Part shown: positions 1-64,000 of the stretch, piece after piece | Numbering within the stretch: the first letter of the stretch is position 1 | Layout: every line of letters starts with the position of its first letter | Assembly (NCBI GenBank): GCA_038363925.1 | Contig: JAQQWL010000009.1 | Location: 310,001-374,000, forward strand | DNA from: Apiospora phragmitis | Lineage: Eukaryota > Ascomycota > Sordariomycetes > Amphisphaeriales > Apiosporaceae | DNA length: 64,000 bases | Direction: 5' to 3' | The notes under the pieces: generated by a model | What the model saw: only the letters and a program-made list of their open reading frames with translations | The model's database searches: none | Told to the model about the DNA's origin: nothing | Translations under genes and position numbers: made by a program

Positions 1-2904
1 TGCAAGCTCTGCATCGAGGCCGGCATCCAGTGCGTCACGACGATGCCGCGTAAGCACCGCATCTACGGCAGCGTCGAGAGCCTCGACCGGCGGTACCGGG
101 CCATCGACGCGCTGATCCGCGGCTTACACCCTAAGCTGGGCGCGGAGCCGACCGCGGAGGAGGTGGTCGCGTACGGGCGGGAGCTGGGCCTCGGGATGCC
201 GGATTTCGACGGCATCATGCCCGAGCCGCCCACGCCGCAGTCCGTAACGACAGCAAAGAGACAGCGGTCCGTGAGCGCGTCAGCATTATTGTCGCCCGTC
301 TCCCCCGAGAACAAAACGATCAAGCCGGACCGCAGCGACGAGGGCACGAACCTGGTGCGCGACCCGAGCGGGCGGCCACACTACATCGGTCCGGCGGGCA
401 GCCTAGCCTTCTTCACGCGCCTGCGTAACCTGGTCGCGACGCGGTCCAAGAGCACCTCGTCGGAGCTGAGCAGCGACCCGCACCCGGAGCACCTGACGGC
501 GGACCTGATGGCGGACCCGACCATGGTGTACGAGGGCCACACGCAGCGCGGCGGCGACCGGCTGCTGCGCCCGCCGCTGTCGCCGTCCATGTTCCGCGGC
601 GACTCGCCCACGACCAGCTTCAGCGGCCACGAGGGGCACGCCCACACGTCGGAGCTTCTGCGCCACTGCGTGCCCTCGAGCAAGGTCCGCTTCCCCGAGC
701 GCGCCGTCGCCGACCGCTACATCGAGGCCTTCTTCCAGCACATGCACCCCAACTTCGTGCTCTTCCACCGGCCCACCTTCCAGCACGTCTACGAGGAGAT
801 CTGGCGGGCCGCGTCGATGGACCACCAAGGAGGCGGCAACAAAGAGGGCGTCGGCGTAGGCGGCGTAGGCGGCGTTAACGTCCCGGGCCCGGGCTCGGAC
901 GCCACCAGCCAAACCACCTACGTCTCGGTCGGCTGGCTCGGCTGCCTCTACATGATCTTCATCTTCGGCTGCCGCTCGCTGCCGCAGAACAACCACACGC
1001 TCGACTTCCAGCGCCGCTACTACGCCGAGATGACGGGCCTGCCGCAGCTGCTCGTGACGCTCAGCCTGCCCAACGTCTGCGCCCTGACGCTGCTGAGCCT
1101 GCACTCGAACAACACCAACGACCGGACGGCGGCCTGGACCTACCACGGCGCCGCCTGCCGCCTCGCCGTCGCGCTCGGCATGCACCGCCAGGACGTGTCC
1201 GGGTCCTTCCACCCCATCACGCGCGAGCTGCGCAAGCGCGTCTGGTGGACGCTCTACTGCTACGAGCAGAACCTGTGCTGCTCCCTGGGGCGGCCCAGCG
1301 CCATCGACGACCGCGAGGTCGACGTCGACTACCCGGACGAGCACGTCCTGGCGCCCGCGGCCGGCCAGCCGCCGGGGCTCGCCGAGGAGCACGCCAAGCT
1401 ATGGCAGCTCGTCGGCTGCATCCGCCGCGACGTCTACGACTTGGCGCACTGCCCGGCGAGCCGCTACCACCAGGCCGTGCAGTACCTGCGGCGCCTGGTG
1501 GAGTGGCGGTTCGCGCTGCCGCCGGCGCTGCAGCCGACGCCCTTTTCGTCGAGCAGCGCGGCGGACCGGCGCGCAACGCACGAGGACCTGACGGCGTGGC
1601 GCTCCGTTCTGATCCTGCACATCGTGTACCAGTGCGCGCTGGGGCTGCTGTCGCGGCGCTTCCTGCTGCGCGAGGTCGAGGCCAGCGAGCAGGGCGTCGA
1701 CCTCGGCGCGACGGCCGACGGCTTCGTCGTGACGCAACTGAGCCGCGTCTGCGTCACGTCGGCGATGCGCGCCGTGGGCTTCTTCGTCGAGCTCTGGCGC
1801 GGCGGCGCCTTCAACGCCATATGCTGGTTCGACGTCTACTGGGCCTACCTGACCAGCATGGAGCTCACGCTGCGGCTCGTGGCGCCCGACGCGGCGATGC
1901 CGCCGCCGAAATCGACATCTCAGCAGCAGGGGCATCAGCAACGACCATCAACCTCATCGACCGATAGCCGGCCGCGCGGCAGCTCGCCCGCCTCCGAGGA
2001 AGCGGCGCAGCACACCTGGAAGTTCACGCCCCTGCAAACGCACCAGCAGCAAGAAGCGCAGCAATCCGCGTCGTCGGGGTCGCGGACGGACCTGGGCCAC
2101 GAGCTCGAGGCCCTGCTGACCCAGAACCAGCTGGTCGAGGTGCACAGCGTGGCCGAGCTGGCCGACGCCGTGCGGCGGCTGCACGACATCCTCAAGACGG
2201 TCGAGATGAGCGGGACCAACGCGCGCTTCGCCAAGATCGCCAACGAGTTTGCCAAGGCCATGAAGCTCGTCGACGGCCGGCCCACGTCGACGCTGTTCGG
2301 CAACTCGCTCGGGCACGAGCTCGAGGGCGTCCGGGCGGGCGAGAACCCGGCAACGCTGCGGCAGATGGGGCACCCGCAGGAGGCGGCGCAGCAGCAGCAG
2401 CAGCGCCATGGCGGCGGCGGGGCGGGCGGGATCGGCTTTTCTGCAAGCGATATAGAGGAAGGACTGCCGCCGCAACAACAGCAGCAGCAGCAACAGCAGC
2501 AGCAACATGGCCACCCACCACAGCCGATGGAGCAACATCATGACCCCCTCGCGTCCTCAAGCTGGCATAGCCTTCCCCCGCAGCAGCCGCCGCACGTGCA
2601 CCACCCGCTGGCGGCCCCCATGTTCGGCCCGGACACGCGGCACCCCAGCCTGGGCGGGGTCGACTTCGTCTACTCGGGCGTCTTCAACCCGGCCACGGCC
2701 ACCACCGGCAGCGCGGAGGTGCCGACGACCGGCGCGGGGCCCGACATCCAGTGGGACATGGTGCTGGCGCCCGAGCAGTGGGAGCAGAGCCAGAACCTCC
2801 TCACCGACATGTCGGACCTGAGCTGCCCGAGCTGGGCGTTCATGGGGGGCGGCGGAAATGTGTACCCTTACATGAATATGGGGGGACCTACGGGAGGGTC
2901 ATGA
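1..2904 (+). CDS. Zn(II)2Cys6 fungal transcription factor, 5' end outside window
   Basis: The reading frame is open from base 1 and its first eleven residues read CKLCIEAGIQC, the CX2CX6C second half of a Zn2Cys6 binuclear cluster, so the gene begins left of the window and the ATG at 43 is internal. 967 residues are visible. The fungal-specific transcription factor middle homology region lies at about residues 235-475 (for example the stretch from ADRYIEAFFQHMHPNF to SLGRPSAIDDREVDVDYP). The rest is low complexity: Ser/Thr-rich at 70-190, Gln-rich after 640, with a mixed CAA/CAG polyglutamine run at bases 2472-2505. The C-terminus (WDMVLAPEQWEQ, WAFMGGGG) is acidic and aromatic, as in activation domains. 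Expected to act in the nucleus as a sequence-specific regulator; the target pathway cannot be told. No intron or frame break is visible in 2.9 kb. High-GC third positions match real coding sequence. Confidence 0.93.
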   Translation, partial: CKLCIEAGIQCVTTMPRKHRIYGSVESLDRRYRAIDALIRGLHPKLGAEPTAEEVVAYGRELGLGMPDFDGIMPEPPTPQSVTTAKRQRSVSASALLSPVSPENKTIKPDRSDEGTNLVRDPSGRPHYIGPAGSLAFFTRLRNLVATRSKSTSSELSSDPHPEHLTADLMADPTMVYEGHTQRGGDRLLRPPLSPSMFRGDSPTTSFSGHEGHAHTSELLRHCVPSSKVRFPERAVADRYIEAFFQHMHPNFVLFHRPTFQHVYEEIWRAASMDHQGGGNKEGVGVGGVGGVNVPGPGSDATSQTTYVSVGWLGCLYMIFIFGCRSLPQNNHTLDFQRRYYAEMTGLPQLLVTLSLPNVCALTLLSLHSNNTNDRTAAWTYHGAACRLAVALGMHRQDVSGSFHPITRELRKRVWWTLYCYEQNLCCSLGRPSAIDDREVDVDYPDEHVLAPAAGQPPGLAEEHAKLWQLVGCIRRDVYDLAHCPASRYHQAVQYLRRLVEWRFALPPALQPTPFSSSSAADRRATHEDLTAWRSVLILHIVYQCALGLLSRRFLLREVEASEQGVDLGATADGFVVTQLSRVCVTSAMRAVGFFVELWRGGAFNAICWFDVYWAYLTSMELTLRLVAPDAAMPPPKSTSQQQGHQQRPSTSSTDSRPRGSSPASEEAAQHTWKFTPLQTHQQQEAQQSASSGSRTDLGHELEALLTQNQLVEVHSVAELADAVRRLHDILKTVEMSGTNARFAKIANEFAKAMKLVDGRPTSTLFGNSLGHELEGVRAGENPATLRQMGHPQEAAQQQQQRHGGGGAGGIGFSASDIEEGLPPQQQQQQQQQQQHGHPPQPMEQHHDPLASSSWHSLPPQQPPHVHHPLAAPMFGPDTRHPSLGGVDFVYSGVFNPATATTGSAEVPTTGAGPDIQWDMVLAPEQWEQSQNLLTDMSDLSCPSWAFMGGGGNVYPYMNMGGPTGGS

Positions 2905-5263
2905 CGAATGGGGGAGAAATTCAAAGGAGAGAAAGAAAAAAAGGCTAGAAGAGAGAAATGCGCGCCTAAAGACGCATACTTGCACACGTGCGCGTGGATC
3001 CATGGCAGATGCGACGGAAAGCATCTTCCCAGAGTACATTTCCCGGATAACTTGAGAGAGTGTCGCCAGTGTCTTGATATATGAGGAAAACGTGGCTTTC
3101 AATGCTGAAAACGCAAAGTCGTTGAGTGGCAATCAACACTTCATGATAGTGGCATACGAACAAAGTCGTTATGTATCGTATGCACTCACCTACCTAATAT
3201 AATTAACGATTGCTGAGATGTAGATACATGAGGATGAATATGATAACATATCCAAAATCATATTATGGCTAGTAAAGATTTAATAAAAAAGAACTATTAA
3301 TGCCAAGGTAAAAGTATACCATTTGAAATAATAACTAAAAGAGTTCTAGCACGTTTAGAGATAGAGTATCTATTATAGTAATGAATAATAATACTAAAGA
3401 AAAATGATCTTATAGTGAAGTCCGGGCCCGTTGCCCTCGGACGCGACAAGTCCCGGATGATCTGGATGGTGATGTCGTGCGAGACGAGCGAGACCTCGAC
3501 CCGGTCGACCCCGGCTCGAGGGCAGCGTTTGGAAGGAGCGGATCTTGTCTGACAGCGCCGCCCCGTCCGTGTATTACGCGCCGTCGCTCACGACAGGGGG
3601 CGTCGACGGCCTCGCTCGCGTTCCCCCCCGTCGAGTAGGTAGGTATTATGATCGGTCCTCCGAGTCCGGTTAGGCTGATGCGGAAGATCAGCAGAATATG
3701 GAAGCCCGCGGTCGCGTGAGGGCCGTCGTGTTGGACTGCAGCCCGTCCTTGGAGAGGAACATGCTCTTGGGCGCGGCGGCGGCGACAGTGGGAAGGCAGC
3801 TTGCAGTTGAGCGCCTACAGTGCTCCTTGTACAAATACATGATCAGGTGCACGGGCGCATTTCCCAGAGATCAGGGAGACGGAGATGGAACGAAACAACA
3901 GTTTTAGGTGTAGTTATCAGGGCGACTGGTTCGAAGTTGAGCGTGATTGGGCCACTGGAAATAGCAGCGCCTACGAAGCGAAGGTACCAACAGGAACGGC
4001 GGGGAAATCGGGGAACTGTAGATAGTACAATACGGTGCTAAGCACCGTTCTGGTCCGTTTCGCTTTTATTCGAAGCTTTTTTATATAATATACTGCGGCG
4101 GTGCTGCGTCTTCCCTTACTGAAACACTTCGTTGCACAAGGTTAAGAGCCGAATTAGTACCTACTAGGTTAGTGTCGGTAACGACCTGGGAATCCTCGGT
4201 GTTCTATGTTTTGTCCTTTTGGTCGTCTTAGAAAAGCATCTTGTTCAGTTGATCAATTACGTCAATAATAAGGCTTGGCTCCAGTGGTCAATCATACTAA
4301 TGAGTAAAACTCCGTCCCCGTCCCCGTGCCGAATGCCGCACGACTGCATCGATCGTATATCGCATCCTACGTAGATCCTAGGTCAGGCAGTCGGGTCCTT
4401 TTGGATTTTCGACGCAAACCCCCCATCCCCCTGTGCCCCATCTGTGCACACCACCACACATCCGAGAGGTCCAAAAAACCTCTCTTCCCCAAGGACTTGG
4501 CAACTTGGCAAACTTGGCACTGCCACTGCCACTGCGGTTGTTCTCCATGGACCAATACACATTGCATCGTCCAGTAGATGCCCTGCAAAGGTGTCTGTTA
4601 GCATGCTGCCAGTTTGCAGGAAACGGTGTCACTAGATGTAGTCGCGGCCCCCTCCCTCTCTCTGGCCGTCTGCTTACTACTGTACTACCCCGGCAAAGCC
4701 ACACAGGGCTGATTTCCCATGTTGGTTGCTAGGGGCACACCTCGGACTCGCACTCGGCCCCGTGATATTCCCGTCGTATTTGCCCATATACGGCTGCTGC
4801 CTAGGTATGTAAGCAAGACGTAGTATGCTCAGTAGGTCTGCACCAATACGTGTGCGAATGATAGATGTAGGTATGGATGCGTCGGGAAGTTAGAAGTCTC
4901 TCGACTGAATCCCAAAGCCAAGCCCCAAGATAACCCAACGGTCAGTCGTCAGCGCTCAGTCGTCAACGCTCAGTCGTCAGCGCCATCGCCGTGCGCAAAT
5001 TCGAGCAAACACTTGATTATTATTAAAGTAACACGCTCACCCACCCTCACATTACACCGGTAGTATGTTATGATCGATGCTGACACTTTCTTCCTTTCTA
5101 CTCTCCATTGCGCGATTGTCTGTCTGCTCAAGCAAATCTAGAGAATCCTTAACTTTACCTTCATCGAGCCAATCTACCGAACCGTAGTAATAATACGCAC
5201 ACGCACATCAGCAGAGAAAAGGCAGCAGAAAGAAAAAGAAGAAGGAAGAAGAAGAAAAACAAG
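2905..5263. other. intergenic; AT-rich island plus GC-rich unidentified coding relic
   Basis: No intact gene seen. About 3180-3420 is a sharply AT-rich island of the kind left by decay or repeat-induced mutation. It is followed at 3420-3890 by an abrupt GC-rich patch with coding-like composition. Minus-strand pieces such as APKSMFLSKDGLQSNTTALT and VDRVEVSLVSHDITIQ sit in different frames and suggest a broken gene that I could not identify. The remainder (3900-5260) looks like ordinary promoter/intergenic DNA with CT-rich stretches leading to the small gene at 5264. Confidence 0.5.
4941..4983. repeat. three-copy 14-bp tandem repeat
   Basis: Three consecutive near-identical units of gctcagtcgtcagc (the first begins gtcagtcgtcagc, the middle ends caac). 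They lie about 280 bp upstream of the small membrane-protein gene at 5264, so they may be part of its promoter. Function unknown. Confidence 0.7.
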
Positions 5264-5543
5264 ATGGCCAGTTGGAAAGAGCAACTCGCGGTTCCGCGCC
5301 ACCATGATGATGATCGCCCAGATCATGGTGACGCTCGTGGTCATCCTCGTCTTCGCCATGGCCTTCGCGGCGCAGACGGGCACCATCAAGATGCCCGTCT
5401 GGGCCGACACCTGGCAGGGCGTGCCGGCGGACATACGCAGCACCTACGCCGCCTCCCTGCTCGGCACCGTCAGCTTCATCTTCGTCCTCTTTTTCGGCGC
5501 CGGCATCCTTCAGATGATGCGCGAGGCCAGGAATGACCCCTGA
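5264..5543 (+). CDS. small two-helix membrane protein; N-terminus out of frame by one base
   Basis: The C-terminal frame from the ATG at 5304 gives a 79-residue protein with two hydrophobic segments: IAQIMVTLVVILVFAMAFAA (residues 4-23) and SLLGTVSFIFVLFFGAGIL (about 51-69). A polar 27-residue loop separates them, and the end is MMREARNDP. Its context gccaccATGATG is a near-perfect initiation context. However, 40 nt upstream another ATG (5264, aacaagATGG) opens MASWKEQLAVPR, which would run directly into TMMMIAQ if one C at about 5297-5303 were absent. So either translation starts at 5304 (79 aa) or the gene is a 92-aa protein with a 1-nt insertion (biological or sequencing). A purine-rich leader (5211-5263) resembles a fungal 5' UTR. 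Function not recognised; probably an organelle or endomembrane protein. Confidence 0.6.
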
Positions 5544-7147
5544 GGAGGCTGATAAGATCCGAGAGGCTTTGAAGGGAAGATGAGATGACGGGGCTGGCTG
5601 GTTTCATCCCGAGTCGCTTACATGTTCTGGGCCGATCGGGCGAGTCATGTGTAGTCGTCGGGTCCCGTCCTGTACTCCAAGCGCCAGATTGCCAGATCTT
5701 CAGATCTCCAGCCGCACAATCCCGTTCCGAACTTAGCTGGGTGAAGCCTGGTGCGAGCTTTTACGCACTTCGTTGACAATAACACATCGAGTCGGTGGTG
5801 GGCCGCAGGTGTCTTTTGGGGGAGCACAGGTCCACCTTACGACCCCTCCCCACCACCATCCCACGCCAAGCGAATCGGAGCAACCATCTATCAACCCCGG
5901 TGGAAGATCCCGAGCTCTCGCACGATGCGATGCCATATGATGCGACTCGACTGCGACAAATGATAACCAACGCGCGACCGACCGCAATCTGTCGTCTCAT
6001 GATAATGAGATGGGAGCTGCATGGAACGGATAGATCCGTGCTTTGCCACGCTACGCCGAAGCGCGATTATAACAATGAGACGATCTTGGTGCAGCGGTGA
6101 CTTGACATCATCAGGGAGGCTAGATTGGATTACGGCCATTATTTTGCCCTCATCCGAACCGTGCTGTGGGGTCATCTGACGTACACCGACACTTTTGGCG
6201 AAGCGTCAGGGCTCTAGTCGGGCAGGGCTTGCACTAGCCATGCCGTGGTGCGGTGGTGTTGAAGAACAATATCGTACAATGCATGGGGGCAGATGATTCG
6301 AGGTTATCTATGCATTCGGGCCGCTCCAGTTCATGTAGTATTGGATGGGAGGTTGGAGTGGAACACAAGCACACCGGAACTTCCGCGACAGAGTTCCGTG
6401 TGTGTATGGTTTTGGAGTAGTGGTCCTAGGATAGCGGCATGGTCATGCTTGCCAGTAGATAACCTATGTATTAAGTCATGGGCATGGGAAGCTGAAAGAA
6501 CTGTGGTTGAGTTGAGTTGACAGTCGCATAGGTGTTTTCCAAACGCCCTTATCATACTACATGGTTTGGTCATTTCAAGGCGTAATATCAACTCCAGTTC
6601 ACAACTTCCACCTACCTAAAGACATCCAGTATTAATCATCGTTGAGCCCGCTTCCAATCTGTGAATACTGCTTGTCAATTACTACCCCGCGTGGCGCGAG
6701 GAACAAGTTCCGGCACTTACGAGGGTGAAGAGAAGAAAACGATTGGCCTGAGCCGGCGCCAAGCCCCGCCCTACTTGCTGGATCCTAGATTGCCGGGATG
6801 ACGGAGTTACTCAACTGCTTTACGATCTACGAGCCCGTGACCCCAAAACAGCCATGGATTATTCACCGCCGGCGGGGCCATTATTGGAACGAACCCTCCA
6901 TCAGAAAGTTTGGAGGCCGAGGGGCCAGGGCCCTGGAAGCCGTGTCTTAAGTAGCTGATGGTATTCCACCACCAGAGCCGGTTAGAGTCCTTCCCCTCTC
7001 CCTCTACTACCCATCAATCTTTCACTTGGAGGAGTGCTTGAACTTGGGCAAAAGTGAACAGATTGGCCACTAGGGAAATTGAAGTTGTATTAGCAACAAG
7101 GGGACTCTACCTCTAAATAATCTCGCTGCCAAGCATCGCCAATCACG
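5544..7147. other. intergenic, nothing recognised
   Basis: No conserved reading frame on either strand; open frames are short and lack family resemblance. The last few hundred bases upstream of 7148 are presumably the promoter and leader of the MFS gene. No repeat stands out. Confidence 0.5.
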
Positions 7148-9160
7148 ATGGCGGTCCCGAAACGGCAAGATTCCGACCAAGATCCCGAAAAGGGCACTGT
7201 TGCCCGAACCGAACCCAAAGCAGGTGCCGCCACAGCCGTCGTCGATCATGCGTTGGAACAAAGTGTTGTCAGAAAGCTTGATTATCGCATAGTTCCACTG
7301 GTCTCATTCCTGTGTAAGTGGTCCTGCCAAGATTCTCGGCGCATCCACACCGTCCGCACCGTACCGTACCAGCTCGGTAGAACTAACCGCAAACCCACTC
7401 CCGGATTAGTCCTCTTGTCCTTTCTCGACAGATCCAACATTGGGTGAGTCGCACACACGCGCGCGCGCAGTTTTGCATCTCGAATTCTCGGCGTTTCATT
7501 TGGAAGGCGCCTATTACACAGACCGAACCAAAAACAAAATAGAGCAAAATCTAACATCGACGTCCCCTAGGAATGCGCGCATCGCGGGCATGGAGGACGA
7601 CCTCCACCTCGACGGCCCGGCCTACAACTGGCTGCTGACCATCTTCTACATCCCCTACATCCTCTTCGAGTTCCTCATCATCATGTGGAAGGTCCTGCCT
7701 CCGCATGCCTGGGCCTGCTTCATCGTCTTCGCCTGGGGCGTCGTCGCGTCGTGCCAGGCCGCCGCGACCAGCTGGGGAGGGCTCATGGCGCTGCGGTTCC
7801 TACTGGGGGCTAGTGAAGGTGAGTTATTTCTTCTTCAGAACAGAGAGAGACAGAGAGAGAGAGAGAGCGATCGGCTCCCACAGCAAAAGTTCGATACTTT
7901 TGTCAATTGGAAGAAGTGGCTAACATGAGCAAAACAGCCGGCTTCGGTCCTGGGATTCCCTACCTGCTGAGCTTCTTCTACTTGCGCCATGAGCTTGGGT
8001 TCCGCTCTGGCCTATTTTGCCGGTATGTGATATCATCTTTTTTTTTCTATTGAAGGAACCTAGGGAAAACATAGAACACGGTATTGGAAAGAGCCTCGCT
8101 CACTAACAATTTCTACCAAATAAAGCTGCACCCCTGGCCACCTGCTTCAGCGGCGCCCTGGCCTACGGCATCACGTCCGGCCACCCCAAGCTGGCCAACT
8201 GGCGCCTGCTCTTCCTGGTCGAAGGCATACCGACGATCTTCATGGCGCCCGTCGCGTACTTCTTCCTGCCCGACACGCCGCAGCACGCGCGCTTCCTCAC
8301 CGCGAACGAGAAAGAAGCGGCGACGGCGCGCGGGGTCCGCCAGGTCGGCAACGCCTCCGCGACCCGCGTCGGCAGCATCAACTGGCAGGACGTGGCCGCG
8401 ACGCTGCGCGACCCGAAGCCCTGGCTCACGGCCTTCATGTACTTCAGCTGCAACGTCTCGTACGCGTCGCTGCCCGTATTCGTGCCGACGATCCTGAGCC
8501 AGATGGGCTTCAGCGGCGTCACCGCGCAGGGCCTGAGCGCCCCGCCCTTCTTCCTGTCGGCCTGCATCACCGTGCTGACGACGTGGATCGCCGACCGCAC
8601 ACAACAGCGCGGGCTCATGATCATGGGCCTGAGCCTGGTCGCGGGCGTCGGCTACATCATGCTGGCGACGTGCAAGTCGGTCGCGGCGCGCTACGCCGGC
8701 GTCTTCCTCGCGGCCGCGGGCGTGTTCCCGCCATGGTAATATTTTGCCCTGGGTCATGAACAACCAGGGCACCGACTCGCGGCGCGGCGCCGGCATGGTC
8801 ATGCTCAACGCCGTCGGCCAGTGCGGCCCGCTTCTGGGGACCAACATTTTTCCCTCGCGCGAGAAGCCGTACTACGTCACGGGCCAGAGCGTCTGCGCCG
8901 CCTTCATGTTCTTCACGGCACTGCTGGCGCTGAGCCTCCGTTTGTTGTTGCAGCACGAGAACGCGAAGCTCGACCGAAGATACGGGTCGCTCGACGAGCA
9001 GCGGGCGCGGGTGGCGATCGTGGTGGCGCAGGGTCGTTCGGCGGCGCTGCCGCTGTCGACGTCGGCCGCGGAAGAGACGGACGTGGGCGAAGGGGGCGAG
9101 GGCGAGGAGGCGGCGGCTGCTGTGGAGAATTACGGGCCCATGTTTCGATATATACTGTGA
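7148..9160 (+). pseudogene. MFS transporter, DAL5/TNA1-like anion:cation symporter family, two frame lesions
   Basis: Proposed exons: 7148-7313, 7410-7443, 7571-7818, 7938-8022, 8126-9160, all with GT..AG introns of 96-127 nt. Translation gives the hallmark start of this family, LDYRIVPLVSFL, then LFLLSFLDRSNIG and NARIAGMEDDLHL, and later GLFxAAPLATCFSGALAYGI, WRLLFLVEGIPT, FLPDTPQHARFL and NNQGTDSRRGAGMVMLN. Twelve-helix permeases of this group import allantoate, nicotinate, pantothenate and similar anions at the plasma membrane; the substrate is not predictable here. Two lesions are apparent. One base too many lies in the TTTT run at 8015-8018 (exon 4 then fails to join exon 5 in frame). 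Two bases are missing around 8731-8741 (the frame ends GVFPPW-stop and resumes NILPWVMNNQG). Correcting both gives exactly 523 codons, normal for the family. Either a recent pseudogene or assembly errors. A (GA)n tract lies in intron 3. Confidence 0.75.
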
Positions 9161-9216
9161 GAAAGTACTCCGTAGTATTTAGATCGGTTATTCGATTTCC
9201 AATGTTCAAGCCGATG

Positions 9217-9247
<31 letters not shown>

Positions 9248-10893
9248 GCGAATCCATCGTCTAACGTTGTCTGCGTGCTTCACCTCGCACCGTGCGCTCG
9301 GGATAACAGCCAGCAGAGGGAAGCCCAGAATGCGGGTCTGTCTCATTCGCACACTTCCACCCCGACGCTCCTCGGCAGTTGGAGGGGACCTCATTCCTGT
9401 TGGCCGTCCCCGCGGCATCGGATCAACATGTTGTTGTTCCTGGAGTGAATGAAAATCGTCAGTTGGGTTTGGTCCATGTCAGGCTGAGCCAGGTGATGAT
9501 GGATGGAATGGACTTACCCGCAAAAGACGCTGCCGCTTGGTTTGTCGTCGCATATACTTTGGGCGCAAGTGAAGTAGCACAGAGCGAGGGAAAGGATGAG
9601 CGTGAAGGAGCTGCATTTTGGGGATGGCAATGGATAGAACTTTGAGAACGATTGGTCGCGAAGTATGAGTAAATGGGTATGATGAACTGTTTATCTAGAA
9701 TTGCGTTTGCGCTTTTCGTACGAGGGAGTGAGCCAACATTTATATCAATTCAACCGCCAGTATCACGGGCACAGCTCGGTAAAAAATCCATGAGACAAAA
9801 GCGACTGCTCGTATGGTAGGATTCGATAGGATTCAGGCATCTCCATACCAAAGCGCATGCAACTATGAATAGAAGCGCGCTCGTTCGTCGGCACGCTTAA
9901 CCGTCCGTCGGGCACCTTTTTCTTACTGGACGACCCCCGCTGTAGCGACCCCACTGGACTGATTCTTTGCGGTGCAACTGTCTCGATTGTTGGAACCAAT
10001 CTGAGCCGCCGAAGACTCTGTCTCGGTGGGCTCATTACTGAAAGTGGCCGATTTCTTTTCCCCCTTGCGACCCCACCCGTGCCGCAAACCCTCGCACTCC
10101 CGCTGCCGCCTTTCCGTTGCCAGTCCCTCGGGGCGGAAATATCGTGTTGATGTGTGCTGAGAGAGGTTGCAGTGCGACCTCTGTGTTCTCCTACCTAGCC
10201 GCGCTTACCGGCACAGACCCCTCCCTCGCATCCTCGCTTCGCCCACTCCAAAACGCGAGGGGTCGGCACGGGGCGTCCAATGTCACGGTTGGGAGATGCG
10301 ACCAGGTACAGGACGAGGTGGTCAGTGTCTATGTTATTTTCCCCTAGTATTCGGTGCCGAGGTGGAGCCTTGTCGTCGATTGAGGGGGGGGGCGGCTCCC
10401 TCCTCGTCGCCTTGGCTGCGGACTGGAAGGATATGCATGCAATTGCCCAAACATGTTCGTCGCTATGAAGTATTGATAACAAGATTACCCCCGAATCAGG
10501 TAGAGGAATCTTGTGACATGTACGGCGCAAGCTTCTGGTGAGCAACCATTGCAGGTTCAATGTCTCATTGTCTGTGGAGGTAACCTGAGTCTTCGCTTGT
10601 GTTAATTAGAAGCCGATGCAGCTATCTACAACAATTATCCTGACCGGTGGGAAGACTAGATGGCTAGGTACAAAGTGTCTTCATCGTAAATGCATACTTT
10701 TGGCAAATGCATTCGATGAATAAGTATACTTGGTAATCATGCAGACTTACAAACAGACCATAACAGCCAATCCTTGACACTGCTGTTGCCGTCACCTCTA
10801 ACAGCCAGTCTTTTTCTTCATCGCAATTTCGCGTATCTGTTGACTTCTCACAGGCTACTGCTTGGCCCCTCGAGTAGACTGTGCCGCCGCAGC
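9161..10893. other. intergenic; (TC)n tract
   Basis: A (TC)n microsatellite lies at about 9215-9242 just after the MFS stop codon. Beyond that I see no gene, repeat or relic; the region holds the 3' ends of the converging MFS gene and the minus-strand GST gene. Short open frames here show no family features. Confidence 0.5.
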
Positions 10894-11789
10894 CTACGAA
10901 GGCCCATGCACCAGATCATACCCGTTCCCCTTCTCCAGGGCCCGACGGTACGCCCGCCGCGACTGGCACCGCTCGACCCGAGCCTCGACGGCCGGGTAGT
11001 TGTCCAGGTCGACCAGCTTGCCCGCCACGGCCCATTCAACGTACCACTCCACCACGAAGTCGGCGCGCGTCGGGTCCGGGCCGCCCATGAGGAACTCGCG
11101 CGCGTGCTGCTGCTGTTTAGTCTTCTTCGTAATGATCTTGGGCCGTAGCAAGGCCCGCTCCAGCTCCGCGAAGCCGCTGTCGAGCTCCGCGTCCAGGAAC
11201 GCTTTTCGTAAAAGCAGGTTGAACCCGGCCATGACGGGCCGGATGAAGAAGGGCGACATCTTGACCAGCATGCCGAGCACGAAGGCGAACAGGACGGTCG
11301 GGTTCAGTGTCGCCGTGCCGAGCGAGACGAGCTCTTCCTCGCGGACCAGATCGTCGCCCTCGCCATCGTCGACACTGCCATTCCCAGAAACACCTTCAGA
11401 AGAGGAGGCTGATGATGATGGTGATGGCAGGACAGGGTTCGCGACCTGGAAGCGGCCCGCACCGTCGTAGGTGCGGATCAGGTACAGCGCGATGGCGCTG
11501 CGCTCGGTGATGATGCGGCCCGAGTGCGTGACCAGCACGGGGGACCGGCCGCGCGGGTGCACTTCCTTCATCTCCGGAGGCGCGCGACCCTTTTTCCGTC
11601 GGTACGGGACCAGGTTGTAGTCGATGCCCAGCTCCTCCAGCAGCCAGAGGATCGACTGGGATTGGGAGTCCTAACGACCAATGAATTAGTCACATCGCGC
11701 CGCACGGTAAGTATATAGAGCGCTCATGCAGCTCTTGTTGGGCTGGCACATACATTGAGATGGTGCAGGGTGGGCTTTCTGTCCGACAT
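10894..11789 (-). CDS. glutathione S-transferase, Gtt1-like
   Basis: Two exons: 11789-11754 (12 codons, MSDRKPTLHHLN) and 11670-10894, with an 83-nt intron (donor GTATGT, acceptor TTAG). The joined protein is 270 aa. Residues 1-95 form the thioredoxin-like GSH-binding domain: NDSQSQSILWLLEELGIDYN carries the catalytic-region Ser cluster and alpha-1, followed by GRAPPEMKEVHPRGRSPVLV (cis-Pro region) and ITERSAIALYLIRTYD (Glu-Arg/Ser-Ala GSH gamma-glutamyl site). A Ser/Asp-rich insert (about residues 105-130) precedes the all-helical C-terminal domain, which ends EARVERCQSRRAYRRALEKG. Family role: conjugating glutathione to electrophiles or reducing peroxides, cytosolic or ER-associated. The start is fixed by the CACCATG context and by the conserved KPTLHHLN opening. 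Intact. Confidence 0.92.
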
Positions 11790-12246
11790 GGTGAAATATC
11801 AAATGGAATGATTCTGGTGGACGTTTTTGGCGGGGTTGCGCTTTCGAGGGCTACACCTTTTATATGAAGTGTACAGTGCTAGTTGGCTACCAGGGTACTC
11901 GTATTTCCCAGTAGGTCACGTAGGTCACTCCACCAACTGCAATAACCGTATAGCAAAGAGCAAAGGGATGAAGACAATTGGAAATGGCTGAGCAGTATCG
12001 TAGCCATCTAGATCAGACATGATGATGCGACGTGTTTTGATCTGTCGCCTGGTCATGTGATAGATCGATTCTTTTCTGGCAGGGCAGTGTCACGGAGGAG
12101 GGGTCCATGAGGGGAAGCCAGCCAGAGCTAATTGACATGAACTAGCAACACTCTATTTCAAGACACAGCAATGTGAGTCAATACATACAGGGCAACATCT
12201 CCCTGCCTTGCTGAGACCCTGCAGCCTCCCATTAGATGTATACCTC
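11790..12246. other. intergenic between GST promoter and permease 3' end
   Basis: 456 bp. The part next to 11789 is the GST promoter/leader. The part next to 12246 is downstream of the decayed permease, which is also on the minus strand. Nothing else recognised. Confidence 0.5.
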
Positions 12247-13860
12247 TCACGAATCGAAGTGGACATCGGGCAGCTGAAACCGCTTCCTGTCTGAAATGCA
12301 CCAGCCCGCCAGCGCGAGCACGATGAGCCCCAGCATCATGGGCCCCGCGTAGTTCATGTTGTCCTTGGTGACGGGCATGACGGTCGGCAGGCCCGCGAAG
12401 CTGAGCACGTACAGGATGTAGACGACGGCCAGAATATTGGTGACGATCGCGACGCCACGCGGCCGGAAGGGCCCCAGCGCGACGTCGACGACGGTCAGGA
12501 GGCCGAGGGTGCGGAAGGGCTGGTTGAAGTGGCTGGAGACCTGTTTTTAACTTCATGATGACTATTTAATCGTCCATCGAGAGAGAAAGAATGCGCATAT
12601 GTCATGCTTGCTCACCTTGACGAAGAAGCCAGAGAACGGCAGCCCCTTGTTTTGGCTAAACGTCCACGCGAGCCAGGCCACGGACACGTAGCAGTTGTAC
12701 AGGGAGATGTACATGGTGACCTCGTGGAACAGCACGAGCACCGTGGCCGCGGCCCGGGACCCCGTCACCCGCAGGTAGACGCCCATGATGGCGAGGCCCA
12801 TGGGAGATTCGGTTAATAGTGAGGCGCCGCCGTCGTCGCCGAGGTAGTACGCGACGACGACGAGCCAGACAAATGCCATGGCCGAGTTGAGCACGACGGC
12901 GCACAGGATGGCGCGTCGCGCGTCTCCGTGCTCATGTGGATGACGATGTCGAACCCCGTGGCGGGAAAGGCGAGCGGCATCAGCCCGACGCCGAATGCGA
13001 CGCCCGGGCGTCCCTCCCAGCCTACCCGGCTTCCGGGGGTGTGGCCCAGACCGAGGCGTGGCTGCCGCGCGTGCCGAGGGCCCCCAACACAGCCATGCTG
13101 GCGAGCCAGAAAACGGCGTGGCAGACGCCGCCGAACTACTCCAGGGGCGCGACGATCCGGCGGAACCAGAGGTTGCCGACGACGGGCGGCACGACGAAGA
13201 CGCACATGACGAGGGCGGTCTGCCAAGCCGTCGGTTTAAGTTCGGGGTGCCACAGCACCGCGACGGCCAGGACTCCCTGCGCCAGGTAGACGAGGTTCGC
13301 GGCGGCGCCCGTCATCCAGCCGAAGACGGTGACCCAGCCCTGAGCCCTGGAAGAGGCCCCAGAAGCGCCGCGCGGTGGCGCCGCCGGGCGCGAAGCGGGC
13401 GGACCAGCGGTACTGGGCGCCGACGCACGGGTCCATGGACGCCATCTCGGCGATGGACAGGGCGACGAGGCAGGAGCCGACGCCGGAGAAGATGGTGCCG
13501 TACACCAAGGTGGAGGCGCCGCCGTTCTGCAGGTTGAGCTGCAGGGTGAGGCCGACGCACTCCCACGTGGCCAGCAGGGTGAAGCCGAACTGGATGATGG
13601 GCCAGTAGGCGATGTAGCCCTGGAAGGCTCAAGTGTAAGTATTAGAGAGAGAGAGAGACTTGCCCCTTTCTCAGGATTGGGATTCAAGGAGTAAATAAAA
13701 CCGGATTTACCTCGACCAGTCTACCCTTGGAGGTGGTGCTGAGGATTTCGGCATCATCGCTGCGCTGGCTGTCCTCTTTGGAGTCGACTTCGTGCCTGCG
13801 AGCGCTATCCTCAACCTGTGTGGCGACTTGGACGTCGTCGTACTTCTCAGTGTCAGTCAT
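12247..13860 (-). pseudogene. amino-acid/choline-type permease (APC superfamily), multiply disrupted
   Basis: Exon 1 is 13860-13711 (MTDTEKYDDVQVATQ..., 50 aa). Exon 2 is 13619-12616 and exon 3 is 12540-12247, with introns of 91 and 75 nt. Recognisable APC segments of the fungal GABA/choline permease type are FGFTLLATWECVGL, ALSIAEMASMDPCVGAQYRW, WVTVFGWMTGAAANLVYLAQ, GVAFGVGLMPLAFPATGFD, ILCAVVLNSAMAFVWLVVVA, SLYNCYVSVAWLAWTFSQNK and the end PVTKDNMNYAGPMM. Lesions are: a perfect 7-bp tandem duplication (13336-13342 and 13343-13349) shifting the frame after RRFWGLFQG; an in-frame TAG at 13138-13136; another frame shift near 13020-13035; one near 12915-12925; and an apparent loss of roughly 40 residues between LLTVV and GPFRPRG in exon 3, removing membrane segments. 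A functional 12-helix permease cannot be made. Originally a plasma-membrane importer of amino acids, choline or GABA. Confidence 0.88.
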
Positions 13861-14985
13861 TGGGAAGAGATGTTGGGATGAGATGGGGGTCTGTGTGACT
13901 GCTATGGCTAGGACGTTTAATACTCACGAAGAACAACGATCACACTTTCGGGCAGCACTTCAATGCATAGGGGCAAGGTGCCCTAATTACTATAAGTACG
14001 AATATACGTAAGGTACTGGCGCATGAGGGTAACTGTGTGGAAAGGACCTCCTCCCAAAGATGTTCCAAGACAATTTTAATACTAAGATGCATCCATCGCA
14101 CTCTCTTTCCAATATAAAGCGGTAAACGACGTGCGGGGAAATGGTGCTACTTGTCTCTTCGTGTTACTCCAGCCTCTGAGCAGCATGATGACAAGTCAGA
14201 TAGGGGTGTAGCAGCGTCACACACATCACTTTATGGCTGCCGAAGTATAAATTGCCCGGATGAGACGCTTGTAGATATGGTGCGGCCTGAGCCGTGTAGT
14301 GGCATTGCAGACTCTGGAACCTGGCCAGATAGATTGCCTCATTCTATCTATATACGAAGCACGCATGCCTTCGTCGTCGTACACGCATCCGAAAGAAGGT
14401 CTTGGCACGGCAGATATGAGGCACCCCTTATGGATGTATGCATACCGAACGCGGAGATGATCTTCACCAGGCACGAAGGGTGCGATATCCGTTTCTCCTA
14501 TTGGGCATCCCCGTAGGATATTGGGGGGACATAACGAGCTCCAGACCCGGAACAGTGGATTCAAAAGCAGAGACACCCTCGTAGGTATGGGATGGCCTTG
14601 AGGGGAAGCGGCTGAGACTTACATGGTCACCCGCCCAACGGGCGATCTCGGGCTTCCTCCTCGCGGTATATCGCATATGCCTTGGACACCCCCTGCTGGC
14701 GGCCACGTGTGTTGGGCCCCTTTCTCCAGCGCGTGTCCGGATTGTCACGAGTATGGCAATACCGAAAAGGGCAACCGTTATCTGCAAGATCGTGCGGCAC
14801 ATAAGAAGTACGGTACGCCGATCTGGCTGACAGCCAAAGTGTACAGGCGCGCGGGCCGGCTCACTCGAGAGGATGACGAGAAAACAACAGCAGCAGCAGC
14901 AGCAGCGACTGAGGCGAAAATGCAGAGGAAGAGGAGAATAGGAAGAAATACAACGAAAAGCGACAATTTTCGGCGATCCTCCCGC
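13861..14985. other. intergenic, nothing recognised
   Basis: Contains the former promoter of the decayed permease (next to 13860). No gene was identified in the rest. A short CAG run near 14889 precedes the P450 relic; whether the relic extends further left than 14986 is unclear because no P450 motif could be read there. Confidence 0.45.
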
Positions 14986-15440
14986 GCCAACAATCTCTAC
15001 AGCCGCATCATCGACCTGCGCGCCGCCGACAGCTCTCTCCTAATCACCGCGTCGGCAAGCGACTATTCGAGTGGATGAGACGCAACCGTCCTCCTCCTCG
15101 TCAAGCCTAGCACCGGCGCCACGGCCGAGGTCCGCAACAGCAGGCCTCGCCATCCTCGCCATCCTCTTCGAACCAGCACCGACGCCGCGGTGCTGGGCCC
15201 GCCGCACCTACGCTAGATGCGCGCCGTGCGTGGACGAGGAGGCGATGCGCCTGTGCATACGCCGAAGCCCGGCAGCATCCCGCGCGAAGTCATCTTGTTC
15301 CGCCGGCCCCTGGTTCGTCGGGACAGAATCAGGAATGATGATCGACGGGCGTCGCAGTATGAGCGTGTGCGCATATACGAGCTTGCACCGCGACCCGGAC
15401 ATCTACAGGCCCGACGCCGATGTCGAAGCTGAAGAAAGAA
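14986..15440 (+). pseudogene. cytochrome P450 relic (I-helix to K'/PERF region), frameshifted
   Basis: Pieces of a microsomal-type P450 appear in collinear order but in different frames: NLYSRIIDLR and SSLLITASASDYS (degenerate I-helix, equivalent of AGxDTT; 14990-15078), TAGLAILAILFEPAPTPRCWARR (continuation of the I-helix and J region; about 15137-15205), VDEEAMRLC with the ExxR signature of helix K (about 15230-15255), PGSIPREVIL in another frame (about 15268-15300), and SVCAYTSLHRDPDIYRPDADV, the beta-2/K' region before the PERF motif (about 15357-15422). The spacing between the I-helix and ExxR is much shorter than in intact P450s, so sequence has been deleted. The Cys-ligand loop (FxxGxRxCxG) was not found downstream. 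Clearly non-functional. Confidence 0.75.
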
Positions 15441-16815
15441 GAGAAGGCGAAGAAGGGGTCTGTCTGCTGGAAAGAGAAACCGATTTTCGCCTTCAACGAC
15501 TGGGTCTTAGCAGTGTAGTCTTAGGGACCGTACGTACATTCGGCTAACATCCCGGAAAGAAGAAGGAGATAAGCGCCGTACTTTATGGGATGACGATACC
15601 TCGGCCCATGTTTCGGTACCATCATCGTGGCCAGAAGACAATCAAATGCGGCTGCTGTTGATGGATGGGATGAGTGCCAGAAGACCAAGCTGATGTTGCC
15701 GGGTGTTTCTCTCACTCACACAGGTTCCGTTGCCTCTTCTGCGACACAGCTCTCCCTTTTCCCCGTCTCCTCCTGTTTCGTCTAACTATTTCACGTCAGG
15801 TATATATATCTCTCAGAGTGATATATGAATAAACGGTACCGAACGTTCAACTGTTGTGAGGGTAGGCGAAACGTAGAAGTCGCTATCTTTACATTCGAAT
15901 TTGACTTCCTTTAAGTAAATCTATTCCCAGGTCGATACAGTCAAACCTCGGTCGAAAAGTAGGACCACCACAGCACTGTCTGTCTCAACTGCCGACCGGT
16001 TCGCTTCGACAGAGCAGGTATCTCTTTCTCTTAGCTTCTGAAGCAGATTCCCATCTTCTCCTCGCCATGGTTGCTCAGACTCACTGTATTAACTCTAAGC
16101 CCCCATCTCGCAGTAAAAAGTGAGTGCTGAGACGTATGATCGATCAAGTCAGCATAGAACCCCCTTATCCGACTTGCCCTCAGAAGAAGACCTCGTCTGT
16201 ATGTGTTCCACATAATTGTTGCAAAGTCAAGTTCTCGTAGATAAAGCCGAAGAAGAAGAAAGCATTAACGATATATATCAATATGTACAAATCCCCGACT
16301 TTTCAAGGACGAATGATATCGAATAAGCAAAGCCACTACTCACAGAAGATCTCGAATTGCTGCAGCGGGAGGATGTATACCAAAAGCAAACGTGCCATCT
16401 AGCACGCGTGCTTGCCACAGCCTCAACCCCCTAGCCGTAGCCTCCTCCCCTGCCTATTCGAGAGGGAGAGGGAGTTTTACAACGGTTCAGCCAGAAGCTT
16501 CCACTTGAACAAAAAACAAAAGGGAGCAGAAAAAGCCAACGAACGCAAACTTGAACATGAACGCCTGAATATCCCTTTGCCATTTCCCATATGTTATAAC
16601 CAATACTTTAAGAATACACGGAGTCGATGGCGCTGTCTCGTCCCCCCTATGTATATCTTCTCTTTTGCTCTCACTCGCACAACGAAGAACCAATGGCGGG
16701 GGTGGGTATTTCTGAAAACTTTCTTCTCTTCTCCCCTCTAACCGCAAGAGCACACACAACACACAAGTACAATCAGCGAACGAAACCTCCAAGACCTGTT
16801 TCTTTTCCTCTTACT
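15441..16815. other. intergenic, nothing recognised
   Basis: Downstream of the P450 relic and of the minus-strand GH76 gene, so no promoter is required except possibly on unrecognised transcripts. No conserved coding sequence. The stretch 16690-16815 is the likely 3' UTR of GH76. Confidence 0.45.
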
Positions 16816-18328
16816 TTACTCGGCAATCCCGTCCGTGCTCATCCAAGCAAACGCCCCCAGCGCCCCCGCAATGATGAGCGCCGTCAAGAACCCGGCCCCG
16901 GCCCGACCGCCGCCCGTCACCGGCGTCAGCACCTTGGTCGTCGACGCCTTGCCGCCGGCGTCGTAGTTGCCCGAACTCGTGCCGCCCGTCTTGTTGGTCA
17001 GCGGCGGCGGGCCGCCGTGGTCCGGCATCAGCATGGCCGTCAGCGCGCCCAGCACGTTCATCTGCTGGCCCGCGCCGATGGCGCCGTCGAACACGCCCGT
17101 CGTCCAGTGGAAGCCACAGAAGCGCCCGTTGGGCCCGCCCGTGCATTGCTTCACGGCCGCCTGCGTCGACGACTTGATCATCGGCTTGATCTTGGCCGCC
17201 GTGTGCGGCGCCACCTGCGCCGTGTAGCCAAGCCAGCGGTGCACGAAGCCCTTGTAGGCCTCCATGTCCTTGTTGCAACCGCCACCGGGTTGGCCTTCGC
17301 AAGAGATCTCAAACGCGACTCCCTGGGGCCAGAACACCTTGAGGGTCGCGTCGAGCAGGTTGTCGAGCTCCGTCTTCCACTTGTCCGATTCCGTCATGTT
17401 GTACAGGGCCGCCGCGCCTTGGACCAGCAGGCCGATGTTGTACGAGAACTGCGCCTTGTTGATCTTGTCGCAGTTCGGCAGGTGAGCGCCGTCGTAAACG
17501 TTGTAGTCCTTGTCGATGTAGCCGAGCCGCGTGATGGTCTCGTAGGTGGCCTCGACCAGTTTCACGTAGGTTTCGTTGCCGGTGTACCGGGCGAGGCGGG
17601 CGCCCATGTTGAAGTAGCAGGCGTTGGCGATGGTATTGATGTAGTCGAAACCGTTGTTGTAGCGGACGGCCTGCCAGCGGAGACCACCCTTGCAGGGGCC
17701 CTCGGTGACGCGGCGGTCGGGCATGGTCTGGTCGTTGAAGACGGCCTGGACGAGGGACAGCCACTGGGGCTGGTCCTTCGGGGGGTTGTTGAAGCCCTCC
17801 TCGGCGGCGATCATGGCGGACATGCCCCAGAAGGCTTGATCGTCGTTACCCATGGACGCGGACCAGTTGGCGGGGTTGTAGTCGCGGTCATCGCCCACCT
17901 GGAACAGCATGGCCTCGTACACGATTCGGTCGTAGTCCTTGTCGCCGGTGTGGTGTCGGTAGTCGAGCAGGGCTCCCCACATGGCACCGCCGTGCCACCA
18001 GTAGTAATCGCCATCGGGAGGGGGTCCGGGCAGAATACCGGGCACCCAGCCGGGCTCGTCACCCCGGTAGAAGGTGAGCATGTCATCGGCGACATTCTTG
18101 GCGGCGCGCTTGATGGACTCTGTGGTGTCGAGGAAAATCGCAGGTTAGCATATGCTTGCGAAGTTACTGGAGAATAAGAGGCCGGGAGCCCGGGGAGATG
18201 GATGGGTGGACGGAGGGCTGTCAAGGAGGAAACCTACCGACGTCGTCAAGGTCGACTTCGAGGGCGGCGAAGGTTTGGTGAACGCCCAAGCTCAACGCCG
18301 CCAACAGCGAGGTCGACAGCCTCACCAT
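16816..18328 (-). CDS. GPI-anchored GH76 alpha-1,6-mannanase/transglycosidase, Dcw1/Dfg5 type
   Basis: Two exons, 18328-18238 and 18119-16816, with a 118-nt intron (GTAGGT..ACAG), give 464 aa. Order: signal peptide (MVRLSTSLLAALSLGVHQTFA), then the GH76 (alpha/alpha)6 barrel starting SIKRAAKNVADDMLTFYRG, with GDYYWWHGGAMWG near residues 66-78. The catalytic Asp pair is in MGNDDQAFWG (D122/D123), and Trp/Tyr-rich and Cys-bearing segments follow (GPCKGGLRWQ, FSYNIGLLVQGAAALYNMT, GRFCGFHWTTGVFDG). A Gly/Ser/Thr-rich tail and a C-terminal hydrophobic segment (GFLTALIIAGALGAFAW) with a short polar end form a GPI signal. These enzymes act at the plasma membrane/cell wall, cleaving or transferring mannoside in the GPI glycan to link wall proteins to glucan. 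Length and motifs are normal, and the start has a CACCATGG context. Intact. Confidence 0.93.
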
Positions 18329-21300
18329 GGTGGTGTCTCGAAAAGATGGGATGGGTGCGACGTAGTTTGTTGTTATTATGCGCCGCCGGCTCTAAAGCTG
18401 CTTGTTTTTACGGGTAAAGGGCCGAAAAGCGTGGAGGAGAAGTCGATCCAAGTGTCGAACTGTTCTGGAGAAATACCGATCCTGCCTCTCTATCGCTTCG
18501 AGTCGTTCGCGATGAATGGATTGATTGATCAACGATGATGATCGTAGATCGAAATGACGGGACGACGCACACACAAGATGCGTACGGATAACGACTGGAA
18601 CGGGGAGGTCGTCGATTGTTTGTCGGGTGCCCGGTCAAGGTATGTCTTGTCGCAGAGGTGAAGCAGCGAGCAGCGGGAGAACGAAACACAATGGGCCAGG
18701 GGCGGCAAGGCAAGACAAGGCGAGTCACAATCCAGGCAAGAAGTGATGGGAGAGGGATAAAGAAAGCGGCAAGACGCTGTGTGAGTAAAAGGGACCGTAT
18801 CCAGGTAGCCTCTGGAAATGATGGATGGATACAGAGATCAACCGATTGATTCAGTCAATCAAATCAATCAGTCCCAATACGAGAGAGAGGGGAGAAAGGA
18901 ATGAATGTGGGAGGGCACAGTAGTCTGCTGCTGCGGGACAGACTACAGTACTACCATACAAGACAATCGACTTTCCTTCTAGTGAGTGGCAGATTGTACG
19001 TGTATGGGTGTGACGACGGTGAGAATGAGGAAAGCAATGTCCAACATAGAGAATTGGTCAATGTTGCTGCTGCTGTTTGATCCCTGGACTGGAACTAACT
19101 GAACGACTACCTCTGCTCACTAACCACGGTCACTCGCCTCCTGAATGAATGAAATGCTGCTCCCTCTCACAAAGTGGAGCCAGTCTCTTATTACACCCAT
19201 CGAATTGAGGAAGCCGGCGGTGGCATGGCCAGGCATCGTTGCACACCTGAAGACGAAGGGGGCAGAGGGGGGGCCAATCGGCATAGACAGGGGCCGTGAT
19301 GCCCAGCCGCCAAAAGGCTCGGCGGGCTTCAAGGGCACTCTCACCAGCACTACAAATGAAAGATGGACTGCGTCATGGTGTGCAACTCATCATTCAAAAC
19401 GAACGGATCTACGGAATCTTTCGAGAGCAAGCCCCTAGGTTTGATTCTGCAGCTCATAATGTCTATGATAGCTTCTTCAGGTCTCATGCATCTAAATACG
19501 TAGCAATGTCTCTCCCTCTCTATCTACCTCCCAGGACCCTTAAAACTCTATATGATCATCCTTTGGAGAAAAGTCTAGAAGTCCAATCGAACAAGTGCAT
19601 CTCATCTGCCCGTCTGGAGGGTTCTGCGGAGAGAGAGACAGAGCGACAATCACCCAACAGGGACGTACCTGGCCAGAACCTGGCTCCTGGTTTGCTGGCC
19701 CAGCTGGCCTAAGCAGAAAAGAGCCAAGACCGACGCCAAGACCCCTGTTGATCCACCTGCCAAGCCCGCTACGCTAGTCCCTTTCCGGCGCCCAGTGGAA
19801 AAAGGAGTTGCATGTGTTAAGTTGCTTGAGCTTTCTCAACTGCAACCTCCCTGCTTACTTTGATATCGCAGGACTCAAGAGTATTATAAAATGCGACGAG
19901 GTCCTTTAAGGCTGCCCAATAGTTTGCGATACAGATATACCAGGCAGGAAATGCAGCAAGTATGTCAAGTGTGCCATGCACCATGCCATCGCACAAAGGA
20001 CGGCTTTGCCCACGATGTTCATCGCATGAATCTAGACCTTGAAGCTTTCAATGCATGATCGACCCGGCGCTGTTTCACCCGTCACAACATATTTAGATGG
20101 ATTCAGAAGGAAGGGCTATAGAAACTAATTAATCATCCGGTTGTTATAACGATGTGTATAATAGTTAACAATGCCTCCCTTATGCCTTGGTCCCTATTTT
20201 TCTCTTCTTCTGCCTGAGTGAAACCACTGGATAAAAGAGAACGCACCAAAGCGAGTGACACAGCATCATACCGAACCCCTAAGCTACGATGATGATGCTA
20301 TGAATGAGGACACTTCCAACACTGCTTTAAGGAGCTTCTTTTATTTTCTGCACGAAGCCGTCGCTTCGCCTTTTGCCGTCCCAACTACTGTATAAGAGAG
20401 AGGGCGCCGAAGCAAGTACTAGAAATAAGACAGCGTCATGCAGACCCCTCAAGTCACAACGACAATGCTATGGCATGAAGACACACTCCCAACACTGAAG
20501 CCGTCGGTTTACCTTCTGCCCGGCAAATCCAACTACCCGTGTCCCGAAGAGAAGCATTCAGCATTTACACAAAACAAGATCGCCCCTATTGGTCGCCAAC
20601 AGCTGGCGTTACAAGCAGATAATAGGGCCACACAGTCATAGTCACAGTCACACAGTCACACAAGGTTTGAGCAACGAACGAGTAGGTAATGGATAATGTG
20701 AAATCGCTGATGATATTTCTTTTACTTTTTTGTTTCTGCTTGGTTGTTGGTCTTCTCGACTCTCTCTCTATATAATCCCCATTGCGAGGATCCACCTTTC
20801 TCCCTCTCTCCCCTATCCATCCAATCGTCCCCACGTTCGTCTTCCTTTGACGTTGTCGGCTGCTGCTGGAACCAAGTCGCAATTTGCAAAAAATTGTAAT
20901 CAGTGCAAAAAAACGCGCGAAGAACCGCAACAAGCATAGGAATGGCAGTTCGTCGTAAGGGCTTGCCAATCAAAAAGGCAACCCACCCCTCGACACAAGC
21001 CAGACCCAGAAAGACCATGATGGACGATGATGATGATATGACGAACTTGTTCTATCCTGTCCCAATCCCTTATGCCGCCAGGCGTCCCTGTTGTTATTGC
21101 TTCCGATCCTTTAACGGCGAAACAAGAAAAGCAAGAAGAGGCGCCATCTGTTGATTTGTTTTTGCCAAATGTATGGCCTGTTCACACACCAAAACACCAA
21201 AAGCTTATGCGGGATGAAAATGTGTTCGCTGTCCAAAAAATCAAAGATCAAAAAACACCAGAAATCAACCTGGATGAACGCCGTTTGTTATGGTTGTCCT

Positions 21301-22006
21301 GAGCTGACCGTCTCAAGCGAGGAATGTTTGTGAAGGCGTGGGAATGCTGAGCTTGTTTTGCACCGTTATTCCAAATGGAGTTCGCAAAATGTGTCGAATG
21401 CATGCATTGATCGAGTGTTGTTGTGTATGAGTATGTAGTGGTGTAAAGGCCGTTATGATCATGAGGTCGATGGAGGCGTGCGATGCACTCTTCTTCTCAA
21501 CGAAGAGGCAATAACCAGGTGCGCGAGAGAAAATGTCGAAGATGCCTGCCCGTGAAAACGCCTTGCAATAACGCGTGGGAGTATGGATGATGAAGGAAGC
21601 TGTATGAAGAACGACGATCGGTTGTATCCAGGGTATTTGCTGCTGCTGTCGAAAGATGATCGCTCCTTCTCTCTCCGGCCCCTGGATGACTCTCTGTCTT
21701 GCTTCGCTGAAGTTGCAGCTCTACTGCAGGGGTATATTGATCTCCCCTCTTGGGGGGCCGCTGCTTTACCGACTTGCGCCAAAGGGTCTGTCGTATATGT
21801 ATGTGTGTTGGTCATAGGATGTAGCTCATTGCCACAAAGGGAAGTCGCCGACAAGATATAGCAAGCCAAGCCGATGAGATCGCCGACCCCCTGAAAGAGA
21901 GGAGAGATCGCCGTCGACTGGCTAACCAAAACTGCACGGCATTGGTTCACATCCATGTTCTCGCGTTCTGGATGTGACCAAACGTAAATATTTCTTTTCT
22001 CTGGCT
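18329..22006. other. long intergenic region, GH76 promoter side
   Basis: The first several hundred bases carry the GH76 promoter and leader. No gene was recognised in 3.7 kb. A diverged direct duplication lies at 20219-20505 (listed separately). Many short frames on both strands lack any family signature. 21340-22006 lies 3' of the minus-strand coiled-coil gene. Confidence 0.45.
20219..20505. repeat. diverged tandem duplication, period about 165 bp
   Basis: Bases about 20219-20345 and 20382-20505 align as direct repeats: ctggataaaagagaacgcac / ctgtataagagagagggcgc, cgaacccctaag / cagacccctcaag, aatgaggacacttccaac / catgaagacacactcccaac, then acactg, gaagccgtcg and cttctgcc/ccttttgcc. Short insertions separate the two copies. 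Non-coding as far as can be seen; origin unknown. Confidence 0.65.
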
Positions 22007-23607
22007 CTATTGGTGCTTGCTCTTGAGCCGCAACAGCCGCGTCCGCAGCCAGAGGATGAAAGCCGTCCAAGCACCGTGCGTCTTCTGCTTAGCCGTGTGC
22101 GTGCGGCGCGGCGCCTCGTAGCTAGGCGTGCGTGCAGTGCCGGCCCGTTGCCCAAAGGCAGGCGGCGAGCACGTCTCCATGCTCTCGTAGTTGCCAGCCG
22201 CGAACTTCTCAGGGTCGTGCTGCCCTTGCTGCTGTTGCTGGGGGGCAGCATTGGCGCTGGCGCGGCCACTACGCATGCGCGTCATGCTAGGGCGCCCGTG
22301 CTGTTGCCGCTGCTCTTGCGGTTGTGCTGCTTGTTGTGCGGCAGCGCCGCCTCGGCCATCTCGGCCGCCTCGAGCCGCAGCTTGGCGGCCTCGCGCTCCT
22401 TACGCTGGGCTTTCGCCAGCTTCTCGACCTCGAGCGCGCGCTTGTTGTCCTCGCGCTCGCGGCGCCGGATCTGCTCGCGCGCGTGCTTCTCCTCCTTGGC
22501 CTGCTCGCGCGCCTCGAACTTGCGGCGCGCCTCGCGCAGGTGGTCCTGGCGCGTCGCGGTATCAAGATCCGACCGCGCGCGCAGGCGCGGGAAGTTGACG
22601 GCTTCGAAAGAGGAACGCATAACGGGCGAGATCGACGACGACACGGTGCTCGAGGGTGACGTGAACTTCTGCAGGGGCGGGTGCGAAGGCGAGCCGCCCG
22701 TCGACACTTCCACGGTGGTGAGGTCGGTCTGGCTGGACACATTGGCCAATCGGGAGGACTGCGCGGGCGTCGTGGCCATGGATCGTGCCGCGGTGGTGTT
22801 GATTCGCAGCGATGACGGGTGCGATCGTGGGCCTTCCGAGTACGAGGTGGTACGGTGTTGGGTAAGTGACGATCGGCGAGAATTGGAGGCAGAGCTGTTC
22901 AGACTGGGCTGCGAGCGGGAATTGAGGTTGTTCGTAGGGACTTGTTGGAGTAATTGCTGCTGGCGATACTGGATGTTGGTCATACTACTGCTGTTGTTGT
23001 AGTGATTCAGACTGATGTGACTGGTGGTGGGGTCGGCGAGGTCGTAGTTGGTCGAACTGTAGTCCTCGTCCTCGGTGATGGTGGGCGAGTAATCGCGGTT
23101 GTCGACATAGGACGAAGCCAGCGAGTTGGCGTAGGAGATCGGAGGAGTCGCCGTTCGTGGGATCTGTTGGAACGGATGGACGAAGGAGCGCTGCGCAATC
23201 GAGGTGCTTCCACAGGCGCCAGCAGCAACACCGTTTCCACTGCCAGAAGTCGCGACCGAGGCACCGCTGATGGAGCGAGCATGGTGCTGGTTGAATCTCG
23301 AGCTGCTGGTCGAATTGCGGCCTAAGCCCAGAGCGAAGCTAACGTCCTTGGTAGAACCTGCTCGATTGAGGTCTTTCGCATAGAAGGCGCCATCCACGCC
23401 TGCCGCATCCCAAGCTCCGGCCGAGCTCTGGTAGCGAAAGGGCTCATCTTGCTCATCCCAGGCGCGGTCCAAATCTAACGAGTTCTTTTCCGACTGGCTC
23501 GAGAGCTTTTTGAGGATTGGCTTCACCACCTTACTACTCCTGGGCTTGTGCAGCTTCTCACTGGACCGGATGGACCTCAAACCACCAAAGCTTTGAACTG
23601 AGGTCAT
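22007..23607 (-). CDS. conserved coiled-coil protein with basic C-terminal tail, one apparent 1-nt deletion
   Basis: The ATG at 23607 (context CCAAAATGACC) is preferred; the frame remains open a little further upstream but without ATG. The N-terminus MTSVQSFGGLRSIRSSEKLH is followed by KPILKKLSSQ, a long Ser/Asn-rich, low-complexity middle (QQQLLQQ, SRRSSLTQHR) and a charged coiled coil (about residues 355-430: DHLREARRKFEAREQAKEEK, then RREREDNKRALEVEKLAKAQ). The frame then stops at 22282-22284 after SSGNSTGALA. In the next frame, MTRMRSGRASANAA continues to EKFAAGNYESMETCSPPAFG and the basic, aromatic end GAWTAFILWLRTRLLRLKSK (stop at 22007). This looks like the true C-terminus, joined if one base is restored in GCCCTAGC at about 22287. 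Real length would be about 530 aa. It looks like a protein conserved in filamentous fungi with no known function; the tail resembles an amphipathic membrane- or nucleic-acid-binding helix (inference). Confidence 0.75.
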
Positions 23608-25082
23608 TTTGGCGAATGGTAATGACGATGACGACACAACACTAACACCAACAATAACAGACTTGGAAGTTAGGTGAGTAAGTAAAAATAAAAAAACAAA
23701 AATAAAAAAAAGTCAATCCCGGAAACACACGCAACAACGCAATCCAGCTGCCGTCAGGTTAATCTCGTGTCGTTTCGCGTCGCGGCTACCGGCGTCGTGG
23801 TGGTAGTCGGAACCGGAATTGACTAGGTCGCGCGCCGCCCAGGGCTGTCTTTATACAGTCCGAACCAATCTGCCTCCACACCCCTCTCCCGACAGAGCGA
23901 TCGCAAGATGGGTATCCGCACACTGTCCAGCGTTCTTCTTCTTCTCCTTTCCCTTGGAGGCAGGGCAGGGCAGGCAGGTGCCAGGGGACCAGAAGGGCGG
24001 AGCTGCAAAAGGGGGCACGCCTCCAGCGCAGGACAGCCAGAGCGGAGGAGGGGGGGGGCCTGTCACCGAAATGCACACATTGGGATCAACTGTGGTGGGT
24101 TCAGTCGCGTACAATGGAACTGATTTCGGCTTGGCCGGACTATTGGCAGCGCAGGTGCCAACCGCAATTTTGGGTGAACTGAGGAAAATGAGAGAGAACC
24201 CCGGCAGCGAGGGAACCAGGGTGGATGGGCTGCTGGTTCCGTTCAGAGCGAGCGACGGGGGTTGGGTGGCCTCAGCTTCTACTAGAACAATTCGAAAACA
24301 TCAAGGAGGAGTAGAGTAGAGGTGAGAGGATCTGGATGGATATGGTGTGGAATGATGATGGCGCCGGGAATGACGACGATGTGCCCAACGGCTATAAGAT
24401 GGGTTGCAGGAGTAGTATATGTTTATCTGCATGCAGCTTTGGGATTTAGCTTCAGGAGTGGACTAATGACAGCTGCGTCTCTATGATGATGAAATGGAAA
24501 TTGAATGGGACTGTTTCCAAGTTTTGGCGGTCGGCGATGGATGGCGGTAGCGGGAGCGGTAGCCCGGGCGGTCGCAGATAAAGAGCAGGAGAGCGTGCTC
24601 GGAATAACTAACAGGGAGTCGGATATTGCGGCATCAAAAGTGTGGAGGTGGAGATGTGGAGGGGAGTTAAGAGAAGAGAAAGAAGCGAAGCCTCTCCCAA
24701 TAATCCAAGAGCCCAGAACGGCGGATGGATGATAAGAAGGATACGCACACTAGCAGTAGCCTCTGGCTGGCTCTGTGTACGGAACGGGTATCTCAATCTA
24801 TTTCATTTGCGAGAGTTGGAGCAGTGCGGGATGGGATGCGTGTGTGTGTGCGCCGTGGATCAGGGTGCGTCTGTGTCAGATCCGGATGAATGTAGTCTGG
24901 TAGTGATGTGGGATGGTGGTAATTTGAATGTTTGCTGCAGTTTGCCTGTACGTGGTAATGAGCGCAGCTGGGTTACTCCCCGCTCGTCACCTCGGGGACT
25001 CTGGGATTGGAGAGTTTGGAGTGTAAGCAGTAACACCGAGGGGCAGTGAGTGAGTGGGTGAGTGAGATAGAGGAAGAGATAG

Positions 25083-25114
<32 letters not shown>

Positions 25115-28100
25115 CGGGGGGTTTTTGGGTTTTCTCCCTGACGGTGCGATGAGACACAGGAATAGCAAAACTCTCCTCTCCCAAGCCTTTCCCCCAGGAA
25201 AAGCCAAAACAGACTAGAAGGTTGGTGTAGCGAAAGCCCGCAGACTACTTACTTACAAAGCTAAGCTAGGCTAGCATTTCGAGAGCTACTGTATTACATA
25301 CATCCATTGAAGAACGAGACGGACTATCATCAATGTTCTTCTTTCACAACCCACAGGCTGGCATGTGGCAGTGAAAAGCACTGAGCAGTGAGTGAATTAT
25401 TTTACCCCCTCTCTTGCCCGCCTGCCCTTGGCCTTCTCCTCTGCCTCTGGGCGCTGGGTTCTGGGTTCTGGGCTCTGCACCCAATCTAGCGTTCAGCCTC
25501 CCTCACCTGCTCCTTTCAGCAGCCGCAGAGGGATAAGGAAGGGATGGGCGGTGCTGCGCTGCTGGGAGCGGCGGACCAATGAATTGCACGTGAGGGTGGG
25601 GGGGGAGGGGAGCGGGGGGGTAATAAAGGGGGTCCTCCTTAGAGGCTAGAGAGCTGACGGGATCAGATCAGATCACACCTTCTGAAAACGGATATGTCCC
25701 CAGGGATCCCAAAGGATACAAGGTACGGAGTAGAGGTGACCCGGTGAGTGAGTGTGTAAGTGTGTGCGTGTGTGTGTTGTCAGGTCAGCGAGTGAGCAAG
25801 GTGGCCGACTCTCTGGACTGCGGTGGTCCAATCCCAGTGTTGGAAGTCTCCGAAAATGGTTCGAGATGCGCGACGCTACGCTATTGAAAAAAGAACGAAC
25901 GACCCAGCTAAAGGGGCCAGAGGCCAGCTCACGATGGATGTGATTGAACGATTGAACAGGTGAGCATAGGTAAATGAGCGGGGAGATTGTTCAATTTACA
26001 CCGTAATTCCCAATAATCAAAGCTTCGATTCATGCCTCGTGCCTCTATCTATCGATCTTCTAGTAGCTAGCTATTAGCAGATCTTCTTCTATTGACACTG
26101 TGGAAGTTATGATATTCCTCTTCTTTACGATATTCCGTCTTTGTCCTGACCTTTGTTCGCTCAGCCCTATTCTACAGCTCACTTACAAAGATCACTCGGT
26201 CGACCTGACCGACCTCCAGACCTTGGGATGGAGCAACGATGAAAAACGGCGGCGAACAGACAATGCGGGTGACGATCGACCAGAGCAAACACTTGCATTT
26301 GCATCTAAGGTTAGAAAAGCAACGATTTGTAGAAAACGTCGGTCTGGGCGGAAGATCAATCTGCTTCTCCCCGGTGCAGGTGCAGGCAGGGTCCCACGCC
26401 GAAGCCCACTCTCCCTGTCTCCTCTACATATCCACCCGACAATCAACGATGGTCCGGGTTCGTGGTCCGGGGGACCAGAATGGGCGGTGCCTGGTGTGCT
26501 TTCTCGAGATAGATACCCGCACCGTAACGCCGCGCAACGCTTTCCTACTAGGCTTCTTGGCGACCTGGGCTTCGCTGGTCGAATCAAGCCCATTCATTCT
26601 AGAACTTCTCTTTCCCTGGTGCCCATCTTGGATTGCACGACCCCGACGGGGCGCAACTCGACGGCGGGGGCACTCTTGTCTGTGCTGTGCCAATCGCATA
26701 GCCTACCGCGAGCCGCTTCACCGTTACCTTGACCACTTTTTCTCTCCTTTACTCACCTCCAGCAGTCCAGCGCCCTTTGGTTCTGGCTCTGGCTCTGGCT
26801 CTCTTCCTTTGCTGGGGCAACGCAAGTGAAGAAGAGAAAGGGTTCGTATCGCTGGCGTTGTCGTGTTTCACGGCTGATCAATCAATGTCTGGCCCGAACT
26901 CCTACATATAATAATATACCCCGCCCGTTCTCTCGCGTAGAGACCTCAGTCCGGGAAGGTAGGTGTAAATCAGAAACCGTTGCTTTGTTTTTAATTCTCT
27001 CTCTCGCTCCCGCCGGCACGGTTCAGGGATTGGCACAATCATTTGCTTCTCCTACCAAGACGCGGGGTATCGCTAGTGACACCGCTTGTTATTGCATGCA
27101 TAATTAGGCAATTCGTAAGCGCAGAGATAAGAAGAAGAAGCGTTGTCGTCTCCTCCGTGAAACCCCCGTATCCATCGTCAGTTGTCGGTCAGCATCTTAT
27201 CGTCCAATCTCCATCGTGTGGAATGTGCGCGTTAATGCAGGTCGGTATCTATGTCAAACGGCTGAGGGGCTGAAGTGAGGGGTCGCGCTTCAAGGGTACG
27301 ATGGTAGGATGGAATGCCTCGTGATGGACGGTGTGTACGAAAACGGCGGGGGGATGGTAAGCCAAAAAATGCGCAGCAATACGCCCCCTCCTGCCCGCCC
27401 CGGGACTGGGACTACTACCACACGATACATTTCAAATTTCCCATGCCACTGCTTGGCTTGGTAGCGACTCAGCGTACGTAAGAATCCAGTAGGTAAGGTA
27501 GTAGGTTGGGTTACCATTACCAGCCTCACGCCCGCATGCTTCGAAACCCCCCGTCCCCGTCCGACTCGCCGTTGCTTCGGTAATTCAGTTTTAACCATGT
27601 CGGAATCAATCGCTGTAGTCCGTATGTAGTCAGTCACTCATGCATCGTCAAGAAGACGCATATGGTTCGTGTGGGGGGTTGGAGTTACACGCACACATAC
27701 ACCCACACATGCAAAAAAACGACTCGCTCAGTTTCGCCATTGGATTTTTCAGCTTTTGTTTTTGGGCTTACGACATTCACCGCTCAAGTTGAGTATATGC
27801 GGCGGCATTCGCCAAGCTGCTGAGCTTGCTAATAATAGCCCACGTCCCGAAAGAAAGTCAAAGTCAACACTTCTTCATTCAGCAGCATAGCATGTATGTA
27901 TGTGTGTCGAATGGATTGCGTGGTCAGAGTTCCGAGGTCAAAACTCTGACGAAGCAGAGAAAAAGAGGACGCAGCAGCTGGAGGTTGATGACATGACACG
28001 GAAGGAGGCTCACGTCTGTCCATCGTCTGCCTATATCCTTGCTCATTCCAAGAATTCTAGGCCCGCGGGGTAAAAAGATCCCCAACAACAACGCTTTCTG

Positions 28101-30399
28101 GGATTCCTGGCCGCACATCATCACATCTTGGCCTATGATATGTAGATAGAGTGTGCAACCCGAGATTCCGAAACAAGAAACAAAGGCTCGGAGTTCGGCC
28201 GATCGACAGGGACGATTTCATTCGCTCATGACGAATGGCAGGGCAGTTTTGTGTCCTCGGCCCGGAGGGACATGACATCTAGCCTGCTGTTGCCAGCTTC
28301 GCCTCCTACTCCTCCATTAATCATCCTCTATCGTCTGAAGTCTCCCGCCGTTAGAAAGCGGTTGCGCCGCCAACGACAACGTTAGTCTGTAGCAAGTACA
28401 ATAGTGCGCGTCCCCAGAAACCAATCGCAAGGATCAGACGGCCATAGTAAGCCAAGGGCAGTGTCAAGTGTCCCACGCCGGCAAGCGGGGGAGGTCGTTT
28501 CGTTCGTATGTATTCACTCACTACTACCAACCTGCATCGCGCATCTGCAGTCTCAAGTGAAGGATGAAGGGGGGTGAGGGAGTAAAGCAAGGAATGAAAA
28601 AATGCCTCCGAAACCCGATCCCTGAAACGCCGAATGAGCCATTGATGATCCCGCCTCTGCCCGTTGGGATCGACGAGGTATAACAAAGTAAGCTTATTTG
28701 GCGCAAAATGCCAACCTTGGTATTTCAAATGCATACCTACCTAGCCATGTAACGTAGTTGCGCATGTCGCCGGCATGTAAGTTGGTAAAAAGTAGGCTGG
28801 TGGGTTCCTCGTAGCGTAGAGTACAGCCATGCGGAACTTGCTTTTTGCTCGCTCCTCTCGCCTCCCGAGGAGACGACTTGGTGTGGCCGGGCAACCGTAC
28901 GACAACTTGCTTCTTCCAGTAGCATCGCATAGGTATCTTGGATTGATAGAACCAACCCACCGGGTGGTAGTGCCTTTGTTTCGTCCTCACGTGCTCTTCC
29001 TAGTCGTCGTCGGCTCTCCACCCAGCCGGGCGGGTTTGCCATGAAAACCTTCGTATCGAAACATCAGGTCCGCTTCCGTGCCAAGAGACGATAAACAATG
29101 GTCTCGTGGGCTGTGAAGAGACGAAGTCGCAATTGCGAATCCAAGTTCAAATCCCACTCACTCACTGGATGGTGACCGTGCCGCGCCACCATGCTTAGCG
29201 CTGCAGTCGGCCAAAGACAAATTTGCCTCGTCGCAAATCTTTCGTATCAGCCCAACATTGCCAGTACTCAGATATATGGAGTCTGGTCTGATCTTTGGTA
29301 GCACTGCTGGGATTTCTCGTCTTCCTGCGCTGTGCAATTATCGCCGCGCGCTGTACTCTGTAGACTTGTCTCGGACGCCGTGTAAGTCGCCGACTGGCCC
29401 AAATCTGTTTTTGTGAATGCTATGTGCTGTAGGTTACAGGTCGACGTCGTTTCAGCCCGCTGTTTTAGAGATCAGACGAAAACACGTACGAAGCCCGGGG
29501 AAGAGAATGTTTCGAAACCAAATGCCTCAAACATGAGAAACGAAACGCCTCTTCCCTGTCATTGGGGATCATCCCCTTGAGTCGGGGAGGGCCTTGGCTC
29601 GTGTTTTGCGCGGCAACCGTTGTCAACCGGGATCAGCAGGCAGGTTAACACCAACTGGCATCCCGCCTTGGGGAAGTTAAAGTCATATGCGATCCTTCGT
29701 ATTCAGGGTTTTGTTGAGTACCAGCATCTGGTCGGCCTCATCGATCTTGAACAGCCATTACCAGCCAGTCTCCGCGGAAGGAGATTGGCGCCGCTTCTTA
29801 GACAGTGTTTTCGGCCTGATGCAACAGCGCATTATCTCTACCTCAAATTCGAACAGTAGGATTCCGAATAGTGATCCCTTCGTATTGCTTCGTGTCAGGT
29901 GGTAACTAGACATCTTGCTAAGGCTGAGCACGTGTCAATATCAAATGACAACACAGCAATTTTTGATTTCTCAGCACCCCTCCAGCCGCTTCATACCAGC
30001 AAAGACCCCTCCGGAGGAACGAGTATGAACGGACAGTGAGAAGCCGGAATGCGCCCCTTTACATGTCCGATGCTTGAAGATACCTACCGTAGGAGAAAAG
30101 GCTGTCTCTAATCAATGCTCAGACCAGCCGTAGCACAACCATACACTGGAATAAACGCCTGTCAAAGCCTTTGACGTGTACTTCGTATGTAATCAACGCT
30201 GGAATAGCTATTGAGAATCTGAAGCGTTGAAAAGTTCTCGAACGTTGATTCCGATTTAGACGTGTATTGGACGGTCCAAGAGGCGTTATTCCGTATATCA
30301 ACAGTGGCAGAATCTCCTGAACTGCAATAGCCTGCTACGGTGCTGAGAGTTACCTCAGACAACGCTGGCGTGTAGTTGAGGCAGACCAGAGCTATCATA
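23608..30399. other. gene-poor region with microsatellites
   Basis: 23608-about 24500 should contain the promoter/leader of the coiled-coil gene (A-rich and CT-rich blocks near 23690-23710 and 23930-23960). No protein family could be recognised in the remaining 6 kb; open frames up to 210 codons (26100-26732 +) have no domain-like pattern and abundant Ser/Arg/Pro from frame shadowing. A (GAC)n tract at 25083-25113 and GGTTCTGGGTTCTGGG and GGCTCT short repeats near 25460 and 26780 are present. Confidence 0.45.
25083..25113. repeat. (GAC)n trinucleotide microsatellite
   Basis: About ten uninterrupted GAC units in non-coding DNA, followed directly by a G-rich run. Confidence 0.95.
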
Positions 30400-31450
30400 G
30401 CTATCGTCATACCAGTAATCGACCACACCGAGCGGGCACCAGACTTATTAGGAGGCGTGGTTCCGCGCGTAGTCTCCTTAGCACGATGCTCTCGACTCTT
30501 CTCCAACCCTCGTAGATCTCGGCAACGACCACTAGTTATCATAAGTCGCCTTCTTCGGGAGCCGAGGTCTTACGCGTTACGCATTCAGCATTTCTCGTGC
30601 TCAGCGGATACGGCTGGATCCCGAGGTCACAAAATGCCTCGGAACGGACCATAACTCCCACCTGCTATATCGTGTGATCAGTACCCCGGGTTCACAGAGG
30701 GTGTGCAGCTGAGCAGTATCGCATCGATACCACCCAGAGATGCAGCGCAAAGGCCGACAAGAACATGCCAACCAAGAGAGGTACGCATGTACCCAAAGTC
30801 GACCGACCTATCGCATCGTGGCGGAGGGGATAGGTCGTCAAGAGCCCTCCCAAATGGCTGTCGCCGTTTCAAAAGCGCCCAAGCGACAACCCAATGGCCA
30901 ATAACCATTCCTCGCGTACAAACCTACAATCTTGGGTCAGGCACCCGGTATGTTAAGCCCCATCTTCTCAAACAGAATATATCTGGCTTCGCTCTGTCGT
31001 CATTTAGTACTGGCGGACGGTGAAGTGCTCAACAGCAACCTGGCCGCACGCTGTTTGTCCGATGCTTAGAAAGAGCTGTGCCCAATTCAAACATATACCA
31101 GAGTGTGCTGAGGGCTATGCCGAACCATGCTGGCGGCGTAGCTGAGACGGTCATTAGATATCAATCATACCTGCGAGCAAATGGCTACACGCCGAGCCGA
31201 GGAGCGAGGCTTGAGGAGAGGGCCTGGCTTCGTCCACTCGTAGCTTTCTCCTAAGCACAATGCTCTCGACTTTTCTCTCGAAGCCTCGTAGATCCCAGCG
31301 AGCGAGCAACGATCACCAATATTGAACCAGTAGAGCGAAAGACTGCACCGAGCCGAGGAGTCAGGCTTGGGGACCTGACTACCACTCATGGTTTCCTCAG
31401 TTGCAGTATTCTCAACCCTCGTCCTCCGAGCCTCGTAGATCTCGGCGAGG
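30400..31450 (-). repeat. degenerate direct repeats with coding-like character
   Basis: On the minus strand three imperfect copies of a roughly 110-145 bp unit start with GATCTACGAGG: copy A from about 31444 (GATCTACGAGGCTCGGAGG), copy B from about 31300 (GATCTACGAGGCTTCGAGAG), tandem to A, and copy C from about 30521 (GATCTACGAGGGTTGGAGAA), about 0.7 kb away. Each ends with a TCGGCTCGG / CCGCTCGGTG block and an ACTGGT-containing stretch. In translation they give related peptides (EIYEARRTRVENTATEET, GIYEASREKSRA, DLRGLEKSREHRAKETT). Copy C runs on into a hydrophobic segment ITGMTIAMIALVCLNYTP and a further open stretch to 30162. I read this as relics of a tandemly duplicated gene or element; no family was recognised. 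Confidence 0.5.
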
Positions 31451-34400
31451 AACGATTGACCACCAGTGACCAGAGGCCGACGGGAGCCATGCAACAGTCT
31501 GCTCTTTCCGCTCGCCTTCTTTTCCAGGCTTGTTGCAGACAGATTCGTCTGTTCCCCCAAGAGGATAGATTATCCCGTCTCAGAAAAATGAGCAGAAGCG
31601 GTGAACAGCTGACCATCGCATCACATGTGACCAGGTGACCTCCTTTCCCCTCGTACTATCATCATGCATAGAACGAGTGAATACCACTGCCCCGGAGTGA
31701 CTTACCTATCAAGTCAAGGTCAGTCAGTTAGCCGTTGGGCGTTCGGTGTTTTTGGAAATTACGCGCTGACGAGTCCTCCTTCCAGAAGAGGATCGGGGAT
31801 CGGCCAGAGGCCCTGTCAGTCACGCGGACAGGGAGAGGCCAAATCAGATGCTCCGAGGGGGGACAAGATTGACAGACAGCGCGAGACCGATGATGCCAAT
31901 GAGGCGAGCCGGGCCTGGGTTTGGTGGTCCCAAAACCGCAGATCAACACGGAGTTCCCTAACCCATCGGTCAAACGAATGCAGTTAAACGACCAGGCCAC
32001 CCCCCCCCCCATTGGCTCGTTTGGCGAAACGGCGAAGCTTCATCGTCGATTCTTGAAGATCTCCCCCAGCCTGGTCCCAACACTGAACACGAAGGGAAAG
32101 CAGAAGAGAAAACCGCGTCCGAAGCCCTGTGACCCAGCTAGGGCGTTGGGTATATCGGCGAAACGGTAGTTGTTGTGCGTGATGTCCCCTGTCATGCAGG
32201 CGACGCGGCGATCCTTGGGAGTGCCAAGGCGACGGGCACGATACCCTCCCTCAAGCCTTGGCCATCGAGTCGTCGTCGCGGACATGAGACTGGGGTGCTC
32301 GCGATGCGCATACACGCGCAGAAAGTCACCAGCGTAGCAGTACATGGCCAGGCTCTCTTCCTCTCTCTGCAGCGTTCATAGCGTGATAACCCCTCTGCTG
32401 CCTTGCTTGGGATTGAAGCCGTTGCAGTGGTCAGTCTATGCGGCCGATTCGGTGAGGGACAGAGGCGAGGCAACAATAACATCAACATGGAAGAACACGG
32501 GAGCAGGGCTAGCTAGCCCATCTGCCAGCAGAAGCACCGAGTTGAACATCGTGGGGAGTTGGCTCTCTCATCCGGAGGGGAGCAAGTACCAACTCATAAC
32601 CGAGTCGTCACCCAGGCTTCTCCGCCAATCCAAGCAGGGCCGGTGGGCCAAGTAAACAACAGCGCAAATAGGACGCTTGCGAGGGGTGGAGCTGTCCGCT
32701 CCGAAATCGCGGCCCAGCCGTTCCGGAAGGAAGGCTACGGGGAATTCTGACGTGTCACCAATTACCAAGTGGGCTATCGCTATGTATGTACGGAGTAGCT
32801 CTTCACTATTTCATTCCAGTCTCCAATTCCCTGGGCTTAGCCTCAGCATGCATGCGTCGCGGAGATTACAGAAATGGGGCCATCGCCACGGTCGCCCACA
32901 AAGTTAACTCAATGTGCTTATGAGTCCACCACAACGGATCTTCAGAGGGGATAACAAATATTCAATAATCAATCATCAGGCCGTTATAGGCTAGTTTGGA
33001 TATCAATTCGACCAAGAAAAATTAAAAATAAACACGCAGGAGGTATACAGGTGCCGTGACGTTATGAGCCGCTTTCTCGAGTTGCTGTGCATGGAAGCGA
33101 GCCTACCACAAAGAAGACTTGTCCATGGCGCGCGTAATATATACGGACAGCAACGAGAAAAAATCTCCATTTCCGCCCCGCACCTGCAGGAAGGGGCTAT
33201 ATGATGATGACGATGTAAAATTGAGTATACAGAGCAGTGGGCTATCGGAGGGAGGAGGAGGAGGAGGAGGAGGGAGGAGGAGGAGGAGGAGGAGGGCACA
33301 CGTCGATGCGTACTGGCTCGGAATGCGGTGCGGCGTGGAGGGCATGTGTGACTTCATCCAGCAGCTGTTTCGCCGCAGAAAGCACTATGTGCTATGTGGC
33401 TGCGCGTCACTGCCCAGATCCCACCCGCTCCGGGGAGGAGGGATGGCGCCTCCGTGCCCTGTCTCCCGCCGTGCCATGTGGACCATGTCTGAGCTTTTTT
33501 TGGTTGGACGTTTCCTGGAGTTGCATGTCATGTATATATCCTATATGGAAGCTACGCTTGACGAGCTGCCCGATGCAGCAAGTGAGCCAGTTTCCCGAAG
33601 TGCCGTCTGCGTCACTTGAAGGGGGTAAAGGGGGCCGGTAGCATGCTTCCCTTACAGATCTGGAAACATCCTGGAGATTAATCTAAATGGCGTGCGTATG
33701 TGTAATATGTCAAGAGAGAAAATTCAGTGATGGTTGACATATAACCGTCTTGGGAGGGAGTATCGAGTCCGAGTTGGCATGCAGTTTAGGGGTCCTTGGG
33801 GTCAGTGTCACAGCGGCAGCAAGCAGCAGCGACCGGCAGCGAACAGTTGGTGGTTGTGGTTGGTTACCGGGGCGACTCCGAATTTCGGGAATGCTTGATC
33901 GTGATCGTCTGAGTATGCAGCTCGATTGTTCGGTAGTCGTGCAATCTTGGTGGCCTAGACTGCGTTACTTGCGCAAGAAGGGAAGATGGCGGAGATCGTA
34001 TGTAGGATGCAGGCGGTTGAATTCCGTGTTTTCGGCAAAACTGGTTCGCGAGATTACGCAAAACCCACGTCCCAGGCACCCCCCTGCAAGTATCGATTAT
34101 ATCGATGGGGAACAATACTGGATATCCATCCATGGACTGCTGGACTGCTGAGATACTTTGTTGATACATGTTGGTATACTCGAAATGCAGGCGCACCCCG
34201 TTCTTGGGGAATCAAGACGCAGGACTTCTCTGGTGATGTGGAAGACCTCGAGTGACATATGTACGTACGTACATTATACACACACAGAGAGAGGGAGAGA
34301 GAGCATGCAAGTCTCGTGCGGCGAATCAGGTAAAAGGACGGGCATCGCTGATGGCCTGCACCAGCAGTAGTACCTCTTTTTTGAACACGTCGATCTGGCT

Positions 34401-37400
34401 GAATCCGGGCCTGTTTTCCACACAGACGGGGAAGATGAGCTCACTTATGCATCGGACATGCAGTCCCTATTGCCGCCGAACGTCGCGACTGGCCAGTGAG
34501 GGCCGGCCTAGGCGGATGGCCAAATCAGCCTTCGGCCTCGACAGTGTGTCGTCCCATGGAATATGGAAATGATGTTCGAATCGAGACCCGAACAGCTGTC
34601 AGTCCCTCTTTTTCCCATGATGGGATGTTCGCCCATACATACCGTCAGACTATACATGGCGAATCGGAACCTGTCTGCTCAAGACACTACTTCCCATGAC
34701 CGGCGGACTATGTCTGGGCCAGACGACAAAATGCACGATAGGTCGGTAGGCGAGTCGAGAAGAGATGTTCGTGTTGCTCTGCTGTTGCTGCACTGTGGGG
34801 GGTGCGCTGAATAAGTGTCACAGGCCTAATAAAAGGCGTAGGGAAGGAAAAACCTCCATTGTTGCGGGACCCTGGAGGCTTCTCCATAGCGCGGCAGCCA
34901 CTGCCTTTAGTAGGTACGTGCTTTGGTGCGGCACCTCGTTAGTTGCTACTGCCACATAATTTGATGGTGGATGTTAGCAGCCTACGGGCCCTGGGAAATA
35001 GTAAATGTACACTGCACTTCAAAACATTGAGGCATTTCAAAGAACTAAAGGGCCGCCAAGTATAAGTCATGTATATTAGTTAAAAGATATATCAAGATTA
35101 TATTGTATTACAGTAGCTAATTGCGTATTATTAACCTATATCATATGTAATAACTGGTGTATTCCCGTTCTAATCCCTTTTGCCTCCACGAAACTATGTA
35201 CTTACTTAGGTATGTAAGAGGTAGAGAGGTCTATTGACAAGTAATAGTTGTCGTTCACTAACCAACAGAGCTGTGCCGCACAGGGCTTCCTACCTTATCT
35301 TCCGACGTAGTAATGGCCGACAGGCTTCGAGGCGCGCCTTGCGTGCCTTTATCGAAGGCTGAGAGAATGAGGATCGCTGATGCATCATGTGTAATCTAGT
35401 GCGACATGAACTGCGTATCTACTGGCACATATCCTCCCTCTCCCTCACTCCGCAATGCCTCGCAGGCTTGCAGGAGAAAAGAAGGAATCAAGAAGCAGAA
35501 GTCCCAGTGAAGGGTTGAACGAATGACTCGCTACGACGGGATAGATCATGGATGCATGCGTGTGTCGAACGCACACCAGTGACACCACCCCCAATACTAA
35601 CCACCTACACAGGACTGCCCCGTCCGACAGCATATGCGCCTGGGAAGTTTCTTTCGATCAAGAAAATGACGCGGGTTGAGTTGCTCTTCGTGGAGTTGGA
35701 CCTGACCCCGAAGCTGGGAGTATGTGAAAGCAGTTTGCAAGGTTGTCGTTGTTTCTCACAACCCCGCGATATTGTGTTGCCACCAACTCCCTGGAGGGGG
35801 AGGATATAATGAGGATTTGACGATGCAGTGCATCCCAACCGATACAAGGACCCGATAGCAGGCTCAATGACGATTTCGAGTTTGGGGAAGCAGACTGAGG
35901 CGAACTGGGAATGGCAATAGACAGTACTTGCATGCCTCCTACATCTCAGGTTTATTGTGATGGACGTGGACGACGCGGCTCGTCGTAAGGAGTTGAGGTT
36001 CCAAAGAAGGATGCTGGCGAGGGTTGTGTCGTCTGGCGTTAGCCGATGCATGGCAATTAAGAGAATTGTAGGGATTCTCGAGAAGGTGGGTTTCCCCAAA
36101 ACGGCCACCTGCAGCTTGGGAAAGCCTGGCATCCCTGACGGTTCCAGCCACTGGCAACGCATCATTCACACTGCACTGCGCACAGCAACGCAGCAGCAGG
36201 TTGCAGGCTGTCGGTTCATACCTTCGTTAGAAACTTCGAGCTCGATGCTACCCATCTACGGAGAGGCATGTAAGTCTGACATCTTGATAGCATCAATCCC
36301 CATGCACAGTACGGTCGATCAAAGACGATCATCAACCAGGATCGATCAGACTTGCGCTATGTTGCAAATTGCCATCCACGAGGAGGGATTCTGGGTATTG
36401 CGTGTTCGCCTTTCGAACTTGTATCCAATCCTTCTTCCATTCTGAGACTGCAGTTCGTTGGTCTGTATGTTGGTTTATTGTGTGCTGCACTGCAGCATGC
36501 GTGCAGGATTTCCAGTGCCCACAGGCCCCCGAAAGGCCCCACGCCAAGCGGTTTGGGTCCTAGTTTTAGGGTTCATGTTCCCTTCCAAGGTGGCCCGAAG
36601 AAACCGATCCAACGGGCAATCGTCCATTATAATTTATTGAAAGGCAACAAGTATACTTGGCTCCTCTGACGCCCTTACGTTGATTTGCCCAGATAGAGGC
36701 AAGTGGATTTATCGACGGGGGAGAGGCGATGTAAGTGCATGTGTGTATGTACATGTAGGTATGCAGTATGTAGGCAGTGAGAAGCATCATGCACGGACTG
36801 ACTCTCTGCACTGCGCTTTCGGAGAAAAGGCCGATGCTGCTCTGCGGGCGGTGCAGGCGTGCAGTGCAGGCGTGTGTGTGTGATGGAAGTGAACAACTCA
36901 ACTCCAAGGCCGCTCGGCGACTCCGCGTAACAACAAAACTCCTTTTGGCCATGCCGCCGTGTCGATATCCATTCGTCGAGATAAGGCGAGGAGGGAGAGA
37001 GAGCCATGGAGAGGAATGGTGTGCTTTTTGCTTACTTAATAACATTGAGGAATCCCCGTTTTTTCCCGTGCCTTTTCATGTGCCTACTACATACACGAAC
37101 TCGGAGGCAGGCGGCCTGCATACGTGGTTGTCCAAACTGAATGAAGCTTTGATTGGGATCGTCTGGTTGGTGTGCCGAAGCGGGCATCGGTCGCCGGTCG
37201 CCACACGGTATCGCAGGCCATTGGTCAATGGCTCAGGGCCCTTGGCCATTGAGGATTCGACGTCGTTGCTCTGGGTCAGCGGGAGATTGATATATCATAT
37301 CAAACTGGGGGCACGGCTTTTGCTTTGGACGACCAGTGTTGATTCGCAATTGTCTACGGGATTTGACATCCCTCATGCTACCACTGCTGCTACATCTGCT

Positions 37401-40400
37401 GCTAGACTTGGGGATGCATGTATTTCAAATCTCTTTCCTCTGCTTCTACTACAGTAAGTACATGCATTATTCGATCCCTTCCCGATTGATGCTCTTTTGC
37501 CCAGATTGCATTCTTAGCTAATTACCTTGTATTCCCGAGGTTCCACTCGGTTGGTAGTTATATGTTTCGTCCATGCTTTCCTGCCTCGGTGCGACGCTCC
37601 GGTCTGTGCTCGGCTGGTTCGACCGGGACATGAATGCAACTGGACCGTAGCACTCTGACGCGTGTCCAGCCGAATATAGAGCGCCAGTATACGCCCGTTC
37701 GGCCCTGGCATGGGTGCGGCTATACTACGTACCGTCCTTTACTAGTTCGGGTCGCAGAGTGGGCTTTGCGTTTCTGACAGGGCACGGAGATCATCAAGCT
37801 TGGCTTTTTGGCACAGGCATTCCCGGAGGTAAGGTCGCATTCACTGATCGTTCCTCGCCGAGCTTGTTCGGGTTTTGGTTCGGGAGCCCATCCTCATAAT
37901 TGTTGTTTACCCCGACTTGCAAGGTGCCTGTCGGAGCATTCGTGCTGGAATTGGCAACTATTTCCTCGTCGACCCTCGGAGGCAGGCCATGGATCGTTCG
38001 TTCTGCCAGGTGAGGAGCACCTTATCCCAGCAGTAAGTAGTGTCTAGGTAGTATGTCATCTGATGGATCGCAACCGAATTGGGAAGATATACTTGGATCA
38101 TGGCAGCGGTCGCGTGATTGCATATAATTACTTACGTACGTCGGAAAAGCCCGTTATCGTGGCTGTCGTCAGAACCAGTATGTGCGCTTCTGGCAGTTGG
38201 CAGTCAAGTCCGGCGGTTGAAAACCTGTTTTCAACCGTTTGGCGCTAAAGGAGGTACATGCGATGCCCTACCTACTGCCAGCTGCTTGTTGCTGCGCCGC
38301 TGGGGCTAGTCAACCAACCTATTACCTACTCGCCATGGGCGATGACCTCTATGGCCCACCTAGACGCAGCCCTCGTGCATTCGGAAGACACAGGCTAAGT
38401 ACGGAGGTATATCGCCAGTATACCTCTTACCAATGGGAATGGTCAATGGCTTGCAAGCTCATGCAGCTATGTATGCGTGTGTGCGTATGTAGGTATGTCA
38501 TCGCCGGCGCGGGCTTTTAGAGCAAGGCAAGTACCCTATAGTACGTGCCGAAGGTTCCCCGATAGACCCTGAAAGCCGTTGACAATGTAATATAATAAAA
38601 TAAGTAAAGTGTCTGCAACGGTTCTTAGGCGGCATGTGGGCGTTTCTAACCTTGCCTTACCTAATGCTGGTTTATGCAGGGCGCAAGAGAAGCGAGCACG
38701 CCCGCACGCGAGACAAAGCCTCGCGCACATTGTGTCCCTTGCAGTTTCGGACGTTGATAGCCAAATTTAGGTCTAGGTAGGCTGGTGGTAGGTAAGCAGC
38801 TCCAGCTTAGCTCGGTGAGAAATCCGGAGACAAAGACGAGACCCCTGGGTACTTCCCACTTACTTACCTGACCCGACCCGACAATATCCTCTCTTCCACC
38901 GTTTACCATGACCAGGTTCCGCGGTCGAACCAGTAGCCTGTGACGGGTTGTCCTGTCGTTACTCTGACTGCAGCTTTCCGGCAGCATGGCCAGAGACGGC
39001 AGTCGCGAGACAAAAAGAAGCAAAACAAAAACAGAAAACGCCAGGCGCCAGATACGAATGCATTGCAACACCTGTAGCTGTACATAGGGGAGAGCGTTCC
39101 AGGCTGACCTATGGGATGCCGTTCAGACCTGGCGCGAACATGAACAGAAATAGGCTCGAAGCACTACTGAGCAGATCCCGCGCACTCGGATCACGAAGCG
39201 CACCGAGGGTGCTCACAAGGCCGTGGAGAACAGCGGCATCATGAGGCTCTAGATCGACGCTATGGGAGGCAAAGGCCAGAGGGTGACCCCCTCTCCGAGC
39301 CGCCCAGCCGCTCACCAGGCGAGCCAAGGGCAATTTTTCTGCTACCTCAAGCGCGAGGCCAGTCCAGTTGCTGAGGGAGCTACATACGGGCTTGCAGGCC
39401 AGAAAGACCCCTCCCTAGGCTAGCAGCTTAGCAGCTTTTCGCCCCGAGATCTGAACCCAGCAGAAGAGACAAGGTCGCCTGTCTGCTCCACAACATCGCC
39501 TCCAATTCCTCCATAAGCTGGACCGAGGACTTTGATTGGCCCTTCTTCAGCAATATTGTTTTTCGTGCTCACACGATACGATTAGCTGGGAGGCACTGGA
39601 GCTGGGACTGATAGCGGCCTAGGTACGCGCTGGCCTGGGCTGGGCGGGCTGCACTGTACGGCACGAGCGATGGCAGTGCACGAGGGTAAATAAGTGAGGA
39701 TTGCGAAAGCTGATTTGATATGGCATGACACTTGAACCCGAAGAGAAATGATCTTTGTCTGGCTATCGAAAGCGCACGCGTACAGGCCAGACCAGCACCA
39801 GGGGGGGCGCTTTTGCAATTATGGCTCGATGGTTGGATGATCGTGACTGGGTAACTAGAAGGGTCTCAGGAAATGAAACCCACCACCGAAAACCGTTATC
39901 TAGGGTAATTGGGCGGGCACGGAGTGGAAACGCCGAGTATGAAAGACTTGCCACGTTCGTCGCGTACTGTATGGCAAAAACACAGAAAACAGAAAACAGA
40001 CCTGACTGATGAATGACTGGTCAGTCTCTGGGTTCTTTCTCCCATAGCATACCTGCCCGTAGACGATTACGAGGTTGCACGTCCAAATTGCTGTTGATGC
40101 AGTGAAGTCAAGATTGGGATAGGATAATAGACATTTTAAGGACGTGTGTGTAGATGTGCATGTGTGTGTAGACATGTAATAACGGCACGACGTGTAACGG
40201 CGCCGGTTACAAACGCATTTATTAATGGATCGTATTCTCAGGTACCTCATGTAAGTAAAGTACGTAGTATTCATGCCGCAGTTCAATCTACAGTATCCTA
40301 GGGCAAGGTAGCTTGGTGTAGTGGGTGGGATTTTGAGGTTGGCGAGTTACCTATCTGCCGGGATCTTCCCAGCATCAAGTAACTCTTTTGGTATATTCCG

Positions 40401-42742
40401 ACATGCCACATGCGATGCAATAATATATCGTGAATGGCAATAACCTCCCCAAGCTGCGACGTACATACTATAATGGTTTCTGCTAATAGTAAGAATATCT
40501 AGGATGGCTCACGACGTACATGCCAGGCCACTCCAGTGCAGCAGACAGACAATGCCTCGCTGTTGTTGTACCTGCCCTCTTCTCCTTCGATTCGCGTTCT
40601 TGGACTGACTTGGCTGCTGCTGCTGCTAAAACCAATCCGTCAACTAACCTAAACCTAGCCCCAGCCGCCGCTTCATTTACTGAGAACCCCGGCCGTGCAT
40701 TAGTAGCACCTGGCCTAGTATCCCAGAACCCCACCACCCCTCTTCTCGCGGCCATGTACTCTTCAATCTTCAGTTGGATTCCTGGATGTTGATGGATATG
40801 GCTACGATTCCTCCCGTACGCCGCAGGGATCCCAATTTGCGCGTACCGATGTTGTAGACGGATTTTAGCAATTTTTTAATTGGAGAAGGAGGGGAGACCC
40901 TCAACTATCAATTCAACTTCCCATGCAAGGTAAGGTATACCCATCCAGCGCCATACCCACAGCAACTCAAGCTACTTGCTGCACATACGAGTCTGGTCCC
41001 CAGTAAGTAAGCATGAAGAGACAGAAGCGAAGGAGAGAAAAAGTGCGAGAAAGAAGAAGGCATGAAAAAGTATCGACTAGAGCCCCCAGGCAGAAAATAC
41101 GGAAAGTCCTGTTGACTACCACCACATGAGAGTCACAGACAGGACGAATGACGAGGAAGGCCTCGAAAATTATTGACTAATCAAGCAAGACGTCGAGGGT
41201 TGAGTATGTAATACTTACCTCGGTTTGGGTGCTCATATACAATCGGTATCTTCACCTATGGCATCCTCGCAACGGCCACCATCCATGCTCCAATCTTGGA
41301 CCTTTCCCCATCTTTGCCGCCCTCCAGTGCTCGTGCTTTTTTCGAGGTCGAGGTTCAAACTGACAGGCCCTGGTCCAATACCCAGCACCAGGCATGTACA
41401 TGCCTACATTTGATCCATCTCGAGGTACGTAACGGGCTAGGGCTAGTGTATCAACATCAAATCGGCCCATAGTCGCTTGCTGCACTCTCTCACACACTTG
41501 ACACTCTCTGGCGCTCTCTCTTTCTCTCGCCCGCTCACCCACACCCACACCCACACTGAGCGAGACTGCAACCTCTTGCAGGCCGTGGAGTGGACATCCG
41601 GACTACTTTTAGTCGACTTCGTCATTTATTGGGACGTTTGGATCTAAGCAATACACACATGCATCAATCTAACCGTATAGGTCGCTATGTAGTGCTGGGC
41701 CTTTTCAAACCATGGACCGTTCGGCTGATGGGTCTCCATCATATCAAGCCAGTATGGATGGGTGGATGGAGACGCAAGTGTCGACCCTTGGAGTAAGTGT
41801 ACATCAACGCATATCCGCACACACACACAAGGGCTCTTCTTGCTCATGAGGGTTCAACTATATATCTCTCCCGTCCTCCGGGCTCTGAACCCGTCTCGTT
41901 CCTCTGGTATTCTTGATTATTATATATATCCCTTCGAAGCTCATTGCCTTTTATCAATGGCTTCTTTTCTTAGGGTGTTTCTTTGATCTCTCCTATTGTA
42001 TAATTATAGTCGGGTTCTCTTGTGTGGAGCTTGAACTTCAGTCGTTCGTCAGGTCAGCTTTCGTTGTCGTCGTATCTGGTCGGGACTGGAAAAAAGCAGA
42101 GGTGATTGTTGAGGCTCTCGCAAGCATCCATCGTTCTCTCGCTCGTCTCGCCTTGTTCGCGAGTGGTGTGCTGTCGAAATACAGTCACGACACGAGCAAA
42201 ACTGTTGGCTCCTTCGAAAGGTCCCATCCCGTTGAATCTGGATATCTGCCGCTTCATCCCATCAACCACCCTTCAACACAACACCACCGCCCATTGAGTC
42301 AAACCGTCGTTTGTCCTCACCACTCGTTCAGTCCACAATCTCGAGGGTTCGTCGGCTACAAATTAGAAAATAAAGACCCCCATATCTTCATTTGGGCCCT
42401 TGTTTCTTTTTTTCTTCATTTTAATCGTCAACCGCAAGATCTATCATAGAGACTGCTCGAGGTGTCCTTGCTCCGCAGCCCCCCCTGGAACACTTCACAA
42501 CATCCGAATCCGCTATCAGTTCGCACATCTCCGCCGTATACCGCAACTATCAGTCTTAGAGTTGGATAATAAATCCGAGGACATTCGATGGTCACCATTG
42601 GCAGGCAATCAACCACGCCTAGTCTCTTTTCGACGACAACTTGAACTTCGAAAACCTGGGCTCGCCACTTCGAGTCGTTGGGAAGCTCTTTACAACCTTT
42701 CATCTATCAGCACACCGGGACGTGATACCTGTCCCCGGCACC
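31451..42742. other. gene-poor region leading to the GT2 promoter
   Basis: Eleven kilobases without a recognisable gene. Content noted: a (GGA)n tract (33248-33296), an AT-rich island at 35030-35160, several TAGGTA/TTACTTAGGTA motifs, CA/GT-rich tracts near 40140-40180 and 41545-41555. A minus-strand 101-codon frame (32345-32040) and a GC-rich minus-strand frame (39333-39109) lack any family signature. 42000-42742 has pyrimidine-rich blocks typical of a long 5' leader and probably carries the promoter/5' UTR of the GT2 gene. Confidence 0.45.
33248..33296. repeat. (GGA)n microsatellite
   Basis: Purine-only GGA units with two interruptions, 49 bp, in non-coding DNA. Confidence 0.95.
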
Positions 42743-44490
42743 ATGTTCGACATCCCTTCCTTCCTTGGGGCGCTCTGGGTGTTCCTCTTGACACCCTCAT
42801 GGCTCAAATTCCACATTGGTCTCTGGTAAGCTACATTACTCTATGACTTGTCACTAAAGACAATGTGCAGCTCGTTTTGGTGTACGGTGACTGACCTTGT
42901 CCAGGCTATGGCGCTATACTCGCACGATTGTTCATGTAACTAGTCATTGGATGTACAAGTCGAAGCCGATCCCGGCCGAGCCCAAATACACCCCTTCTGA
43001 CGTGACCGTGGTTATCCCCACCATACACAATGCCCCGGAGGAGCTGCGTACTTCCTTGGAGAGTATCCTGGCCTGCAAGCCCTACCAGATGATCATGATT
43101 ACTACTCGGGACAAGTATATGGCCCTGCAGAAGCTTGTCAAGTCCCTGCCGTCGTCTTCTAATATCCGCGTTCTCTGCACCGACATTGCCAACAAGCGCC
43201 TCCAAGTCTGCAAAGCTCTGCCCGAAGTCACCACCCAGATCACCATCATGGCGGATGACGATGTCTGGTGGCCCCCGACCCTGCTGCCCTGGATTCTCGC
43301 CCCGTTCGAGGATATCAAGATCGGAGGAGTCGGCACCTGTCAGCGAGTACGCCGCGAACGCACTTCATCGTGGTCCGACAACATCTGGAACTGGCTTGGC
43401 GCGGCCTACATTGAGCGACGCAACTTTGAGATCTCGGCGACTCACAACATGGACGGTGGAACTTCTTGCATGTCGGGCCGCACCGGTGCCTACCGATCCG
43501 AGATTCTTTCGAGCGGCGACTTCCTCGACGGATTCCAACGCGAGCGCTGGGGTAAGTACATTCTGAACGCCGACGACGACAACTTTGTGACCCGATGGCT
43601 CGTCAATCACCAGTGGAAGACCTGGATCCAGTACGAGAAGGAATGCGAGATCGAGACGACGCTGGAATACGGCATGAAGTTTATGTACCAATGCTCCCGA
43701 TGGGCACGCAGCAACTGGCGCAGCAATTGGACGAGCCTGGTTAAGGAGCGATACGTGATTACGTGAGTGCACCACCAGCTCTTTTTTTCTTTTCTATTTT
43801 TTCTTTACCCCAATAGGGATTGATTGGTTAAACTAACAATTTTTTTTCTCCGGGTCATAGTCAGCAGCCTTGGTGCACGTACGCTCTTCATCTGGCGACC
43901 TTTACCTCCCTGGCCTTTATTGGAGACCCCCTGATTCTGCTGTCGCTTTGGTGGGGCACCGCCAATTGGGACCCCGAGACCCGCCACTACGCCCTGATTA
44001 CCGAACTTATCTGGATGTTTGCCTTCACTAAGGTCGTTAAGCTTGTTGGTCTGTGGCGTCGCTATCCCCAGGATATCCTGTTCTATCCCGTCTCCGTCAT
44101 CTTTGGCTATTTCCATGGTCTCATCAAGATCTATGCCCTGATCACTCTTAATATGGTAAGCTTGCCCAACCAATCACAGTCGACCGATTATCAATCACCA
44201 TACTAACACAGCCCAACTAGACGTCTTGGGGCAGTCGACCTGATGGTGATGCCCACGATAGCCTGCGCATGGCGCCTCACCCTGGACCTCACGAGTCGAC
44301 TCTGACGCCGCGGAAGCGACCCGACGATCTCGACACGGTGCTCGCGAAACGCGTCTCACACGCTCGATCGGCTTCGGCCAGAGAAAAGGCGCTGCTGGCC
44401 CTGCAGTACGAAGAGGAGATGCCGGTGGTCTCGATGATTTCGGAGAAACGGACCATCTCCATGAACGAAAAGACGTCTCAGGACTCATGA
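42743..44490 (+). CDS. family 2 glycosyltransferase, Cps1-type membrane polysaccharide synthase
   Basis: Four exons, 42743-42825, 42905-43762, 43861-44155 and 44221-44490; introns of 79, 98 and 65 nt have GTAAGC/GTGAGT/GTAAGC donors. 501 aa. Exon 1 encodes a hydrophobic N-terminus (PSFLGALWVFLLTPSWLKF). The GT-A domain begins DVTVVIPTIHN (63-67), with a metal/UDP-binding DDD at 145-147 (ITIMADDDVWW), acceptor-site DDD at 251-253 (LNADDDNFVTRW) and QCSRW at 290-294, the Q(Q/R)xRW processive-synthase signature. Membrane helices follow (LATFTSLAFIGDPLILLSLW, PVSVIFGYFHGLIKIYALIT), then a polar C-terminal tail. The family includes hyaluronan-synthase-like and Cryptococcus Cps1-like enzymes that polymerise UDP-sugars at the plasma membrane. 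The product here is not predictable; a role in wall or extracellular polysaccharide is inferred. Start has a GGCACCATG context. Intact. Confidence 0.93.
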
Positions 44491-47400
44491 ATGATCAGTC
44501 GCGGTCCCCTTTTAGAAACGGACCTGACTGGATATTACGATCACGCCCCCCTTATGATTCACGAAAATCACTATCAAAATTGAGACTTGGGTTTTTGCAC
44601 TTTTTATTGCTCCTCCCTCTGTCGAGAGAGGATGGACGGAACCGGAGTTGAGGTTCAACAGCACTCGGCCTCTGTTCCTCTTTTTCTTCTTTTTACTGGC
44701 TCCTCTACTTTACGTTTCTTGCTAGACGGACCAGATGATCCCTCCGACCTGATGAGTCGCTCGCTCTCTAATTGGCCATGGGCGCAGCTGACGTTGTTCT
44801 TCGTTGGTATATCACTTTATGGTGGTGGTGGTGGTGTCAAAATAAAAAAAAAACTGTTTATGCGGGGTGCGTTGGTTTCCCATCCCCCCTGGTGGTCGTC
44901 TGGTTTCTGCATATGCGACTGGTTGGAAACATCGAATGGCATATCGATTTACTGATCTATTGCTTTTCTTGGTTTCTGGGGGAAAACACAAAAGGTTTTT
45001 GGTAGGGGAGGCAATATCTAGACAGCGCCTGTTTGGTCAGAAGTGGCAATAGATTGCGACTCTTATTTACAGATGGCTGCACGTTTTTGATTGCGACGGC
45101 TCATTCATAGATTAGGACAGACCATGAAATTGGGTAATACTATTTCTTCCAACAGGCTTCCTCTTTCTCTTTCATTCTCTATCTGCTTGGCAGCTCGCGA
45201 CAGACGAAGGCATCGTCATATGTAAATACTTAGCAAGGGAAGCGCTAGAGTTTCTCTGGGGCCACTTGACCATGACTCTTAACCTAGGTAGTGAGTACAT
45301 CTTAAACGCGCATGGTCGAATCATGTCGAAGCCGCCGGAGATCTGCCAATGGAGGGACAGAGGACACCCCTGTTCTTATCTCATCAATAAGTGGTTTATT
45401 GGGGGATCCTTGTCCGAGGCTCTGCTGCTCGCTTTCGATGCCATTGGTGAGCCGAACAACTCCGAGTCCGGAATTAGGTATGCAGTGCGCCGAGGTACAG
45501 TATGCTCGCGAGCAAATCGGGAGGCGGCGGCATAGACAGACGCACATTTATCTCTCTTTCTCTTTTTCCAACCCCCCTCTCCCTATGGATGTTTGATGAA
45601 AACGATACTGAAAGGAGAAGGTTGATGTTCCCGGAAAAGCTAGGTAGGTATAAACATGGGGCAACTGAGACACCAATACTACCCCCGACGTAATCCGTCA
45701 GATCTTTGCAGCCCGTCAGAGATATATTGGGTTACGTACATCGCTCTGTATAGGCGAGCAGAGCTCCAACGACTGCCCCTCCTCCCCCTCCTCTATGCAA
45801 CTGCTCCACCCATGTTGGACCCTGGGGATTCTTCATGGGTGCTCAGTCCAGTGAGGGTACTTGCCAAAGAAGAAGTTGCAGCAGGCATATGTATGTCGAG
45901 GTTTTCATCGCGGGGCGCACAGTCTTCTTTTCCTAAGCCTCCATGTCAAAAAACGCTATCTGGAAGCAAATCCAATATACTGTGTAGATCAGGTCCCGCG
46001 CGCAAACATGGTTCATGCTCTATAGTGCGGGCACTCTCGACTAGCAGGTGCAAGTATCTGTAGATTTTACCCACTACAGAGCGCCATGGTGCTGAACCTA
46101 ATCGCCCGTAAATAGTAGCCCTGAACCCGGTAACTTTTAGGATGGCTGGGGGGCGGTACCGACCAACATTGTAAGATGTATTTAAGTAATAAAAACCCCG
46201 CAGATTGGATAGCAAAGAGGGAAAATTGGTAAAACTTGGCAGTAACGACGCTCCAATTTTTTCCAATGGAGGGGCAGTGTTGCTACGCGACAGCAGCAGG
46301 CCAGCCTGCCAGCCCCCAGACATTCCAAGCTCTATGTATGTACAGTAGATCGTTGACGGGAGAGCACCACCAGACTAAACCATCGCCTGTGGCTCAGAGT
46401 GATACCCTAAGAACAGGTTACTTCTAAGTTGGGCAAGAGATACCTGGGCTAATACTTGAAATAATCAGTCAACTGCCCGGGCAGCTCAGTAGCTCAGACG
46501 GGAATACTGGATTTCGGCCTGTCAGCATCGTCAGTACTTAGGTTCGTTACAGGGCGCATGCAACTGTCGTTTTGGGGGAAGCTTCAATTGTGTAGGTACT
46601 TGACGGGTACTTCTTCCTTTTTTTTCCCTCTCCTGCAATTCCCCACAATGATCATGACATCCATGCTACCTGCATTGGCCATTGCTTCACGATTTTGTCC
46701 CTCGGGATCACGGCATAGGCGCTCCATCAAGACTCTTCCCAATCGGTTGACGGGCAAGCGACAAAGAGACACATCGCAAGTTTTTTTTTTTTCATCTATG
46801 GACTACACCTGCTGCAATCAATGAACCCATCCCCAATAAACCTGGCTCGCTCATCTATTGCCCAACTCGGCCTTCTGCATCATGCGCCAGCGCAAAACAT
46901 CGAGATGGGTTCCTACATACATGTGCATGGCTAGTAGAAGCCCTTCCCCCGGCTAATCACCACCGAGCAAAAACAATCACGACTTGCATACGTCTCTGCA
47001 GAACCTGGTCGTTACGGAGTACTGTGCGGCGATAGGTATGGCCTGTCCAATCTGCAGCCACGCACACACCATATATGCATTCCTCACATGTCAAGAATTT
47101 CTCAACAGCAAGGAAGCACCAACGGTCGGCTTGACCAACAACTGCCTATTGCACATGCTATGCTTGCTCTCTACTCCACATACCTACGCTCCGCCGTTGC
47201 ATGGATGAATGCACTCACTTTCAGCTTTTCAAACGACATTCCTTTTTCGCCCCCAGACGGCACTATAAGCTGGCTCGAGCTGGTTGAGAAACGGTCGTTG
47301 TTTGTATGTCAATTCGGTCCGTCGCGCGGCAGCCGACTATTGAACTAGGTATTGCTCTACCTGTCTGGTAGCAGCCTTGTGACATGCCCACCCCAGATCC

Positions 47401-50400
47401 AGATTCTCCAAGTACCTACCTGCGACTTGGCGCAGTGAGAAGCTTCAAGTATACAACTCGGGAACTTGCGCCGAATTTGTCACTGGTGACTCGCTCGAGG
47501 AGCTGCAGAAGCAAAGACGTTGACGACTACGACAGCCGGATTGCCTAACTCGGCCCCCCATCACGGGACAATCTCTGCCTTTGAACTCGCGGATATCAAG
47601 GCTCCTGAGCAAGTGCATTGCGCATGGCTACATCTCCAAGTCGATCAGCATTGGCCGTTGACCCATCCAACAAGTCTATAGCTTCCCTGCTCTGCTGACG
47701 AGATGTCAAGGCTGAGACAGGCCACCACCCTTGACAGGGTTGGTTGCGATGGCTCTGATCTAGTCGCGCCACTAAGCATGCAGCAAGATAGTGCGCGCCC
47801 ATGCCGGTGGTTCGACTCTTTTTTAGCATACAGATATATATTGAAGCCACGGCCAGGGGGTGGGCAAGTCGTCGGCAGGTATCTTTTGGAGTACGGCAAC
47901 CAGCTTTATGACCCGCGCTTATCCTTTTCGACTCGGACCTGCATCTGCACAATGCACGATTGGAACCGAAGAGTGGGGATCCTTTTCGCTTTCTCTCTTG
48001 TTAGACGGAACTAGATACCTCGTCTCGTCGAGTACCCATTGCATCCATTCGTCAGCAAGCACCGAAACGCTTGGCCATAGTCGCTCGTTACGATTGCGGA
48101 GCGATCGTGACTCGATGCCACTCTCGCGATGGAGTAGGCAGCCCGCCCGTCTGTCATATCGCAGCATTCGGCACTATAGCAGAATTTTCAACCAGACCAA
48201 CGAGGCAAGATCAGTATCGCGTATGCGAACCGGAAAGACTGCTCCGCACCAGGCAAAAACGGGCTCTACCCACTGGCTAAGCATCGCGGATGTGATCGCG
48301 ACGACGATCGGGCTACTCTGTCTTTGCGGGCTGAGCAGTCGAGTCCTGGTGGTTTCGTGACTGTCATTCTCACTCCAACCCCGCCGAGACTTGAGTTACC
48401 CGTTTGGACTCTCTGAGTTGTCCCTGGCAAATCACATCACCGCAACCGAATGATGGGCCGCCACAGACGCGCCCGGATTCAGCAGATTGACCAAACCTCT
48501 GATTTGCTTGATGGGCTACTCCAATACCTTGGACGTCTTCTCTAAGCGCATAGCTATATGAGGATATGAACGTGTATTACATTACGGCCCTCAAACGAGT
48601 AAACCACCGGCCTTAACACCATCTTCCTGCCATGTCGCGTGGCAATGGCGGGGTTTGTGTGACCTGGGAGCAAAAAGAAACCTGCGACGTACTCCGTACA
48701 ATTTGGGTACATGCAGTTTACATGTGGGCTTTTCGCAAAGGACCTTCTGAATCCCAGTCATTCACTGCTGATCTCGTCATTCATCGGAATGTGCGATCTC
48801 GAAGGGTGCTTCGGGTTACCACCTTTGACAGGACTACTATCGGAGCTCGAGGCAGGGTAGGATTGACCACCAACCACCGCGCGACTCTGCAACGAAACGA
48901 TTCGAGAAAGCACATGACAGTTGACTAGTTCGTCCAGTCGACGATCTGGCGTTGGACGGCCCGGGAAGTAATTAATTGGAGTAGCCGACTGTTAGGATCA
49001 GCAGAAGATCCAGTCAACTTCTGGCCGTCTGGAGGCGGCAGGACGACCAGCGACGGACCACGTTGCCAGCTGCTCACACGGCGCCGTGGCACCTAGCCTC
49101 CGTCCCCCGTCACCTTGTCCAATTATGGAAATTTCTTCACGGCTTCCTCGCTGCCATTCGCGGAAACAATTGTGGTCCATTTCCGCTTCCAGCTGGGTCG
49201 GACGAGATGGCGCCAGCGCCCGCCCAGATATCGCACTCGCTCACCACTCCGACGGGCGGTGCTAAAGTATGTACGGTGATTGTGCACGACTGACGCTTGC
49301 TTCGCTAGCAAGGAATCCGAAGGTCGATTGTTGCTGCTGCGACCAGCTTAGTGACGTCGATATGCCTCTTTTGGCTGCTTTAGAGCTGCACTTCAGCTAC
49401 CAATCAGCCAGTGCTATTATTACCTTACCTTCGTGTTGGGGACGGCACGTTCTAATGGTCGCTGCAGCTCCTTGATATCCAATCACATCAGGTGCGAACG
49501 TACATCCTGCTGTATTCAATACCACATGCTGCCCACTGATGAAAGCCCTTGCGGAACAAGCTTATCAGGCCAAGCCTCCGAGGGAGCAAGTAGTCGCGAT
49601 CTACGTATTCCTACAGCAGCATAGCAAGGGCCTAGACTCGCGAATTGCGCGTCCCTTGCCCTTGGTGATCTAGCAATACTCCTCAGTAATCACCGACAGA
49701 CGAAATTGTAGTGATGACTCAATCCGCCTTCGCATTACCATGTCATTTCGCATGCCATGAAGCAGACTGACCCTTTCGTCTCATATTGACAGTTGCACAC
49801 ACATGGACTGCTGATCCCTTGATCCCGATACCCCCGGACATCCTGGTATAGGTATGACAAAAGCCAATCTCAGTTGCCTAGATGGAATGTACCGAATGAT
49901 GCAGATTGAACAGCTGGCGATACCTATTCTTGGCAGTTACCTAACACCAATTGCCTATTGCGTTCGGCTGCATCTTGCATGAGCATCATACGAGATCCTG
50001 TTGTAGTTCCGTATGCACGTCAACTGGGTTACATATATGAAGAAGATGCAAGTAGGGCCAGAAATGCTACCATGTTATCGTCCGTCTACACATGGGGATT
50101 TCGGAATGACTTTGGGCTATCCGCGGCAGCCAGCCGAATCCGTACCGCTAGAGGACCCATTGAGAGTGCTGCCGCAAGCGGCAGCGGTGATAATGGCCAT
50201 GCAGCTCGCCGGAAACAGATATTGGAAGTGAATTCATGGCAATTCCGGACGGTATAGCACAACCGGCATCCAAGGCCCACCACCGTGTACATCCGGGAGA
50301 TTCTGGGCTCGCCGAATCAACGATCCAGTCCCCTGTGTGGGTGGGCACTGACGAACTGGAGGGGTGTGAGGGGTGGCCGTCGGATTGGCGTGTAGTGGCT

Positions 50401-53400
50401 TGCTGACTGCCTCGAGCGACCTTCTTTTCTCTCTTTCACACAGGCTCAATGCCGCACTACTACACCCGTATGCAGACTGCCTGCAACCTTGCTTGCATCA
50501 TGCAATTGCGTGCATTGAGGGAGAGGGGGGGGAGGGGTAATAACAGAGCGTGAAAACATGAAGTCAAGATCGTTACCGTCACGAGGCTGGGGGACAGTCC
50601 GTCACACGATGGCGTTCATTTTTTATGCCACCAGGATTGACTGAATAACACTTCGAAGACAATTGCGCCGAGCTGAGCGGATTCCATCGACGATACTTCT
50701 CCACAGTCACGATGGACATCGTATGTACATGCCGCTCGTCTTGACTAACTCGAGGAGGGAATAATACTCTCATCAGAGAAAGTGTTGCATAAAACACGAT
50801 CCTCCGAGTAAATATGTATACGAAAAACGACTAATATCACCGCCTAGCGACATTGAGCAAACCCACACCTTCACACCCATCGACACCATCACGAACAGGC
50901 GCAATGGCACTGGCAGCCGGTCTTCTCTGTAAGTCTATGTCGTTACTTAGAACGAGGATGAGTGCTAGCAGCATCTGCTGGTCATGATGTTGATGTTTCC
51001 ATATTCAGCCCAAGCTTGCGCGTCTACGCAAGCCACTTAACTTTGAGACCCATGTTTGCTACCCGTCATTGGTCAATGGCGCGGTATTCCTTCACGTCCT
51101 TCGCGCTCACACGGCACCGAAAAGGGTAATGGGTTCTCACCTGACAGGGCCTAGCTTACCGAGGTGAGCACCGGTTGCTTCTTCCGCATCCACGGACTCA
51201 CCTCGTATCTTCCCGGATCCATGGGTTTGGTATGCATGCTGAGGTAAGCTTACTGTGACCCCCTGCCCGCTCTAGTCACAGGCATCTACTGACTTTTCTG
51301 CTTCTCAGCAACCCCATGTATACAAGGAAGAGTCAAACCATGATTGGACGACAACGAGTGTGATGTGATTTCCATATAAGCAAGCCACCGAATAGTGGAG
51401 TGTGACGGAGCTATGATGATGATGATGATGATGACTCTGGAATTCCCATTGCGACGACCCTTGTCCGGTAGATCTGGGGTACCATCTGGGGTGTGGTATG
51501 CGGCTCTTCCACGAGCGACCCATGGATGATGTGAGCATCAAGCGACGGCCGGCCGAGAACGTCTTTCCCACACCATCCCGGATAAAACATATGTAAGGCA
51601 TGACAAAACCGTGGTCCGTCGCTGTGGCGGCATTAGCACCATGCTGTATCACCACCCACTTCGACGCGCCCTGGCTCGTCTCTCCCGCGCGCACACACCC
51701 ATGCGCTATGCCCATCCCTATCTTCCCATGCTTGCCCAACCAAGCAGACGGGTTCCCGAGAGTGCGCGTAAGTGCGCCTATGCGGATCAGGCACCAGCTG
51801 CCGATACGAGGTATCGTGCTTCTGGCCCTGCACACCAATCAGCGTCTTTTTACCTTTTCCCTAATCTGCTTGCAGCATTCTTATAGCTTCCCTCTCGTAT
51901 ATATCATATGTGAACTCTTACCTCATCTAACGTCAGTTTACTTTCTTAAAGTGTACAAACTATTCGTTTTTCTCTTTTCTCTCATGTGAATGTGTATGTG
52001 TATGTGCTTGCTCGTTTGGCGTGGGCCGTCTTGTCGCTCAACGGTTGAGACGATGGCGATTATGACAGAACCAGCCGTGGTGGTGGGTGGTGGGCACAGT
52101 GCCTCCTTTCGCTGTGTATTGATTGCACATCGACACCATCATCATCGCGCACACCCTCATATCCGCCGGAGCAATGGCCATGCTCCGTGAGCCGTGAGTC
52201 GCGTTTCTTGCTTGTGTGTTGGTTGGTAGGCCGACCTTTCCGACATGTTCTCGGAGGGGTCTATCGAGAACTGCCCTGCCAGAAATTACCTAATCGGGCA
52301 TTCCTTTCCGATGTTACACAAAAAACACCACCACCAGCAGTTCTGCGTGCAATCTTGTGAGGACACGAAGACGGAAAGCTGGCACCAAATCGTGCTACAC
52401 TCAGGCAGTCGCGCGCCCCGATGGCAACTGTCGCTTCATATCGGGCAGTAGCGATGTATTGGGCAGGCGGTCTTTAGTCAATCTGGCACGGCTTGCTCCA
52501 TTGGGGATTCCTCCATCAATGCCCGATTCAGATCAGAGGTCATCTGACAGACACTAAATTTGCCAAAGGAGGCAGGTAGAGATGCGAAGCAGCGAGCCAG
52601 GGGGCGTACGCCATTGCCATTGCCACTGTCCACTGCTACTGCAATTTCAGCGGCTTGGGAAGAAACTTGCTCATCGTGATTGATACCTCATGGCGACGTC
52701 GAACCACGCGATGGTGGATGCGCAGACGCCAGTTCATTTGGGAAACCGTGTTTCTGCTCCTGGAGAAGATGAAACAGGTACAATTGGCGCCGGCCGCCAA
52801 GACAGCCTCACCCAGCTCACAGCCGGTTCTGGGCTCTTCTCTGCTTCTGGCCCTTCCTTTCTCCAGAAAACGCAGGGGCCAGCTTGCAGATCTAGAAACA
52901 ACGATCAGCACTGTGATCAGCACTTGGTGGCCCGTTTCCGTCTGGAAAGTTCAGACGAGCAAGACCGGGACATGAGATCTACTCGAATCGTCAAATCAAT
53001 TCCCATATTTTTTCCCATGCTGGGATCCATCCTGTCTTCGCCATCTGTTGCACAATTTTGCCGCGCGACTGCTGAGGTTTTGTTTTACTATCCCGTCTTC
53101 GTGCGACGTTCCCTGAATCGCCTCGGAGGCTTTGCATCGTTTTGATGTCGATGGGTTTCAAGGATGCTGCGATTCCACATTGGCTGGTCTGGCGGGGAGA
53201 CGGGTGAAACGGAAACACCACACAAGACCAGTTCATTACTTCCGGAGGATGATCACTTCGTAGCAGCCGCTACAACGTTATCTGAATGTCCGAACAGGGA
53301 TTGATTTCTGTCCGTATGGTTCATGGTAACGCTTGTCTAATGAATGAGGCGGTTAACCCTAGGAGTAGAGTTATTATTAATTTACTCAGGTGGCATTGAC

Positions 53401-53662
53401 GATGATCATAAATACCGTCGGCTCGCACTGCGGTCGGTTAGACTTGAATGATCGCCCATCTTCCCAGTCAGTGATCACCGCAGAACACACACAGATCTCG
53501 CTCCGTCTATCCTTCTTCTTTACTCGCCGGCCGAGATACTGCTGGTACAGCTCTTCTTTCTATATTATCCCCAGATCTACATACATACTTATTCCTTTCC
53601 AATTCAACCCTCCTACTTGGACAGATCTGCCTTCTACTAGCAGAAAAAAGATCCCTGACAAG
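44491..53662. other. gene-poor region, nothing recognised
   Basis: Nine kilobases in which I find no conserved reading frame, tRNA or element. The first several hundred bases are the GT2 3' region. A short (ATG/CAT)n run lies at 51415-51433. The final part, about 53480-53662, is the pyrimidine-rich leader of the secreted-protein gene. Frames of 130-180 codons (for example 51838-51305 minus) are shadow-like with no domain features. Confidence 0.45.
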
Positions 53663-54397
53663 ATGAAGTTCTCCACCGTCGTTCTCTGCTTCGCTACCGC
53701 TGCACTCGGCATGCCGACAGGCGCCGACGTGGGAGCTACCGCGTCAGACAAGCAGCTGGGCAGCAAGGGCGCCGCCACCAACAAGGGCACGCCGGCTGCA
53801 TCAAAAGCAGCCCAGTCCGGCAGCACCAGCACCAGCAGCGCCTCAGTGCCCTCCGCCACTGGCGGCAAGGGAAGTGGCAACATCAACAACGGCAGCGGAA
53901 AAGGCAATGGCAACGCCACCGGCGTCATCAACGAGTCCGTCATCCCCGACTACGGCCTCACCGCCGGCGTGCCCAGCAAGTCGCAGCCCGGCAGCTGCGT
54001 CGGCGCCAACAACATCAACATCCCCTGCACGTGCCCGCCCAGCAAGGCCGACGCGGCCGCGACGCTGTCGACGTTCGTGGCCCGGGGCAAGGCCGGGTCG
54101 GTGCCCATCTCGTTCCCCGACACCAGCGACAAGTCCTCGGCCGCCAACCGCGCCCGCATCGACGCCATCGTCAACACGCTGCAGAACATCAACTTTGACA
54201 AGACGGGGCGCACCGGCGATGGGTGTCCGGCGGCCAGTTTTCCATCGCTCGCGGCGGTGCAGAAGAAGTTGCAGGGGGCGAGAATGTGCAGGTCGGGTCC
54301 GCCGGTGGTGCTGCTGCGGCTGGCGGTCGTCAACGTCGCCGTCGTGCGTTTTGAGACAGAGAGAGAGGCAAGGATGGGGAAAGACGATATGAAATGA
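53663..54397 (+). CDS. small secreted cysteine-containing protein
   Basis: The start at 53663 (gacaagATGAAG) gives a signal peptide MKFSTVVLCFATAALG; an upstream in-frame extension to 53390 looks like untranslated leader. A Gly/Ser/Thr/Ala-rich low-complexity segment (residues about 20-90) precedes a compact domain: GSCVGANNINIPCTCPPSKADAA, then LSTFVARGKAGSVPISFPD, then ARIDAIVNTLQNINF and GDGCPAASFPSLAAVQKKL. Four cysteines in this arrangement (CVGxNN..IPCTCPP..GxGCPA) recur in small secreted proteins of filamentous ascomycetes, sometimes labelled IgE-binding-like; function unknown. The last 40 residues are odd: after KKLQG the annotated frame gives ARMCRSGPPVVLLRL.., while a one-base shift in the GGGGG run at 54274-54278 gives GGENVQVGSAGGAAAAGGRQ and a stop near 54352. 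The C-terminus is therefore uncertain. Confidence 0.75.
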   Translation: MKFSTVVLCFATAALGMPTGADVGATASDKQLGSKGAATNKGTPAASKAAQSGSTSTSSASVPSATGGKGSGNINNGSGKGNGNATGVINESVIPDYGLTAGVPSKSQPGSCVGANNINIPCTCPPSKADAAATLSTFVARGKAGSVPISFPDTSDKSSAANRARIDAIVNTLQNINFDKTGRTGDGCPAASFPSLAAVQKKLQGARMCRSGPPVVLLRLAVVNVAVVRFETEREARMGKDDMK

Positions 54398-54756
54398 ATG
54401 AATGGTTCAGGGTTTGGGAAGGAGTTTCTTGGTGTCTACCCAGGTCCGGTTTATCTGGTTGGTGGATTGGAGTTTGGTTTTTCCAGGCAAATGTCGGATT
54501 TAGTGATGATGTTATTTAGAACATACATACAGAAGAAATGATACCCCTTTTTACTTTCTATCAACTTACTACCTCTTCAGGTAGTCTCGTTTTGTCATGC
54601 ACGAATGTCTGCTTTTCTTCTAAGCCTGACGATCTCATGCACCAAAGCACATGGCAGTAGTGGAACGCGTCTGAAGCAGATGATGCTCTCTAGATTTCCT
54701 GGAGCTCTTTTCTCGAGCCCAACCATCTCAGGATACAGTCAGTCCTCCTCTTTGAC
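54398..54756. other. 3'-3' intergenic spacer
   Basis: Lies between two convergent genes, the secreted protein (+) and the reductase (-). Holds only their 3' untranslated sequence as far as I can see. Confidence 0.5.
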
Positions 54757-55785
54757 TCAGAAGGAGAATCCGGCTAGATGTCTCGCGACATCAACGCCGG
54801 CACAAGACCCGGCACTCATGCCCGTAAGAACAGACCGTAAAGGCGAGCAGCAATCTCCCGCAGCAAATACACCCGGCGCTGTGGTAGCATACCAGGGCTG
54901 GGTGACTTTGATACCAGTCTTTGGGTCGATCTCACAACCAAGCTGGTTGGGCAGGGCTGGGTTCACTGGCGAATCTGGGGAGTGACCCATGAATCCCACC
55001 ACGTCATCAGCACCCGTGTCAAACTCGACGCGGAGTTTGTTATCTTCCGTCTTGGAGACTCGCACCACTTTCCTATTGTCCACATCGATGTCCTTCAGTT
55101 GCTTCTCGGCTACCACTTTCGATAGGTCGTCGGCAAGCTTCGCGTCCCCGTGTGTGTAGAGCTTCACGTGTTTGACGAATCGAAACGCATCGGCGGCGAA
55201 GACCGGGGCGTGGAAAGGGTTGCCGAGTGGGTCCGTGGCTAGAACAGCCGCTACGTCGGAGCCTCGCTTCTCGTAGCCGAAACAGAACAAGCAGTGGTAG
55301 CTATGTAAAGAAGGGAGGTATGTTTCATTAATGGTTACTTACCCAAGCAGCGGAAGAAGAATAAGGGGAGGAAAAGCTTACATGAGTTTACCATAGTTCT
55401 CGGTATATCGCGGGATGTCCGGGTGCTTCTCTTCGACGCCGGAGGCCAGTATAATCTTCCGGCCCTTCCAGTGCTCTCCCTCGGCGTCGACGACCTCGAA
55501 GGTTCCATCCTCGAGCTTCGAGGCCGACACCAGGCGACGCTCGACGACCTGGACTAGACCGGTCCGGAGAAGCTCGGCGCGCGATGCCTCTCGGAGGTCG
55601 TTGGGGTTCTTGCCATCCCAGGCAGGCACCATGTAGACATGGTCGGACAGGGCGTTGCGGGGGGCCCCGGCGTCGAAGACCAGGCTGGTATGGCTGGCGC
55701 GGTACAATGTCAAGGCGGCGGCGAGCCCGGCATGGCTTCCGCCGACGATAATGGCGTCGCTGATTTCCGTGGAGGATGCTGCCAT
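54757..55785 (-). CDS. thioredoxin-reductase-like FAD/NAD(P)-binding oxidoreductase, GliT-like
   Basis: Exons 55785-55382 and 55300-54757 with an 81-nt intron (GTAAGC..ATAG); 315 aa. The N-terminal FAD dinucleotide motif is DAIIVGGSHAGLAAALTLYR (G15-x-S-x-A-G20). A second glycine/ATG-like element reads KIILASGVEEKHPDIPRY. The redox-active CXXC is C138-LF-C141 in YHCLFCFGYE, followed by the NAD(P)-binding half, and FAAGDCCSPLRSVLTGMSAG near the end is the conserved GD motif for FAD ribityl binding. Length and the single CXXC between the two domains match low-molecular-weight TrxR-like enzymes such as GliT (334 aa), which oxidise dithiols to disulfides in epidithiodioxopiperazine metabolism; other members have general or unknown roles. 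Next to it is a decayed SAM methyltransferase. Intact; start in a GGCAGC..ATG context typical for the genome. Confidence 0.9.
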
Positions 55786-56491
55786 TGTTGGTGAGTAGGT
55801 ACGCGGTTAGGAAGTGTGTGTGTGGAAGAGTGATACCAGGTCTGCGGTGGTGCTGGCGGTGCTGGCGGTGCTGGCAATGAAGGATCAAGTATTGGAATTG
55901 ACGGGAAGATATGTATGTAACCTCTGAGCTTGCAATCATGAAACCCCGCAACACCGGGATGGCAAAGAGCCTGCGACCAACACTCACCTTCTTGCCTCCT
56001 GGCCTAACCGCAACAGCAGCGCGTGGAATGACATATCACGGTATCCGAGCTCGGGCGCTGGCTGGATCAAGTACGAGGTAAGGGAAGCGATATCAATTCA
56101 CTCGCGACCAACGGTTGGTTTCTCAAGAGCCAACAACATGCATAGGTACGTCCTTGATGCAGGCAGAGTGATACCGTCCCACTCAAAACATTCATGTGCC
56201 ACTCGGCCCCGGTGCCCGAAAGCAAGGGATGCATTTCACCCCCGCGCGAAATATCCCTGCAGCCTTGTGGTTACAGCACAGCATGAGACCTGCTGGAGGG
56301 TGTCCTGGTAGGACCTCGGGTCTTTGCCGTTTTCCGGCTTGAGAGAGGATTGCTTGATTGCCGGCCCCTTCTTGCGCCTGTTTACCACAAGTAACCCCAT
56401 AGACAGGACTTTCCAAGTAGACGTGCGACATATCGCTACGATATCTTAGGTAGATTGTAGTTTGCGACCGTAGGCGTAGATCACGCGGTAA
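55786..56491. other. reductase promoter and upstream spacer
   Basis: Includes a short gtgctggcg-type direct repeat (about 55849-55873) in the presumed leader of the reductase. No coding sequence was recognised; the methyltransferase relic ends at 56492. Confidence 0.5.
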
Positions 56492-57167
56492 TTATGTCGC
56501 TCCACCTTGCATCAATTCCTTCTCCAGGCGCTCAAGAAGCCTGTCTGTCACCGACGCATCCACGCGTGCATTGATACCTGTATTATATGCCCCTTTTAGC
56601 TACTCATCCTTCGTTTATCAAGGCGAAGTAAAGGAAAGTGGATAAGCATGAAATGTGCACGACTCACGTTTTGCTGCCCCCAATAGAGCCTCCCGTGATT
56701 GAACCATTGCGTCTATGCCCCTTTGTCCAATGATGGGATCCTTGCACCGGGGGCCGATATCAACATCGAAGTCCTCCCTCTGCACCGTCTCAAACCCGGC
56801 CTCCTCCAGCCAGCCGGCCAAGCAGTGGGCAAAGTCATCGGTGGTACTGACGGCATTGAAGGCGGCTCGAATGAGGGTCAGGGTATCGCGCATAGCTTGC
56901 CCTCCATGGACAGGCTCCCGTGCATTTCCGCTGGCCACTTCTCTGCCAGGTTGTGGACGGCAAACGATGTGTGCTCAGAGTGCGCTGGGGAGGAAGAAGG
57001 CCGGCATGATGTCGAAGCCGGCCAATGTGAAGGGAGAGGTGAGCTGGCCTTCGATGGAGCGCAAGAACAATCCTAGCCCAGTATCTAGGCTAATGCCTTA
57101 CCTGGTAAATACACCTGGAGTTTCAATACCGGAAAGCGAGTCTGTTAAAGGACGCCTGTGCTATACG
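56492..57167 (-). pseudogene. SAM-dependent methyltransferase relic
   Basis: Reading the minus strand from 57167: AQASFNRLAFR, then (after an in-frame TGA and a shift) LDTGLGLFLRSIEGQL resembling SAM motif I (DxGxG), TLAGFDIMPAFFLPSAL (motif II-like GFDI). A frame shift leads to FAVHNLAEKWPAEMHGSL, then a gap where the rest of the Rossmann core should be. Then comes DTLTLIRAAFNAVSTTDDFA, with LAGWLEEAGFETVQREDFDV, DPIIGQRGIDAMVQSREALL and a C-terminal exon INARVDASVTDRLLERLEKE ending at 56492 after a 90-nt intron (56578-56667). The layout matches fungal class I small-molecule methyltransferases, but stops, at least two frame shifts and a missing central segment make it non-functional. A second, inverted copy of its 5' piece lies at 58747-58853. 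Confidence 0.78.
57075..57167 (-). repeat. left arm of inverted duplication (methyltransferase 5' fragment)
   Basis: The reverse complement of 57075-57167 (AACGTATAGCACAGGCGTCC...) aligns with plus-strand 58747-58853 (aacgtatggcacaggcgtcc...) over about 95-105 bp, with mostly transition-type differences. The two arms flank about 1.58 kb containing an introner-like copy and one intact open frame. Confidence 0.8.
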
Positions 57168-57177
57168 TTCTTTTAAC

Positions 57178-57346
57178 CTCTCGATTCTCGGCGTTAGCAC
57201 TACTCTTTTTGGAAGAAACGGGATGTCTTAGGAGGGAATAATAAAGGCAACTCCTGGAGTAAACGGAGACCCCCCCTCCTTAGACACTGGGATAACGAGG
57301 AATAACTACTGGAATAGGCAGGAATAGACCCTAAAAGTCTATCCAC
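57178..57346 (-). mobile_element. introner-like element, copy B (diverged)
   Basis: 169 bp that align end to end with the GH115 intron at 61245-61411: shared blocks are ctcggcgttag, ctctttttggaa, gggatgtct.aggaggg, gacactgggataacgagg and ggaatagg.aggaata. On the minus strand it ends GCTAACGCCGAGAATCGAGAG, keeping a branch-point-like CTAAC and a terminal AG. The AG is followed at once by L-K-E-R-I-A-Q-A-S-F of the methyltransferase relic, so it sits where an intron of that gene would be, in sense orientation. The donor end reads GTGGAT instead of GTAAGY, so splicing competence is doubtful. Confidence 0.8.
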
Positions 57347-57849
57347 CCAATTGTTTCGTGCCGTCGTCTAACGTCGCCGTGCATACTTAACAAACTACCA
57401 ATAAGGAAGCCCACACGAGGTTCCAGGAAAGGTGTTTTATTGGTAGTAGTGGCTTAACCACCACGTGAGCGAAAAAGAGGTAGGTTTTAACAGCCTAGAA
57501 AAGGGGGGCCGAACGAGGGAGCTATCGTGGATAGCAAGACTCTTGTTTGTTTAATTAACTTATTACAATACTAGATGATTTAAAAGTATAATCCTTGCTA
57601 TTATGTGGGTGCACTTATAATAGATAAGCATGTTAGGGAGTAAAAGAAGAAATAATTCCCTCCTGCGTCGTCCGTAGATCGACTTTATTAACTATAGATG
57701 CAGTCGAAACTAGGTTCGGCTGCCCGAGAAGCCGCACATAGTGAAGAAGGCTAGGGCTCCGAAGCCACACATTGCAATAACCAGGAAAAAACAATGTCTT
57801 ATCCCGCTCACAACTGACGAGCGTTACGGTTAATGCGGTACCGACCCTC
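57347..57849. other. AT-rich spacer inside the inverted duplication
   Basis: 57540-57650 is AT-rich. No exon of the methyltransferase could be read upstream of the introner-like copy, so its 5' part has been lost or replaced. The part next to 57849 is 3' of the hypothetical gene. Confidence 0.45.
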
Positions 57850-58284
57850 CTAGTGGCACACAGGGTACTCATGGCTATATACGACGTTATAAGAGCGGGG
57901 AGCTTTCTGGTAAATAAAGGACGAGACCTTCTCCTCGTGGCCTAGTACTGTATCTATAGACATGGTAATTCTAATAACCGTTTCGGACTTCATGTTAATA
58001 TAAGGGACGTCGAAGTCGAAATCCGCCAATCTTAACCAGTCGTCCGGGATCTTATGGGGGTTCGAAGTGGATTGTACCTCCACTACGTTGCCGTTATAGT
58101 CTGTATAGACCGCTCGGGAAAAGAATTCGCCGCCGATGTTTGGATGGCAAACCTCGGACGGGATACGGCGGTCGAAGCTAACTCTCAATTTGGCGCCTTC
58201 TCCCGGCGAGTGACACATCTCGGCGCCACGAGGCAAGTAGCGAGCTTCATGGCAAGTGACAGGTAGAGATTGGCGTCCGCCCAT
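57850..58284 (-). CDS. hypothetical protein, 144 aa, lineage-specific
   Basis: Single uninterrupted frame from ATG at 58284 (MGGRQSLPVTCHEARY) to 57850 (SHEYPVCH). No signal peptide or membrane segment; four cysteines (TCH, MCH, VCH near 46, VCH at the end), each followed by His, which is unusual. The second half alternates hydrophobic and polar residues (AVYTDYNGNVVEVQS, TVIRITMSIDTVLG, KVSSFIYQKAPRSYNVVY), suggesting a beta-sandwich. I do not recognise the family. Upstream on the minus strand, a TATTTAACC element (about 58392-58400), a CT-rich stretch and a leader ending GACAATGG look like a fungal promoter, supporting that it is expressed. The gene lies inside a 1.6-kb segment flanked by inverted copies of a methyltransferase fragment, so it may have arrived or been duplicated with that rearrangement. 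Confidence 0.5.
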   Translation of the reverse strand: MGGRQSLPVTCHEARYLPRGAEMCHSPGEGAKLRVSFDRRIPSEVCHPNIGGEFFSRAVYTDYNGNVVEVQSTSNPHKIPDDWLRLADFDFDVPYINMKSETVIRITMSIDTVLGHEEKVSSFIYQKAPRSYNVVYSHEYPVCH

Positions 58285-58746
58285 TGTCCTAAATGTCGTG
58301 TTCGAGGTCGTAAAAGTTTAGTAGGGTTGAGATAGTAATGTTGAAGCTTGCGGGGGGGATGTTCAAAATAAGATGGAGAGGGACTCGAGGCGGTTAAATA
58401 TGTTGCAGAAACCGACTGTTGAGATGGGCACATGTCCTTCAGAGCATGCAATTTGCTCGATCCGGAGTCTTGTCCGTGAATATCGTTGACAGAAGCTGAA
58501 AAGCACATGTGTATGTCCAGCCAGGTAGGTACGCGTGACAGGGACCGAGCTACATGTACCTTCTGAAGAGATTGACATCTCAAGAGGAACATCAGGAGCG
58601 AGCGCCCCTCGCTCCCCGCCTCAAAGCGCAAAAAGACCAGGAAATGGTACTCGAGACAGCATGGTAGTTGGCTCAAACTATTGCCTATCGCAAAGTTCGA
58701 TTTATAACCTTGGGATGACTTGCATACATAAGCAACCTTTGAAATA
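58285..58746 (-). promoter_or_regulatory. putative promoter/leader of the 144-aa gene
   Basis: Reading the minus strand toward 58284: a TATTTAACC element (about 58392-58400), then CCTCGAGTCCCTCTCCATC (pyrimidine-rich), then a C-run, CAACATTACTATCTCAACCC and the ATG. No other gene is visible. Assignment rests on composition only. Confidence 0.35.
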
Positions 58747-58853
58747 ACGTATGGCACAGGCGTCCTTTGACAGACTCGCTTTCCGGGATTGAAGCTTCAG
58801 ATGTATTTACTAGGTAAGGTATTTGCCTCCATAGATGCTGGGCAGGTACTTGA
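58747..58853 (+). repeat. right arm of inverted duplication (methyltransferase 5' fragment)
   Basis: Plus-strand partner of 57075-57167. It carries the same AQASF(D/N)RLAFR coding trace followed by a TGA at the same codon, so the stop arose before the duplication. It keeps the same following ATTTAC.AGGTAAGG block. Confidence 0.8.
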
Positions 58854-58859
58854 AACATA

Positions 58860-59178
58860 TGGTGTTCGCGGCGAGCTTGGGGCTACCTTCGGTCCAGTCG
58901 TCGCCCATTGTGCTTGGCCACTTATGACAGCAGGCACATGCATTGGGGTAGGTTGGGACTGATCACAACTCTAGGCGGGCGTTCGACTAGGATCTCCGAT
59001 GACTCCGAGCTGCGCTGGCGATGGGAGTCGGGCAGTCAGTGACACAGTCCTCTTGTCCCACCCACAGACCAGCCACCGCCGAAATCATCAAAGCCGCCGT
59101 CGCTCCCATCCATGTTGCACCTTTCCTGTTCGCAGCATTCTTCTTCCCCTTCTTCATCTTTGCCGACCTCGATCCGTA
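58860..59178. other. spacer 3' of GH115
   Basis: Mostly GH115 3' untranslated sequence. A 32-codon minus-strand frame (MGDDWTEGSPKLAANTICFK..., from about 58908) overlaps the right repeat arm; too short to call. Confidence 0.4.
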
Positions 59179-62100
59179 CTACCACCAGTAATCCCGCCCA
59201 CCACCGAAGCCTGCCCCGCGAAACTCAACCCCCCCCCCCCCCTCGAACGCCCCCCGCTCATCCCGCCCCACGCGGAAGCTCTCGGGCGGCCCCAGGTAGC
59301 TCGGCCTCTCACCCCCGAGGTCGACGACGATCTTCTGGACAACCACACTAGGCGCCAGCCCCCAGACCCGGAGCGTGTGCGCGCCCTCCCGGGTGATGTT
59401 CCACGTCGTCGTCGTGTTGTGGCTCGCGTGGCGGCCCCAGACGGCGTCGGCGACGGCGGCCCCCCAGCCGGGCGGCATGTCCTGGCCCACGCTGTCGCCG
59501 ACGAAGGCCCGGGTCTGGATGATATTGTCCTGGGACGACTCCGTCCCGGCACCGGCAGCAGCAGGGGCCAGGGATACGGCGAACTGCAGCGGTTTGCGGT
59601 CCGAGAGGTAGTTCTGCGTCGGGGACAGGTACAGCGTCACGTTGGCCCGGCTCGCGTTGGTGAAGAGGTACAGGTCGTACTCGAGCGCGGGGCCCGTCGC
59701 GGGCGTCAGGGGCGGCGTGTCCTGGGGCCAAAGGGTAACGCCGCCGAAGGTGCGGCCGTAGTTGGCGAGCGTGCGGTATGTTACGTTCTTCGAATCCGAG
59801 TCCGAACTGCTGTTGCTATTGCTTTTGGAAGGGTTGTAGATACGTTGGTAGTTCGGCCCCTCGATGGCGACGTGCTTGTCCGACTCGACGAACCCCGTCG
59901 TGAAGTTGGCGGGCACGCTGCGCAGATTGATGGGGACCTGCACGATGGGCTGGCTGTACCACTTCGTGAAGCCGACGCGCCCGCACCCGGACGTGAAGTT
60001 AATCTTGGCCATGGTGTTATTGACGATCTTCGGCGCGGCGGCCCAGTCCACCGACACGAACACGCGCGAATCCGTGCCGTTCCCGGGCCCGATGGTACCG
60101 CTGGAGGACGACAGCCGTACCCAGGGCGTGTCGACCTGGGCAGACCAGTCGCAGGCTTTGGGACCGCGGGCGAAGACGTCGAACCACCGCGCCGAGGGGC
60201 CGTACGGGTCCAGGGGTGGCAGGGCCAATGTGTTGCCCGAATTGGGGTGGTACTTATCGTCTCCGGGAATAGTGGCATTCGAACCTTCTACGGAAATACC
60301 GATGCTACCTGCCACTGACGCGACAGCGGACTGGACGTACTGCAGTGCTGGGGCAACGTTCCGCATGGGCTGCTGCCAGTATCCGTCAAAGCCAAAGTGA
60401 GTTTCTGTCAATGATTAGCCCCCAGCCCCTCCCCTTCTCAGGTTTGATTGGCAGATTTGCACTTACGGTCCATAATGTTTGCCCATTTGCCGTCAAGAAG
60501 GTCATCCCATCTCCCCGTAAGTTCACCATCGGCATCGAGATCCGACATGACCTCTCTCATGAGATCATTGGCCGAGTTCCGGCGCTGGTTGGCGTACACG
60601 GAGTTCTTCGCGGCGCCAATGTGAACCTTGTGCACAATCTCGCCCCCGAGGATGGGGTGGAGGACCATCTCGAAGTACGCGGCCTTCGACCCCTCGTCCA
60701 GCCCGTCATAGACGCTCTGCGCATCCGCCGCCAGCCGCGCCCACTGCGCCAGCACCGCGTCGGCCTCGTTGTAGTTGACCACAGAATAAACGTGGGGCTC
60801 AACCAACTCGAACTTGCGACGCGCGGCATACATGCCGAACCGCGTCATGATGTCAGCGATGTCCTCTGCAACGTGCTGATCCGTGCTGCCGAACTCGCGC
60901 GCCGCCCACGCCGACAGCCAGTCCCCGACGGCATCGACGCCCCAGCGCTCGGCGTCGTACGCCATGTCCAGGAAGTGGCTGAGCGGCAGCTCGAGCGGCT
61001 TCAGGTCGCCGACGTTGACGATCCATATGCGGTCCGCGCCGTGCGCGTAGGCGAGCTGCATCTGCTCAGCGGTCTTTTCGAGCTGGATCGTGTTGATCCA
61101 CTTGTAGTCGCGCACGTCGCCGACGTAGTCGAAGTGGTAGTACACGCCCGCGCCGCCGGGCCGGCTCTTCTCGTTTGCGATCGGCACGCGGCGAACGTTG
61201 CCCCAGTTGTCATCGGCCCAGAGCAGCGTGATGTCCTCGGGCACCTATCGACTCTCGGCGTTAGTATTGCTCTTTTTGGAATAAAAGGGATGTCTCAGGA
61301 GGGGATAACCCCAACTCTTCGAATAAACGGTGAATCCATCCCCCTTGAGACACTGGGATAACGAGGGATAACGGCTGGAATAGGAAGGAATAATCCCCAA
61401 GAGTCGCTTACCGCGAGGCCGTCCTGGAGGTAGGACATGACCTCCTTGTACAGGCACCACATCTGCGGCACGTTCGTCACATTGGTCTCGAGAACGTCCT
61501 CGATGATGTTCCTCTGGTGTTCGACGAGCGTCTCGAGCATCTCGACTATGACGTCCGTGCCGAGCCCCTCGATGGCCGTGTCGCCGGTGCCCCGCATGCC
61601 CATGGTCCACAAGCTGTTCCTTGTGTACGGTTTGGCGCGCTGGGTCCCGTAGACGAAGTACTCGTCGATGGTCTTGTTATTCAGGTTATAAGCCCACGGG
61701 CCCATTCCCTCGTTGATGTAGAACGTCTGGAACTCGTTCTGGGCGCGCATCATGGGCTCCGTGTGCGAGCTGCCGAGCACGATCTCCCACGCATCCGCCA
61801 GCGGCTGGTTGGCGGGGTCGTCGATCTCGAACATGGAGCCCCAGAGCGCCGGCCACAGGTAGTTGGCGCGCAGCCGCAGCAGCACCTCGAAGACGTTAGG
61901 GTAGAAGTCGCGGTTGTAGCCGACGCCGTAGGGCGTGTCAGCATAGTTCTGGTTCACCCATCCCGACAGACCGGGCTGCTCGTCGTTGAGGAAGAAGCCG
62001 CGGTACTTGACGGAGGGCGGGCCCTGGACTTTACCCCTGGGCAGGAACCAGACGTTACTGTGCTGCTGGACGGCGACGTCGGCCCACCAGTACCACGGGC

Positions 62101-62802
62101 TGACGCCGATCTGCTCGCTGATGTCGTAGAGGCCGAAGATGGCGCCGCGGGGGTCGCTGCCGGCGATGACCACGGCTTTTGGGCAGCCGGGACGGGATCC
62201 TCGACGACTTTCGACACGAAGGACTCCCATTTGCCCTTGATCTCCGAAACGTCTAGCTTGCTGCTGGAGACGAGATCGTCGATGACCTTGGAGTGGCCGA
62301 GTGTGCCGACGATGATGACCGTGTCCTTGGCCGAGGGGTCTGTGTAGTTGGGGCCGTAGAAGTATTCCGTGTTGTTCACCGAGTACTACGAAGAATGAAT
62401 TGTCACAAGGTTAGTTATGCTGTTGCTGACTAGGTACCAATGTATGATCCAACCGCAGCTGTTGTTGTTGTTGTCAGGGTCACTCACAACTGTGTAGTTG
62501 GTGGTGATGGGTCGGTACTCGTATGCAAGCGGTTGCGCGCCGATCTCCCCATTGCTCAAACTGAAGTTGTTCCCCGTGACGCGATCGAAGTCTTTGGCCA
62601 AGTCGCCGGCGGCGCGGACAACGCCCCAGTACTCATTATCCGACACCAGAATCTGGGGCTGGGCGATGGGTCCCCCGGCAAGCTGGAAACCGCCGGGGAC
62701 TTCTTGGAAGCTGATCACAGGCGCTTGGCCTAGGCCAGACACCAGCGACACCGCTGTCGCTGCTATGAGCGACAGGACTGCTCTGGTCAGTTGAACGCGC
62801 AT
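59179..62802 (-). CDS. secreted GH115 xylan alpha-1,2-glucuronidase, one 1-nt frame lesion
   Basis: Exons 62802-62488, 62385-61412, 61244-60467 and 60404-59179; introns of 102, 167 and 62 nt. Signal peptide MRVQLTRAVLSLIAATAVSLVSG, then the GH115 body: PQILVSDNEYWGVVRAAGDL, KAVVIAGSDPRGAIFGLYDI, GVSPWYWWADV, KYRGFFLNDEQPGLSGW, NYLWPALWGSMFEIDDP, AWEIVLGSSHTEPMMRAQNE, DITLLWADDNWGN, then the C-terminal beta domain ending PSYLGPPESFRVGRDE. Restoring one base gives 1,098 codons, a normal full length. The enzyme removes (4-O-methyl)glucuronic acid from xylan outside the cell. The lesion lies between about 62173 and 62192: VVEDPVPAAQK and KAVVIAGSDPRG are in adjacent frames, so one G/C base is missing (real or assembly). 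Intron 2 is an introner-like element. A 14-base C tract (59229-59242) lies in the last codons, so the extreme C-terminus is length-unstable. Confidence 0.9.
61245..61411 (-). mobile_element. introner-like element, copy A: intron 2 of GH115
   Basis: Exactly 167 nt. On the minus strand the exon ..GGCCTCGCG is followed by GTAAGCGACTCTTGGGG and the element ends AATACTAACGCCGAGAGTCG then ATAG before GTGCCCGAGGAC. Removing it restores LQDGLA-VPEDITLLW in phase 0. It has a canonical donor, a perfect TACTAAC branch site and an AG acceptor. About 10-bp terminal inverted repeats (CGACTCTTGG / complement of CCGAGAGTCG) sit just inside the splice sites, and internal complementary blocks (TCTCAGGAGGGG with CCCCCTTGAGA) would fold into a stem. 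The same sequence recurs at 57178-57346 and 63908-64000, so this intron belongs to a dispersed repeat family. Confidence 0.9.
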
Positions 62803-63795
62803 AGCGGCAGCGGTAGTCTAGTTATCGTTCGGTATCAACTAGGTAGGCGTCTTAAGCCAACCAGCTCACGGAGTCGTCAGTGTCAATGGTGACTTGGCTA
62901 GAGACTGCAGGGTATACATCGTGGATGCCTCCATGGTGTAGCATCATGGCCTATTTATGCATGCACTCATCGCGGGAGAGTTGACCGCGGTGAAGGGGAT
63001 CGTAACATCATCCTGCATGGAGAGGGTCACGCGGAGAGACCGCAGAGCTGCCAAGGGTGTATGTGCCTGAATTGATCCTTGGCCGCTCCCATGCAGAGGC
63101 TTTTCTGGTAACGGCCGCTGGTTCGCGGGTTTTCTCAAGATGGACGAGCCGTGTAGGTGGATGGATTATGGAAGTCCAGGACATGCCATGTTCCTTGTTT
63201 CCCCCGCACAACTCATGACTGGCGGCCTAAACCCCGCGTGGTTACAGGGTTGTTCGGCTTGTTTACCGACTTGACCGAAAGAACGAAAAAAAGCAAAAGC
63301 CGAACTTCCTGTGACGTATTTTTCCCTGCGATTCTTTGCTGGTTATTTTGAAGTCCACAATCTTTCTCGAGTGCCCTTGACTATTCACCCATTCAACTCA
63401 CTGTATACGGAAGACGAATGGTCCAGTTTCAATCAGTCGACCTCGTTTCTGAAGACGTTGGAAGTTTGAGGGTACATCTTCTCCAACTGCCAAACAGGGG
63501 GCTGGGTTGGGGTACAACGGGCCTGCGGAGAATGTTGCATTTAGCCTGAGATCGGGACGGACGTATCCCATCGTTCGGCTCCATTCACGTACTGCCATGT
63601 TCGCGCGTTACCATTCCATGCCATGCTTCAATGACTCAAGGCATCGTCAAGCAGCTGCAATTACGTAATGTATTACCTTCTAACTTGTATACATTGTGAA
63701 TTGTCACGTTCCATTTCCACGTTCCACAATCCACAGGCCAGCAGCTCCCGCAGGTTGCCCCGTAGAGTTACGGTCCTAGCAGCGGTGTCAAATGT
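62803..63795. other. GH115 promoter and upstream intergenic DNA
   Basis: The region adjoining 62802 is the GH115 promoter/leader. No carbon-catabolite or xylan-regulator site is asserted. Nothing else was recognised up to the 15-bp repeat array. Confidence 0.45.
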
Positions 63796-63900
63796 AGTAG
63801 CGCCCTGAGCAACAATGGTTTGGGTAACAGTGTCCCGAACAGTAGTGCCCTGTGAAGCAGTGCCCTGTGCAGCAGTGGTCTGAATAGCAGTGGTCTGACG
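63796..63900. repeat. degenerate 15-bp tandem repeat array
   Basis: About seven imperfect 15-bp units of the form agcagtgcccTGtga/agcagtggtctgaat. A multiple of three suggests a former pentapeptide-repeat coding sequence. On the plus strand the best frame (SSALC, SSGLN, SSGLT) has one TGA. On the minus strand a frame reads TTAIQ, TTAAQ, GTASQ, GTTVR, DTVTQ and stays open to a stop near 63674. The array directly precedes the donor end of introner copy C on the plus strand. Confidence 0.65.
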
Positions 63901-63907
63901 GGTGTTG

Positions 63908-64000
63908 GTAAGTGACTCGGGGATTATTCCGTCCTATTCCAGCCGTTATTCCTCGTTATCCCAGGGTCTTAGAGGGTATAGATTTACCGTTTATTCGAGG
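63908..64000 (+). mobile_element. introner-like element, copy C (cut by window end)
   Basis: Starts GTAAGTGACTCGGGGATTAT and continues CCTATTCCAGCCGTTATTCC, TCGTTATCCCAG and CCGTTTATTCGAGG, matching the first about 93 nt of the minus-strand GH115 intron. The donor GTAAGT and terminal GACTC are intact. It is in plus orientation, so any host gene would be on the plus strand, with the 15-bp repeat array as its upstream exon; its acceptor half lies beyond the window. Confidence 0.8.

What the first reader, a model, noticed from the sequence alone, without database searches (positions are those of the whole stretch)
61245..61411. An intron that is a repeat: introner-like element inside the GH115 gene
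Intron 2 of GH115 shares its whole sequence with two other places in the window. It has a canonical donor, TACTAAC branch site and acceptor, restores the frame in phase 0 when removed, and carries about 10-bp terminal inverted repeats just inside the splice sites. Introner-like elements (introns that multiply by insertion) are known from some algae, tunicates and fungi, mostly Dothideomycetes. A TIR-bearing family here, seen three times in 7 kb, would be a new intron-generating element if unrecorded.
Basis: partly seen in the sequence, partly recalled or inferred. Interest (0 to 1): 0.9.

Follow-up and report, generated by a model that had tools for sequence, protein, structure and literature searches.

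The report
Repeated intron family in a fungus
In a fungus probably related to Xylaria, one 167-letter sequence has been copied to about a hundred places, and where it landed forwards inside genes it looks like a working intron, so it is one of the rare sources of brand-new introns; many copies, unusually, seem to lie outside genes.

Summary
Intron 2 of the GH115 gene (61245-61411, minus strand) belongs to a family with about 109 places in its 52.7-Mb genome. The nearest named GH115 homologs are from Xylaria. Copies carry GTAAGC...TACTAAC...TAG and 10-nt near-terminal inverted repeats. With the copy spliced out, nine of 22 sense products tested give one protein alignment running across the join; of 13 antisense copies tested one is unresolved, none clear. 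The GH115 homologs aligned (14) read on through the intron site. No target-site duplication; 43 intact copies favour G|G(T), in open and closed reading frames alike. Copies differ by about 10% from consensus, closest pair 92%: the burst is not recent. Many, probably most, copies lie outside coding sequence. The kind, fungal introner-like elements, is known; I found no record of this family in the papers I could search. Its wide non-genic spread contrasts with what is published for ascomycetes. Likeliest mechanism: excised intron reverse-splicing into genomic DNA (about 0.5); DNA-based movement is the main rival. Splicing itself is inferred: no RNA reads were available.

The parts
61245..61411 (-). 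Introner-like element = intron 2 of the GH115 gene, 167 nt, phase 0
61406..61411 (-). 5' splice donor GTAAGC
   Evidence: donor-end pattern found 57 times in the genome
61397..61406 (-). 5' near-terminal inverted repeat CGACTCTTGG (family CGACT[C/T]TCGG)
61290..61353 (-). Central hairpin (arms 61346-61353 and 61290-61297, extended inwards) predicted in the RNA
   Evidence: 87.7% of cells paired, no covariation
61260..61266 (-). Branch-site consensus TACTAAC
61249..61258 (-). 3' near-terminal inverted repeat CCGAGAGTCG, between branch site and acceptor
   Evidence: 92.3% of cells paired with the 5' repeat over 43 copies
61245..61247 (-). 3' splice acceptor TAG
   Evidence: acceptor-end pattern found 88 times
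62488..62802 (-). GH115 exon 1 (inferred)
61412..62385 (-). GH115 exon 2 (inferred; apparent one-base frameshift near 62190)
60438..61244 (-). GH115 exon 3 (open frame of 268 codons; exact 3' splice boundary not determined)
57178..57345 (-). Second, degenerate copy of the element; start is not GT; no coding frame at its flanks
63908..64000 (+). Third copy, cut by the window end (continues to contig position 374071)

Best explanation
This is an introner-like element: a short sequence that is a complete U2-type intron and multiplied as a unit. SHOWN by sequence: about 109 places; ends that coincide with splice sites; near-terminal inverted repeats; no target duplication; G|G(T) at the insertion site; domains rejoined when it is removed; sense orientation in every clear coding case; homologs of the GH115 gene reading on through the site. 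INFERRED: in coding sequence it is spliced out, so insertions in sense survive and antisense ones do not. INFERRED, less sure: the mobile form is the excised intron RNA, whose complementary ends hold its tips together, and which the spliceosome reverse-splices into genomic DNA at G|G(T), in genes and outside them, followed by copying into DNA. The burst is over; copies now decay.
For: Family size. Rejoined domains across the junction in nine sense products of 22 copies tested (GH115, peptidase S53, TIM barrel, HET, AAA_12, two MFS, Sugar_tr, AUDH propeller; the MFS and AUDH alignments of C9:1971691 and C16:1477346 pass the join by only 6-7 residues). Homologs without the intron. No target duplication, G at -1 in 35 of 43, G at +1 in 39 of 43, T at +2 in 29 of 43: p values. 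Same preference in closed reading frames (25 copies: 19, 23, 17 GT) as in open ones (18: 16, 16, 10 GT), so it belongs to insertion, not to selection for splicing. Among 62 copies with both ends, GT and AG are both kept in 10 of 10 taken as genic and 32 of 52 others. The unit ends exactly at splice sites also in copies without a coding frame, where splicing is not selected. The outermost five or so bases break the inverted-repeat symmetry just where the splice signals sit. In 19 of 43 copies one pair of the terminal stem is U-G, paired as RNA but not as DNA, and these copies multiplied too.
Against: No spliced reads. Reverse splicing does not need the inverted repeats. By a coding-score test the copies are not enriched in coding sequence (5 of 62, against 14.4% of 4000 random window positions; the test missed six of the nine domain-confirmed copies). 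Neighbouring coding segments of non-genic copies are 13 same-strand and 13 opposite-strand, so there is no sign that insertion followed the neighbouring genes' transcription. Copies cluster locally (12 pairs within 10 kb, 2.7 expected), which is more usual for DNA elements. The RNA stem shows no covariation, RNAalifold predicted no pairs on the gappy alignment, and the GH115 copy alone folds only mildly better than shuffles (9 of 200 as good).
Confidence: 0.5

Rival explanations
1. A DNA element (MITE-like or circle-forming) moved by a recombinase acting on the inverted repeats, inserting at GGT or G|G without the usual duplication; it happens to be spliceable in one orientation, so sense copies in genes were tolerated.
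For: Inverted repeats at both ends; many copies without a coding frame; no orientation bias relative to neighbouring coding segments; local clustering; genic and other copies fully mixed on the tree (12 changes for 12 genic rows, shuffled mean 10.6; weak support, 3 of 40 branches). In 43 copies, every one has G before it or GT after it (19 both, 16 G only, 8 GT only, 0 neither; Fisher p 0.015), as expected if a joined-end form ...TAG/GTAAGC... recombines with GGT-like targets.
Against: No target duplication. Ends are not inverted at the tips; they are splice sites. No paired ends further apart than 669 bp and so no autonomous partner at up to 3 mismatches. The 506-bp interior of the 669-bp copy is otherwise unique (one other 49-bp match). 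No serine resolvase domain in the genome (PF00239: 0 matches); tyrosine recombinases were not searched.
Confidence: 0.33
2. Intron RNA is used as a patch in double-strand break repair and then copied into DNA (the model of Fekete and colleagues for Xylariales sister introns).
For: Seamless insertion, complementary near-terminal repeats, insertion possible in and outside genes; published for Xylariales (PMC8469720, PMC12403724).
Against: That model predicts random sites; here G at -1 and +1 are strongly preferred, also in closed frames.
Confidence: 0.1
3. An old ordinary intron of GH115 whose sequence was later duplicated by chance, not an intron-generating family.
For: Only that copies are diverged.
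Against: About 109 places; at least nine unrelated protein domains hold it at their own sites; GH115 homologs read through the site.
Confidence: 0.02

Closest known systems
Introner-like elements of Dothideomycetes (Fulvia, Dothistroma, Zymoseptoria; Collemare et al. 2015, PMC4457414, abstract and introduction read)
   Same: Complete U2 introns in many similar copies in unrelated genes; families may be active or decayed; stable secondary structure or inverted repeats and preference for AG/GY sites as reported second-hand in PMC8469720
   Different: Other fungal class, no sequence comparison made here; here the preference is G|G(T) without A at -2; many copies without a coding frame
[quoted passage not shown] 2021, PMC8469720, most of Results and half of Discussion read; 2025, PMC12403724, abstract, Results and Discussion read)
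   Same: Probably same fungal order; 10-nt near-terminal inverted repeats, the 3' one between branch site and acceptor; no target duplication; seamless new intron positions; functional on one strand only
   Different: Canonical single introns, not nested: no internal AG|TAHGT seen by eye in the consensus; repeats CGACTCTCGG, not GUAUAAAAAC (a strict pattern for the published pair has 0 matches here); published ones show no site preference and sit in genes
Introners of Gozashti et al. 2022 (PMC9860276, abstract and Results/Discussion read)
   Same: Similar introns across unrelated genes; both splice sites carried; families with inverted repeats but no target duplication exist (Acanthoeca)
   Different: That survey reports ascomycete families without inverted repeats or target duplications and enrichment in genes in 161 of 175 genomes; here inverted repeats are present and no gene enrichment was detected
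DNA-transposon introners of Micromonas and Aureococcus (Huff et al. 2016; recalled, and as cited in the papers above)
   Same: Short, non-autonomous, inverted repeats, intergenic copies
   Different: They have target duplications that supply a splice site; here none

Membership tests
Introner / introner-like element | Same sequence, end to end, forms introns in many unrelated genes | tested here: met
   Nine domain-spanning sense products of 22 copies tested, different families
Introner / introner-like element | Copies spliced from mRNA | not testable with these tools
   No RNA reads; only donor, branch site, acceptor and frame restoration seen
Introner / introner-like element | New positions, absent from orthologs | tested here: met
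   GH115 only: 14 of 14 aligned homologs read on (P0001 with one extra residue nearby); P0001 is a raw genomic frame because it runs on through the next intron out of frame; P0018 is an annotated model and cannot tell
Xylariales sister stwintron | [D1,2] nested structure with internal AG|TAHGT | tested here: not met
   Not seen by eye in the consensus; one-step removal restores the frame
Xylariales sister stwintron | NTIRE-10 pair GUAUAAAAAC / GUUUUUAUAC near the ends | tested here: not met
   Copies have CGACTCTCGG / CCGAGAGTCG; strict pattern 0 matches
TIR DNA transposon (MITE) | Terminal inverted repeats | tested here: met
   10-nt repeats just inside the ends, 92.3% of cells paired over 43 copies; the outermost bases are not inverted
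TIR DNA transposon (MITE) | Target-site duplication | tested here: not met
   No identical flanks of 3 nt or more in 43 copies; 1-2 nt at chance level
TIR DNA transposon (MITE) | Autonomous partner with the same ends | tested here: not met
   None among end hits at up to 3 mismatches; more diverged ends not searched

The most novel reading that the evidence does not exclude
The first ascomycete introner whose genome-wide, largely non-genic copies preserve the trace of the insertion step itself: the unit is cut exactly at its splice sites and set at G|G(T) even where no splicing could be selected, which would be direct sequence evidence that excised introns reverse-splice into genomic DNA, not only into transcribed exons.
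Probability: 0.3. Interest if true: 0.85.

Novelty: new variant of a known kind. Interest (0 to 1): 0.58.

Why it matters
How spliceosomal introns arise is a long-standing question, and the two main models (DNA transposition and reverse splicing) are usually told apart by target duplications, inverted repeats and gene bias. This family mixes the marks: inverted repeats and wide non-genic spread, but no duplication and a protosplice-like target. About a hundred copies in one genome, in and out of genes, allow the insertion preference to be separated from selection for splicing, which gene-bound families do not.

Tried and rejected
Target duplication at shifted boundaries: an offset scan over 16 x 16 positions and five lengths gave one outlier (a 4-mer in 3 of 43 copies, 0.26 expected), which I take as multiple testing. 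A fixed GGT duplication was rejected because 24 of 43 copies lack it on one side. Stwintron reading: rejected (see membership test). Covariation in the stems: none beyond shuffles; RNAalifold found no pairs. Rfam: no match in 60500-62300. Serine resolvase: none. Published Xylariales repeat pair: none. 3' end pattern in viral contigs and in bacterial/archaeal genomes: 0. GH115 paralogs without the intron: only the gene itself was found. Empty sites within held DNA: no hit spans a junction. RIP: C-to-T in CpA is only slightly raised (0.101 against 0.067-0.083 in other contexts). Relatives of the genome: none held. Papers: searches; supplements, where family lists would be, could not be opened, so absence from print is not shown.

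Full report
What is there. The GH115 gene lies on the minus strand. Its intron 2 (61245-61411) runs from GTAAGC to TAG with TACTAAC 15 nt before the end. Without it the frame continues in phase 0 and one Pfam GH115 match crosses the join. Fourteen homologs, the nearest 86% identical, read through the same place; P0001 is an open frame of raw DNA, since it runs on through the next intron out of frame, while P0018 is an annotated model and says nothing about introns. I aligned 14 of the 120 homologs listed. The nearest named homologs are from Xylaria arbuscula and X. digitata (75 and 74%), so I take the genome to be from Xylariales; that is an inference from one gene.

Family size. A BLAST search of the whole genome found 107 candidates and scored 40, all matching; a second query added members. 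The 5' end pattern occurs 57 times and the 3' end pattern 88 times at up to 3 mismatches, with no match for the reversed control. Merged, these give 109 places, of which 42 rest on the 3' end alone and 14 on the 5' end alone. In the DNA I could hold there are 74 copies or fragments, 62 with both ends. Shorter versions of 68, 89 and about 93 nt keep both ends and sit in what look like genes (by eye).

Introns in other genes. I joined the flanks of each copy and tested 22 sense products. Nine give one alignment across the join: GH115, peptidase S53 (against tripeptidyl-peptidase 1, without a gap at the join), TIM barrel, HET, AAA_12, two MFS transporters, a sugar transporter and an AUDH propeller; in C9:1971691 (MFS) and C16:1477346 (AUDH) the alignment passes the join by only 6-7 residues. 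Tannase has two matched stretches of which only one, before the join, is printed. Two more matches end at the join (C4:238991, C7:1375725). Ten gave no match over Pfam's cut-off. Of 13 copies tested in antisense, chosen for an open frame, one matched: a domain on the other strand that ends 18 residues before the join; I left it unread. Ten further copies with an antisense frame belong to the genic list and were not tested in antisense. Nine to none has a chance of 0.002 under random orientation, nine to one of 0.011.

How many copies are outside genes. A coding-score test of 62 sense, 0 antisense, 57 neither; 14.4% of 4000 random window positions and 9.7% of 2100 positions near copies are called coding. 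The test is weak: it missed six of the nine domain-confirmed copies. From another side, 27 of 62 copies have no sense frame of 90 codons across the join (35 have one, and 23 have one in antisense). So at least nine copies are genic, and many, probably most, are not; an exact share needs gene models. Among copies not counted as genic, neighbouring coding segments are 13 on the same and 13 on the other strand. Copies lie closer together than chance (12 pairs within 10 kb, mean 2.7, at most 8 in 1000 shuffles).

Insertion site. In 43 copies with GT and AG at their ends, no identical flanks of 3 nt or more exist; one and two nt are at chance level. G precedes in 35, G follows in 39 and GT follows in 29. 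None lacks both the G before and the GT after (19 both, 16, 8, 0; p 0.015). The preference is the same in 25 copies without an open frame as in 18 with one. It is therefore a property of insertion.

Age and lineage. Copies differ by 4.8-19.6% (median 10.4%) from consensus; the closest pair is 92% identical. On a tree of 43 copies the 12 rows labelled genic need 12 changes, so there is no separate intron lineage; three of these labels rest on my reading alone, and only 3 of 40 branches are well supported.

Structure. The consensus folds better than shuffles (z -4.2), the GH115 copy only mildly (z -1.7). The terminal stem is paired in 92.3% and the central one in 87.7% of cells, without covariation: the pairing is inherited and decays, so it may matter for movement but not for staying. 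In 19 copies one terminal pair is U-G.

Mechanism. The unit ends at splice sites even where no coding frame is present, the target resembles a protosplice site, and nothing is duplicated. That fits reverse splicing of the excised intron into DNA. Inverted repeats, wide spread and clustering fit DNA movement. I give 0.5 and 0.33. A joined-end form recombining at GGT would explain why each copy has G before or GT after it.

What is known. [quoted passage not shown] PMC8469720 and PMC12403724 describe sister stwintrons and cropped introns in Xylariales with near-terminal inverted repeats of about 10 nt, without duplications, in genes and at random sites. The present family shares the architecture, not the sequence nor the nesting.

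Noticed in passing
window ~62190 (exon 2 of GH115): Apparent one-base frameshift in the GH115 gene beside a run of G; it may be an assembly error or a real mutation. A similar shift seems to lie in the MFS gene at C9:1971691.
   Followed up: partly
window 57082-57176 and 58739-58833: Inverted repeat of 95 nt, 86% alike, 1562 nt apart; one arm abuts the degenerate copy at 57178-57345, the other arm has no copy beside it.
   Followed up: partly
L044 (G000:C13:2942404-2943072): A 669-bp copy with both family ends and a 506-bp interior that is otherwise unique in the genome apart from one 49-bp match.
   Followed up: partly
L092 (G000:C11:1422864-1423426): Two copies head to tail with nothing between them, as if one had inserted at the edge of the other.
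   Followed up: partly
L074 (G000:C11:3306948-3307114): By eye, a copy sits in a gene resembling a POLQ-like helicase; Pfam gave no match. PMC8469720 mentions a stwintron in such a gene in Hypoxylaceae.
   Followed up: partly
L033, and L084 (G000:C2:2819740-2819828; C4:2814942-2815009): Deletion derivatives of 89 and 68 nt still keep donor, acceptor and an open frame across the join; the first sits, by eye, in a P450 gene beside an ordinary intron.
   Followed up: partly
genome-wide: Two subfamilies (C or T at position 11 with GGAT or GGT[C/T] further in) both multiplied.
   Followed up: no
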